Source of the DNA: Caldisericia bacterium
Lineage (GTDB): Bacteria; Caldisericota; Caldisericia; UBA6126
Direction of reading: 5' to 3'
DNA length: 50,410 bases
Assembly: GCA_028700655.1 (NCBI GenBank)
Contig: JAQVSG010000006.1
Location: forward strand, 1 to 50,410
The notes under the pieces: generated by a model
The model's database searches: none
What the model was told of the DNA's origin: nothing
The model's input: the letters and a program-made list of their open reading frames with translations, nothing else
Shown here: one piece after another, positions 1 to 50,410 of the stretch
How positions within the stretch are numbered: position 1 is the stretch's first letter
How the letters are laid out: each line of letters opens with the position of its first letter
Translations under genes and position numbers: made by a program

Positions 1-432
1 GGTAGTATGGATAGACCTCCAAGAAATCCAAGGGAAGCATTGATTTCGTTCCGACTTCTACGAAGAAGTGTATTGCAAGGTCTTGTGCTATTCGCGGCCT
101 CCTTTGGGACCTATTATGTAGTTCTAAAACAAACCAATAATGCGGCTTTGGCACGAACATTTGGTCTTGTCATTATCATTGTATCCAATCTTTTCCTTGT
201 CTATGCTAATAGTTCTGTTACTGTCCCTGTTTTTAAAATGTGGAAGCTGGTATGGAAAGATCGAGTGATGCAAATTGTGAATATCGCTACCATTGCCGGA
301 TTGCTTCTTATTGTGTATACCCCATTGCATGTATATCTAAAGCTAACACCACTGTCTATGGGGCAATTCTTGATTACTTTTGCAATCGCTTTTGTAGCAG
401 TTTTTTGGATCGAATTGTTCAAAAAGGGGTAA
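1..432 (+). CDS. P-type cation-transporting ATPase, C-terminal fragment
   Basis: The reading frame is open at the left edge, so only the last 143 or so residues are present. The segment begins with GSMDRPPRNPREALIS, which matches the loop after the P domain of P2-type Ca2+/Mg2+ ATPases, where an M-x-RPPR-x-P-x-E motif precedes the C-terminal transmembrane bundle. It is followed by about four hydrophobic helices and ends in a short lysine tail (LFKKG), as in the Cation_ATPase_C domain. The family pumps cations across the cytoplasmic membrane using ATP. The catalytic DKTGT motif and the ion-site helices lie outside the window, so the ion cannot be assigned. The next gene is convergent, 119 bp away, and I see no convincing terminator between them. 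Confidence 0.85.
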   Translation, partial: GSMDRPPRNPREALISFRLLRRSVLQGLVLFAASFGTYYVVLKQTNNAALARTFGLVIIIVSNLFLVYANSSVTVPVFKMWKLVWKDRVMQIVNIATIAGLLLIVYTPLHVYLKLTPLSMGQFLITFAIAFVAVFWIELFKKG

Positions 433-551
433 GGGGCGGGGCTACACGAATATGTAGGTTCATGCAATACACCCCGTTATTTCATGATACCATTGCATAT
501 TTCTACATTCGAAAAACTGAACCGATGGTAGATGTCTTCTACGTAGCCTTT

Positions 552-1679
552 TTAATCCTCGAGGGGTTTTTCAATTGTAAAGGATTCGAAAAAGTCAAAG
601 TGAATTTGTCTACCCTTATACTTAGGGTGTTTTAAGATGGTTTGAATCTGTTGTTGTGTTTTTTGTGCTGTTTCAAGATCATCGTTATCGACAGAAATGG
701 CTATTGAATGTAGCAAGGGATCTTCCAATACTTTGCATAAAACGTAATCATCGGATTCATTGACTTGTCCATAAACGACCAGTGAATTGGAGTATCCTTT
801 GTCTGAGTCAAGTGATTCCGGTAAAAACTCTTCGTAAATTTTATTCAAATATACTTTTTCAGATCGAACGGCAGTTTCTTTGTAGTTTTTACTCCCCTCT
901 GTGATAATCAGAGGAAACCGGTCTGTCAGAATATATTCACATATTCGATGTACTAGGTTTTCTCCTTTTGGAGCAATCTTAGTAATATTCTGAACCTCAT
1001 CTTTAATGATTGAAAAGTTTCCGTGAAGATAGAATACAAAAGTATTTGTATCGCGCTTTTTTAAGTTTTCAGTTGAGAAGAAAACTTTCTTACTCGTCTT
1101 GGAGAGTTTTCCGAATCCATCCTGAAACCATTCTACATCTTTCATTATGCTCCACTGCAAGGAGAGATCATAGCTGATAGAAAAGATATAACGGAAGTGC
1201 TTTAGAAAAGATATGTAATAGGGATAATTTGCTTCGACAGAGTGGAAATGGTGGTGAATATGCAAAATTGTTATTGCGTACATCCGTTTTAGAATGTCAT
1301 ATTGACTCGCCAGAAAGCTTTCACATTCTTTGACATCGACTCTTTCAAGACTTTGGCTGTGCTTATACAAATCTTGAACCATTGAAGTGGTTGTGAATAG
1401 AGAGTTAAATACTTCTTCAAGGGAAGTATCGTGGAAAAATATCCGCAAAAACTTTTTCGTGGTTTTTAACTGGTCTTTGTGTATTTTTCTTGGAATGTCC
1501 TCAAATATTGGATGATTGTGTAATTGTGACATTGTCTTTTTGCTTTCCAACTCACCAATCATAATGTTTTTTGGATGATCGTAATCCAAAGGTTCATTTA
1601 AATAACAACTTAGGGTATTCCCAACCACCAACTTACCATTCTTGTATCGATCTTTAATATCATCCCAGCTTTGTATCAT
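552..1679 (-). CDS. DUF4917 family protein
   Basis: This 375-residue soluble protein resembles the DUF4917 family. The features I match are an FYLHG stretch near residue 217 followed by a K-D-E-V-x-x-I-T-K-I segment, a PLIITEGS segment near residue 255 leading to a tyrosine-rich Y-L-N-K-I-Y-E-E-F helix, and a late LVVYGQ-x-x-x-E-S-D-D-Y block, which in the family reads like a G-x-S-x-x-E-N-D-E-H motif. Such motifs loosely recall SIR2-like Rossmann proteins, but that link is inference. The start has a good ribosome site (GGAGAGG) directly upstream. No signal peptide or membrane segment is visible. It is divergent from the baeRF-like gene, sharing a 270-bp intergenic region. The biochemical function is unknown. 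Confidence 0.65.
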   Translation of the reverse strand: MIQSWDDIKDRYKNGKLVVGNTLSCYLNEPLDYDHPKNIMIGELESKKTMSQLHNHPIFEDIPRKIHKDQLKTTKKFLRIFFHDTSLEEVFNSLFTTTSMVQDLYKHSQSLERVDVKECESFLASQYDILKRMYAITILHIHHHFHSVEANYPYYISFLKHFRYIFSISYDLSLQWSIMKDVEWFQDGFGKLSKTSKKVFFSTENLKKRDTNTFVFYLHGNFSIIKDEVQNITKIAPKGENLVHRICEYILTDRFPLIITEGSKNYKETAVRSEKVYLNKIYEEFLPESLDSDKGYSNSLVVYGQVNESDDYVLCKVLEDPLLHSIAISVDNDDLETAQKTQQQIQTILKHPKYKGRQIHFDFFESFTIEKPLED

Positions 1680-1866
1680 ATAGACTCCTCTCCAAATCGA
1701 CTTGATTTGAAAACGTTGGAATCATGCGGCAGAAGTTCACATTCGATTCTTGCCGATGGTTTCAACAGTGCTATTATAAGATACTATGGCGATCTTACAA
1801 ATACAACCAGAAAAAGAGGTACCCTGCTGGAAATTCTTTCAATGTTCGCTAATTCCTTTGGATTTC

Positions 1867-1894
1867 TTGAGTGTTCTTCCTTTTATCTTATACT
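1867..1894 (+). promoter_or_regulatory. Sigma-A-type promoter of the baeRF-like gene
   Basis: A TTGAGT -35 hexamer (1867-1872) and a TATACT -10 hexamer (1889-1894) are separated by 16 bp. The predicted transcript starts about 50 nt before the ATG at 1950. This supports 1950 as the start rather than the longer in-frame extension to 1671, which would be mostly untranscribed from this promoter. Confidence 0.6.
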
Positions 1895-1949
1895 TACTCA
1901 GTACAAGCAATGTGCATTCATTGTTTATCACAAGTACAGGAGGTATCGT

Positions 1950-3095
1950 ATGCGTCTATTTTCAAGAGAAGATTTACATGCATTGTTGCAGTCTTCTGGA
2001 GGATACCATCTTTCTCTTTTCCTTCCGACTCATAGCGTTGGACCTGAAACAGAACAAGATCCCATCCGATTTAAGAACTTGATTCGACGAGCTGAAGAAG
2101 ATTTGGAGGCTGATGGGGTGCGTACTCCTACCATTAAGTCCATTCTTGATCCGGCTTATCAGTTACTGAATACTCCCTTTTTCTGGAAACATCAAAGAAA
2201 GGGTTTGGCCGTTTTTATTGGTCCTTCTGGCATGGAATATTTTCGAGTTCCTCATGTATTCCCCGAATTGGCAGTCGTTACCCAACGATTTCATGTAAAC
2301 CCCATTCTCCCTCTATTAAGCTGGAATGAGCAATTTAACATTCTTGCATTTAGCCCTACCCTTGTTCGTTTTTTCCAATGTGATCGAGACAATATTGAAC
2401 AGATAGAAATTGAAGAGATGCCCAAGAATTTCAAAGATGCCAATGGTAAAAATGACAACGAGCAACATCTCCATTACCATTATATGGGTTCCGGAGGAAA
2501 AGGAGACCAAACCTCCGTGATTCATGGCAGTGGAGAACTCTCTGAAAAAGACTTGTTAAAAAAGTATTACCGCAAAATTGATTATGCTTTACAAAAAGCT
2601 CTTAGAGATTCCAAAGCTCCCTTGTTACTAGCATCAACCGAAACAAATGTGGCTCTGTATCGAGAAGTTAACACCTACCCTAGTCTCTTTGAAAATAGTA
2701 TCAATGGGAATCCTGATGAAATGGAACCCAATGAGATTTTACAAAAAGGCTTTCCACTGGTTCGACCTTTGTTTAAAAAGGAACGTACAGACGCTGAAGA
2801 ACACTACCAAAAATTGGTTGGTACTGGACGGACATCCGATACTGTCGAAGAGCTTTTTCAAAAATCCAGACAAGGGGTGATTGATACATTGTTTGTTGCC
2901 AGAGGCATTGAGCAATGGGGCATCGTTGATGAAAAAGAAGGTACACTGCAGCTTCATGATCATTATGAATCGGGTGATGAAGATATATACAGCTACATCA
3001 GTATCCAAACGGTTCTCCATAAAGGTATTGTGTTTTCGATGATGCCACAGTTCATGCCAGATAAAAAGAACATTACAGCAATCTTACGATATTAA
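1950..3095 (+). CDS. baeRF-type (bacterial archaeo-eukaryotic release factor-like) protein
   Basis: The 381-residue product starts MRLFSREDLHALLQ and continues with LSLFLPTH near residue 21 and a Q-D-P-I-R-x-K-N-L-x-x-x-A-E-E block near residue 37. These are hallmarks of the baeRF proteins (family 3/7-like), bacterial relatives of eRF1/Pelota. The central part has a histidine-rich stretch (HLHYHYMG) and the C-terminal third contains the L7Ae-like region (VDTLFVARG-like, here IDTLFVARGIEQWG). The family is predicted to act on ribosomes in rescue or termination, or as an RNA-binding factor; the direct function is not established. The start at 1950 is chosen because AGGAGG sits seven bases upstream and a promoter lies at 1867-1894. 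An in-frame ORF reaches back to 1671 but overlaps the start of the divergent gene and has no family similarity. A strong terminator follows the stop codon. Confidence 0.8.
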   Translation: MRLFSREDLHALLQSSGGYHLSLFLPTHSVGPETEQDPIRFKNLIRRAEEDLEADGVRTPTIKSILDPAYQLLNTPFFWKHQRKGLAVFIGPSGMEYFRVPHVFPELAVVTQRFHVNPILPLLSWNEQFNILAFSPTLVRFFQCDRDNIEQIEIEEMPKNFKDANGKNDNEQHLHYHYMGSGGKGDQTSVIHGSGELSEKDLLKKYYRKIDYALQKALRDSKAPLLLASTETNVALYREVNTYPSLFENSINGNPDEMEPNEILQKGFPLVRPLFKKERTDAEEHYQKLVGTGRTSDTVEELFQKSRQGVIDTLFVARGIEQWGIVDEKEGTLQLHDHYESGDEDIYSYISIQTVLHKGIVFSMMPQFMPDKKNITAILRY

Positions 3096-3121
3096 CAGTA
3101 TTTCATACTATATAAACCATC

Positions 3122-3157
3122 ACACCCCTTCTCTTGAAAGGAAGGGGTGTTTTTTTT
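3122..3157 (+). terminator. Intrinsic terminator after the baeRF-like gene
   Basis: A perfect 10-bp stem (ACACCCCTTC at 3122-3131 and GAAGGGGTGT at 3141-3150) with a 9-nt loop is followed by seven T residues. The T-run touches the stop codon of the convergent lipoprotein gene. In the opposite direction no T-run follows the stem, so it should work mainly on the plus strand. Confidence 0.92.
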
Positions 3158-4898
3158 ATTCTATAACCGGAAACACCCAACTGACAAAATGAATGTTTTC
3201 CTTGGTTAGCGAAAAGATATCTTTCATTTCAAGAGATTCTTCAGCTTGGATTGGTAACAGTACATGGTTTGCTTCATGGTACAGAGGTTTCCCGTCCGAA
3301 TCAATAAAATCAATCCAGCCGAACGCAGTATGCCCAGAAGGATCCAATGATAGGGGATGAAAACGTGGTGCTTGATTGTTTGAGTATAACACAGAAGTAT
3401 ATCGGAGATCGTCAAAATGAAGCATTTCTTCACTATATGTTATCGTGTTGCCCAGCGTTAGAGAAATCAATATCGGACGATTATCGTTGGATTGTTCCTT
3501 CGAATTGTATTGTATGTTGAAAGAATTACCCCATTCATATGCCCCAAGAGAAAACCTCGATTTCAGCATCGAATAGTGGAATCCTTTCATTGTATACTTA
3601 ACAAGTTGAAAATCACTGTTGTCATTGATGAGTGTTCGGGCTGTGGGGTTGAAAAAAATACATTCTATGGTTTTTAAATCTTGGCTATTGTCTGACGATA
3701 AAGTGCTCTGTATTTCTACAAAAAAAGCCAAAAATGGCCCTGGATTACATTTTAGCGTGTAGGGGGAGTGATAGAGTTGAGCCTCAGGTACAAATTCGCT
3801 GATAAAGGAAACGGGTTTCTCAAAAGCTACTTCAGCGAGTGGTACATATGGTTGCCATATGCCTGTATCCTGATACTTCATAAAACCTGTTTTTGCTTGG
3901 CTTTGGATATAGATAACGGGGCATTCTTGATCCATTCCAATATACCACATTTCGACTTCATCTAGTGGTATAGGAAAAGGCAAGAGTTCCTTTTCACCGC
4001 GCATATTAAGTCTATAAAAATGTGGCTGGGTATCGTCTGGAGAAAACTTTTCTGCTAAGAAAAATGTATCATTTGTCCAAAAATCCCATTGGATCGTATT
4101 GGTTTGCTGGCGAAATGAGATTCTTTCATGGGACTCTAGAGAGTAAAATACTAGCGAAGGTGGTTGAACGGTGGCATAGTGGAACAAAGTACCGGATTCA
4201 TTCATGGTAGGGTTTACACCTCGACCAATTTCATACATACGATCCGACGAATCAAGGGTCCATACAAAGAAAAAATAGTGTTCAGGGACTTCTTCAATCG
4301 ATTGACCCAGAATAACAGTGGATGCATCATGTCCAAAAAAACACAAATCAAGGGATCTTTTTTGATCCATAACAGCGGTTGTCATTATAGAAGAAGTTTT
4401 GTTATAAAAATACAAAGCTGGATTCTCAGCATCCAATTTTTTCAAACAAAAAATCGTATCTGTTGGGTCGATGTTGAGAAGCTTACAATCTTCTTTGGAG
4501 CTTTCCCATAGAAGGATCATATCTCCTTTATCGATTTGATATTTCCATATACTGGACCATGATGAATTTTCATCTTCATCCCATATACTAAAGTACATTG
4601 CATTCTTACGGTAAATAGGTTTTGATGAGATGGCAACTTTTGTGGGTAAAGACTTAAGAACAATGGTTTCGTGAAGGTCTGCATCCCGAATGCAAAGGTG
4701 GTTACCTTCAATGGCGATGTAGGGTACAGAAAAACCATGTTTTTTTAGATTCATGTTTAGTTGGAGGGGTTCCTTAGAAACATTCCCGCATCCTTGTATA
4801 AAAGCGAGTAGGATTGCCATAAAAACAGAAACCATCGAAAGTGTTATTCCACTATTCTTCCAAGCTTTTCCTTTTTCTTCATAAAATCGTTTCATCAT
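3156..4898 (-). CDS. Exported lipoprotein of unknown function, probable beta-propeller
   Basis: The 580-residue product begins with a long basic n-region, then a hydrophobic segment ending FIQGC with Cys37 as the likely lipidated residue. The Gln at -2 is not a classic lipobox residue, so the lipid call is probable rather than certain. The rest is soluble and rich in short beta-type repeats with aromatic residues (for example YFSIWDED, FFFVWTLDSSD, WDFWTNDTFF), like WD/TolB-type propeller blades, but I recognise no named family. A GGAG ribosome site precedes the start. The gene lies downstream of the SBBP gene on the same strand with a 245-bp gap that holds two palindromes, so it probably has its own promoter. 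Its termination region abuts the plus-strand terminator at 3122-3157. Confidence 0.75.
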   Translation of the reverse strand: MMKRFYEEKGKAWKNSGITLSMVSVFMAILLAFIQGCGNVSKEPLQLNMNLKKHGFSVPYIAIEGNHLCIRDADLHETIVLKSLPTKVAISSKPIYRKNAMYFSIWDEDENSSWSSIWKYQIDKGDMILLWESSKEDCKLLNIDPTDTIFCLKKLDAENPALYFYNKTSSIMTTAVMDQKRSLDLCFFGHDASTVILGQSIEEVPEHYFFFVWTLDSSDRMYEIGRGVNPTMNESGTLFHYATVQPPSLVFYSLESHERISFRQQTNTIQWDFWTNDTFFLAEKFSPDDTQPHFYRLNMRGEKELLPFPIPLDEVEMWYIGMDQECPVIYIQSQAKTGFMKYQDTGIWQPYVPLAEVAFEKPVSFISEFVPEAQLYHSPYTLKCNPGPFLAFFVEIQSTLSSDNSQDLKTIECIFFNPTARTLINDNSDFQLVKYTMKGFHYSMLKSRFSLGAYEWGNSFNIQYNSKEQSNDNRPILISLTLGNTITYSEEMLHFDDLRYTSVLYSNNQAPRFHPLSLDPSGHTAFGWIDFIDSDGKPLYHEANHVLLPIQAEESLEMKDIFSLTKENIHFVSWVFPVIE

Positions 4899-4969
4899 AT
4901 CTGCTCCAATCTTTTATTCAAACAGAATTCTGCATTCCACGAATAGAAGTAACAAACAATCTTTTTTTC

Positions 4970-5022
4970 TTCCTAAAAATTGTACTCATTTTTTAGGAAT
5001 ATCGAAACTTCCTATATAGGAA
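4970..5022 (-). promoter_or_regulatory. Paired TTCCTA/TAGGAA inverted repeats, probable operators
   Basis: Two inverted repeats share the same ends. The first is TTCCTAAAAA (4970-4979), a 10-nt spacer and TTTTTAGGAA (4990-4999). The second is the perfect 14-bp palindrome TTCCTATATAGGAA (5009-5022). Their centres are 31 bp apart, about three helical turns. They lie 70-125 bp upstream of the minus-strand lipoprotein start, and a minus-strand TACAAT (a possible -10) falls inside the first repeat. Neither repeat is followed by a T-run on the strand it would terminate, so operator function is the better reading. The regulator is unknown. Confidence 0.5.
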
Positions 5023-5143
5023 TCGTGAATAATATTTACATTAAAGATTTTTGAGTTTTTTAAAAAATCTATTTACATCATTCGTAGAATTTTGGGGTTT
5101 GAAAACTATACCATGGAATCAAAAAAGCGTGCTTAAACGAATC

Positions 5144-7219
5144 CTAGTCAAACGTAGGGGGTGTAGGTTGAAAACGGGCTTGCATGCCAATATTCTTTCC
5201 AGATGAGTCGGTCCAATAGGTGGCTTGGAATATGTCTTCTACATATTGTAAATCAAACAAAATTCTTCCATTGTGAATACAATTCTTGACCAAATAATAG
5301 GGAGTATCTTCTTTTGATGAAAGATCATGAACAACAAGATTGGGCTGTGAGGAGTCTTCTCGAAAGGGCCAAAAGAATACAATTTGTTTGAAGTAGTATA
5401 CAGTTGCAACTTCTTTTACTGGATCCCAGTGAACAGAGGCACCCAAGGAATCTCCTATAAAACGTAGTGGAACCATATAGTGCTTCCCATCAAACAGAGG
5501 GTGACAATCGAGTTCTACCTGTACAGGTTCTATTGCATTGGATGGTTGAACCAGGGCCAGAGGATGTCCGACTTCAAAGGTGATGTCTACAAGAATCATT
5601 TCAACAGGAATCGAAGCAATTTTCCATATAAAACTATCTTGCGCACCTTGAAATTTTACCTGAACCCCCGGTATTTTCGAACCCACAGGAAAACCATTTT
5701 CAGGCGTTGTTTCAGTATTGCCTGCAATATATAGGTTCCCCTCATTGTCTTGGGCTAAACAGTACGCCCATTCTGGACCTTTACCGCCTATATATGTACA
5801 ATACAAGACTTGATTGCCATCGCTTGAAATTTCCATCAAGTATGTATCAAAATGCCCAGCATGCTGTTGACTGTAACCTGGTATTATAGTGTTTGCTAGC
5901 AGTCCCACAGGAAAACCATCATCAAAACTAGAGTCAGTCCATCCTGTAACAAACACGGTATTTCTGTGGCTTATGCAAAGATCCGTTGTTACATCGGTAT
6001 AATGAGAACCTCCAATGTAAGTACTATAGACAATGTCGGTTCCTGAGGGATTTAGTTTGATAAGAAATCCATCGTTATCCCCTTTCATTGTTTTATTAAA
6101 ACCTTTGTCTGATGGGAGGATGGGAAAACCAGAAGCTGGTGTTGAATCGGTTTTTCCCACTATAAAACAACACCCTTCTGAATCTATAGCAATGGAGTGT
6201 GTAGCTTCGTCACCACTCCCACCAATGTAGGTGTTGAAAACCATTTGGTTGGAGGGGAGTGACAAACAAAGAACAAAGGCATCGCTATTCTTTTCATATT
6301 TCTTTTTGTATCCTGCAATACTTACATTGTCTTGATGTGTAGTTTGTAAAAAATCATCTTCGTACGAAGATCTTGTCCATCCAGTGGCAAACACGCGTTG
6401 TTGATCATCAACGGCAATGGCTTGAATGATTTCATCCTTGGATCCACCAATGTATGTGCTGTGGAGTAATTCAGAACCATCCGCAGAAAGCTGGAGGATA
6501 AAAGCATCGCGTTCACCGTGAAAAACTGTGTCGTAACCGGGAGTGTCTTCGCCGATAGGAAAGCCATCCTCTTTGCTAGATTCTGTCCAACCGGCAATAA
6601 CAATTTGTTCCATTGCATCAAGTTCCATGGCAAAGATAACATCGCGGTAATATCCTCCTATGAAAGTGGAATATAAGACACGATTGCCATTTGTTGAAAT
6701 TTTAACAACAAACCCATCCAAAAAATGGTTTTGGCTGGTATCATAGCCAGGAATGCTTCCTCCGATAGGAAACCCATTGTTTTCTGTCGATTGTGTCCAT
6801 CCTGCAACGTATGCTTCCTTATCTTTGGTAACAGAAATGCAAAAACCTACTTCGTTATTGTCTCCTCCAATATAGCTAGCGTATAGAATATCAGTACCAT
6901 CTGCAGACACTTTGATAACAAAAGCATCGGTGTCTCCGTTAAGAGTTTGATCAAACCCTGGAATGAGATGGCTACTAGGCAGCTTTGAGATAAAGTCTGA
7001 CCGTGTCCAACCAGTGATATACGCACATCCTTCTTGATCGATACAGATATCTTGGATACATTCTGCATCGATTCCCCCAATATAGGTGCTATACTTCAAA
7101 AATTCAACGGGTTGAGCAATTGTAGAATTATCGAAGCCGAGGGAAGAAAAGAGACTGTGAAATGGTAGCAAATTAAAACAAACATATAAAAGGCACACTT
7201 TTAGAAAAATTTTTCTCAT
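5144..7219 (-). CDS. Exported SBBP-repeat seven-bladed propeller with C-terminal stalk domain
   Basis: The 691-residue product has a signal-type N-terminus (MRKIFLKVCLLYVCF) and then seven repeats of about 70 residues, each built on a pattern of Y-S-T-Y-I-G-G, a D-x-x-G-x-x-Y-I-A-G-W-T strand, a G-F-P-I-G loop and D-A-F-V-x-K-I-S. These are SBBP (beta-propeller) repeats, and seven would close one propeller. The C-terminal 115 residues contain MVPLRFIGDSLGASVHWD, the signature of the copper-amine-oxidase-N-like 'stalk' domain; no catalytic oxidase domain is present. The start at 7219 is preferred over the in-frame ATG at 7324 because GAGG lies nine bases upstream and it begins at the signal peptide. 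The protein is likely secreted or surface attached; its ligand is unknown. Confidence 0.8.
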   Translation of the reverse strand: MRKIFLKVCLLYVCFNLLPFHSLFSSLGFDNSTIAQPVEFLKYSTYIGGIDAECIQDICIDQEGCAYITGWTRSDFISKLPSSHLIPGFDQTLNGDTDAFVIKVSADGTDILYASYIGGDNNEVGFCISVTKDKEAYVAGWTQSTENNGFPIGGSIPGYDTSQNHFLDGFVVKISTNGNRVLYSTFIGGYYRDVIFAMELDAMEQIVIAGWTESSKEDGFPIGEDTPGYDTVFHGERDAFILQLSADGSELLHSTYIGGSKDEIIQAIAVDDQQRVFATGWTRSSYEDDFLQTTHQDNVSIAGYKKKYEKNSDAFVLCLSLPSNQMVFNTYIGGSGDEATHSIAIDSEGCCFIVGKTDSTPASGFPILPSDKGFNKTMKGDNDGFLIKLNPSGTDIVYSTYIGGSHYTDVTTDLCISHRNTVFVTGWTDSSFDDGFPVGLLANTIIPGYSQQHAGHFDTYLMEISSDGNQVLYCTYIGGKGPEWAYCLAQDNEGNLYIAGNTETTPENGFPVGSKIPGVQVKFQGAQDSFIWKIASIPVEMILVDITFEVGHPLALVQPSNAIEPVQVELDCHPLFDGKHYMVPLRFIGDSLGASVHWDPVKEVATVYYFKQIVFFWPFREDSSQPNLVVHDLSSKEDTPYYLVKNCIHNGRILFDLQYVEDIFQATYWTDSSGKNIGMQARFQPTPPTFD

Positions 7220-7344
7220 GGTTTCATCAACCTCATGAAGGATCACTATAAAATTGGAATCTATCCAAGTAAAAACATAACATAAAGTCATAAAAAAAAC
7301 ATGCGAAGCTTGTAAGTATTTCATATCCGAAATCGGGGTAGGAA

Positions 7345-7372
7345 TTTACAAGTGTCTCTTTATTACTATAGT
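7345..7372 (+). promoter_or_regulatory. Promoter of the binding-protein/kinase operon
   Basis: TTTACA (7345-7350) and TATAGT (7367-7372) are separated by 16 bp. The upstream in-frame starts at 7374 and 7377 would lie inside or just after the -10 box, so translation should begin further on, best at 7404. Confidence 0.6.
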
Positions 7373-7403
7373 ATTGATGTATAACATGGTATACACAAGG
7401 TTG

Positions 7404-8369
7404 ATGAAGACTTTCTTTTTGTCGCTAGGGGTTGTTTTGCTTGTATTGTTCGGCTTTTATCTATATCGTCAACCCAGTGAATCTCCCTTTAAAAATCCTA
7501 TTTCGGAAACATCCCCTCTTCGTATTGGACTCATTCTTCGAACTTCTACAAACCCTCTTTATAGGAACATAGAAGAAGGTGCTCGACTTGCCGAAACAGC
7601 GTTGGATATTCGATTAATTGTAAAAACAGGTACAAGTGAAACATCTGTGATGCAACAGATTGATATTGTACAAAGATGTATTGACGAGAATGTAAATGCT
7701 ATTGTTATCACACCGGTTGGATCTGAAATACTTCCGATATTAAAACGCGCTAATGACAAGGGGATACCCATTGTTCTTGTTGAAAACCCTTTGCAGCAGG
7801 AACTGTTGAAAGAATATGAACTAGACCATCTTCCTTTTATTGGTATTGACAATGAGATAGCTTCCCAAGAAGCTGCTTTCGAGCTGGCAAAATGTCTGCA
7901 AGAACCAGCTGATGCACTAATTATTGAAGGAAACCCTTTCAATGAGAGTAGTCGTCAAAGAGCAAAGGGTGCAAAGGACGTATTTTCATCCCATCCCATG
8001 ATCCGCCAAGTCTATTCCGAATATGGTTCTTATAGCATTGAAACCGCAAAAAAAAGTGTTGAAAAAATGATGAATGAACACCCTTCTATCCGCCTCATTT
8101 TTTCCATCAATGATATGATGGCAATTGGCGCTTATCAATATGTAAAAGAGAATAATAGACACGATATCTTTATTTTATCAGTAGACGGGACGTCCTTTAG
8201 TAAAGATCTTTTTGAACAAGATGAAATTGCTGTTGTTTTGGACCAAAATGCAAAACAACAAGGATTTGAAGCGATACGAACTGCTGAGAAGATGACGCGA
8301 ATGGATATGAGCTCGTATGTTCGGTTCGTACAATATGAAATTTTATCTTCAATCCACCATTTAAAATGA
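7404..8369 (+). CDS. Membrane-anchored periplasmic sugar-binding-type protein
   Basis: The 321-residue product starts MKTFFLSLGVVLLVLFGFYLYRQ, a single N-terminal membrane anchor with no lipobox cysteine, followed by a type I periplasmic binding fold of the RbsB/Peripla_BP_4 kind. Diagnostic segments are LRIGLILRTSTNPLY, a V-N-A-I-V-I-T-P-V-G strand, KGIPIVLVENP, the LIIEGN hinge, an R-x-x-G-A-K-D helix, and IFSINDMMAIGAYQ. Family members bind ribose-like sugars, AI-2 or related ligands. Its stop overlaps the start of the next gene, a sensor kinase, by four bases (ATGA). No ABC transporter genes are nearby, so a sensory rather than a transport role is likely. In-frame ATGs at 7377 and 7386 are alternatives, disfavoured by promoter position; an AAGG site precedes 7404. 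Confidence 0.82.
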   Translation: MKTFFLSLGVVLLVLFGFYLYRQPSESPFKNPISETSPLRIGLILRTSTNPLYRNIEEGARLAETALDIRLIVKTGTSETSVMQQIDIVQRCIDENVNAIVITPVGSEILPILKRANDKGIPIVLVENPLQQELLKEYELDHLPFIGIDNEIASQEAAFELAKCLQEPADALIIEGNPFNESSRQRAKGAKDVFSSHPMIRQVYSEYGSYSIETAKKSVEKMMNEHPSIRLIFSINDMMAIGAYQYVKENNRHDIFILSVDGTSFSKDLFEQDEIAVVLDQNAKQQGFEAIRTAEKMTRMDMSSYVRFVQYEILSSIHHLK

Positions 8370-10618
8370 AGTACTCTCGCCAAATTGAACATTTCTTTTC
8401 AAAAGCTCGTACTTTGTTTTACAAAATACGTTCATTTTTCACACTCGACAAACGGTTTTTCTTTTCGATTTTGATCCTTACCCTGATTCCCTTGTTCCTC
8501 GTTGAGTTTTTTTCACTATCGTCTTTGTTTCAATCCAAAATACAAAATTCAAAAAAAGAAATACTTAATGAGCGGGTAGATGACATTGATACGTATATGG
8601 ATTCATTGCATATGGTGATTGAAAATCTCATTCATCATGATCAAATTAAAGATATTCTGGTAGAAAATGAAAACAAGGATGATATCTATCATCAGCTTCG
8701 TTCCCAAGAAAAAATTGGTTCCATTTTAAGCAACTATATCCAATTGCAAGATATTCTTTTTATTGATCTTTTTTCTACTGATGGATCCCACTATCATGTG
8801 GGGGATACTTTATCAACGGAAGGTATTAACAACGTTGCGGTTACGCAATTGAAAGATTTTGCTAGGCACAATACAACATCTACCATCTTTTGGTCAGGGT
8901 TAATACCTAACTATTATGTTCGTTCTCCTGTCACTTCTATCATTGCAGTTGTATCGCCGATTTATACCATTGATCCCCTGACACTGCAAGAATATGTTAT
9001 TGGACATTTGATGATTGCCTTGGACCCAACCGTTTTCCAAAAAATGGATCCTTACAAAAATGAAAATAACGCTCGTATTCTAATTGTTGACAACGAGGAC
9101 ATAGTGATATATTCATCACAGTATTTTTCAACAGGAGATACGATTTCTCAAGAGACTGTGGACAGATTTCAAAGTGAACAATCGATTCATTCCATATCTT
9201 TCGACAATGTTTCCTATATTTTTTCTCAAGGAAGCTTATCAAATACAAATTGGAAAGTGTATGTTTTTTTCCCCGTAAAATTGTTTCTTAAGGATTTATA
9301 CCGTATCGGTTACCGATTTTTCATTGTTTTCTTGATTTCTAGCATTGCCCTGTATTTCTATTTTCTAAGGTTTTCAAAAAAATATATTCGACCGATTCGA
9401 AAACTAACCCAGCATTTTATTGAGTATAATCAAGGGAAATCCCTGCGACCCTTAAAACGATCTCAACGCACATATGAAGAAATAGGAGATTTGATAACCT
9501 GGTTTAATCAGTATACCGAAGATTTAGCTTCCAAAAAAGCAGCCGAGGAAAAACTAGCTCAATCACTTCTTAAACAAAAACACCTTGTTACCTGTATTAC
9601 CGAAACCATTTTGCAGTTGGACTATGATGGCACGATTCTTTTCGCCAATCCTGCCTGGAAAAACATTTCTGGATATAATATTGAAAATTGCATTGGCAAG
9701 ACTTTTATATCTTTCGTATACGTAGATCATAGAGACACATTTTTTTCTGCTTTTCAAGAAGTTGTTGATCATCAGAAAGATGGTATAACTGCGAAATTTC
9801 AGATTGTTAGAGAAGATGCCAACCTTTCTTGGGTTGAAATTCATTTTACCATGATGAACAGCGAGAGTGGAAAGTCAATTGTAGGTGTTTTATCTGACAT
9901 TACAGAACGAATTCGCATTGACGCATTGAGAGACGAGTTCATTAATACTGTTTCTCACGAATTAAGAACTCCCCTTTGTGCTATCAAGGAAAGCTTGTAT
10001 CTTATTAAACAACCCGATACAGGGAGTTTATCAGATATACAGACTCATCTTCTAGGAATAACTCTCCGCAACATCGATCGATTGAGTCTTCTGATTAATA
10101 ATGTCTTAGACTACCAAAAATACCAGTCCGAGACGAAACACATAACATTGTATTTAGAAAACATGAATGATACCGTTCAAGAAGCGATATCTCTGATGGA
10201 ACCGATAGCAAAACAAAAAGGATTGAAGTTAGATGCATTTTTAGATTATTCGATTCCTTTGGTTATGTTTAACAAGGACTCGATATTACAAGTCTGTATA
10301 AACCTCATCAACAATGCTATCAAATTTACTGAAAAAGGAAGTATTACACTTCGTACTCAGTTGTTTGATGCCTATATTCGTGTATGCGTAGAAGACACGG
10401 GAATAGGAATTCCCCCAGATCGTATCTCATCTCTATTTGAATCGTTTTACCAAGTGAGTAAAAGCCAACCTAATACAATAAAAGGGACTGGGCTTGGTTT
10501 ATCGATTTGCAAAAAAATCATTACAATGCACAATGGGAACATAGGGGTGGAAGGTTGTAACGAACATGGTTCGTGCTTTTTCTTTACGATCCCTACAATA
10601 GTCCATCCGAATCTTTAG
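8366..10618 (+). CDS. Sensor histidine kinase (dCache-like, HAMP, PAS, HisKA, HATPase_c), orphan
   Basis: The 750-residue kinase has a first membrane helix near residues 30-52 and an extracytoplasmic double-Cache-like sensor to about residue 310. A second helix (RFFIVFLISSIALYFYF) is followed by a HAMP-like linker with a KKYIRPIRKLT start, a PAS domain around residues 405-520 ending DITER, and then HisKA. The H-box is TVSHELRTPL with phosphoacceptor His531. HATPase_c has the N box (NLINNAIKFT), G1 (EDTGIGIP), F box and G2 (GTGLGLS), so it should be active. It overlaps the binding-protein gene by four bases and probably senses that protein's ligand-bound state. No response regulator is adjacent, and a short terminator follows. 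The arrangement recalls LuxP-LuxQ or ChvE-VirA pairs, which is analogy only. Confidence 0.9.
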   Translation: MKYSRQIEHFFSKARTLFYKIRSFFTLDKRFFFSILILTLIPLFLVEFFSLSSLFQSKIQNSKKEILNERVDDIDTYMDSLHMVIENLIHHDQIKDILVENENKDDIYHQLRSQEKIGSILSNYIQLQDILFIDLFSTDGSHYHVGDTLSTEGINNVAVTQLKDFARHNTTSTIFWSGLIPNYYVRSPVTSIIAVVSPIYTIDPLTLQEYVIGHLMIALDPTVFQKMDPYKNENNARILIVDNEDIVIYSSQYFSTGDTISQETVDRFQSEQSIHSISFDNVSYIFSQGSLSNTNWKVYVFFPVKLFLKDLYRIGYRFFIVFLISSIALYFYFLRFSKKYIRPIRKLTQHFIEYNQGKSLRPLKRSQRTYEEIGDLITWFNQYTEDLASKKAAEEKLAQSLLKQKHLVTCITETILQLDYDGTILFANPAWKNISGYNIENCIGKTFISFVYVDHRDTFFSAFQEVVDHQKDGITAKFQIVREDANLSWVEIHFTMMNSESGKSIVGVLSDITERIRIDALRDEFINTVSHELRTPLCAIKESLYLIKQPDTGSLSDIQTHLLGITLRNIDRLSLLINNVLDYQKYQSETKHITLYLENMNDTVQEAISLMEPIAKQKGLKLDAFLDYSIPLVMFNKDSILQVCINLINNAIKFTEKGSITLRTQLFDAYIRVCVEDTGIGIPPDRISSLFESFYQVSKSQPNTIKGTGLGLSICKKIITMHNGNIGVEGCNEHGSCFFFTIPTIVHPNL

Positions 10619-10633
10619 CGAATACATAGTAAA

Positions 10634-10656
10634 CCCAAAGCTTGGGATATTTTTTT
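10634..10656 (+). terminator. Short intrinsic terminator after the sensor kinase
   Basis: CCCAA (10634-10638) and TTGGG (10642-10646) form a 5-bp stem with a 3-nt loop, followed by AT and seven or more T residues. The stem is short, so efficiency is uncertain. Confidence 0.5.
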
Positions 10657-10680
10657 AAAAAGGTTCTGAAGATATATAAT
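10652..10680 (+). promoter_or_regulatory. Possible promoter of the TMEM175-like gene
   Basis: A perfect TATAAT -10 lies at 10675-10680. The hexamer 17 bp upstream (TTTTTA) is a poor -35. The -10 is about 40 bp before the start codon, and a strong GGAGG ribosome site lies between them. Confidence 0.4.
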
Positions 10681-10720
10681 ATAGGAATAAAATTTTCAAT
10701 GCTTTTGGAGGAATGTATAC

Positions 10721-11362
10721 ATGCGTCACAATAAAAGTCCTCTTCTTTCTTTAAATAGGCTTGAAACACTCACAGACGGTATTTTTGCTATCATCATTAC
10801 AATCATGGTACTTGGCATCCACGTTCCCACTATACCTACTAATTCTTCAAGTATGGAGTTATTTTATGCGCTGCGTCAATTAACCCCTCAGATAATATCC
10901 TACAGCGTATCGTTCTATCTCATTGCCCACTTTTGGTTATCTCATATACACCAATTAAAAATGTGTGTATGCACAAACAGAACTCACATTTTGTTGATTT
11001 TCATGTTCATTTTTTTTGTGTCGTTCATTCCTTTTACTACAGCCTTGGTCGGGCAGTACTCCGAAATCCGATTGGCTGTTGCTATCTTTCACTTCAGCGT
11101 TTTACTGGTGTATATCGTGTCCTTAATTTCTTGGGTGTTTGTGTCAAATAGTGAAAACTTAATTTCTCAAAAAATAGAAAAGAGACAAATCCAATTTGAA
11201 AATATTATTCACGTATTCCGCCTCTCTATACCTATCTTGGGGGTTGTTGTAAGTTTGTGGGAGCCCATGTACAGCTATTTTGTGTATGCATTTATGATTC
11301 TTGGAACCAATATTTTACGAAGAAATTTTCCGGATACATATTCAAGTTGTTCCACTACTTAA
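10721..11362 (+). CDS. TMEM175/DUF1211 family potassium channel-like membrane protein
   Basis: The 213-residue protein has about six hydrophobic helices. Its first helix contains RLETLTDGIFAIIIT (from residue 13), which fits the family motif R-x-x-x-F-S-D-G-V-F-A-I-A-I-T, with LTDG instead of FSDG. Bacterial TMEM175 proteins are small K+-permeable channels that assemble as tetramers in the cytoplasmic membrane; the Phe to Leu change lies in the signature itself. TGGAGG precedes the ATG. The stop codon directly abuts a pair of tandem 11-bp repeats that lead into the response-regulator gene, so the two genes may share control, but a common function is not shown. Similarity is mainly to the first motif and the overall length, which is typical of the bacterial forms. 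Confidence 0.78.
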   Translation: MRHNKSPLLSLNRLETLTDGIFAIIITIMVLGIHVPTIPTNSSSMELFYALRQLTPQIISYSVSFYLIAHFWLSHIHQLKMCVCTNRTHILLIFMFIFFVSFIPFTTALVGQYSEIRLAVAIFHFSVLLVYIVSLISWVFVSNSENLISQKIEKRQIQFENIIHVFRLSIPILGVVVSLWEPMYSYFVYAFMILGTNILRRNFPDTYSSCSTT

Positions 11363-11382
11363 AATCTTAAGAAAATCTTAAG
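11361..11382 (+). promoter_or_regulatory. Tandem 11-bp direct repeat, probable OmpR-type binding site (upstream copy)
   Basis: AAAATCTTAAG occurs twice back to back (11361-11371 and 11372-11382), followed by ATTT. Exact tandem 11-bp units are the layout bound by head-to-tail OmpR/PhoB-family dimers. Because TCTTAAGA is itself palindromic, the same bases can also fold into a 10-bp AT-rich stem with a 5-nt loop, but no T-run follows. The site lies between the channel stop codon and the response-regulator start. Confidence 0.6.
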
Positions 11383-11415
11383 ATTTGAAGTATTGAAAAA
11401 TGAAAAATTTGTGGT

Positions 11416-12168
11416 ATGCGAAAGGTTAAAAGAACATTGTTAGAAAAAACAAAAAAAAGGCTTCTAATTGTCGATGATGAGAGAGAACTAGTGGCCATTA
11501 CTAAGAAGTATTTTGAGTACGAAGGTTTCCTTGTAAGTACGGCATTTACTGGTTTAGAGGCCCTTCGAAAAATTGATGATACATATGACATTGTGATTCT
11601 TGATATATCGATGCCAAATATGGATGGTATGGAAGTTTGTAGAAAAATCCGAAGGCATTTTGATCTACCTATTGTATTTTTAACTGCCAAAAGTGAAGAA
11701 GAAGACTTGATAGAAGCTTTCAGGCTGGGAGCAGACGACTATATCACGAAACCTGTTACATTGCCTGTTTTGATGTCTCATGTCAAAGCCGCCATCAGGC
11801 GTTACCGGCATCTTTTCCACAACAAACGAGATATTGTTTATTCTACAACCAATTTCTCCTTTAACAGAACCAAGTATGATGTTCTCTACAAGGGGAAAAA
11901 AGTGCCTTTAACCAAGATCGAGTTCTCTATAATGCTCTTCCTGGCTGAAAACCCCAACAAAGTGAAGTCTATATGCGAGATATATGAGAATGTATGGGAA
12001 GAAGACTACTGTAAAACTTATGCAAACACAGTAATGGTGCATATTAACAACATAAAAACAAAATTGATAAAGGTTACTCGATCGGACCAATTTATAAAAA
12101 ATGTGTGGGGAAAAGGGTACAATTTTAATGATTTTTTGGAAGAAAAAATTTCCAAAAAAAAATCTTAA
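11416..12168 (+). CDS. OmpR/PhoB-family response regulator
   Basis: The 250-residue protein has a receiver domain (residues 14-130) with the acidic pair in LLIVDDE, phosphoacceptor Asp63 in VILDISMPNMDG, the Thr of FLTAK and the Lys of DYITKPV. A C-terminal winged-helix Trans_reg_C domain follows (residues 145-240) with VPLTKIEFSIMLFLAENP, a VMVHINNIKTKL recognition helix and a final WGKGYNF turn. It is therefore a DNA-binding regulator, activated by phosphorylation from the kinase encoded next. The start is weakly marked: no good ribosome site precedes 11416, and a TTG at 11437 with AAAGG upstream is an alternative that removes seven residues. Tandem 11-bp repeats lie before and at the end of the gene, which suggests self-regulation. 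Confidence 0.92.
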   Translation: MRKVKRTLLEKTKKRLLIVDDERELVAITKKYFEYEGFLVSTAFTGLEALRKIDDTYDIVILDISMPNMDGMEVCRKIRRHFDLPIVFLTAKSEEEDLIEAFRLGADDYITKPVTLPVLMSHVKAAIRRYRHLFHNKRDIVYSTTNFSFNRTKYDVLYKGKKVPLTKIEFSIMLFLAENPNKVKSICEIYENVWEEDYCKTYANTVMVHINNIKTKLIKVTRSDQFIKNVWGKGYNFNDFLEEKISKKKS

Positions 12169-12180
12169 GAATTTCTTAAG
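12159..12180 (+). promoter_or_regulatory. Tandem 11-bp direct repeat, probable OmpR-type binding site (downstream copy)
   Basis: AAAATCTTAAG (12159-12169) is followed directly by AATTTCTTAAG (12170-12180), a second unit with two changes, and then ATTT. It repeats the arrangement at 11361-11382, overlaps the regulator stop codon and lies about 120 bp before the kinase start. It can also form a 10-bp stem with a 5-nt loop. No T-run follows. Confidence 0.6.
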
Positions 12181-12298
12181 ATTTACCTCCTTTAAAAACA
12201 TACCTCGTTGTTTACAATAAAGTTGATATCGTTACTGGTTTCCATATCCGATATCTCACCAGTAAATGAAGTATCAGGAAATAAATGAAAGGTTAAAT

Positions 12299-14170
12299 AT
12301 GAGTATATTGATGAAAAAAAGGAGGTATTTTTTTAGTAGGATGAAAAGCATGACTATTTTTAAAAGAAAGAAAAAAATTTCGTTAACTGTTCGACTTTTT
12401 TTATACGTTGTTGAAAGCATCATTCTGTCTATTGTTGTCATGCTTCTTACAGTATATTTTGGTTTTAATACCAATTTTATGAAAGTGGTTGATTCCTCCA
12501 AAACATCCTATGATGTAAACGTTATCTATCAAGACATATTCGCAGGAAAAAGTATTACCAGTATATATATTCGATCTGGCCTCGGATATAGTTTATGTGC
12601 CTTCCCAAAGAGCACTTTTGAAATATTCCATGAGTATACTCCTGAGGAATTAAAGGAAGTGGGTGTATTTGTAAATGATGACAACGAGATTGTTGTATAC
12701 GACCCCTTTCTCTTGTTACAGAATACACTGGGGTTTGTGAGTAAACCTGAGGACATCCCCCCCTATATCATTCGTATTTCTTTTGAAAAGCACACTATTC
12801 ATTTCAACATTCATGTATATCAACCTGATTTGTTTGACAAAGAGAAAGTTGTAAAAGCTCTAGAAACGGAGATACATGAATCAACGTATCCATTTCCGTA
12901 TATCTTGCAATATCCCCAGGAAAATGATGAAGTGATTGGGAAAATCATGGACTATTACCATTATGACTTCGTTATTAAAAACGCCAAAAAAGAATCCATT
13001 CTTCAAACCAACATTCCACGGGTAGAAGTTGAAAACATCAAGCTTCCCTACAAAGGAATGTTGGAGAACGTATTAACAAAATTGAACACAGTGGATGATT
13101 ATGTACAAACTTTTTTCAAACGAAAACCAACGTTCGAAGTTATCGATCAAACCATTGTAGGACAGAACTTTTTAGGATATATATCGTATGGTTACCGAGG
13201 GAATTTATTCCTTTTATACCAATTCGCTTTGTTTGTGGGTGTTCTGGTTTTCTTACTCGCCTTTTTTCTTTTCAACCACTCTATCATTGCCTATATTCTT
13301 GAGATTGAGAAAGGAATTATGCGAGCATCGACAGGGAATCTATCCGACACAATACGTGTAAAAGGAAACAGTGAGTTGACAAGTTTGGCCACGAATATAA
13401 ATCAAATGGTTCATGCATTAAAAACAAAGTTTGAAGATGAAAAAAAGAATATTGAATCACGAGCAAATCTTATCACAAACTTATCCCATGATCTATTAAC
13501 ACCAATATCCACCATCATGGGCTATATTACCTTGCTACAAGAAGAAAAACACTCTTCTCAAGAGGAACAAATGGAGTATTTACATAGGGCCTATAATAAA
13601 GCAGAGATGTTGAAACAGATGATTCAAAACGCACTTAGTTATAGTGTCCTTCTCCGTGAACACCCCAAGGCAAATTGCAACTCTGTTTCTTGGAGTGAAA
13701 TGTATAAAATGTATTGCGATGAAGCCAAAGCATTAGCAAAGTCAAGTGGTTATCAAGTCATTATACACCCTACTACGATCCAATCGGATGTTGTTATAAG
13801 CCGTATTTATATGGAGAGAGTAATTGGTAATCTTTATATGAATACGATTAAACATGGAGTAAATACGTTACCTATAGAAATATCTACAGAAGAACAGGGA
13901 GAATATGTCACATTCTGCGTGAAAAATGCTGCCTCCTGCACAGAGGACTTAATAAAATACGGACAGTCTACAAGGAAAACAGTCTTTACGCGAGATAGTG
14001 CTTCTGGGTTAGGCTTACCGATCTGTCAGCAATTGATGGATCTTCAACACGGTTCTTGTTACACCACTGTAGAATTGCACTCTGATTCTTCTTCGACGCT
14101 TTGTTATTTTAAAGTTATCCTACGAATTCGAAAGGCGTCGTACAACGAAAATGCTAGTCGTACCATCTAG
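12299..14170 (+). CDS. Sensor histidine kinase, partner of the OmpR-type regulator
   Basis: The 623-residue kinase has one N-terminal membrane helix (VESIILSIVVMLLTVYF), a roughly 270-residue extracytoplasmic region of no recognised family, a second helix (LFLLYQFALFVGVLVFLLAFFLF), HAMP, HisKA and HATPase_c. The H-box is NLSHDLLTPI with His397 as phosphoacceptor; LLTP replaces the usual LRTP. The N box reads GNLYMNTIKHG and G2 reads SGLGLP. The usual D-x-G-x-G of G1 is replaced by VKNAAS, as in some VanS/KdpD-like kinases. It lies 130 bp after the regulator with a tandem repeat between. The start at 12299 is chosen because AAAGG sits six bases upstream; an in-frame ATG at 12266 lacks a ribosome site. 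The signal is unknown. Confidence 0.88.
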   Translation: MSILMKKRRYFFSRMKSMTIFKRKKKISLTVRLFLYVVESIILSIVVMLLTVYFGFNTNFMKVVDSSKTSYDVNVIYQDIFAGKSITSIYIRSGLGYSLCAFPKSTFEIFHEYTPEELKEVGVFVNDDNEIVVYDPFLLLQNTLGFVSKPEDIPPYIIRISFEKHTIHFNIHVYQPDLFDKEKVVKALETEIHESTYPFPYILQYPQENDEVIGKIMDYYHYDFVIKNAKKESILQTNIPRVEVENIKLPYKGMLENVLTKLNTVDDYVQTFFKRKPTFEVIDQTIVGQNFLGYISYGYRGNLFLLYQFALFVGVLVFLLAFFLFNHSIIAYILEIEKGIMRASTGNLSDTIRVKGNSELTSLATNINQMVHALKTKFEDEKKNIESRANLITNLSHDLLTPISTIMGYITLLQEEKHSSQEEQMEYLHRAYNKAEMLKQMIQNALSYSVLLREHPKANCNSVSWSEMYKMYCDEAKALAKSSGYQVIIHPTTIQSDVVISRIYMERVIGNLYMNTIKHGVNTLPIEISTEEQGEYVTFCVKNAASCTEDLIKYGQSTRKTVFTRDSASGLGLPICQQLMDLQHGSCYTTVELHSDSSSTLCYFKVILRIRKASYNENASRTI

Positions 14171-14348
14171 AAACTTCTTTCATCATTTTGGCAATGACAC
14201 TTTAAACGAAGCACAAATATGAAATACTAGAAATATCACGGTCACACCACCATGAAATGAATTGTATTGGAAAAGTGGTTGTGTATAAAAGGGTAAATGG
14301 GGTGCTCTGAAACCTCATAAAAAGGTTGTAAGACAATGTTTAATAACC

Positions 14349-14357
14349 TGTGGATAA
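14349..14357 (-). other. Single consensus DnaA box in a 228-bp intergenic stretch
   Basis: TGTGGATAA on the plus strand is the perfect TTATCCACA DnaA box on the minus strand. It stands alone between two convergent genes (14171-14398), and I saw no second box or AT-rich repeat cluster, so it is not evidence of an origin. The rest of this stretch holds nothing I can name. Confidence 0.3.
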
Positions 14358-14398
14358 AATTATTGGATATCAAAAAAAATAGAAAAATCAAGCTGGTT

Positions 14399-14656
14399 TT
14401 AGAATAAATTTCCTAAAGATGTAAAAATCGAAAAAGAAAAACCTATCTCAGCGATTAAAAGGATAAGAATAAAAAAAGCAAAAAATAGTAAAACGCATTG
14501 TGCCCATGTTTGTTTGGACATTTTTGTCTGACCTGAAAATGCCCAATAGATCGCGAAAAAGATACCAATGATAGGAATGGATAACAAAAGATAGGAAACA
14601 ATCCACTCTTTAAGGGATACAACTTCATGACGATCTAAGTACTCTTTATGAATCAT
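14399..14656 (-). CDS. Small two-helix membrane protein
   Basis: The 85-residue protein has a short cytoplasmic lead, a VVSLKEWIVSYLLLSIPIIG helix, a WAFSGQTKMSKQTWAQC loop and a second helix (VLLFFAFFILILLIAEIGF). This layout (S-L-K-E-W, I-P-I-x-x-I, W-A-F-x-x-x-T, S-K-x-x-W-A) is a recurrent family of small uncharacterised bacterial membrane proteins. An AGGAG ribosome site precedes the ATG. It follows tyrS on the same strand with a 129-bp gap, so co-transcription is possible but not shown. No function is known to me. Confidence 0.7.
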   Translation of the reverse strand: MIHKEYLDRHEVVSLKEWIVSYLLLSIPIIGIFFAIYWAFSGQTKMSKQTWAQCVLLFFAFFILILLIAEIGFSFSIFTSLGNLF

Positions 14657-14785
14657 CGGAATCTCCTATAATGAATATAGTTCCATTGTATTCAAGAAGA
14701 ATCGAGAGTAAAGATAATGAATTTTTACGTTGTGTTGCATTGAAAAGAATCATCTCCCAATAAATATAGAAAACATTTCTGCCGA

Positions 14786-15970
14786 TTAGACTATTTTCAG
14801 AAACTTACGCTTTCCAACTTTTATGATATCTCCTTTTTGAAGCTGAACCTCTGCCAAAGGATCCGTGATTTTCTCTCCGTTAATAGAACATCCTCCTCCT
14901 GTAATAATTCGTTTTGCTTCCGATTTAGTAGGAGTCAAATCGTGGGTCGTTATGAATTCATAGATTTTTACAGACAAAACATTCTCAAGTTCGAACTCAG
15001 GTATATCGTCGGGAAGTTCTTTTTTGCGATGCACCGTGATAAAGTGCTCTTTGGCGTTTTGACCCTCCTGAAATGTATGAAATTTTTCTGTGATACGTGT
15101 GGCTAAATCCAACTTAAAATCCATAGGGTTGTGACCTTGTTCAATTTGAACACGGATGTTTTCTAGGGTTTCTTCAGAGGATTGAAGAATCAGTTTGTGA
15201 TAGGGAATAATTAACGGATCAGGAATTGACATGAGCTTCCCAAACATTTGAATTGAATCCTCTGTAAGCCCAACATAATTTCCCAAGCTTTTGCTCATCT
15301 TGTCGACTCCATCGGTGCCCACCAATAAGGGCATCGTTAGGATAGACTGCGGCTTTTGACCATAAAAAATCTGTAACTCTCGTGCAAGCAGGAAATTGAA
15401 GAGCTGATCAGAACCACCCAATTCTAAATCTGCTTGAATAGCAACTGAATCGTATGCTTGCATTAACGGGTACATGAATTCATGCATAAATATGGGTGTT
15501 TGAGAGGCAAACCGTTTGGTGAAATCATCACGTTCGAGAATTTGTGAAAGAGTAAAATGAGCCATCATTTTAAGTAGCTCATCCATCGTAAGAACAGACG
15601 ACCATTCGCTATTATATCGGATTTCTGTTTGATTCAAATCCAGCACTTTCCCAACTTGTTCAAAATAGGTTTTTGCATTCTCTTTAATCTGTTCATGAGA
15701 GAGTGCTTTTCGAACTTTAGAACGGCCAGTTGGATCCCCAATACTAGCAGTGAAATCGCCGATGATGAATACAATTGTGTGTCCCATATCCTGAAATTGT
15801 TTTAATTTGTAGATCGGAACATAATGGCCTAGATGTAAATCGGGAGCACTTGGATCAGCCCCGTATTTTATACGTAAGGGTTTCCCCAATTCGGCTTTTT
15901 TACATAATTCTTCGAGCCCAATAAAATCGACAGTATTCTTTTGAATGGCGTTGCAATCTTCTTTTGTCAT
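14786..15970 (-). CDS. tyrS: Tyrosyl-tRNA synthetase
   Basis: The 394-residue enzyme charges tRNA-Tyr with tyrosine in the cytoplasm. The class I signature is HLGH at residues 46-49, within KYGADPSAPDLHLGH, which marks the TyrS2/TyrZ subtype, and KMSKS is at 224-228. The tyrosine pocket segment QAYDSVAIQADLELGGSDQ lies at 171-189. A C-terminal S4 RNA-binding domain (about 330-394) contains SKSEAKRIITGGGCSINGE-like features and ends GKRKFLKIV. Length and order are normal. AAAGGA sits before the ATG. It is divergent from hutU over 164 bp; I looked for a T-box leader on the minus strand and saw neither its length nor its conserved bulge motif. Confidence 0.95.
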   Translation of the reverse strand: MTKEDCNAIQKNTVDFIGLEELCKKAELGKPLRIKYGADPSAPDLHLGHYVPIYKLKQFQDMGHTIVFIIGDFTASIGDPTGRSKVRKALSHEQIKENAKTYFEQVGKVLDLNQTEIRYNSEWSSVLTMDELLKMMAHFTLSQILERDDFTKRFASQTPIFMHEFMYPLMQAYDSVAIQADLELGGSDQLFNFLLARELQIFYGQKPQSILTMPLLVGTDGVDKMSKSLGNYVGLTEDSIQMFGKLMSIPDPLIIPYHKLILQSSEETLENIRVQIEQGHNPMDFKLDLATRITEKFHTFQEGQNAKEHFITVHRKKELPDDIPEFELENVLSVKIYEFITTHDLTPTKSEAKRIITGGGCSINGEKITDPLAEVQLQKGDIIKVGKRKFLKIV

Positions 15971-16134
15971 ACGAATCCTTTCTGATAAATAGGATCGATC
16001 CCTGCATCAATCACAGGAATTGTGTTTATTTATAGTGACTTCATTCATAATATGGTATTATATATAAATGTGAAGGTACACGAAATTTTCAACAATTTCC
16101 GTGGATGCAATTTACTATATAGAAAGGACCTTTT

Positions 16135-17796
16135 ATGAAGCACATCATTCAAGCACCAAGAGGGACCAAACTCAGTTGTAAAGGTTGGTTTCAAGAAGCT
16201 CCTATGCGCATGCTCATGAACAATCTTGATCCAGAAGTTGCGGAATGCCCGGATGAATTAATTGTATACGGTGGTTCTGGCCAGGCAGCTCGCAATTGGG
16301 AATCCTATGAAGCTATTATTCGAAGTTTACAATCGTTAGAAGCAGACGAGACTCTATTGGTACAATCAGGGAAACCAGTAGGTATTTGCCGAACATCAGT
16401 AGATGCTCCTAGAGTTTTAATCGCGAATTCTTTGCTCGTACCTGATTGGGCAAATTGGGATGAGTTTCGAAGGCTGCAACACCTAGGTTTAACCATGTAT
16501 GGACAAATGACTGCTGGAAGCTGGATATATATTGGTACACAGGGGATATTGCAAGGAACCTATGAGACTTTTGGAGCATTGGCCAGAAAACACTTTGGTC
16601 CCTCCTGTGATTTAACGGGCAAGCTTGTTCTTACTGCTGGATTGGGTGGAATGAGTGGAGCACAACCACTTTCTGTAACCATGAACAACGGTGTATGTTT
16701 GTGTGTAGAAGTGGATCCGAAGCGCGCTGAAAAGAGATTGCATGATCATTATGTGCAAAATGTTGTCACGTCTTTGGATGAAGCCATTTCATTATGTACG
16801 AAAGCAGTGCAAGATAAAGTACCCTTTTCCGTAGGCCTAATCGGAAATGCTGCTGACATTTATCCAGCCATTATAGAGCGTGGAATTGTTCCTGATGTTG
16901 TTACTGATCAAACCTCTGCCCATGATGCTTTAAACGGGTATGTACCCAATGATATTTCCTTCCAAGAAGCCCTACATCTTCGAAAAGAAGATCCCAAAAC
17001 CTATATCAAAATGGCGATGAATTCTATAACTACCCATGTTAAAGCCATGCTTGATATGCAAAAGGCAGGTTCTATAGTGTTTGACTATGGAAATAATATT
17101 CGTGGTCAAGCGAAAACCAATGGATTGGACAATGCTTTTGATTTCCCCGGGTTTGTACCTGCCTACATACGTCCTTTGTTCTGCGAAGGAAAAGGTCCCT
17201 TCCGATGGGTTGCTTTATCTGGCGATCCGAACGATATATATGAAACCGATAAGGCAATTTTAGAACTTTTCCCCGAGAACAAGCATTTGTGCAACTGGAT
17301 CAAAAAAGCCCAAAAAGAAGTATCGTTTCAAGGTTTGCCATCACGCATATGTTGGTTGGGTTGCGGGGAACGAGCAAAAGCTGGACTTCGCTTCAACCAA
17401 CTCGTGAAAGAAGGAACCATTTCAGCTCCTATCGTAATTGGTCGAGATCATTTGGATTGTGGATCTGTTGCTTCTCCATATCGCGAAACAGAGTCAATGA
17501 AAGATGGTTCAGATGCTATCGCAGATTGGCCCATATTAAATGCATTGTTAAATGCGTGTAGTGGTGCCACATGGGTATCTGTACATCATGGCGGTGGCGT
17601 AGGTATTGGGAAATCTATCCATGCTGGTATGGTTATCGTTTGTGATGGAAGCGATGCGCAAGCAAAGCGTTTGGAGAGAGTTTTAACCAACGATCCAACC
17701 AGCGGAGTTTTTCGACATGTTGATGCTGGTTATGAAAAGGCTATAGAAACTGCTAAAAAAATGAATATTCAAATCCCAATGATGGAAGAGAGATAG
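16135..17796 (+). CDS. hutU: Urocanate hydratase (urocanase)
   Basis: The 553-residue protein is a full-length urocanase, which converts urocanate to 4-imidazolone-5-propanoate using tightly bound NAD+ in histidine breakdown. Matching blocks are [12 protein letters not shown] near residue 45, [19 protein letters not shown] near 120, the [13 protein letters not shown]-binding loop, TDQTSAHD near 265, and the catalytic region [17 protein letters not shown] with [14 protein letters not shown]. The final [17 protein letters not shown] block is also intact. GAAAGGA sits before the ATG. No hutH, hutI or hutG is in the window. The next gene starts three bases after the stop, so the two are co-transcribed with lgt. 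Confidence 0.95.
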
Positions 17797-17799
17797 TAT

Positions 17800-18987
17800 A
17801 TGAGAGAATATCCGCAAAGTGTGTTAGAAACAGAAAACACGGTTCGTGATTTAAAGTCAAAAAACCACTATTTCTATTTGCAGCAAGTAGACCGTATTGA
17901 TGGACAGTACGTATATTGCGACAATCGAAAGATGATCAATCTTGCAAGCTATAGCTATTTAGGTCTTTTACATCACCCCGACATTGATGCGTATGCAAAA
18001 AAAGCAATTGACGATTTTGGTACGGGTACTCATGGTGTTCGCATTCTTGCTGGAACAATACCGTATCACAATGAATTGGAGAAAACGATTGCCGATTTTA
18101 AAAAAAGAGAGGCAGCTATCGTATATTCCAGTGGTTATGTCACCAATTTGTCTGCCATTTCTACTTTGTTTGGTAGACACGATGCAGTGATTTGTGATAA
18201 ATATGATCATGCTTCCATTGTCGATGGATGTTTGTTATCCGGTGCTGAACTTGTTCGTTTCAATCATAACGATCTAGAGAATCTTGAAAAACGACTGATT
18301 CAGACTCAAAATCACCGAAGTCGATGTGTATTGATTGATAGCGTGTATAGTATGGATGGTGATATTGCACCTATACCAGAAATGATCCAATTGTGCCGTA
18401 AATACAATGCTATCTTCTTTGTTGATGAAGCACACTCATTGGGAGTACTGGGAGAAAAAGGGACGGGCGTTGAAGAATACTTCAACTGCTATGGTGAAAT
18501 TGATATTCTCATGGGAACTCTTAGCAAGGTTATTCCTTCTATGGGTGGCTATATTACAGCCGATGAAACCTTGATAAGCCATTTAAAACATCGTTCTCGG
18601 TCCTTTGTTTTTTCTGCTGCTTTAACCCCTGCCAATACTGCTGCCGCAACTGCTTCTTTTCGCGTAATTCAAAAAGAAACGTGGAGGGTACACAAACTAA
18701 AAGAAAATATTGAGTACTTTACCAGCATTCTTCGAGATCAGGGATTTAATCTACTGAATTCACAAACCGCCATTATTCCACTCATTATTCCTGATGAAGA
18801 AAAAACATGGCAAGTTTGCCGATTTATGCAAGACAAAGACATTTTTGTTTTGCCTGTTGTACCTCCTGCTGTACCACCCAATACTTCTAGACTTCGCATG
18901 AATGTTTCATCAGAAATGACCAAAGAAGATATGGATTACGTGATCCAAACTATATTTGATGCAAATAAAGTATTTCAAATACTTTAA
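17800..18987 (+). CDS. Alpha-oxoamine synthase family PLP enzyme (Kbl/BioF/SPT-like)
   Basis: The 395-residue fold-type I PLP enzyme belongs to the family that condenses an acyl-CoA with an amino acid, releasing CO2 (8-amino-7-oxononanoate synthase, 2-amino-3-ketobutyrate ligase, serine palmitoyltransferase). Visible features are YSYLGL near residue 51, FGTGTHGVRILAGT near 73, YDHAS with His137, VDEAHSLGVLG with Asp209, and Lys243 in GTLSKVIPSMGGY as the PLP lysine. The Lys-adjacent sequence (TLSK-V-I-P-S-M-G-G) differs from the TLGKA of Kbl and TFSKA of BioF, so the exact substrate is left open. It begins three bases after hutU and precedes lgt by 11 bases. No biotin genes are nearby. Confidence 0.85.
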   Translation: MREYPQSVLETENTVRDLKSKNHYFYLQQVDRIDGQYVYCDNRKMINLASYSYLGLLHHPDIDAYAKKAIDDFGTGTHGVRILAGTIPYHNELEKTIADFKKREAAIVYSSGYVTNLSAISTLFGRHDAVICDKYDHASIVDGCLLSGAELVRFNHNDLENLEKRLIQTQNHRSRCVLIDSVYSMDGDIAPIPEMIQLCRKYNAIFFVDEAHSLGVLGEKGTGVEEYFNCYGEIDILMGTLSKVIPSMGGYITADETLISHLKHRSRSFVFSAALTPANTAAATASFRVIQKETWRVHKLKENIEYFTSILRDQGFNLLNSQTAIIPLIIPDEEKTWQVCRFMQDKDIFVLPVVPPAVPPNTSRLRMNVSSEMTKEDMDYVIQTIFDANKVFQIL

Positions 18988-18998
18988 TAGGAGGAAAT

Positions 18999-19829
18999 AT
19001 GCACCCTATTTTGTTTACCATAGGTAATTTTTCGTTTCGTTTTTATGGGCTTATGATCGCCATAGGTACATTGGTAGCATTTTGGTTTGTTACCACCAAA
19101 AAGAAAGATATTGCACTTACAGATGACGACCTTCTAGATCTTCTTCTTTGGTTGATCGTTATATGTATTCTTGGAGCTAAGATTGTCTATATCCTTACAC
19201 ACAATCCAATGTACTATATCCAAAATCCAAAAGATATCATTTCTGGGTCTGGGCTTTCGTTTATAGGAATTGTTATATTTGGCTTAGGTACCACATGGTT
19301 TTATGCCAAAAAGAAAAAAGTTAACTTTTTTGCCTTAATTGATATTCTTTCCCCTTCTGTTATGATCGGTTATGCGATCGGCCGTATAGGATGTTTTTTA
19401 AATGGGTGCTGTTTTGGCTTGCCCACCGATTCATGGGTGGGTTTTCGTTTTATCACTGTTGACCCATACCCACGCTATCCTACCCAATTGTTTATTGCAG
19501 CGAGTGCGATTGTGGCTTTCTTTTTGTTACAAGCTATTTACAAACGCAAGAAGTTTCATGGCCTTATTTTTGGATGGTTTTTGGTATTGTATTCTATCAT
19601 CACTTTCATTGTAGGTTTTTACCGCGATATGCCTCGATATTTTTCTTTGCAACTCACATTGAATCAATATTCCACATTTCTCATTGTTCCCATCGCCATA
19701 TGCATTCTTGTGTATGGAAGTAAATTTCAACAAATGATACAATCCCAAGGAAAAACAAAAGAAGGATCGGTTGAAGTATGGGATAAGAGTACGTTTAAAG
19801 AAGAGGATAACGAAACAATTCTTCAATAA
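18999..19829 (+). CDS. lgt: Prolipoprotein diacylglyceryl transferase
   Basis: The 276-residue integral membrane enzyme transfers diacylglycerol from phosphatidylglycerol to the lipobox cysteine of pre-lipoproteins. The signature G-R-I-G-C-F-L-N-G-C-C-F-G is at residues 128-140, preceded by seven-helix topology and followed by RYPTQLF and a late FYRDMPRYF segment carrying a conserved arginine. The usual SFHGG stretch reads SFIGI here, so the family His is replaced by Ile; some homologues also vary at this site. AGGAGG sits before the ATG. It is the third gene of the hutU operon and ends at a bidirectional terminator. It should act with lspA, also in this window, on the lipoproteins encoded here. 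Confidence 0.93.
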   Translation: MHPILFTIGNFSFRFYGLMIAIGTLVAFWFVTTKKKDIALTDDDLLDLLLWLIVICILGAKIVYILTHNPMYYIQNPKDIISGSGLSFIGIVIFGLGTTWFYAKKKKVNFFALIDILSPSVMIGYAIGRIGCFLNGCCFGLPTDSWVGFRFITVDPYPRYPTQLFIAASAIVAFFLLQAIYKRKKFHGLIFGWFLVLYSIITFIVGFYRDMPRYFSLQLTLNQYSTFLIVPIAICILVYGSKFQQMIQSQGKTKEGSVEVWDKSTFKEEDNETILQ

Positions 19830-19831
19830 AT

Positions 19832-19876
19832 AAAAACTCCCTCTCTTTTGAATACCGAAAGAGAGGGAGTTTTTTA
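19832..19876. terminator. Bidirectional terminator between lgt and glnA
   Basis: An approximately 17-bp stem (AAAAACTCCCTCTCTTT at 19832-19848 with its complement at 19858-19875) has a 9-nt loop, with an A-run on the left and a T-run on the right. It can terminate both lgt and the convergent glnA. Confidence 0.93.
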
Positions 19877-19877
19877 A

Positions 19878-21203
19878 TCAATAATTGGCGTAAGCGTCAA
19901 ATTCCGCTGGATTTGGATAGTTCATTGGAATCAGGGCTTCTTTTGTTTTACGATCAATCCACATCGTAATGAATTCTTCTGTGAAGATCGGTTTTAAAAA
20001 CTCTTGATCTTTTTTCAATTCATGAAAAGCACTAAAAAGATCGTTAGGTACGCCTTTGTCTTTTTCTATCTGATCATCGTTGTAGGGATCAACGCTATGA
20101 AGCACACCATCAATACCAGCTAAAAGCAATGCAGTAATGGTAAGATAGGGGTTGCAGGTGGCATCTCCTGTTCTATATTCAAATCTTGTCTCTTCCAAAG
20201 AAGTATAGGCCGGGATACGAATTGCTGCATTCCGGTTTGATTTTGCAAAGGACTTGCTGGAAGGTGCTTCAAATCCTTGGATAAGTCGTTTGTAGGAGTT
20301 GGTTGAAGGATTTGAAAACGCCATGATAGCACCTAGGTGCTTCAAAATGCCTCCCATGAAGTTTAACGCTGTCTTGCTGAGGTGAAGAGGATGTTCTTTT
20401 GAAAAAAAGATCGATCGATTGTCTTCGTCAGATAAGAACATGTGCATGTGCATACCATTCCCTGGTGAACCATACATAGGTTTCGGCATAAATGTACTTA
20501 CCAAACCTTGGTTGGCTGTAATATTGTGCACCATCATTTTTGTGATGAGTATGGCATCGGCTGCTTTTTCAGCAGGTAAAAAATCCAATTCAATTTCTTG
20601 TTGACCTGGAAGCCCTACTTCGTGGTGGTGGTATTTGACTGGAATACCACACTCTTCAATGCGATGTACAACCTCTGATCGAATTTCATATGTTTGATCA
20701 TCGGGACGGGCAATGTGATATCCTTTAGATTGGTTGATACTTCGTTCATTTCCACGAATGTCTACATAAGGGGACATTGCATCAAGCGAGAAGTCGAACT
20801 CTTCAAAAATATGAAATTCCAGTTCGGGAAGAATCATATAGTTGTAGGCGATTTTATGGTGGCGTAAAAGAGTCAGCGCATTTCGTAAAAGAATTCCTGG
20901 GTCGAAGGGAAAAGGTTCGGGGTTGGTGTCATGAGGAAAATGATGAATCGTTCCTAAAAGGTTTCGAGTGGGATATTGGGAAAAAGGGTCTTTCCATGTT
21001 CTTTCTAAATCGGGTACGATGACTAAATCGGATGATGTGACTTCAGCGTATCCAAAATTGGAAGCATCAAACCCTATCCCTTGTTTGAAAACATTTTCAT
21101 TACAATACGAAATGGGTAATGTTACTTTCCTCAATTTTCCAAAGAGATCAATAATCTCTATATTAACAGCTTCATATTTCTCACGTAACTCGTTCAACGT
21201 CAT
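19878..21203 (-). CDS. glnA: Glutamine synthetase, type I
   Basis: The 441-residue enzyme makes glutamine from glutamate, ammonia and ATP. Its length fits the shorter GSI-alpha form of Bacillota. Markers are the N-terminal beta-grasp with IEIIDLFGKLRKVTLP, the ELEFHIF metal block, NGMHMHM (ATP/Mg2+), STNSYKRLIQGFEAP, and NRNAAIRIP with the following RFEYRTGDATCNPYL. The adenylylation motif of the beta type is not apparent. The start at 21203 has GGAGGT nine bases upstream; an in-frame extension to 21266 runs through that site. A promoter lies at 21283-21310 and a GlnR/TnrA-like palindrome sits in the leader. Confidence 0.95.
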   Translation of the reverse strand: MTLNELREKYEAVNIEIIDLFGKLRKVTLPISYCNENVFKQGIGFDASNFGYAEVTSSDLVIVPDLERTWKDPFSQYPTRNLLGTIHHFPHDTNPEPFPFDPGILLRNALTLLRHHKIAYNYMILPELEFHIFEEFDFSLDAMSPYVDIRGNERSINQSKGYHIARPDDQTYEIRSEVVHRIEECGIPVKYHHHEVGLPGQQEIELDFLPAEKAADAILITKMMVHNITANQGLVSTFMPKPMYGSPGNGMHMHMFLSDEDNRSIFFSKEHPLHLSKTALNFMGGILKHLGAIMAFSNPSTNSYKRLIQGFEAPSSKSFAKSNRNAAIRIPAYTSLEETRFEYRTGDATCNPYLTITALLLAGIDGVLHSVDPYNDDQIEKDKGVPNDLFSAFHELKKDQEFLKPIFTEEFITMWIDRKTKEALIPMNYPNPAEFDAYANY

Positions 21204-21247
21204 ATGTACCTCCATCAGTACGTTACCGCTTACAAATAAGGTGTGAT

Positions 21248-21266
21248 TTGTGAAACGTTTGCACAA
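21248..21266 (-). promoter_or_regulatory. GlnR/TnrA-like operator in the glnA leader
   Basis: On the plus strand the bases read TTGTGAAACGTTTGCACAA, a near-perfect palindrome with one extra C. It contains TGTGA, seven bases, then GCACA, which fits the GlnR/TnrA consensus TGTNAN7TNACA at all but one conserved position. It lies just downstream of the predicted transcription start, a repressing position. No glnR gene is in the window. Confidence 0.5.
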
Positions 21267-21282
21267 TGTGTCACTGTTGCTT

Positions 21283-21310
21283 AGTATATAAATGGTTGGA
21301 AGGATTTCAA
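21283..21310 (-). promoter_or_regulatory. glnA promoter
   Basis: On the minus strand TTGAAA (21310-21305) and TATACT (21288-21283) are separated by 16 bp. The leader to the ATG at 21203 would be about 70 nt and contains the GlnR-like site and the GGAGGT ribosome site. Confidence 0.7.
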
Positions 21311-21328
21311 CGGAATTGGTTGGAAGTA

Positions 21329-22453
21329 TTATAGTTTTGACAGATCAAAATCGATGTTGTGATCGTTAATAAAATCGAAGAAACATGCGGGGGGAGTACA
21401 TGTAAAGAACAAATCTTCTGAATGTAACCCTTTAAAACGCAAAGAGTAGGAATGTAGAAGCAAGGGGATTGGTTTGGAATAATCAACACAATGGGAAGGC
21501 TCCTTTACCTTATACTGAGCGGTTACGGGTGGATCTACCATAGGGTCTGAAGCATTGTTATCCGAATTGCAATCGTAGTTTTCATCCTCTAGATCTGTGG
21601 GTACTTCGGCCTCGTCTCGAGTCAATTGGTCAATAGTAATCTTTTTGGGGGGGATGAAAACAGAGGTTTCGTGATAGGGTATATTGTGTTGGTTATATCC
21701 ATACAACAAATCACCCACAACAGGATGACCGATGTATTGCATATGGACGCGTATTTGGTGAGTTCGGCCCGTAAAAATTCGTACTTTCAGAATGGAATAT
21801 TCGTTGTTACTCCATATTTTGTAAGCTCTGGTTGCAGAAAATTTCCCATTTTGAGAAGGAACGACCTTCCGTAGTTTATGATTTACAAGCAATGGGACAA
21901 TGATATCAGTGGTTTCATCTTTAATCGTACCATATACAATGGCAATATAATATTTCTCGACGTCTCGATTTTGAAATTGATCGGCAATAAAAGTATGGGC
22001 GCGATTTGTTTTTGCTGTGACAAGAATGCCGGATGTATCGCGATCAAGTCTGTGTATGATTCCAGCACGTTCCGCTCCGTATACATTAGCAAGATTTCTA
22101 GAATGATACATTAAAGCGTTTACCAGTGTTCCCGTGGATTCCTTGGGAGTAGGATGAGTAAGCATACCCTTTGGTTTGTTAACAACAATAATTTCATCAT
22201 CTTCGTAGACAATATCCAAGGGAATGTTTTCACCTTTAATGGATTCGCCTGTAACATCAGGGTAATTGACTTGCAAAAACTGCCCTTTTTTTACTTTTAA
22301 ACCGGGCCGACGGATGAGGACATCATCCACGGTAATAAAACCCATAAATATCAACTCTACGGCTTTTGTTCTTGTTATATTACACTCCGCAGCGACTAAT
22401 CGATCCAACCTTACTCCATTATATGATTCCGATATCACCAAATTTTTCAGCAT
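21329..22453 (-). CDS. RluD-like large-subunit rRNA pseudouridine synthase
   Basis: The 374-residue protein has an N-terminal S4 domain (about residues 15-65) and an RluA-family catalytic domain. The catalytic motif HRLDRDTSG is at 134-142 with Asp137 as nucleophile. Further markers are VVNKPKGMLTHP, TGRTHQIRVHM near 228 and HPVVGDLLYG near 243. It should isomerise uridines in 23S rRNA; the exact site is not predictable. Between GDLLYG and LLLHSYSLRF lies an insertion of about 75 residues, acidic and Asn-rich, that the family normally lacks. No ribosome site precedes the ATG; a promoter places the transcription start at the ATG itself. Confidence 0.88.
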   Translation of the reverse strand: MLKNLVISESYNGVRLDRLVAAECNITRTKAVELIFMGFITVDDVLIRRPGLKVKKGQFLQVNYPDVTGESIKGENIPLDIVYEDDEIIVVNKPKGMLTHPTPKESTGTLVNALMYHSRNLANVYGAERAGIIHRLDRDTSGILVTAKTNRAHTFIADQFQNRDVEKYYIAIVYGTIKDETTDIIVPLLVNHKLRKVVPSQNGKFSATRAYKIWSNNEYSILKVRIFTGRTHQIRVHMQYIGHPVVGDLLYGYNQHNIPYHETSVFIPPKKITIDQLTRDEAEVPTDLEDENYDCNSDNNASDPMVDPPVTAQYKVKEPSHCVDYSKPIPLLLHSYSLRFKGLHSEDLFFTCTPPACFFDFINDHNIDFDLSKL

Positions 22454-22459
22454 ATAATC

Positions 22460-22487
22460 AATATATAGTGAATTGAACGATTTGCAA
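22460..22487 (-). promoter_or_regulatory. Promoter giving a probable leaderless rluD-like mRNA
   Basis: On the minus strand TTGCAA (22487-22482), a 16-bp spacer and TATATT (22465-22460) are followed by six bases and then the ATG at 22453. The predicted transcription start is the A of the ATG. No Shine-Dalgarno sequence exists between. Confidence 0.5.
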
Positions 22488-22581
22488 AACTATTTCATGC
22501 GTGGTAGTCTTAAATAGAACTTGCTTCCTCGAAATCAAAAAATCGTATAACAGACAGTTACACGAAACGGAGTTTGTGACT

Positions 22582-23067
22582 ATGGAAACAATGAAAAGAA
22601 TGTGTAGGATTGCTTTCCCTTTTCTATTATTCATCGGTACAATCGTTTTTGATCGGTATACAAAGAATCTAGCTATACTTCATCTTCCTCAATCCCCCTT
22701 CCATGTTGTTTCTATTGTAGACTTTGTATATGTAGAAAACTACGGTGCAGTGTTTGGTTTGTTTGCAAACAAACCTCTCAATTTTGCTGCAATCAGTTTT
22801 GGTTCTATCGTTGTTATCATGGTTTTTCTTCGTGTTTTTTTTAAGGTCATTCCCTGGATTCCTGTTTCCCTTATTATGGGAGGAGCTATAGGTAATATCA
22901 TTGACCGATATCTCTATGGTTTTGTGGTAGATTTTATAAAAGTTGGCAACTTTTATGTTTTTAATATTGCCGATGCTTGCATAACTATTGGAGCAGCAAT
23001 TCTTTTTGTATATGTTTGGATCGATAGCAAAAAAGAATCCAAAAGTTCTTTGAAATCTTCTTCCTAA
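22582..23067 (+). CDS. lspA: Lipoprotein signal peptidase (signal peptidase II)
   Basis: The 161-residue polytopic membrane protease cleaves the signal peptide of lipidated pre-lipoproteins. The family motifs are VENYGAVFGLF near residue 51, GGAIGNIIDRYLYGFVVDFI with catalytic Asp117, and FNIADACITIGAAIL with catalytic Asp131. Four hydrophobic helices and normal length are visible. The start at 22582 has GGAG nine bases upstream; the ORF extends in frame to a GTG at 22501 with no support, and an ATG at 22591 is another option. It is divergent from the rluD-like gene and lies 285 bp before gyrB. Confidence 0.92.
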   Translation: METMKRMCRIAFPFLLFIGTIVFDRYTKNLAILHLPQSPFHVVSIVDFVYVENYGAVFGLFANKPLNFAAISFGSIVVIMVFLRVFFKVIPWIPVSLIMGGAIGNIIDRYLYGFVVDFIKVGNFYVFNIADACITIGAAILFVYVWIDSKKESKSSLKSSS

Positions 23068-23141
23068 AAGGAATATTCTATATTTGAAAAAGGGTTGCAA
23101 AATTTTCTTGAAAAAGTGATAAATATTCGTAATCTAGTTTT

Positions 23142-23253
23142 GTTTTCACTATCTTTGAAAAGTTTGCACTCAAATATAGGCCTCATCTAGCCAATTACCT
23201 CATTTAATAGGTTTTCACTTTTTTTACTAACAAAAGTCTGCAATATAAGCCTT
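23142..23253 (+). repeat. Imperfect 42/43-bp direct repeat upstream of gyrB
   Basis: Copy one (23142-23183) and copy two (23211-23253) both start GTTTTCACT, have an AAAGTnTGCA core and end with ATATAnGCCT, separated by 27 bp. They lie in the AT-rich 285-bp stretch before the gyrB promoter. They may be regulatory sites; no regulator family is recognised. Confidence 0.45.
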
Positions 23254-23291
23254 TAAATGCTTTACCATATGTAAAGTAAAATTCCAACCTC

Positions 23292-23319
23292 TTGTTAATA
23301 CGGAACTTATTGATATACT
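23292..23319 (+). promoter_or_regulatory. gyrB-gyrA promoter
   Basis: TTGTTA (23292-23297) and TATACT (23314-23319) are separated by 16 bp. The ATG at 23353 lies about 27 bases after the predicted start site, with GGAG between. Confidence 0.7.
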
Positions 23320-23352
23320 TTATACGGCTTATTTTTTTTGTTGGAGAGTCCT

Positions 23353-25308
23353 ATGGTAGAAGAAAAAGAAAAAAGTATTCATAGTTCTGAAGACGTTGTA
23401 ATGGAAAGCACAAACAACGGGGATTACAACGCTTCTAGCATTCGAGTTTTAGAAGGTTTAGAGGCTGTCCGAAAACGTCCTGCTATGTACATCGGATCTA
23501 CCGATGACAGAGGATTAAACCATCTTGCTTTAGAAATTATTGACAACTGTATTGATGAAGCAATGGCTGGTTATTGCACCAACATTACTGTTGAATTAAA
23601 AGAACCCGATATCATTTCTGTCATTGATGACGGAAGAGGATTTCCAGTTGACCTTCATCCTGATCTAGGTATTCCTGGTGTAACAGTGGCTTTGACGATG
23701 CTTCATGCCGGTGGTAAATTTGATGCCAATAGCTACAAAGTATCAGGGGGGCTTCATGGTGTAGGAGTATCGGTTGTAAATGCTCTTTCAGAATGGCTCG
23801 TAGTAGATGTAAAACGAGATGGTATCCTGTATCGCCAGAAATTTGAACGCGGTGATCCAGTGACCGACCTAATACCTATCGAGGAAACTACCGAAACCGG
23901 CACTCAAGTCACATTTAAACCCGATACCGAAATCTTTGAAAGTACAGAATTCAATAGTACTTTTATCCAAAATCGGTTAAAAGAACTGGCTTTTCTAAAT
24001 CGAAACTTAAAAATCCGTTATATAAACTATCCCAATTCTTTTGGTGTTCAATATTTATTCAAAGGTGGTATACGAGAATATCTTGGTATTCTCCATGAAA
24101 AAGAAACCTCATTATTCCAAGAACCTATCTATTTTGAAGGGGAAGTGATGGATGTATATATCGAAACAACATTCAATTACCTTCGAAAGTCCGATACCAA
24201 TATCCTTTCTTTTGTGAATTCAATTTGCACACGTGATGGCGGCACTCATGTGAATGGCTTGAAGTCTGGATTGCTTCGAGTGATCAATGAAAAGGCCCAC
24301 ATGTTGAAATACACAAAAGATGAAAAAGATTTATTCTCCAGCGCAGATGTTCAAGAAGGCCTTTCTGCGATTTTAAACACAAGGCTTTTTGAACCTCAAT
24401 TTGAAGGACAAACAAAAGGACGATTGGGGAATAGCAAGGTACGAAAAGCCGTCGATACTTTTATATATCAAAATTTCTCTTTTCTTCTCGACCGAAATCC
24501 AGATATCGCAAAAGATATCATTGAGAGATGTTTGATTACAAAACAAGCAAGAGAAGATGCCCAAAAGGCACGAGATCGCGTCTTGCGAAAGAATTTTCTT
24601 TCCAGTTCTGTCCTTCCTGGCAAACTGGCCGATTGTACAGAAAGAAAACCCGAGTTGAGCGAGATATTCATTGTAGAAGGAAATTCTGCGGGTGGTAATG
24701 CGAAACAGGCAAGAAACCGTCATACGCAAGCAATTTTACCTCTTCGAGGGAAAATTCTAAATGTAGAAAAAGCAACAATGGACCGCATTTTATCATCTGC
24801 TGAAATTCAAGCATTGATTTCGGCTCTTGGTACTGGTATTGGCGATGAGTTTGATTATACCAAACTTCGTTATCATAAAGTTTTCATTATGACTGATGCT
24901 GACGTTGATGGTGCTCATATTCGAACACTACTTCTTACATTTTTTTATCGTTTTATGCGACCCCTTGTCGACAACGGCAATATTTACATTGCGCAGCCTC
25001 CCCTATACCTCATTATGAGTGGGAAAAAAAGTGAGATATGGTGTTTTTCTGATGAAGAGTTAAATAAAGAACTTGCCACCATTGATGGTAAAGTAGAAAT
25101 TCAGCGCTACAAAGGCTTAGGAGAGATGAGTGCTTCTCAACTTGCTGATACCACCATGGATATAGACAAAAGGGTGATTTTAAAGGTGAATGTAGACGAT
25201 GCACTTGAGGCTGATCGAATATTCACAATTTTAATGGGAGAAGAAGTATTGCCTCGAAAACAATTCATTCAAGCCCACGCACAAGAAGTCAAAGATCTTG
25301 ATATTTAG
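23353..25308 (+). CDS. gyrB: DNA gyrase subunit B
   Basis: The 651-residue ATPase subunit of gyrase powers negative supercoiling together with GyrA. The GHKL ATPase has [21 protein letters not shown] and [16 protein letters not shown]; the TOPRIM region has [12 protein letters not shown] (Glu442) and [19 protein letters not shown]. It lacks the roughly 170-residue insert of the E. coli protein, as in most bacteria. In the EGDSAGG motif the Asp is Asn444 here, matching the position of E. coli D426N. The start at 23353 has GGAG seven bases upstream; an upstream in-frame TTG has no support. gyrA begins eight bases after the stop. Confidence 0.97.
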
Positions 25309-25316
25309 GAGATAAA

Positions 25317-27785
25317 ATGGTAGACGAAGTACAAACAAACGATGATTTATTTGAACAGCAACCTGAGCAAATACAAGATGTAAGTCTTGTTTCTGAAATA
25401 AAAAAGTCTTATTTGGCTTATGCGATGAGCGTTATTGTCGGTCGTGCATTACCCAATGTTCGCGATGGCCTAAAACCAGTTCATCGACGTATTCTGTTTT
25501 CTATGCAAGAATTAGGAAATTTTCCAAGCAAACCTTACAAAAAGTGTGCTAAAGTCGTAGGACAAGTTTTAGGTAATTATCATCCCCACGGCGAAACAGC
25601 CATTTACGATGCTCTTGTTCGTATGGCACAAGATTTTTCTATGAGATATACTCTTGTGGATGGCCATGGAAACTTTGGATCTGTTGATGGTGATTCTGCA
25701 GCAGCCATGCGATATACAGAATGCCGTTTAGCAAAGATCTCTATGGAAATGTTGGAAGAGTTAGCCCAAGAAACTGTTGTTATGACTCCCAACTTTGATG
25801 CATCGCTAGAAGAACCTACTTATTTACCCTCCAAAATCCCTACACTTCTTATAAATGGATCTAGTGGTATTGCCGTAGGAATGGCTACCAATGTGCCACC
25901 TCACAATATAAACGAAATATTGCAAGCCACCATACATGTGATCGACAACCCTTATGCAACTACGGATGATCTCTTGGAAATCATAAAAGGCCCCGACTTT
26001 CCCACAGGTGGGTATATCGTAGGTCAAGAGGGTATTCGTAAGTATTTCGAAACGGGAAAAGGGTCTTTTATTGTGCGTGGCAAAGGCCATATCGAAGAAG
26101 ACAAAAACCATATATTGTACATCATTGATGAACTACCCTACCAAGTAAATAAATCAGAGTTCATCAAAAAGATTGCTGAACTTGTTAAGAATAAACGCAT
26201 CCAAGGTATTGTCGATTTACGCGATGAATCTGATCGCAACGGTATGCGTGTTGCCATCGTTTTAAAAAGAAATATCAATCCAAAAATCCTTGAAAATCAA
26301 CTGTATAAAATGACGCAATACCAAACTTCTTTTGGTTCTATTATGCTTACATTGGTTGACAATCAACCTTTGACTTTGCCCATGAAAAACTTGTTGGAAT
26401 ACTTTATCCAACACAGAGAAGACATTATCACCAAGCGAACCAATTTTGAACTACGGAAATCCAACGCCCGACTTCACATATTAGAAGGGCTTCGTAAAGC
26501 CATTCAGAATATTGACGAGATCATAAAACTTATTCGTGCTTCAAAAGATACCCAAGAAGCAAGAGAAACACTGGTAAGCCGTTTTGAGTTTACAGAACCA
26601 CAAGTAAAAGCCATATTGGATATGTCATTAAGCCGGCTTACGGGGATGGAACAACAGAAAATTGAAGACGAGATTTCAAAGCTTTTAGACTATATTCGTT
26701 CTCTTGAATGGATTCTAGAATCCAAAGAAAACTTGCACACCACCATCAAAAATGAACTTGAAGAGATACGTCAAAAATATGGTGATGAAAGAAAAACCGA
26801 AATCGGGTTTGCAGATAATGTTGATAAAGTCGATGAGATGAAACTTATTCACGATGACGACGTTGTGATTACGTTATCACGCGATGGATATGTAAAGAGA
26901 ATGAAAGTAGCCACACAGAAAACTCAACAACGAGGTGGAAAAGGTTCTATGGATCGACTTCGCAAAGCCGATGACGAACTAACCAATGTGTTTTGTTCTT
27001 CCAATCATAAGAGTGTTATTATTTTTTCTGATCAAGGCAAAGCCTATGACATAAAAACATACAAAATACCTGAAGCTGATAAGAAACAAAAGGGAAATCC
27101 TATTTCTTATTTAATTGCTTCCATTGATCCCGAAGAAAAAGTGACTGCCATTTGTGCATACAGAGAAATGAAGAAAGACGATTACATTGCCCTCGTAACC
27201 AATACAGGTGTCGTAAAAAAAGTACAAGCGTCGCTTTACGAAAACATTCGAAAAAGCGGGATTAAAGCTATCAATTTGAAACCGGGAGAGTTTGTAGCAG
27301 ATGCAAAATTAGTTAAGAATACAGATACCGTATTTCTACTAACTAAATTGGGACAGGCCGTTCGATTCGACTTTACTCAACTTCGTTCTCTTGGGCGAAC
27401 GGCACGGGGAGTAAAAGGTGTCCAATTGAAGCCAGATGATGCGATTGTTGCAATGGCTATCGAAGAACCGGATTGTCATTTATTCTGTATTTCTAGCAAG
27501 GGTACCGGAAAAGTGACACCGTACAATAAATTTCGAAAAACCAATCGTGGATCCAAGGGTGTAAAAGCAATGCGTTTATCCAAAGGTGAAACACTGGCAG
27601 CTTGTACTTCTATTCCTGTTGGGGGAATGAATCTTGTGATTGTTACCTTAAATGGGAAAATGATACAAATCGATACTAAGCAGATACCCACCTTAAATCG
27701 CGTTACACAGGGGGTATCTTTGATTAAAACAACAGGTCAAGACCGTGTTATTGCCGTTACAACCGAACCCAAAGTTCACATATAG
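25317..27785 (+). CDS. gyrA: DNA gyrase subunit A
   Basis: The 822-residue breakage-reunion subunit has the active-site Tyr133 in [13 protein letters not shown]. The quinolone-determining stretch reads [20 protein letters not shown], with Thr at the position of E. coli Ser83 and Asp at that of Asp87. The C-terminal wrapping domain has six blade-like repeats and a GyrA-box, QQRGGKGSM, which separates gyrase from topoisomerase IV. AGGAGA precedes the ATG. It forms an operon with gyrB and the permease gene that starts nine bases on. The length is usual. Confidence 0.97.
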
Positions 27786-27794
27786 GAGCGAACT

Positions 27795-29390
27795 ATGAAA
27801 AGAATAGAAAAGAGATTGGAAACCTCTCCTTCGCCACCATCATGTCGTTGCATGTTTCAATGTGAAAAACATGGTACAACGATTTGGAATGAAATCCTTG
27901 CTGGATTAACCACTTTTTTAATCCTTTCTTTTTCCTATTACCAAAGTTCAGTTCTGTTGATTAATTCGTTAACCATAAGTGGAGAATATATTCCCTCTAT
28001 CATGGCTGTGATGTTATTATATACTGCCATTTTATCTATTTTTGCTGGTTTTTATTTGAAACGACCCGTCCTTTACAGCATTAGTACTGGAATGACTGTC
28101 TTTCTGACGGCAGGTATTTTTTCTTCTTACAATATGTCCATTGCTTCTGGCTTTGGCATTTTATTAGTAGAAGGAATTGTTTTTCTCCTCCTGATTTTCA
28201 CAGGATTGCCCCGTTGGATTGTAAAACAAACACCTATGTGGATACAAAAAGGTTCTCCTGCTATCTTGGGTAGTTTTCTTGTTTTATTTGCTATGCTTTC
28301 AACGGGTCTTATTTCCTTGGAGTCGGATGCAACATTTGTTTCTCAGACATTACGTAATCCCACCATATTATTGTTTTTCTTTGGTTTTTTGTTATCTCTT
28401 ACTCTGTACTATATCAAAACAAAGAATTCCTTTCTAATCGCAATATTGATTACCATTTTCTTTGGATTTATTCTTAGTAAAAACTCAGACAGTACTACCT
28501 TTCGAGTCAGTTGGTTGATTCTTACTGGCTATATTGCAGCTTGGTTGATGCTTTTCTCTATTTTATTCGATAAGAATGTGAAAAATGCGCTGGAAAAATC
28601 TCTTTGGATACTTATTGGCGCTTTGTTTATTGGTATATTGTTATATTCCAATCCCCACTCTATTATCTTGAAGCCTCAACAATGGTTTGGTAACCAAGGG
28701 ATATTTAAAATCCCTTCTTTTTCTGTATTCCCTATTTTTGTAGGATCATCGGTGAGCACCGTTGGAATATTCTTTTCTGAAATAAGTGTGTTTTGGGCTC
28801 CATTTCTTTCTTTGCTTACATTTCACTTTTTCCTTTATGTATGTATGTTCTATAGTATTCAATCGTTTGTATCTTACGATGACGATACACATTCTCAACA
28901 GACTCTTTTTTCGAAGAACATGATCACAGAAGGGATCGCTTCTTTATGTGCTGGAGGATCTTCTCTTGCTTCTTTACATTCTTCAACGGCGAGTCCTATT
29001 CATGTTGCAGTGGGTGCCAAAACGGGGGCCTCTTCTGTAGCCTACGGATTCATGAGTCTGTTTAGTTTGTTTACTATTCCTTTGCTAAGTTACGTTTTGC
29101 TTCCCATTACATTAGCTCCATTTCTGTTATCGGTAGGAATTATCCTTATTGTCCATACCTTACAATCCTTCGAAACCCTTGCTTTGTCTACCCTCGTTCC
29201 TTTGATTTCTACGATCGTCATTGCTATTGTTACAATGGATATTGTACAATCTCTTTTGGTAGGTATTATTCTCTATGCTGTTGTAGCTTCTTACCAAAGA
29301 AAACAAGTGTCGTTTGGTTTTTGGATGGTTGTGATTGTTTTTTTCATTTTTGAGTTTTTCCGAATTGTAATCCCTTATTTTTCCATTTAA
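27795..29390 (+). CDS. NCS2-type (AzgA-like) permease homologue, substrate motif altered
   Basis: The 531-residue protein has about 12-14 hydrophobic helices. Its first part, TTIWNEILAGLTTFLILSFSYY, matches the AzgA-like purine permease start (W-x-x-E-I-x-A-G-L-T-T-F-L). The later signature aligns at residues 398-411 as TASPIHVAVGAKTG where relatives have E-S-x-x-G-V-A-x-G-x-R-T-G. The substrate-contacting Glu is Ala399 here, and the Ser/Thr-rich loop is otherwise kept. Transport of nucleobases is therefore doubtful. The first 24 residues include cysteines (SCRCMFQC) that are unusual for the family. TAGGAG precedes the ATG. It may be read through from gyrA, and it has no obvious terminator. 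Confidence 0.65.
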   Translation: MKRIEKRLETSPSPPSCRCMFQCEKHGTTIWNEILAGLTTFLILSFSYYQSSVLLINSLTISGEYIPSIMAVMLLYTAILSIFAGFYLKRPVLYSISTGMTVFLTAGIFSSYNMSIASGFGILLVEGIVFLLLIFTGLPRWIVKQTPMWIQKGSPAILGSFLVLFAMLSTGLISLESDATFVSQTLRNPTILLFFFGFLLSLTLYYIKTKNSFLIAILITIFFGFILSKNSDSTTFRVSWLILTGYIAAWLMLFSILFDKNVKNALEKSLWILIGALFIGILLYSNPHSIILKPQQWFGNQGIFKIPSFSVFPIFVGSSVSTVGIFFSEISVFWAPFLSLLTFHFFLYVCMFYSIQSFVSYDDDTHSQQTLFSKNMITEGIASLCAGGSSLASLHSSTASPIHVAVGAKTGASSVAYGFMSLFSLFTIPLLSYVLLPITLAPFLLSVGIILIVHTLQSFETLALSTLVPLISTIVIAIVTMDIVQSLLVGIILYAVVASYQRKQVSFGFWMVVIVFFIFEFFRIVIPYFSI

Positions 29391-29411
29391 TTCAAAAATT
29401 TTTACATATTT

Positions 29412-29441
29412 TTGAAAAACTGGGAATAACCATAGTAGATA
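29412..29441 (+). promoter_or_regulatory. Possible groES-groEL promoter
   Basis: TTGAAA (29412-29417) and TAGATA (29436-29441) are separated by 18 bp, a long spacer with a weak -10. No CIRCE inverted repeat (TTAGCACTC, nine bases, GAGTGCTAA) is present before groES. Confidence 0.35.
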
Positions 29442-29463
29442 TCCTTAAAACTGGAGGTTTTAA

Positions 29464-31384
<1,921 letters not shown>

Positions 31385-31403
31385 TACGCAGAATTCCACA
31401 ATG

Positions 31404-31438
31404 AAAAAAGAGGTGGCTTCATGCCACCTCTTTTTTTT
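31404..31438 (+). terminator. Intrinsic terminator after groEL
   Basis: A 14-bp stem (AAAAAAGAGGTGGC at 31404-31417 with its complement at 31423-31436) and a 5-nt loop are followed by a run of T residues. Confidence 0.93.
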
Positions 31439-31495
31439 ATGGCAAAAATAATCTATACTGTACAATAAACTTTACAAATGGAATGATAATGAAAA

Positions 31496-32488
31496 ATGAA
31501 CCCAGACAATAAGTTAAATCAACGATCAATTGAAATTATGGAACCTCAGATGATAGGTAGAACAACCACTCCTATCCGACAAGATTACTTTATTTTAAAA
31601 AAAGAGTTTTTGGCAAGTATTGATTTAAAAAAGTCTTCGATTGATGTTTATTCCCGTCAATTGGAAAGTTTTATTCAATGGATTTCCGAGAGAAATGTTG
31701 TTGAACCATCGAGAGATGATTTGCTTCAGTACAAAGATTTTTTGTATAAAAAGGATCTTTCGGCTCTGACTATATCCTCCTATATCGTTGTGGTGAGAAA
31801 GTTTTTTGCATGGTTGGAAAGCAATAAGATATATCCCAACATTGCAAGAGATATCAAAGGTATGAAAAGAAATCGAGGGTTTCGAAAAGACACCCTTTCG
31901 ATGGATCAAATTCGAACCGTTCTTACTACAATCAATGTGTCGAACACAAAGGGAAAGAGAGATTTTGCAATCATTAACCTATTGATCCGTACAGGTCTTC
32001 GTACCATCGAGATTACTAGGGCAAATCTTTCAGATATACGTCAAAAAGGAGGATGTAGCATTTTATGGATACAAGGAAAAGGGAGAGATACCAAAGATGA
32101 ATTCGTAGTTTTGACCGAAGATACTTTGAAGCCTATTCAAACTTATCTCGATAGCCGACCATCCAATTCTAAAAGAGAACGCTCCCCCCTTTTTATGTCG
32201 CACAGTAGCCGAAATAGTGGTCAGCGATTAACCACTCGATCCATCTCTCGCATTGTAAAAAATCACCTTATAGGCGCAGGTATTGATAATGCCAGAATAA
32301 CAGCCCATAGTCTTCGTCATACTGCTATTACCTTAGCTCTACAAGCAGGAGCATCTATTCAAGAAGCACAAGCTCTTGGAAGACATGCAAATATCAATAC
32401 CACCATGATATATGCACACAATATCAATCGTATTGAAAATGCACCTGAGCTTAAAATTGAGAAGATATTGAATCCTTTAAAACAGTAG
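31496..32488 (+). CDS. Tyrosine recombinase (XerC/XerD/integrase family)
   Basis: The 330-residue recombinase has an N-terminal SAM-like domain (residues 31-120) with a KKSSIDVYSRQLESF helix, and a catalytic domain with Arg169 (RTGLRTIEI), Lys195 (QGKGRD), His271 and Arg274 (HSLRH), His297 (GRHANINTT) and Tyr306 (MIYAH). All catalytic residues are present. It stands alone after the groEL terminator, with no adjacent excisionase, mobile-element genes or visible inverted repeats, so a chromosomal Xer role or a lone integrase are both possible. The length is slightly above typical XerC/D because of about 30 extra N-terminal residues. The start is poorly marked; a TATACT lies at 31454-31459. An ATG at 31538 is an alternative. 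Confidence 0.85.
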   Translation: MNPDNKLNQRSIEIMEPQMIGRTTTPIRQDYFILKKEFLASIDLKKSSIDVYSRQLESFIQWISERNVVEPSRDDLLQYKDFLYKKDLSALTISSYIVVVRKFFAWLESNKIYPNIARDIKGMKRNRGFRKDTLSMDQIRTVLTTINVSNTKGKRDFAIINLLIRTGLRTIEITRANLSDIRQKGGCSILWIQGKGRDTKDEFVVLTEDTLKPIQTYLDSRPSNSKRERSPLFMSHSSRNSGQRLTTRSISRIVKNHLIGAGIDNARITAHSLRHTAITLALQAGASIQEAQALGRHANINTTMIYAHNINRIENAPELKIEKILNPLKQ

Positions 32489-32513
32489 GCAATTCAATAA
32501 AATTATGGTAAAA
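32485..32513 (+). promoter_or_regulatory. Promoter of the GerMN lipoprotein operon
   Basis: TAGGCA (32485-32490) and TAAAAT (32508-32513) are separated by 17 bp. The predicted start site falls just before AAGGAG and the ATG at 32535, favouring that start over the in-frame ATG at 32505. Confidence 0.45.
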
Positions 32514-32534
32514 TGTTACACAAGGAGTGATTTA

Positions 32535-33278
32535 ATGATGAAACAGTTTATAATAGTGATGATTGTATTTGTCATGATGGGATTTGTATCTTGTACAAAA
32601 AAAACTTATCATAACGAACCTATTACCGTTCAAGGAACGATTCAAAGAATATATTCGTCGAGTCATGCTGTTGATTTGCTTGACGCTGATGGTGTAGAAT
32701 GGAAAGTGATGATAGCATTTGATCTTCCGATTCAAAAACCATCAGAAACTCCTCTTTATTTTGATCAATTGAACGATTTTGATTTTCTTAGTGTGAAAGG
32801 AAAACGACTCTCTGAGTTTGAAATTGAAGCCAACGAGGTATGGTCTACTATTCCTCCTACGGGAGAAGAAACAAAAGACTTCACGTACAATTTGTATTTT
32901 ACAAATCCTTCTCTCGCAGAAGACGAGAACCGGTGTGACGAAGTTTTTTCCGTCCAACGATCTATAAAGGGCAGCATCCGTTTTGACTTAGATACCAAGA
33001 TAAATCTTGTCCTCACAGAGTTACTACAAGGTCCTACGCAAGACGAAACTTTGCAAGATTACAACACCTCTCTTCCTGCAGATGCAGAAGTCAATGCCAT
33101 TACATACAACCCGGATACAAATATCTGTATCATTGACTTCAGTTCCTTGTCAGTAGCTGGTTCTTGCAATGTTCAAGCAGCTCGAAAACAAATGGAAGAT
33201 ACATTTCTACAATTTGAAGAAATACAAGATGTTAAAATTCTACTGAATGGAATCGAAAGCGAGGCTTTGCAGCCCTAA
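32535..33278 (+). CDS. GerMN-domain lipoprotein
   Basis: The 247-residue lipoprotein has a signal peptide ending FVSC with Cys20 lipidated. The C-terminal half (about residues 140-245) fits the GerMN (spore germination/sporulation) domain, with LVLTELLQGPTQDE, ADAEVNAITYNPDTNICIIDFSS and a last VKILLNGI strand. The N-terminal half is not recognised. GerMN domains occur in many non-sporulating bacteria, so sporulation is not implied. AAGGAG lies seven bases before the ATG. The next gene starts at the base after the stop codon, showing tight coupling. Confidence 0.8.
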   Translation: MMKQFIIVMIVFVMMGFVSCTKKTYHNEPITVQGTIQRIYSSSHAVDLLDADGVEWKVMIAFDLPIQKPSETPLYFDQLNDFDFLSVKGKRLSEFEIEANEVWSTIPPTGEETKDFTYNLYFTNPSLAEDENRCDEVFSVQRSIKGSIRFDLDTKINLVLTELLQGPTQDETLQDYNTSLPADAEVNAITYNPDTNICIIDFSSLSVAGSCNVQAARKQMEDTFLQFEEIQDVKILLNGIESEALQP

Positions 33279-35504
33279 ATGAAAAACTTTCTTTTCCCAT
33301 CTATTTTTTTCCTTGCTTTTGCTTTTTTGTTTGTTGATATACCTTTTCAGGTGACAAAAGCAAAGATAATCTCACCTTCTATACGATGGGAAACTACCTA
33401 TAAAACCCCCGGTAATTATGAGATTACCAGCGTCATTGAAACTCCTTTTGAAGAATATTTCTTTTGTGGTACAAACACCGATACTCTTCAAAAAAAAAAT
33501 ATTTTTTTGTTAAAAACCGATTTAGAGGGCCATGTTCAGTGGGAACAAAATGTCTCTATAACCAATCAAGCTGTCTCTATTGGGCTCCATTTCAATCCAA
33601 ACAATACACTCACTATTATCGGAAACTATCTAAACCCTGATACCAATAACTGGAATATTTGCGTAGTAAATGTTGACCGTGATGGTCATATATTATGGGA
33701 AAAGAATATTGGGTATGAAAAACAGATGTATGCAGTGAAGTCGATTATGTCCATCGAATCCACATATTTTATAGTTGGATACCAAGAAAACCTGAAGAAT
33801 AAAAACCAAATAGTGTATATGGCAAATGTTTCCCAAAAAGGTGTGTTGCTTTGGGAGCAAACCTTTGAGATTTCAACAAACTGCCTTGCAAAGGCAGCAA
33901 TCCAACTGTATGACCAAAGTTATCTGATCGTTGGAGAATCTATTTCCCCAAAAGGTTTACTCAATTTATTCGCTATTAAAATCAACCAAGACGGCAACTT
34001 AATTTGGACACGTGTTCACGAACAAAGTAAAAATTATTCCACCAATGCGATTATTCAAGCCAATGATCATGGGTATATTGTTGTAGGAGAAACCGATGCC
34101 TATTCAGAAGATACCATCGGTATTTTTTTAATGAAGCTCAACGAAACTGGTGGAGTGCAGTGGGAGAAGTTTTATGATAATTCTTCCTCCTCTATTGCTA
34201 AAGATATCATTCCCACCAACCAAGATGGGTATATTATTACCGGTGCTACTAATGTGACGATCAATGATTTACTCAACAAAAATGGAACTGCCGATGCGTA
34301 CATCGTATATGTAGATAATTATGGCAACAAACAGACGGAAACTACTTTTGGTGGTTCCGGTCATGATTCTTTTCTCAATGTTACCAGAACCTCTGATTTA
34401 GGTTTTTTGCTGACAGGACGCTCGTATAATACGACCTCAAAACAATTAGATGGATATGCAGTCCAACTTGATAAACTTTCTGAAAATCATCCAGTACTCT
34501 ATGTTGGTACGAAAACACTCTCCTTTGGAATCATTGAAAAGGCCAAAAAGGGAACCAAACAGTATCTTACACTTGAAAATGGTGGAGAGGGGTTGTTGTC
34601 AGGATTTATTTCTTCCTCCGACTTTTGGATTAATACCTCGGATCGATCTTTTATGATTCCCACCTTTGGATCTTTACAGATTATCGTATCTATCGATCCT
34701 TCTGACTTGTTGGAAGGTCATTATCAAGGAGAACTTTACATTACCTCCAATGGAGGCGATCTAAAAGTATATGTATACATCATTATTATAGATAATTCTC
34801 CCGTTCTGACTGTACAACCCGATTTCTTAGATTTTGGTTTGATTCGGGATCGGTCCTTAGTCACCTCCTCATTTCGTGTATTAAATAGAGGACGGACAAA
34901 TCTTTATGGTTCGGTTCAATCAGAAACCGAATGGCTCGATGTTACTACAAAAACCTTTTTAAGCAACGATCAAACTATCGAAGTACAACTCGATCCACGA
35001 AAACTAACAAACGGTTTGCATAAAGGATCCCTATTCATTGATACAAACGGAGGTAAACTTCACTATGAAGTTCGTGTATTGTGCGGGTTTCCTGTCGTTA
35101 TTATCCGAATTACGATTGGTCAATCCTTGGCCCAGGTAAACGGTATTAATGTTCCCATCGATCAACAGAATGAGAATATCGTTCCTTTCATTCTTTCAGG
35201 GCGTACCATGGTGCCTTTACGATTTTTGTCTGAAGCTCTAGGAGCAGATATTCAATGGGATCAGAATGAGAAGAAAATTGTGATTTCTATCCAAGACCGT
35301 CAAATAGAAGTCGTTCTCTTTGTTAACGAGAAAACTGCCTATGTAAACCAAGAAACTGTTATTTTGGATGTTGAACCCATGATTTATCAAGGGCGAGTTT
35401 TTGTACCCATACGTTTTGTAGCAGAATCATTTAAAGCCGATGTTCGCTACTATCAAGCCGATTCTGACGAACCGGCCTATATTATTATTGCTGTTGAACA
35501 ATAG
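33279..35504 (+). CDS. Exported propeller protein with Ig-like repeats and a stalk domain
   Basis: The 741-residue product starts with a signal peptide (FFLAFAFLFVDIPFQVTKA). A propeller-like region (about 35-400) has repeats with a G-x-I-x-W-E-K-x-x pattern and a strand such as Y-I-I-x-G-A-T. Two related Ig-like segments follow, each with L-x-F-G-L-I-x-x-x (near 405 and 515) and a later G-x-Y/L-x-G-x-L-Y-I-x-x-N-G-G. The C-terminal stalk domain (from about 608) has VNGINVPIDQ, TMVPLRFLSEALGADIQWD and FVPIRFVAESF. The order resembles the SBBP protein at 5144-7219 but the propeller repeats differ. It has no proper ribosome site and is coupled to the gene before it. Its ligand is unknown. Confidence 0.75.
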   Translation: MKNFLFPSIFFLAFAFLFVDIPFQVTKAKIISPSIRWETTYKTPGNYEITSVIETPFEEYFFCGTNTDTLQKKNIFLLKTDLEGHVQWEQNVSITNQAVSIGLHFNPNNTLTIIGNYLNPDTNNWNICVVNVDRDGHILWEKNIGYEKQMYAVKSIMSIESTYFIVGYQENLKNKNQIVYMANVSQKGVLLWEQTFEISTNCLAKAAIQLYDQSYLIVGESISPKGLLNLFAIKINQDGNLIWTRVHEQSKNYSTNAIIQANDHGYIVVGETDAYSEDTIGIFLMKLNETGGVQWEKFYDNSSSSIAKDIIPTNQDGYIITGATNVTINDLLNKNGTADAYIVYVDNYGNKQTETTFGGSGHDSFLNVTRTSDLGFLLTGRSYNTTSKQLDGYAVQLDKLSENHPVLYVGTKTLSFGIIEKAKKGTKQYLTLENGGEGLLSGFISSSDFWINTSDRSFMIPTFGSLQIIVSIDPSDLLEGHYQGELYITSNGGDLKVYVYIIIIDNSPVLTVQPDFLDFGLIRDRSLVTSSFRVLNRGRTNLYGSVQSETEWLDVTTKTFLSNDQTIEVQLDPRKLTNGLHKGSLFIDTNGGKLHYEVRVLCGFPVVIIRITIGQSLAQVNGINVPIDQQNENIVPFILSGRTMVPLRFLSEALGADIQWDQNEKKIVISIQDRQIEVVLFVNEKTAYVNQETVILDVEPMIYQGRVFVPIRFVAESFKADVRYYQADSDEPAYIIIAVEQ

Positions 35505-35518
35505 AGGGAGTTTTTTTA

Positions 35519-36295
35519 ATGAAGATCCAAAGAATTCGATCGCGTGGTTGGTTGTTTACATTTGATGATATCGAAGGTACCTACACAAACGTCTATGTCA
35601 TACAAGGAAAACAACATTACTTTCTTTGCGATACGTATTTGGGCCCTAAGCCCATGGAGGATATCAAGAAACACCTTTATAAAGTATCTGAAGAACTTCC
35701 TTTTATTGTATTTAATTCCCACTATCACTGGGATCATATCTGGGGGAACTGTGCTTTCCCTGATTCCATCATAGTGGGGCATGCTTCTATCATTAATATG
35801 ATACATATGTATTCTGAAGCAGAACTCTTTCGTTATAAAAAATATCAACAAGGAACTGTGAAAATTGTTACACCCACCGTGGTTTTTAAGTACTTTTTAG
35901 CATTCCCCGACGAACGTATTACATTGTTTAAATCCCCTGGTCACACCTTCGATTCAGCTTCTCTTTTTGATGTTTTTGATAAAGTTCTATACGTTGGTGA
36001 TAATATCGAAGACCCAATTCCGTATCTTGAAAATACTGATTTTGAACAATATCTTCAAACCATTGAAAAGTATGAAAACTTGGATTTTAAAGTTGTTATT
36101 CCTGGACACATGAGCTCAGATAGCATTCTACCATCGAAGCGTATCTTGAAAAACAATGCCAAATATATCAAAGCGATTTTGAACAAAGAGAACCTTAGCA
36201 CCTATCAGCGTAAAAAATATCGTATTACACACAGAGAGAATCTTATTGCTTTAGAAAAATTGGGTTATATTCCCGTAGAAGGAGATATATTATGA
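35519..36295 (+). CDS. Metallo-beta-lactamase-fold hydrolase
   Basis: The 258-residue cytoplasmic protein has the metal site HYHWDH at 68-73, SPGHTFDS with the third His, a VGDN Asp bridge, and PGHMSSD near the end. These are the ligands of the MBL-fold Zn hydrolases. The substrate is not clear; the family includes thioesterases, lactonases and RNases. GAGGGAG precedes the ATG. The stop overlaps the peptidase start by four bases (ATGA). Confidence 0.85.
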   Translation: MKIQRIRSRGWLFTFDDIEGTYTNVYVIQGKQHYFLCDTYLGPKPMEDIKKHLYKVSEELPFIVFNSHYHWDHIWGNCAFPDSIIVGHASIINMIHMYSEAELFRYKKYQQGTVKIVTPTVVFKYFLAFPDERITLFKSPGHTFDSASLFDVFDKVLYVGDNIEDPIPYLENTDFEQYLQTIEKYENLDFKVVIPGHMSSDSILPSKRILKNNAKYIKAILNKENLSTYQRKKYRITHRENLIALEKLGYIPVEGDIL

Positions 36296-37539
36296 ACAAC
36301 TTTGCTCATAATCGTCAACAACTGTATTCAAATCTACCTGAATCTTCTATTATTCTATTGTTTGCAGGCTCCTTAAAACACAAATCAGCCGATGCTTATT
36401 ATCCCCATTGGACAAACCGGGATTTTTATTATATTACTGGTATGACTGAGCCTGACATTGTTTTCACTGCATATCGTACCAAGGGAGTTGTTAAAGAAAT
36501 TCTCTGGATCGTAGATCGAGAACCCAATATGGTTCGATGGATTGGCGATGTAATTCATAAAGAAGAAGCCTATGCAATTTCTGGCATACAGGACGTTCGT
36601 TATATCAAAGATCTATCTGCTTTTTTAGGGTCCGTGTTAACAAAAACTCTTTACACAGATATATACACTGTCTTTTCCCGTCGTTCTCTCGATACAACAC
36701 CTTCTGTTGAAGAAGTTTTTGTGCAAGATCTTCTAAAGAAATATCCCTTTGTTTCCTTCCATTCTATTTCTCCTTCTATTCATACGCTTCGAATGATTAA
36801 ATCGGAGACTGAAATTGAAGCCATTGAGAAAGCGATCCATATCACCGATATTGGTCTCCGTTCCATCATGAAGAATTTATCCCCCGGGAAAACTGAAAAC
36901 TTGATGGAAGCTTACTTTGATTTTGAATTAAAGCGAAACAAAGTAAAATGGCATGCTTTTAATACGATTGCAGCCTCTGGAAAAAATGCCACTACTCTTC
37001 ATTATGAAGAAAACAATGCACCTTTGCTTGATGGTGATTTAATTCTATTTGATCTAGGTGCACAATGGGACCTTTACAACGCTGATATTTCTCGCACATT
37101 TCCCATCAATGGTACCTTTAGTAAACAGCAAGTTTCATTGTACAATATTGTTTTGCAAGCGAATAAAAAAGTCATTGCATCCATTCAGCCTGGTTTAGAG
37201 TTCTCACAACTTCAAACTATTGCAAAAGAATCTTTATACGAGGGATTAAAACAACTGAACATGGTTCAAACCATGGAAGACCTTTCCGAATATTATTTTC
37301 ATGGTGTTAGCCATTTTCTTGGTCTGGATACTCACGACGTAGGTGATACCAACGTAAAACTTTCTCCCGGAATGGTATTTACTGTAGAGCCTGGATTGTA
37401 TGTTCGAGAACTTGGCATTGGTATTCGAATTGAAGACGATGTATTGGTGACTGATAAAGGGTGCAGAGTTTTATCAAATCAGATTCCAAAAGAGATTCAT
37501 GAGATTGAAGATATACTTCAACAACATGAGATGCATTAG
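36292..37539 (+). CDS. pepP: Xaa-Pro aminopeptidase (M24B)
   Basis: The 415-residue peptidase removes N-terminal residues that precede proline. An N-terminal AMP_N domain (YYPHWTNRDFYYITG) is followed by the pita-bread fold. The five metal ligands are Asp254, Asp265 (NADISRTF), His341 (GVSHFLG), Glu366 (TVEPGLY) and Glu381 (RIEDDV). GAAGGAG precedes the ATG. It overlaps the MBL gene and is followed closely by an ABC exporter, so all may be one transcript. Length and order are typical. Confidence 0.93.
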   Translation: MNNFAHNRQQLYSNLPESSIILLFAGSLKHKSADAYYPHWTNRDFYYITGMTEPDIVFTAYRTKGVVKEILWIVDREPNMVRWIGDVIHKEEAYAISGIQDVRYIKDLSAFLGSVLTKTLYTDIYTVFSRRSLDTTPSVEEVFVQDLLKKYPFVSFHSISPSIHTLRMIKSETEIEAIEKAIHITDIGLRSIMKNLSPGKTENLMEAYFDFELKRNKVKWHAFNTIAASGKNATTLHYEENNAPLLDGDLILFDLGAQWDLYNADISRTFPINGTFSKQQVSLYNIVLQANKKVIASIQPGLEFSQLQTIAKESLYEGLKQLNMVQTMEDLSEYYFHGVSHFLGLDTHDVGDTNVKLSPGMVFTVEPGLYVRELGIGIRIEDDVLVTDKGCRVLSNQIPKEIHEIEDILQQHEMH

Positions 37540-37543
37540 TTTC

Positions 37544-39301
37544 ATGGAATCTTCTACAAGAAAATCCAATTTGAGACGCTTTGCAAAATATTATAAGCCC
37601 CATAAACAAATTTTGATTCTAGATCTTCTTTTTGCCTTCTTAATGTCTATGATCGATCTTATATTTCCAGTATTTTCTAGACAGATTGTTAATGTGGAAA
37701 TTCCGACTGGTAATCTTCATTCGTTATTTGTACTGAGTCTTGTCATGATCTTTTTATACATAATACGATCATTTTTTGCCTACTATGTAGGGTTTTGGGG
37801 GCATGTAATGGGTGCTCGTATTGAATATGATATGCGTAAGAGTTTGTTCAATCACTTACAAACTCTATCATATCGTTTCTTTACAGAAATGAAAACAGGA
37901 CAAATCATGAGTCGTCTTGTTGGTGACCTTCGAGAAATTTCTGAAGTTTCTCATCATGCTCCTGAAGATTTATTCATCTCGACTGTCATGATTCTAGGCA
38001 GTTTTTTTATTTTAATTTTCATCAACACACCCTTAACCATCATTGTATATATTGTGGTTGCAATTCTTGCTGTGTTTGCTGTTCAGCAAAGAAGGTCCAT
38101 GCGAAGTTCTTTTCGCGATGTTCGCAAACGACATGCTGAAATTAATGAACAATTGGAAACTAGTATTTCCGGAATTCAACTTACTCAATCCTTATCAAAC
38201 GAAGACCTAGAGATTGAAAAATTTGATGAAGTAAATACAGAATATCGCGAATCCTGGAGAACAGCCTATCGTGTACTTGGCTCATTTCAAGCTGGTACAG
38301 GGTTTTTAACAGGTTTGCTGAATGTCATTGTTTTAGGGATTGGTGGATACTTTGTTTATAAGCAGATTATTAATATGGGTGATTTGGTCATGTACCTTCT
38401 GTTTTCCAATATTATGATGCAACCCATTCGCCGATTAATTCAATTTGTACAGCAATTCGAATCCGGTATCGCTGGTTTCCATCGTTTTTGTGAAATACTG
38501 GACGAAAAGCCTGAAATTGTAGATCAACCTGATGCGGTAATTCTAAAAGATGCTCACGATGGTGATATTGATTTTAGAGACGTCGATTTTACTTATGAAA
38601 AGGACTCCCATCCTGTGCTTCATACATTTAATCTTCACATTCCCGCAGGGAAGACCTTAGCACTTGTAGGACCCTCGGGCGTTGGGAAAACAACAATATC
38701 CAATTTATTGCTGCGTTTTTATGATGTTATTTCTGGTGTCATCACTATTAATGAAGTTCCTATACAAAATATTAAACTCAAGAATCTTCGGGAAAACATT
38801 GGTATTGTACAACAAGATGTGATCATTTTTTGGGGATCAATATTCGACAATATTCTCTATGGAAAGCCAGAGGCAACTCATGAAGAAGTTATCGAAGCTG
38901 CCAAAAGAGCCAATATTCATGAATTCATCCAAAGCCTTCCACACGGCTATGATACATATGTTGGTGAACGAGGGATTAAACTATCTGGAGGTCAAAAGCA
39001 ACGCCTTTCCATAGCTCGTGCATTTTTAAAGAACCCCCCCATTCTTATATTGGATGAAGCTACTTCTTCTTTAGATACCGTTACCGAGGCCATGATTCAA
39101 TCTTCCATTGAAATTCTATCTAAAAAACGTACTACGATCATTATTGCTCATCGACTGTCAACCATTCAACACGCACACAATATTGTAGTCATGACCGATG
39201 AAGGCATCGAAGAAATGGGCACTCATGATCAACTTCTCGAGAAAAAAGGTCGATACTATTCCCTTTACAATGCTCAATACAAAGGATACATTCCAACATA
39301 A
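37544..39301 (+). CDS. ABC exporter (fused permease and ATPase)
   Basis: The 585-residue protein has six transmembrane helices in its first 320 residues and an ATPase domain with Walker A GPSGVGKTT at 376-384, signature LSGGQKQR, Walker B ILILDEATSSLDT and the AHRLST H-loop. It fits homodimeric MsbA/LmrA-type exporters. The start at 37544 lies just after the pepP stop; an in-frame ORF reaches back to 37499 inside pepP. A clear ribosome site is lacking, which suggests translational coupling. Its stop overlaps the next start (TAATG). The substrate is unknown. Confidence 0.92.
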   Translation: MESSTRKSNLRRFAKYYKPHKQILILDLLFAFLMSMIDLIFPVFSRQIVNVEIPTGNLHSLFVLSLVMIFLYIIRSFFAYYVGFWGHVMGARIEYDMRKSLFNHLQTLSYRFFTEMKTGQIMSRLVGDLREISEVSHHAPEDLFISTVMILGSFFILIFINTPLTIIVYIVVAILAVFAVQQRRSMRSSFRDVRKRHAEINEQLETSISGIQLTQSLSNEDLEIEKFDEVNTEYRESWRTAYRVLGSFQAGTGFLTGLLNVIVLGIGGYFVYKQIINMGDLVMYLLFSNIMMQPIRRLIQFVQQFESGIAGFHRFCEILDEKPEIVDQPDAVILKDAHDGDIDFRDVDFTYEKDSHPVLHTFNLHIPAGKTLALVGPSGVGKTTISNLLLRFYDVISGVITINEVPIQNIKLKNLRENIGIVQQDVIIFWGSIFDNILYGKPEATHEEVIEAAKRANIHEFIQSLPHGYDTYVGERGIKLSGGQKQRLSIARAFLKNPPILILDEATSSLDTVTEAMIQSSIEILSKKRTTIIIAHRLSTIQHAHNIVVMTDEGIEEMGTHDQLLEKKGRYYSLYNAQYKGYIPT

Positions 39302-41271
39302 TGAAGCAGATATCCACGTTTTTACTTCTGGTTCTACTCCTTCATGGGTGTTCCTTTTCATCAAGCAACGTGCGACCTTTCAAGAATCCACATTTGGATT
39401 CAATACTTACTTTCCAAATGGATCCTTGGGGAGAAAACGAGATTCTCTTGTCTGCTTTGGATGGCATATATCTCTCTACTGATAATAGTCATACATGGAG
39501 ATTTCTTTCCAAGCAACCAAATATAAACCATCCCATTGAATTTTTATATCCCCATCCTTATAAAAAAAATACATGGTTTGGCTACAATTCGAACCATGTT
39601 TACATATCAAGAAATGATGGTAACACTTGGAAACCATACCAGAAGGGACTTTATTCCTCTACTGAGACCGGTCTCCATCGTGTTAAAGATTGTATTTATA
39701 AGATGTTCCCGACATTACAACCTCAAAACATTGCTGTGTTTGATATTGCTGTGGCACAAGCAGGAACTCGATATGTTTTTTGTGGTTCATCCAAAGGTCT
39801 TTACTATATGGATTCTTCTCAGCAATGGAAGCTTCTTCTACCTACTTTAGAATACGGAGAAATCATTCATATTGTAGATATTCCCGAAAAAGAGCTTTTG
39901 TTTTGTGTTACGAGTCAAAGAAAGCTTTTTGGAGTTCTCTATGAAGATCTTCGTATTATACCCTATGCATCTTTTCCCTATGGACCGATTAAGCAACTTC
40001 ATTATTCCCCACAACAGGGTCTTATCATACTTTCTGACACTGGTATTTATAGCAGTGATGTTTCTTCCTCCGATCCTTCGATCTTAACGATGAGTCCTAT
40101 GTATATCGATGAGAACATCGATATGCTGTATTCTAATAATCAAAAAATATGGATTACAAAAGAGGATCAACTTCTTTTTTCAGATCCTTATGAAATAGAA
40201 TGGAATACAACGAATTTACCGATTTCTACACGTGTGCTCTCTATTCAATATTCACCTACCAATGCACTTACTTTTATTCTTTCAAGTACACAGGGAATTT
40301 TCTATTCTTATGATTTGCAAAAGTGGGTTGCACCTGAAACTTCTATACAAGATTGCAATGTTACTTCGATTGTACAAGATGTTGTAATTCCTACTACACT
40401 GTATTGTGCTACTTTGAATCACGGTGTTTATCAATCGATTGATCACGGTATTACCTGGTCTACAATGAACGAGGGTATTGAATTTAAGTCTATCGACTGT
40501 TTGTTATCAATTCATGAGCCTTTCCATACACTTTATGCAGGAACCCTTCAAGATGGTCTTTACAGTGCGTACTACCCCGATCATCAATGGTCAATTCAAA
40601 ATGCTGTATTTGAAAAAGGCACCATTACTGCTCTTTCGCCAAGCAATAATGATGAACAACCTATGCTTGTAGGAATTTGGGATCCTGCTACAGAACAATC
40701 CTTGCTATACTATTCTTTCAATAGTGGCCTTCAATGGTATCCTGTAATATTCCCCTCTAGAATTACCTCTATCCAAGGATTTGATTCGAATCCTTCCATG
40801 TTTTGGATTGGCACAAACCATGGATTGTATTTATGGGATGCCAATACTTTGTCCTATGAACCCACAATATTTACAAAATCCATCACTGTAATACAAAAAG
40901 ATGATTGGGACGAAAAAAACTTGTTTATTGGAACATTACAAGGTTTGTACAAAACAAATAATAAAGGTGAAACATTTCAGGAAATGTCCTGCAACTATCA
41001 GTATAATCTTGGAAAAATAGACGATTTTTCTTTTCATGTAGTAGAACCTCATACAATTATGGTTGTTTCTGCAGGCCAGATTTTTCAATCCATCAACAAA
41101 GGAGAAACTTGGAAACCCATACCTTTACCTATTGAATACTTTGTTACCGTCATATACCATGACGCCGTAGATCCAAACACTCTGTATGCTGGAACCAAGG
41201 ATCATGGGGTTATATATACAATCGATAGTGGAAATCATTGGAAAATTTCCAACAATTTTGGAAATCCCTAA
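39301..41271 (+). CDS. BNR/Ycf48-like propeller lipoprotein
   Basis: The 656-residue lipoprotein has a signal peptide ending LLHGC with Cys17 lipidated. The rest shows repeated Asp-box motifs such as S-T-D-N-S-H-T-W, SRNDGNTW, SIDHGITW, NKGETF, NKGETW and IDSGNHW, the BNR/sialidase-type repeat that builds six- or seven-bladed propellers. No sialidase active site is recognised. It overlaps the ABC exporter stop by one base. The role and ligand are unknown, and it resembles surface stress-type or photosystem Ycf48-fold proteins only in repeat type. The C-terminus ends in plain sequence with no anchor. Confidence 0.78.
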   Translation: MKQISTFLLLVLLLHGCSFSSSNVRPFKNPHLDSILTFQMDPWGENEILLSALDGIYLSTDNSHTWRFLSKQPNINHPIEFLYPHPYKKNTWFGYNSNHVYISRNDGNTWKPYQKGLYSSTETGLHRVKDCIYKMFPTLQPQNIAVFDIAVAQAGTRYVFCGSSKGLYYMDSSQQWKLLLPTLEYGEIIHIVDIPEKELLFCVTSQRKLFGVLYEDLRIIPYASFPYGPIKQLHYSPQQGLIILSDTGIYSSDVSSSDPSILTMSPMYIDENIDMLYSNNQKIWITKEDQLLFSDPYEIEWNTTNLPISTRVLSIQYSPTNALTFILSSTQGIFYSYDLQKWVAPETSIQDCNVTSIVQDVVIPTTLYCATLNHGVYQSIDHGITWSTMNEGIEFKSIDCLLSIHEPFHTLYAGTLQDGLYSAYYPDHQWSIQNAVFEKGTITALSPSNNDEQPMLVGIWDPATEQSLLYYSFNSGLQWYPVIFPSRITSIQGFDSNPSMFWIGTNHGLYLWDANTLSYEPTIFTKSITVIQKDDWDEKNLFIGTLQGLYKTNNKGETFQEMSCNYQYNLGKIDDFSFHVVEPHTIMVVSAGQIFQSINKGETWKPIPLPIEYFVTVIYHDAVDPNTLYAGTKDHGVIYTIDSGNHWKISNNFGNP

Positions 41272-41295
41272 TTGACTATTTATTTTTCTGCTTTT

Positions 41296-41324
41296 TTGTA
41301 TATAGTATTTGATGTATTTATACT
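41296..41324 (+). promoter_or_regulatory. Promoter of the second orphan kinase
   Basis: TTGTAT (41296-41301) and TATACT (41319-41324) are separated by 17 bp. The predicted transcript start near 41331 leaves almost no leader for the GTG at 41337 but a normal one for the ATG at 41364. Confidence 0.6.
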
Positions 41325-41363
41325 AAAAGGTGAGTTGTGAATATAATACGAAATAAGGATTAT

Positions 41364-43148
41364 ATGAGTATTGTCTTTTTGTGGATAGTTGCGTTATCTA
41401 TCCTTTATATGTTACTATCTACAACCTATTTTATAGGGATATTACTGATTTTGTATATTGTTATCCCACTGTATTACGGTGTACGTTTTTTTGTATACTA
41501 TACAAAAAACTCCAGAGCTTTCTTTCTTCACATCGGTATTACTTCTATTTGCATATCCCTACTTTTTATATCCGTTCTCTTGTCTTCCCTGTCTGGACAG
41601 CATTTAATGATACATCCAACCTTGCTTCTTCATATCCAACTCACTGTTCTTTTAATTCTTGCACTTAATCTTCTTTTTGCACCCGATTTGATCCATTCTT
41701 CATTGTCTCGAAGTATTGTCTTTTCTTCCATTGTAGTACTCATAACAGTTTATGCCATGGGCACTTTTCATGATGCCTCAAATATATTGATTATTCCCCA
41801 AAACACTTCCTTGTCCAAAAATTATATGGTTTCCATAGAAGTCATTGCCTTATTGTTTCTGTTTTCTTTGTTTCGCATTCATTTTTACAGGGGAGCAATG
41901 AAATCAGATAGCAAAACAAAGACTACCTTTATAACAATTCTTTTACTCTTAGCTTTGGGCATCGTATTCTTCTTACAGAATAATATTTTGCAGCTATACC
42001 CCATTCAGTTTATTCTCATCTTCGTTGCTTTGTTTTGCTTTTACCATTGCTTATCTCATGCCGACGTAAACATGACTTTTGCAGAGGATATTGTCAGTTT
42101 GGATGAAAATGATAAAAGGATTTTAACTTTTTTCGAGAATATTCCACTTGGGTTTGGGCTTTTTCAGTGCAAACTAGATGAAGATAAAAAAGTAACCTCT
42201 GTTACTATTCTTAAAATCAACAATGCCGCTGTTTCTATTTTTAACCAAGCAAAGGATTTCATTGAAAACAATGATTTGAATACTGTTCTGCCCTCTATTG
42301 ACCATTTGTTAATCGAAAAATGTGATGATATTTTTTGCAACAGTATTGCAAAAACTTTCCGATTTATTCACCCCACTTCACAACGGGCTTATCAAATTCA
42401 AATTTACCCCATGGACAAAGAAGTACTTGGTGCTATTTTTACCAAAATAACGCGTGAATACACTTTAGAAAAAGAGTATTTTGATTTCATTAGCACCACA
42501 TCACACGAGCTTCGGACACCTATTGTAGCGATACGTGAATCGTTTCATCTTCTTATGAATTCATGGAATACCGAGAAAACTCAGCCACAGCTCCATTTAC
42601 AGAATATATGCTCTCGTAATATCACAAAGATTCGCAACCTTGTCGAACAAGTTCTCGATTATCAAAAATTCACACAACAAGATGGAAAGGATAAATCTTT
42701 AGAACAGATTAACGACATTGTGCAGGAGGTATATTTCACTCTACTACCGGTGGCTCTTTCCAACAATCTACAATTAACCTTTATCCCCGATAAAAAACTC
42801 CCCATGATCCTTGTTTCCAAAGAGGGCATAGAAACAGTCGTTACGAACTTAATTAACAATGCTATTAAGTATTCGGAAAAGGGTACTATTAAGGTAATCA
42901 CTACATTCCAAGACCATCATGTTATTATACAAGTAACGGATCAAGGAATTGGAATGTCTGAAAAAGATATGGAGACTATTTTTGAGCCCTTCAAACGTGT
43001 TCGAGCTAAAAATGTGAAAAGTATTAATGGATCTGGACTTGGTCTTTCTATTACTAAAAAGATTATTCTTGAACATCAGGGTTACATACTTGTAGAATCA
43101 CGCCCAATGGAAGGTTCTACTTTCACCGTACATTTGCCTCAAGCATAA
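41364..43148 (+). CDS. Sensor histidine kinase with multi-helix membrane sensor, orphan
   Basis: The 594-residue kinase has about seven hydrophobic helices in its first 240 residues (a 7TM-type sensor of unassigned family), a PAS-like segment around 255-370, HisKA with TTSHELRTPI and phosphoacceptor His381, and HATPase_c with NLINNAIKYS, TDQGIGMS and GSGLGLS. All catalytic boxes are intact. Its transmitter resembles the kinase at 8366-10618 (shared VLDYQK after HisKA). AAGGA precedes the ATG; a GTG at 41337 with AAGGTGA is an alternative. No response regulator is adjacent; a YibE/F gene follows. Confidence 0.88.
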   Translation: MSIVFLWIVALSILYMLLSTTYFIGILLILYIVIPLYYGVRFFVYYTKNSRAFFLHIGITSICISLLFISVLLSSLSGQHLMIHPTLLLHIQLTVLLILALNLLFAPDLIHSSLSRSIVFSSIVVLITVYAMGTFHDASNILIIPQNTSLSKNYMVSIEVIALLFLFSLFRIHFYRGAMKSDSKTKTTFITILLLLALGIVFFLQNNILQLYPIQFILIFVALFCFYHCLSHADVNMTFAEDIVSLDENDKRILTFFENIPLGFGLFQCKLDEDKKVTSVTILKINNAAVSIFNQAKDFIENNDLNTVLPSIDHLLIEKCDDIFCNSIAKTFRFIHPTSQRAYQIQIYPMDKEVLGAIFTKITREYTLEKEYFDFISTTSHELRTPIVAIRESFHLLMNSWNTEKTQPQLHLQNICSRNITKIRNLVEQVLDYQKFTQQDGKDKSLEQINDIVQEVYFTLLPVALSNNLQLTFIPDKKLPMILVSKEGIETVVTNLINNAIKYSEKGTIKVITTFQDHHVIIQVTDQGIGMSEKDMETIFEPFKRVRAKNVKSINGSGLGLSITKKIILEHQGYILVESRPMEGSTFTVHLPQA

Positions 43149-43174
43149 ATCACCTTTTTTACTATACTATATAC

Positions 43175-44338
43175 ATGATGAAGAAACTTATACCCATTTT
43201 CATATTGACTGTAGTTGGAATTGGTTTTGTTTTGTCAGCCCATGCCTTTTTTTTAAAAACACCTCCTAGCAATAACAACAATGCTTCTCATGAGATTTAC
43301 GAAAAAGCTTCTATTCTCCACATCGAAGATCCTACTGAAAACAAAGAAACTTATTTATTAGAGCAGAAAGTCACTTTGCGTATACGTACTGGAACCTACA
43401 AAGGTCAAGAAATACGTACCAACCATCATTATTCAGGTGTTCCTGGCCTAGATTTAGAATTAGAAGTTGGTGATACGGTCTTACTGTATATGGATATCCA
43501 AGATAACGAATTGCAAGAAATCTATATAGCAGATATGTACCGTATGGATTGGACACTCTTTATTCTACTCCTTTTTGTTTCTCTTTTGCTAGTAGTAGGT
43601 GGTTGGAAGGGTTTTAAAAGTCTGATTGCTCTTGGTTTTACTATTCTTGCGATTTTTGAAATTTTGATTCCTGCTATTGTGATGGGTTACAATCCATTGT
43701 TAATCACCATATTCATAGCATCTTTTGTAACAGTTTTTACAATGATGATGATTGCTGGTTTTACCACCAAGTCCCTTTCCGCTACACTGGGTACTGTTAC
43801 AGGTGTTGTTGTTGCAGGTTATCTTGCCTTGCTGATTGGAAATCTTGCCCATTTAACTGGGGTCAGCTCAGAAGAATGTCGTTCTATCCTTTTGTCACCC
43901 ACGCTTACCGTCGATTTAAAAGGTCTTTTATTTGCAGGTATTCTGATAGGAGCTTTGGGTGCAATCATGGATGTATCTATGTCTATAGCTTCCTCTTTAC
44001 AAGAGATATACAAGGCCAAACCTTCAAGCTCTATTAAAGAGTTGTTTATAGCTGGCATGAATGTAGGGAAGGACATCATGGGTACTATGTCTAACACCCT
44101 CATACTTGCCTACACCGGAGGCTCACTACCTCTTTTATTTATGTATGCCGCCTATGAAATCTCGTTCATTAAAATTGTGAATTTAGAGTTAATTTCTGCT
44201 GAGATAATCCGTGCTATTGTTGGAAGCATTGGGCTCATAATGTCTGTTCCCTTGACCTCTATAGTTTCTTCCATTTTATACATCACTTTCCCTTCCAAAG
44301 AACGATCAAACCAAGCATTGAATAACACTAGCGAATGA
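43175..44338 (+). CDS. YibE/F-like membrane protein
   Basis: The 387-residue protein matches the YibE/F family: an N-terminal anchor, a soluble segment of about 90 residues with VTLRIRTGTYKGQEIRTNHHYSG, then eight or so helices with GGWKGFKSLIALGFTI, the GALGAIMDVSMSIASS motif and NTLILAYTGGSLPL. The function is not established. No ribosome site precedes ATG 43175; a TATACT lies at 43163-43168, six bases before it, so either leaderless translation or coupling to the kinase 27 bases upstream is likely. The next gene has its own promoter inside the 3' end. Confidence 0.88.
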   Translation: MMKKLIPIFILTVVGIGFVLSAHAFFLKTPPSNNNNASHEIYEKASILHIEDPTENKETYLLEQKVTLRIRTGTYKGQEIRTNHHYSGVPGLDLELEVGDTVLLYMDIQDNELQEIYIADMYRMDWTLFILLLFVSLLLVVGGWKGFKSLIALGFTILAIFEILIPAIVMGYNPLLITIFIASFVTVFTMMMIAGFTTKSLSATLGTVTGVVVAGYLALLIGNLAHLTGVSSEECRSILLSPTLTVDLKGLLFAGILIGALGAIMDVSMSIASSLQEIYKAKPSSSIKELFIAGMNVGKDIMGTMSNTLILAYTGGSLPLLFMYAAYEISFIKIVNLELISAEIIRAIVGSIGLIMSVPLTSIVSSILYITFPSKERSNQALNNTSE

Positions 44339-44346
44339 CGTATACT
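44318..44346 (+). promoter_or_regulatory. Promoter of the GerW-like gene
   Basis: TTGAAT (44318-44323) and TATACT (44341-44346) are separated by 17 bp. The -35 lies inside the end of the YibE/F gene, and the leader to the ATG at 44421 is about 68 nt. Confidence 0.65.
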
Positions 44347-44420
44347 ATACTACACAATTTTTTACAAACTAGATACAAAGTATCAGTGATTGAAAACATC
44401 CGTCCATAAAGGAGAAAACG

Positions 44421-44906
44421 ATGAATACAAAAGATTTAATGGATACCCTCGTAGAATCTTTCGAAAAAGAAGGTCATGTAAGAGTATGTTTTGGTGATCC
44501 TATTGAAAAAGAAGGCATTACCCTAATTCCCGTTGCTAAGGTTCATACAAAAGGTGGAGCTGGATCCGGCAATGCCAATAACCCAAAACAGATCCAAAAG
44601 ACGCACAAACAGCCCCAGGATACTTCTGTTTCTTTTCTTGAAACCGAAGAACAGGAAACATCTACGTCCGTCCCTGACGAACCTAAAACGATGATAAAAG
44701 GCTCTGGTGTAGGACTTGATATCCAAGTAACACCTCTTGGCTATATTGACATTAAAAATGGAGAAGCTTGTTTTAAGCCCATCAAAGACCAAGACCGTAT
44801 TGCGATTGCAGGCATACTATATGCTGCTTTCACGGTGTTTTTAGCAGCTCGAACTATTTGTACTGTTGCAAAAGTTCTGGCTCGAAAAAACACAAAACGG
44901 TCCTGA
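44421..44906 (+). CDS. GerW/YtfJ-like sporulation-associated family protein
   Basis: The 161-residue protein begins with an N-terminal helix and VRVCFGDPIEKEGITLIPVAKV, then a glycine-rich KGGAGSGN, and later GSGVGLDIQVTPLGYIDI. This is the YtfJ/GerW pattern (G-x-P-I, I-P-V-x-K-V, G-G-G, V-T-P). Between the halves lies a low-complexity, acidic Thr-rich linker. Unusually a C-terminal hydrophobic helix (IAGILYAAFTVFLAARTI) follows. GAGAAA and AAGGAG precede the ATG. YtfJ proteins occur in spore formers and elsewhere, so the role is open. Confidence 0.78.
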   Translation: MNTKDLMDTLVESFEKEGHVRVCFGDPIEKEGITLIPVAKVHTKGGAGSGNANNPKQIQKTHKQPQDTSVSFLETEEQETSTSVPDEPKTMIKGSGVGLDIQVTPLGYIDIKNGEACFKPIKDQDRIAIAGILYAAFTVFLAARTICTVAKVLARKNTKRS

Positions 44907-44913
44907 TCCAACA

Positions 44914-46062
44914 ATGAGAAGTATCAATTTATCCTCATTCTCTAAAAGAATTTTTGTTTTATTTGCTATTCTTTCCCTATCCATCAGTAACTTACCTGTT
45001 TATGCAATCCCTTCTATTACCACGCAATACAAAAACGATGAGAATATAGATGTATATGACTTTCAATGTGGACTGAAAAATACCTTTATTTACGGGGATA
45101 CCCTTTTTTATCCCAAAAAAATAAAGAGTACCTCTTTGTCTTCCATTGAATGTCAAACATGGTCTATGAATCTAGATGGGACAAATCGTAAAGTGCTGTT
45201 AGAGGGATCTTTTGCTCGAAATATCATACCCCGTGAGAAAGAATTGTACTACATTCCTACATCCCCTTCTCTTGACCAATACTCACTAGGAGTACGGAAA
45301 ATTGATATGTCGACGCGGAAGTCATCTTGGGTGCTTGAAGAGTCTATCTCCAATTTTCAGATTATTGATGAAAAACTTTTCTGTGTAAAAGACTTTTCAG
45401 GTTTCTATTTTCTCTGTAATTGCAGAGGTAATGACCCCAGTGTTATATGTCAAAGAAGTACCTATCGATACATTCATCAACACAACCGACGTACCTTTGT
45501 TTTTGAAAATACTCCCTATTCTTACAATGTATGTCAAAACTTTAGGGTGAGTCTTTTAGATACATCTTTAAACACAACACAACTGATTGCTTCGGAAGGA
45601 TACGACTTTCTGGCTTATCAAGATGATATGTACTATATTGACATTAAAGATCAAAAAATTCATAAATCGTCTCTTACTACACTGGAAACTTGTATACTCT
45701 CCGACATACAGGCAACAAACATGCGTATGGACGAACACTATATCTATTTTGTGAACTGTGAAATGGGTCTTTTACGCCCTGAGTATCATTATTATCGAAT
45801 GGATCACGATGGAGAGGACTTGACTTATATTTGTCTTCTCGAAGATACGCAGCTTCCTTTGGGTATAAAAGAAAAGTCTTATCATATTGTGGGACAAACC
45901 CTTGTCGAAATTAATGATCAGGGACAAAAGAGAGAATTAGAAACGATTCCATATGGAGGGACTGTTCGAATGGTTACAAACGAGGCAGTTTATTACACCT
46001 ATTCTCTTGATTCTACCTCAGAGAATACAGAAATGGGTGTGTACAAAATAACGTCGACATAG
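44914..46062 (+). CDS. Exported propeller-like (DUF5050-type) protein
   Basis: The 382-residue product has a signal peptide (FVLFAILSLSISNLPVYA, cut near residue 31) and about six repeats in which Y-Y/F strands read out paired values, such as ELYYIPTSP, DDMYYIDIKDQKI, HYIYFVNC and EAVYYTYS. This matches DUF5050-like WD/TolB-type folds, with SMNLDGTNRKVL and RMDHDGEDLTYI as typical turns. It lies seven bases after the GerW-like gene. No strong ribosome site is present. A start within that gene (44866) is possible but has no signal peptide logic. Function unknown. Confidence 0.7.
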   Translation: MRSINLSSFSKRIFVLFAILSLSISNLPVYAIPSITTQYKNDENIDVYDFQCGLKNTFIYGDTLFYPKKIKSTSLSSIECQTWSMNLDGTNRKVLLEGSFARNIIPREKELYYIPTSPSLDQYSLGVRKIDMSTRKSSWVLEESISNFQIIDEKLFCVKDFSGFYFLCNCRGNDPSVICQRSTYRYIHQHNRRTFVFENTPYSYNVCQNFRVSLLDTSLNTTQLIASEGYDFLAYQDDMYYIDIKDQKIHKSSLTTLETCILSDIQATNMRMDEHYIYFVNCEMGLLRPEYHYYRMDHDGEDLTYICLLEDTQLPLGIKEKSYHIVGQTLVEINDQGQKRELETIPYGGTVRMVTNEAVYYTYSLDSTSENTEMGVYKITST

Positions 46063-46090
46063 GAGTTTATACTCAATGCGATGTATTCCG

Positions 46091-46735
46091 CTATCCCCAA
46101 ATAAAAAAACCAAGATGATACACTTTGTAACTGATAAGGATGAAAGCAGAGGCCAACAATAAAAACGCAATCACAAACATCAAAAATGTTTTACCATCAT
46201 GAGATTCATAGTGTTTTGCAGATACAATAGAAGACTTCCACAAATCCTTAAAAAAATCTTTTTTTGCCGTTGGTTGAAATTTACACCCAACACTGGCAAC
46301 CATTTTTGTATTTTTTTCTATAAAAATGCTACTCTGCACTTCTGGTAATAAAAACTGTCGTGTATTTTCATCCAACGAAAACACTACTTTTTTTTGTTCT
46401 AAAGTTTTCTTAATAGCTGCCATTAAGACATCTGGATCATCCATCCCAACAAAATACACTGTTTTTTTGGATACAGCATAGCGAAGAAAGAATACAATGA
46501 ACATGAAGCCTATCAAAAGGTATAGCCACACAATGCTATCTTCTGTGAAGTCATAGATAACAGCTGGAAACAAAAAAATCCAGGGAATAAATAAAATGTC
46601 AGATACAGTTCCAGTCAAAAGCAATACCCTATGGTGTAACTTGCAGGTCCAAAATGCAGAACCAAATAATATCATATAAAAGACAATCAGAAACAAAATG
46701 AAGACAGAATTCCAGAAAACACACTGTTGAATCAT
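46091..46735 (-). CDS. Uncharacterised membrane protein
   Basis: The 214-residue protein has a hydrophobic N-terminal half with three to four helices, a cytoplasmic stretch (VYFVGMDDPDVLMAAIKKTLEQ to KDFFKDLWKSS) and a last helix (FLMFVIAFLLLASAFILI). No family is recognised. The start at 46735 has GGGAG eight bases upstream; in-frame ATGs at 46750 and 46780 lack one. It is convergent with the gene before it and divergent from the protease. Confidence 0.55.
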   Translation of the reverse strand: MIQQCVFWNSVFILFLIVFYMILFGSAFWTCKLHHRVLLLTGTVSDILFIPWIFLFPAVIYDFTEDSIVWLYLLIGFMFIVFFLRYAVSKKTVYFVGMDDPDVLMAAIKKTLEQKKVVFSLDENTRQFLLPEVQSSIFIEKNTKMVASVGCKFQPTAKKDFFKDLWKSSIVSAKHYESHDGKTFLMFVIAFLLLASAFILISYKVYHLGFFIWG

Positions 46736-46902
46736 TTCATCAACTCCCATTTCTTTAAGTCTATACAGGTAGTATGGCATGAAATGTAAGAATGTAAATT
46801 GGTTGAACTGCTTTTACAAAAAATCAAAAATATGATCCTGTCTAGCAAAACTGGCTTTTTTTGATATATTAAAATGGATACTCATTTACTGGAGGACAAA
46901 GC

Positions 46903-49900
46903 ATGAAAATAGTACGTTATGTCATGGCTTTTCTACTTTTGTTTACGATGATGCATGTGCCATTTGGTTCTTTATTGGCAGATGAAAATAATTATGCAAT
47001 GGTCTATTTTCAACATCCCCATGAAATTTCTTCGTACACACAACGAAATGTAGATATCGAAATGATATATGCAGATTCTATTTTATGTCAGTTAACTCCT
47101 TCACTGGAAGAATATCTGGACATCAATGAAGTTTTTTATAGACCATTGGGCGACCTTACAACTTTTCACTTTAATGAATTTATTTTCACCTCTAATTCCA
47201 AGAAAGACATTGTATATCCTTATCCTCTCTCAGAAGAGATTCGTACCATTTTACCTTCGATTCCCGCCATCCAGTTTGTTCAGTTTGTTGGCCCTCTAAA
47301 ACCCGAATGGAAGACTCTTTTGGAATCTTACAATATGGAACTGTATGGACAGCTGGATCACTATACCTATCTAACAAAAGCAAGGCAAATTGACATGCTG
47401 GCTCTAAAAAACTTATCCTTTATCCGTTCTGTTGGGATATTTCCACCTTCTCTTAAAATACCTTCTGGGGTAAAAAGTATGGATGACACGGAAGAGATTG
47501 ACATTGACCTTCATGTAACCAACGATTTTCAAATGGATCTCTTTCAGCAATCTTTCCATCACCCTTCTGAAAAAACTCTTTATAACTTTTTCTCACATAA
47601 GCACTATATACGATTGTTGGCCGTACCCGTTCGCAAACTCACACAATTATCTCACATGGAATCTGTTCTTTCTATGGAAATTTACACTCCTATGGAACCT
47701 ATGAATGCAGAAGCTGCAAAAGTAGTTGGTATTCGTGGAGATTTTGATGAAAACATTCTCACCGATGACATTCCCTCGGGGCTTCGCGGAGAAGGGGAAA
47801 TTGTAGGTGTCGCTGACACAGGTCTTTCAACAGGCAATCCTGCTACCATTCATCCAGCTTTTACAGCCCCTACTTTTAACGACAAGGTAGTCGGAACCTT
47901 TCCTATAGGATTATGGGGAGACTATCATGGCCATGGTACTCATGTTTCTGGTACTGTTCTTGGAACAGGCGTGGGTCACTCAAGTGGTACCCTTCGTTTC
48001 CGTGGTATGGCACCCGATGCAAAACTCGTTATACAAAACTTTTTAGGGAATCAACCGATGTATCAGCCCATTCCTACTATTTTCCAAGAATCCTACAATG
48101 CCGGGTCTCGCGTCCACAACAATAGCTGGGGTTCTCCAGACTTTTACGGAACCTATGATACCAGGGCTGTCGAATGTGATGAATGGGTGTGGAATCACAA
48201 GGACATGTCCATCATCAAATCGGCTGGCAATGATCGAGACGATTGGTTTGTTTATTTTAGCGACCCCTTTCACCGCAGCTTAGGTGGAATTTCGGCAGCT
48301 AAAAATTTGATTGTTTTAGGTGCTAGTCAAAACGATTACCCTAGCGATCCTTATCCTTGTTATTACCAACGAATGGCTAATTTCTCCAGTATTGGGCCTA
48401 CCCATGACAATCGTATCAAGCCTGATGTTGTAGCACCTGGTATGTGGCTAGTTTCTACCAAAATCAACAGTGGCTATACCGATGACGACCCGAATTACTA
48501 CGTATGGGGAGGAACCAGCATGTCTGCACCTGTAACCACAGGAACCATGACACTATTTAGAGAGTATTATCGAAAAGTTAAAAACATCCCCCCTCAAGAT
48601 ATCTATACCTCGCTTCTAAAGGCCACTTTGATTAACGGATGCGTTACAGAAGGTTTACGGGATCATAGTAATTACACATCCTACTGGCCGGATTCCAACG
48701 ATTTGTTATCTGTCCCAAGCCCCATATGTGGCTGGGGTCGTGTTAATGCCAAGAACTCTTTGTACCCTGATACGGGTACTTGGTTTTCCTATCAAAACAA
48801 TAATGGGTTACTACCCAGTCAAGATGATATTTACTATGTAGAAGTCACCGATTCTTCCACTCCCCTAAAAGTTACATTGGCCTGGACAGACTATCCTGGA
48901 ACTCCCAAATTATCTTCTTCTACCGAACCCGATTTGGTCAATGATTTAAACCTAATGGTATATTCTTATGATGAAGAAGTGCGATATCGTGGGAATCAAC
49001 TGTATAGTTATCATCATAACGACTTTGACCCCGGGCAACCCTTTGAATCGATTCCTCATTGCCTTGCCTACGATACCGTCAACAACGTTGAAGTAGTAAA
49101 TTTACCGGTTCCTCGCACAGGCGTATACCAAATTGTTGTACGTTCCAATGGGAACAATCCATACCCACAAAGCTACTCTCTTGTCACTTCTGGCGACATG
49201 ATTCAAACCACCCAACCCTTGCCACAACCTCCCACCGCTCCCGTTTATTTGCAAGGAACTACCCACTGCGATGGCAATACTCTTACATGGGAGCCATCTA
49301 CTATTACCACCAATCCCATATCCCACTATACAATATCTAGAGCCACCGTTTTTGGTGGACCTGCTCAAGTGATCGCTATGGTTGACAAAACTATCACCGA
49401 GTATAGCGATTTTGATGCGCTTTATGACACACAGTATTATTATTATGTGCAAGCCGTAGATACCGAGGGATACGCCTCGAACCCAACAAACGTGGTGGTC
49501 TGCGGAGAAGCGACTCCTCCTTCGTCTTCGTTTATTTGGACAGTACCAGCTGCGAATCATGTCGTAATGCATTGGTCTCCTGCAAGAGAAAATACGTGCC
49601 CTGTTGTATCGTACCGCGTTTACAGAAGTTGTACTGTTTTGCCAGGGCTCACTCCTGTTGCTACTACTACTGCCAACACCCGTACTTGGGCGGATATGAA
49701 CGTCGAACCAGGCGAGACGTATTGCTACTATGTACAAGCTATTGACTCCAAAGGAAAAGCATCCGCTCCCTCCAACATTGCCACAGCTCTCATCCCCATT
49801 CCTGAAAATGAAGTGTTTATTAGTACGCAGCTAAACAAGAAATCCTATAGCAAAAACGACACCATCATCATGAAAACAACCTTATCCAACCGTGGACAAG

Positions 49901-50410
49901 TTGATTGTACTGACCAAAAACTTGTTTTATCTCTTCCTCAGGGGATAGTCTATGCTTCTAACGACCGTTTTCAAGCACGCACTGCGGCCAATGGCGACGT
50001 AACCTTTGATATTGGACTACTAGAAAAAAATTCTTCAATCACTTTTTCCATTCACCTTTTTGTACAAGAAAATGTATCTCGTGAACAATCCGTTACTGCA
50101 TTCCTCAATGCGTATTGTGGTACAAGATATCAAAACACTAGAGAATTTTCCATTCTACTTCGACCTGCTAAAAATCAGAACCAAGGACTTGATTCTTCCA
50201 TTCGATTGGGCGGTACAACGCAAAATCCAGAAACCGGTAGATCTACCATCTCAAAAGACCAACCCTTAGATCTTTTCCTAACCGTTCATGGGGGATCTGC
50301 CCCTTATCATGTCAGAATTAATTGGGGCGATGGTTCTTCTTTAGAAGATATCGTAAATGTGGATCATGGGGCAGAGTTAAAACGTTCCCATAACTTCGAA
50401 TCACGAGGGT
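46903..50410 (+). CDS. Large secreted subtilisin-like (S8) protease, 3' end missing
   Basis: The frame is open from the ATG at 46903 to the window end, at least 1169 residues. GGAGG lies before the ATG. After a signal peptide (cut near Ala26) comes a pro-region of about 250 residues with FVQFVGPLKPEWK, typical of Kp43-type subtilases. The catalytic domain has Asp305 (VGVADTG), His344 (HGHGTHVSG), oxyanion Asn443 (SAGND) and Ser539 (GGTSMSAP), so all key residues are present. A beta-sandwich (about 620-770) and two Fn3-like domains (about 776-965; YYYYVQAVD and YCYYVQAID) follow, then a CARDB/DUF11-like segment (about 966-1100), and a PKD-like domain (INWGDGSS) begins near 1126. It should be secreted and surface or matrix acting. 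Confidence 0.88.
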   Translation, partial: MKIVRYVMAFLLLFTMMHVPFGSLLADENNYAMVYFQHPHEISSYTQRNVDIEMIYADSILCQLTPSLEEYLDINEVFYRPLGDLTTFHFNEFIFTSNSKKDIVYPYPLSEEIRTILPSIPAIQFVQFVGPLKPEWKTLLESYNMELYGQLDHYTYLTKARQIDMLALKNLSFIRSVGIFPPSLKIPSGVKSMDDTEEIDIDLHVTNDFQMDLFQQSFHHPSEKTLYNFFSHKHYIRLLAVPVRKLTQLSHMESVLSMEIYTPMEPMNAEAAKVVGIRGDFDENILTDDIPSGLRGEGEIVGVADTGLSTGNPATIHPAFTAPTFNDKVVGTFPIGLWGDYHGHGTHVSGTVLGTGVGHSSGTLRFRGMAPDAKLVIQNFLGNQPMYQPIPTIFQESYNAGSRVHNNSWGSPDFYGTYDTRAVECDEWVWNHKDMSIIKSAGNDRDDWFVYFSDPFHRSLGGISAAKNLIVLGASQNDYPSDPYPCYYQRMANFSSIGPTHDNRIKPDVVAPGMWLVSTKINSGYTDDDPNYYVWGGTSMSAPVTTGTMTLFREYYRKVKNIPPQDIYTSLLKATLINGCVTEGLRDHSNYTSYWPDSNDLLSVPSPICGWGRVNAKNSLYPDTGTWFSYQNNNGLLPSQDDIYYVEVTDSSTPLKVTLAWTDYPGTPKLSSSTEPDLVNDLNLMVYSYDEEVRYRGNQLYSYHHNDFDPGQPFESIPHCLAYDTVNNVEVVNLPVPRTGVYQIVVRSNGNNPYPQSYSLVTSGDMIQTTQPLPQPPTAPVYLQGTTHCDGNTLTWEPSTITTNPISHYTISRATVFGGPAQVIAMVDKTITEYSDFDALYDTQYYYYVQAVDTEGYASNPTNVVVCGEATPPSSSFIWTVPAANHVVMHWSPARENTCPVVSYRVYRSCTVLPGLTPVATTTANTRTWADMNVEPGETYCYYVQAIDSKGKASAPSNIATALIPIPENEVFISTQLNKKSYSKNDTIIMKTTLSNRGQVDCTDQKLVLSLPQGIVYASNDRFQARTAANGDVTFDIGLLEKNSSITFSIHLFVQENVSREQSVTAFLNAYCGTRYQNTREFSILLRPAKNQNQGLDSSIRLGGTTQNPETGRSTISKDQPLDLFLTVHGGSAPYHVRINWGDGSSLEDIVNVDHGAELKRSHNFESRG

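Follow-up and report, generated by a model that had tools for sequence, protein, structure and literature searches.

The gene for an OmpR/PhoB-family response regulator in the window (the whole 50,410-nucleotide stretch of Caldisericia DNA analysed here) has a pair of tandem 11-bp boxes in front of it and a second pair at its end. Judged from sequence and placement, these boxes are very likely operators of the regulator encoded between them, controlling its own promoter and a separate promoter of the neighboring kinase gene, most likely by activation. The observations that carry this reading are the positions of the boxes, their conservation in one same-genus genome, their rarity, a fixed spacing to -10-like elements and the weakening of the potential RNA stem in the relative; binding by the window regulator, activation and its dependence on phosphorylation are what we infer from them. 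The genes and predicted operators are as follows.

11416 to 12168, + strand: OmpR/PhoB-family response regulator gene, receiver plus winged helix (Pfam Response_reg, 1.2e-29; Trans_reg_C, 2.1e-19)
12266 to 14170, + strand: membrane sensor histidine kinase gene, with HAMP, HisKA and HATPase_c (Pfam) after a long N-terminal part
11365 to 11386, + strand: predicted operator 1, TCTTAAGAAAATCTTAAGATTT, two TTAAGA half-sites with an 11-bp period, 5' of the regulator gene; equivalent site in the same-genus genome G001
12163 to 12184, + strand: predicted operator 2, TCTTAAGAATTTCTTAAGATTT, overlapping the regulator stop codon, 5' of the kinase gene; equivalent site in G001

Both Pfam domains of the regulator, the receiver and the C-terminal winged helix Trans_reg_C, score above the gathering threshold, and the receiver motifs VDD, LD, LTA and TKP, that is, the phospho-acceptor Asp, the acidic pair and the conserved Thr/Lys, are present in the window and in G001. 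In both species a histidine kinase gene adjoins the regulator gene, as expected of cognate neighbors. VanR/VanS are the best-scoring NCBIfam models for the two window proteins, yet both scores lie far below the curated cut-offs (193.8 bits for the regulator in VanR family NF033117 vs a cut-off of 350 bits). Judging from the AAAGG that precedes each of them, the true regulator start may be the TTG at 11437 and the kinase start is likely the ATG at 12300. Upstream of the regulator, window positions 7374-11362 hold genes for a sugar-binding protein, a PAS-containing histidine kinase and a TMEM175-like channel; the G001 regulator instead adjoins a divergent gene resembling xseA.

An earlier note on this DNA had described a tandem 11-bp repeat just 5' of the regulator gene and its recurrence, with two base changes, at the regulator's stop codon, and both are borne out by the sequence as read. 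At 11361-11382, AAAATCTTAAG stands twice in tandem (11361-11371 and 11372-11382); at 12159-12180, over the stop codon and 5' of the kinase gene, AAAATCTTAAG (12159-12169) is followed by AATTTCTTAAG (12170-12180). The first tandem copy begins inside the TAA stop codon (11360-11362) of the upstream TMEM175-like gene, and the second contains the regulator's own TAA (12166-12168). The scan for pairs with an 11-bp period that the note had proposed, carried out without mismatch over the whole assembly (G000; 1.95 Mb, 145 contigs, 89% complete), found exact TCTTAAGNNNNTCTTAAG at only three places, namely the two sites flanking the regulator gene and C77:7931, while a rough composition estimate gives about 0.05 exact occurrences expected by chance in the genome. 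Single 11-mers with at most one mismatch match six times in the window, which is not significant (15 of 100 shuffles reach six), and the significance of the boxes therefore lies in the paired, genome-wide and cross-species pattern rather than in single 11-mers. A one-mismatch match at C98:34772 looks like coding sequence.

The same-genus species G001 is a Caldisericia MAG whose contig matches the MAG Caldisericia bacterium SW_4_17. Its regulator is 48% identical to that of the window and is followed by kinase, tyrosyl-tRNA synthetase, urocanate hydratase and KBL-like genes in the downstream order seen in the window, with gene names assigned by reading translations. TGTTAAGATTTTGTTAAGATTT occurs in G001 at both equivalent places, 5' of the regulator and between regulator and kinase, with one base (C to G) changed in each half-site relative to the window, and no further exact copy was found elsewhere in that genome. 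Comparison with close relatives, which the earlier note had put forward as a test, thus finds the repeats kept at both positions, conservation within the genus resting on this one other genome. Among 49 genomes of the class that were scanned, the window genome and G001 are positive, and the exact element was found in none of the other 47. Because the second box of G001 lies about 35 bp 3' of the regulator stop codon, the stop-codon overlap of operator 2 is not a conserved feature.

The boxes are also placed at a constant distance from potential promoter elements, of which the following lie in the window.

11415 to 11420, + strand: weak and doubtful -10-like hexamer TATGCG, 31 bp after the last TTAAGA of operator 1, overlapping the ATG of the longest ORF
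12213 to 12218, + strand: -10-like hexamer TACAAT of the predicted kinase promoter, 31 bp after the last TTAAGA of operator 2
12191 to 12196, + strand: weak -35-like hexamer TTTAAA of the predicted kinase promoter, 16 bp before the -10

At all five sites a -10-like hexamer begins exactly 31 bp from the end of the last TTAAGA, the other three being AATAAT (C77), TATAAT (G001 site 1) and TAAAAT (G001 site 2). This offset was noticed post hoc and was controlled for by scoring every shuffle at its own best offset; the five-site result was reached by none of 2,000 shuffles with a weighted score and by none of 3,000 with simple matches. With three mutually non-orthologous sites, 1 of 3,000 shuffles reaches the result; the signal is weaker in smaller subsets, where 78 of 3,000 reach it with the three sites of G000 and 35 of 3,000 with the two of G001. 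The spacer between box and hexamer is mostly unlike between sites (6-15 of 28 positions identical), and therefore it is position, not sequence, that has been kept. A separate promoter-consensus scan recovers the promoter at window site 2 as TTTAAA-16-TACAAT. At window site 1, TATGCG would sit over the ATG and near the AAAGG ribosome site of the TTG at 11437, which leaves the transcript start there uncertain. The prediction of two regulated promoters is supported by the -10-like elements that stand, equally spaced from the boxes, ahead of both regulator and kinase.

If transcription starts 7 bases after the -10, the half-sites fall near -60 to -55 and -49 to -44, 5' of a poor -35; a position upstream of the -35 is a usual place for OmpR-type activator sites. 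In the mechanism proposed here, a dimer of the phosphorylated regulator would bind head-to-tail to the two TTAAGA half-sites 11 bp apart and, bound at about -60 to -41 just 5' of the poor -35, would most likely activate transcription. Operator 1 would serve the regulator (or regulator-kinase) promoter and operator 2 a separate kinase promoter, so that the system would control both of its own components. A self-regulating system with two sites, one of them perhaps for the kinase, is what the earlier note had suggested, and it gains support from the conservation in G001 and the fixed-distance -10-like elements, the -10 being weak at the window regulator promoter. We give an even chance to the further idea that regulator and kinase stand under two separate promoters with matching operators, such that the regulator-to-kinase ratio is set by feedback.

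Sites of the same type are found beyond the genus. The upstream regions of 79 regulator homologues (34-42% identity, mostly from Firmicutes, namely Clostridia and Paenibacillus) were scanned for box-like pairs, and pairs with at least 12 of 16 matches lie 5' of 25 of the 79, whereas shuffling leads one to expect 1.35 and the coding control gave none; the loci are partly related, and the 25 cases are not independent events. The strand preference of these boxes is uninformative, the search pattern being its own reverse complement, and a common -10 offset was not recovered in the Firmicute homologues. Among homologues, a separate boxed promoter for the kinase is unusual: regulator and kinase genes overlap or nearly abut (<30 bp) in 75 of the 77 loci measured, and of the gaps that reach 80 bp, G001's is the sole one listed with a box. 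A long gap carrying an operator is therefore, on present evidence, special to the genus.

The tandem 11-bp layout that the earlier note had ascribed to PhoB/OmpR dimers fits published direct-repeat sites. In vitro, by EMSA, RR_1586 of Clostridioides difficile binds 11-bp TTAAG motifs arranged as a direct repeat (consensus DRTTAAGNWWWDRTTAAGNWWW); autoregulation has been proposed for it, its regulon is predicted to be large, and in reporter assays it acts as a repressor (PMC6222199). The resemblance extends to an OmpR-family protein, the head-to-tail repeat with its AT-rich gap and the proposed autoregulation; the G001 sites fit the consensus exactly, and the window sites fit except for C in place of R before TTAAG. 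However, the large predicted regulon of RR_1586 differs from the three exact sites in the window genome. Repression, the effect of RR_1586 in reporter assays, or a mixed action could take the place of activation at the window boxes. Activation by the streptococcal regulator CiaR goes through NTTAAG-N5-WTTAAG, which stands ten bp from the -10 (PMC3091779). The CiaR box is likewise a direct TTAAG repeat with an 11-bp period 5' of the -10. However, whereas promoters of the CiaR regulon have the last TTTAAG 10 bp from TATAAT, in the window genome the end of TTAAG lies 32 bp from the hexamer, which is 22 bp, or two 11-bp steps, further upstream and would keep the same helix face. The putative recognition-helix residues also differ, being NTVMVHINNIKTKL in the window regulator vs VVEVYVSKVRKKL in CiaR.

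The boxes might instead bind another OmpR-family regulator of the cell, for example one of PhoB type, rather than the adjacent one. Several OmpR-type regulators are encoded in the genome, and a pstS-like promoter of the window genome carries related boxes, 11-bp CTTAAT units in tandem (C40:8112-8139, L171), which are probably a Pho box for a PhoB-type regulator. The Pho boxes of PhoB and PhoP are 11-bp repeats near or upstream of the -35, and Bacillus PhoP uses TTAACA repeats; on the other strand, the G001 sites read TTAACA-N5-TTAACA. However, the window sites are not accompanied by phosphate genes, the pstS-like promoter has its own variant boxes, and exact CTTAAG pairs flank the window regulator and otherwise occur only at C77. 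Both sites, moreover, accompany the regulator gene in G001, and similar boxes stand 5' of its homologues in other phyla, which makes binding by another regulator unlikely. A run similar to that at the pstS-like gene stands 5' of a pstS-like gene in another genome (G003; C29, L081 10000-10060), and the box-like matches of G003 at pstS-like and PhoR/PhoB-like loci were set aside as probable Pho boxes.

The earlier note had also pointed out that the same bases can fold as stems, and the repeats could act as RNA, in AT-rich hairpins around the regulator gene with a role in stabilizing, processing or terminating the transcript. The stems themselves stand: the window sites fold strongly (-9.7 and -9.6 kcal/mol, z -4.6 and -5.4), as does the C77 site. 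However, a half-site that reads the same on both strands, as TCTTAAGA does, will form a hairpin whenever it is directly repeated. The G001 folds weaken to -5.0 and -2.3 kcal/mol while the direct repeat is exact, the half-site change to TGTTAAGA keeping the repeat and weakening the stem. In addition, a transcript from the TATAAT promoter of G001 would exclude the box 31 bp 5' of it. An intrinsic terminator (a G+C-rich stem followed by a T-run) was not found in 11200-12450, and a terminator was rejected on this ground and on the loss of the stem in G001. An RNA or processing role is accordingly weakened, to the point of being very unlikely; the lack of a conserved stem in the relative was the reason for setting it aside. 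The repeat, of 10-11 bp period as in OmpR-type operators, is conserved as a direct repeat while the hairpin is not, which favors an operator in the DNA rather than a stem in the RNA. An origin as chance repeats of AT-rich sequence, or as a small dispersed repeat, would suit the AT-rich letters and the fact that single 11-mers with a mismatch are not rare, but is scarcely credible for exact pairs that the genome has at three places only and that another species keeps at both positions.

Direct-repeat operators of the adjacent regulator, the preferred reading, would very probably represent a well-known kind of switch in the little-studied phylum Caldisericota, with the separate boxed kinase promoter as the only unusual feature. 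A limited literature search found no paper devoted to two-component systems of Caldisericota, for which a concrete operator sequence and promoter layout are now proposed. The results suggest that the TTAAG direct-repeat code of Firmicute regulators extends to another phylum, and split control of regulator and kinase would add a modest point about feedback in two-component systems.

The region before the kinase has some features of its own. Between the predicted kinase promoter and the kinase start (window 12225-12265), TTACTGG/CCAGTAA and GATATCG/CGATATC can pair, a possible leader hairpin that is only weakly alike in G001. The gap between regulator and kinase in G001 holds a 10-codon ORF (MASKSGIGNI) preceded by GGAGG, in the kinase leader; no counterpart was identified in the window.

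A wide regulon was rejected, since only one exact site exists beyond the window pair. This third operator, at C77:7931 (L036 7931-9013), lies 5' of a 42-aa ORF and an Rhs/DUF6531-like gene, and it may serve this Rhs-repeat gene; no comparable site was found at the Rhs homologue of G001, and the third target is not conserved. A TAA interrupts the signal-peptide frame of the C77 gene, whose mature part is encoded in a different frame, close to a C-run. Contig C45 (L077) has at its edge a near-identical 5' part without the operator, with the same TAA and a shorter C-run.
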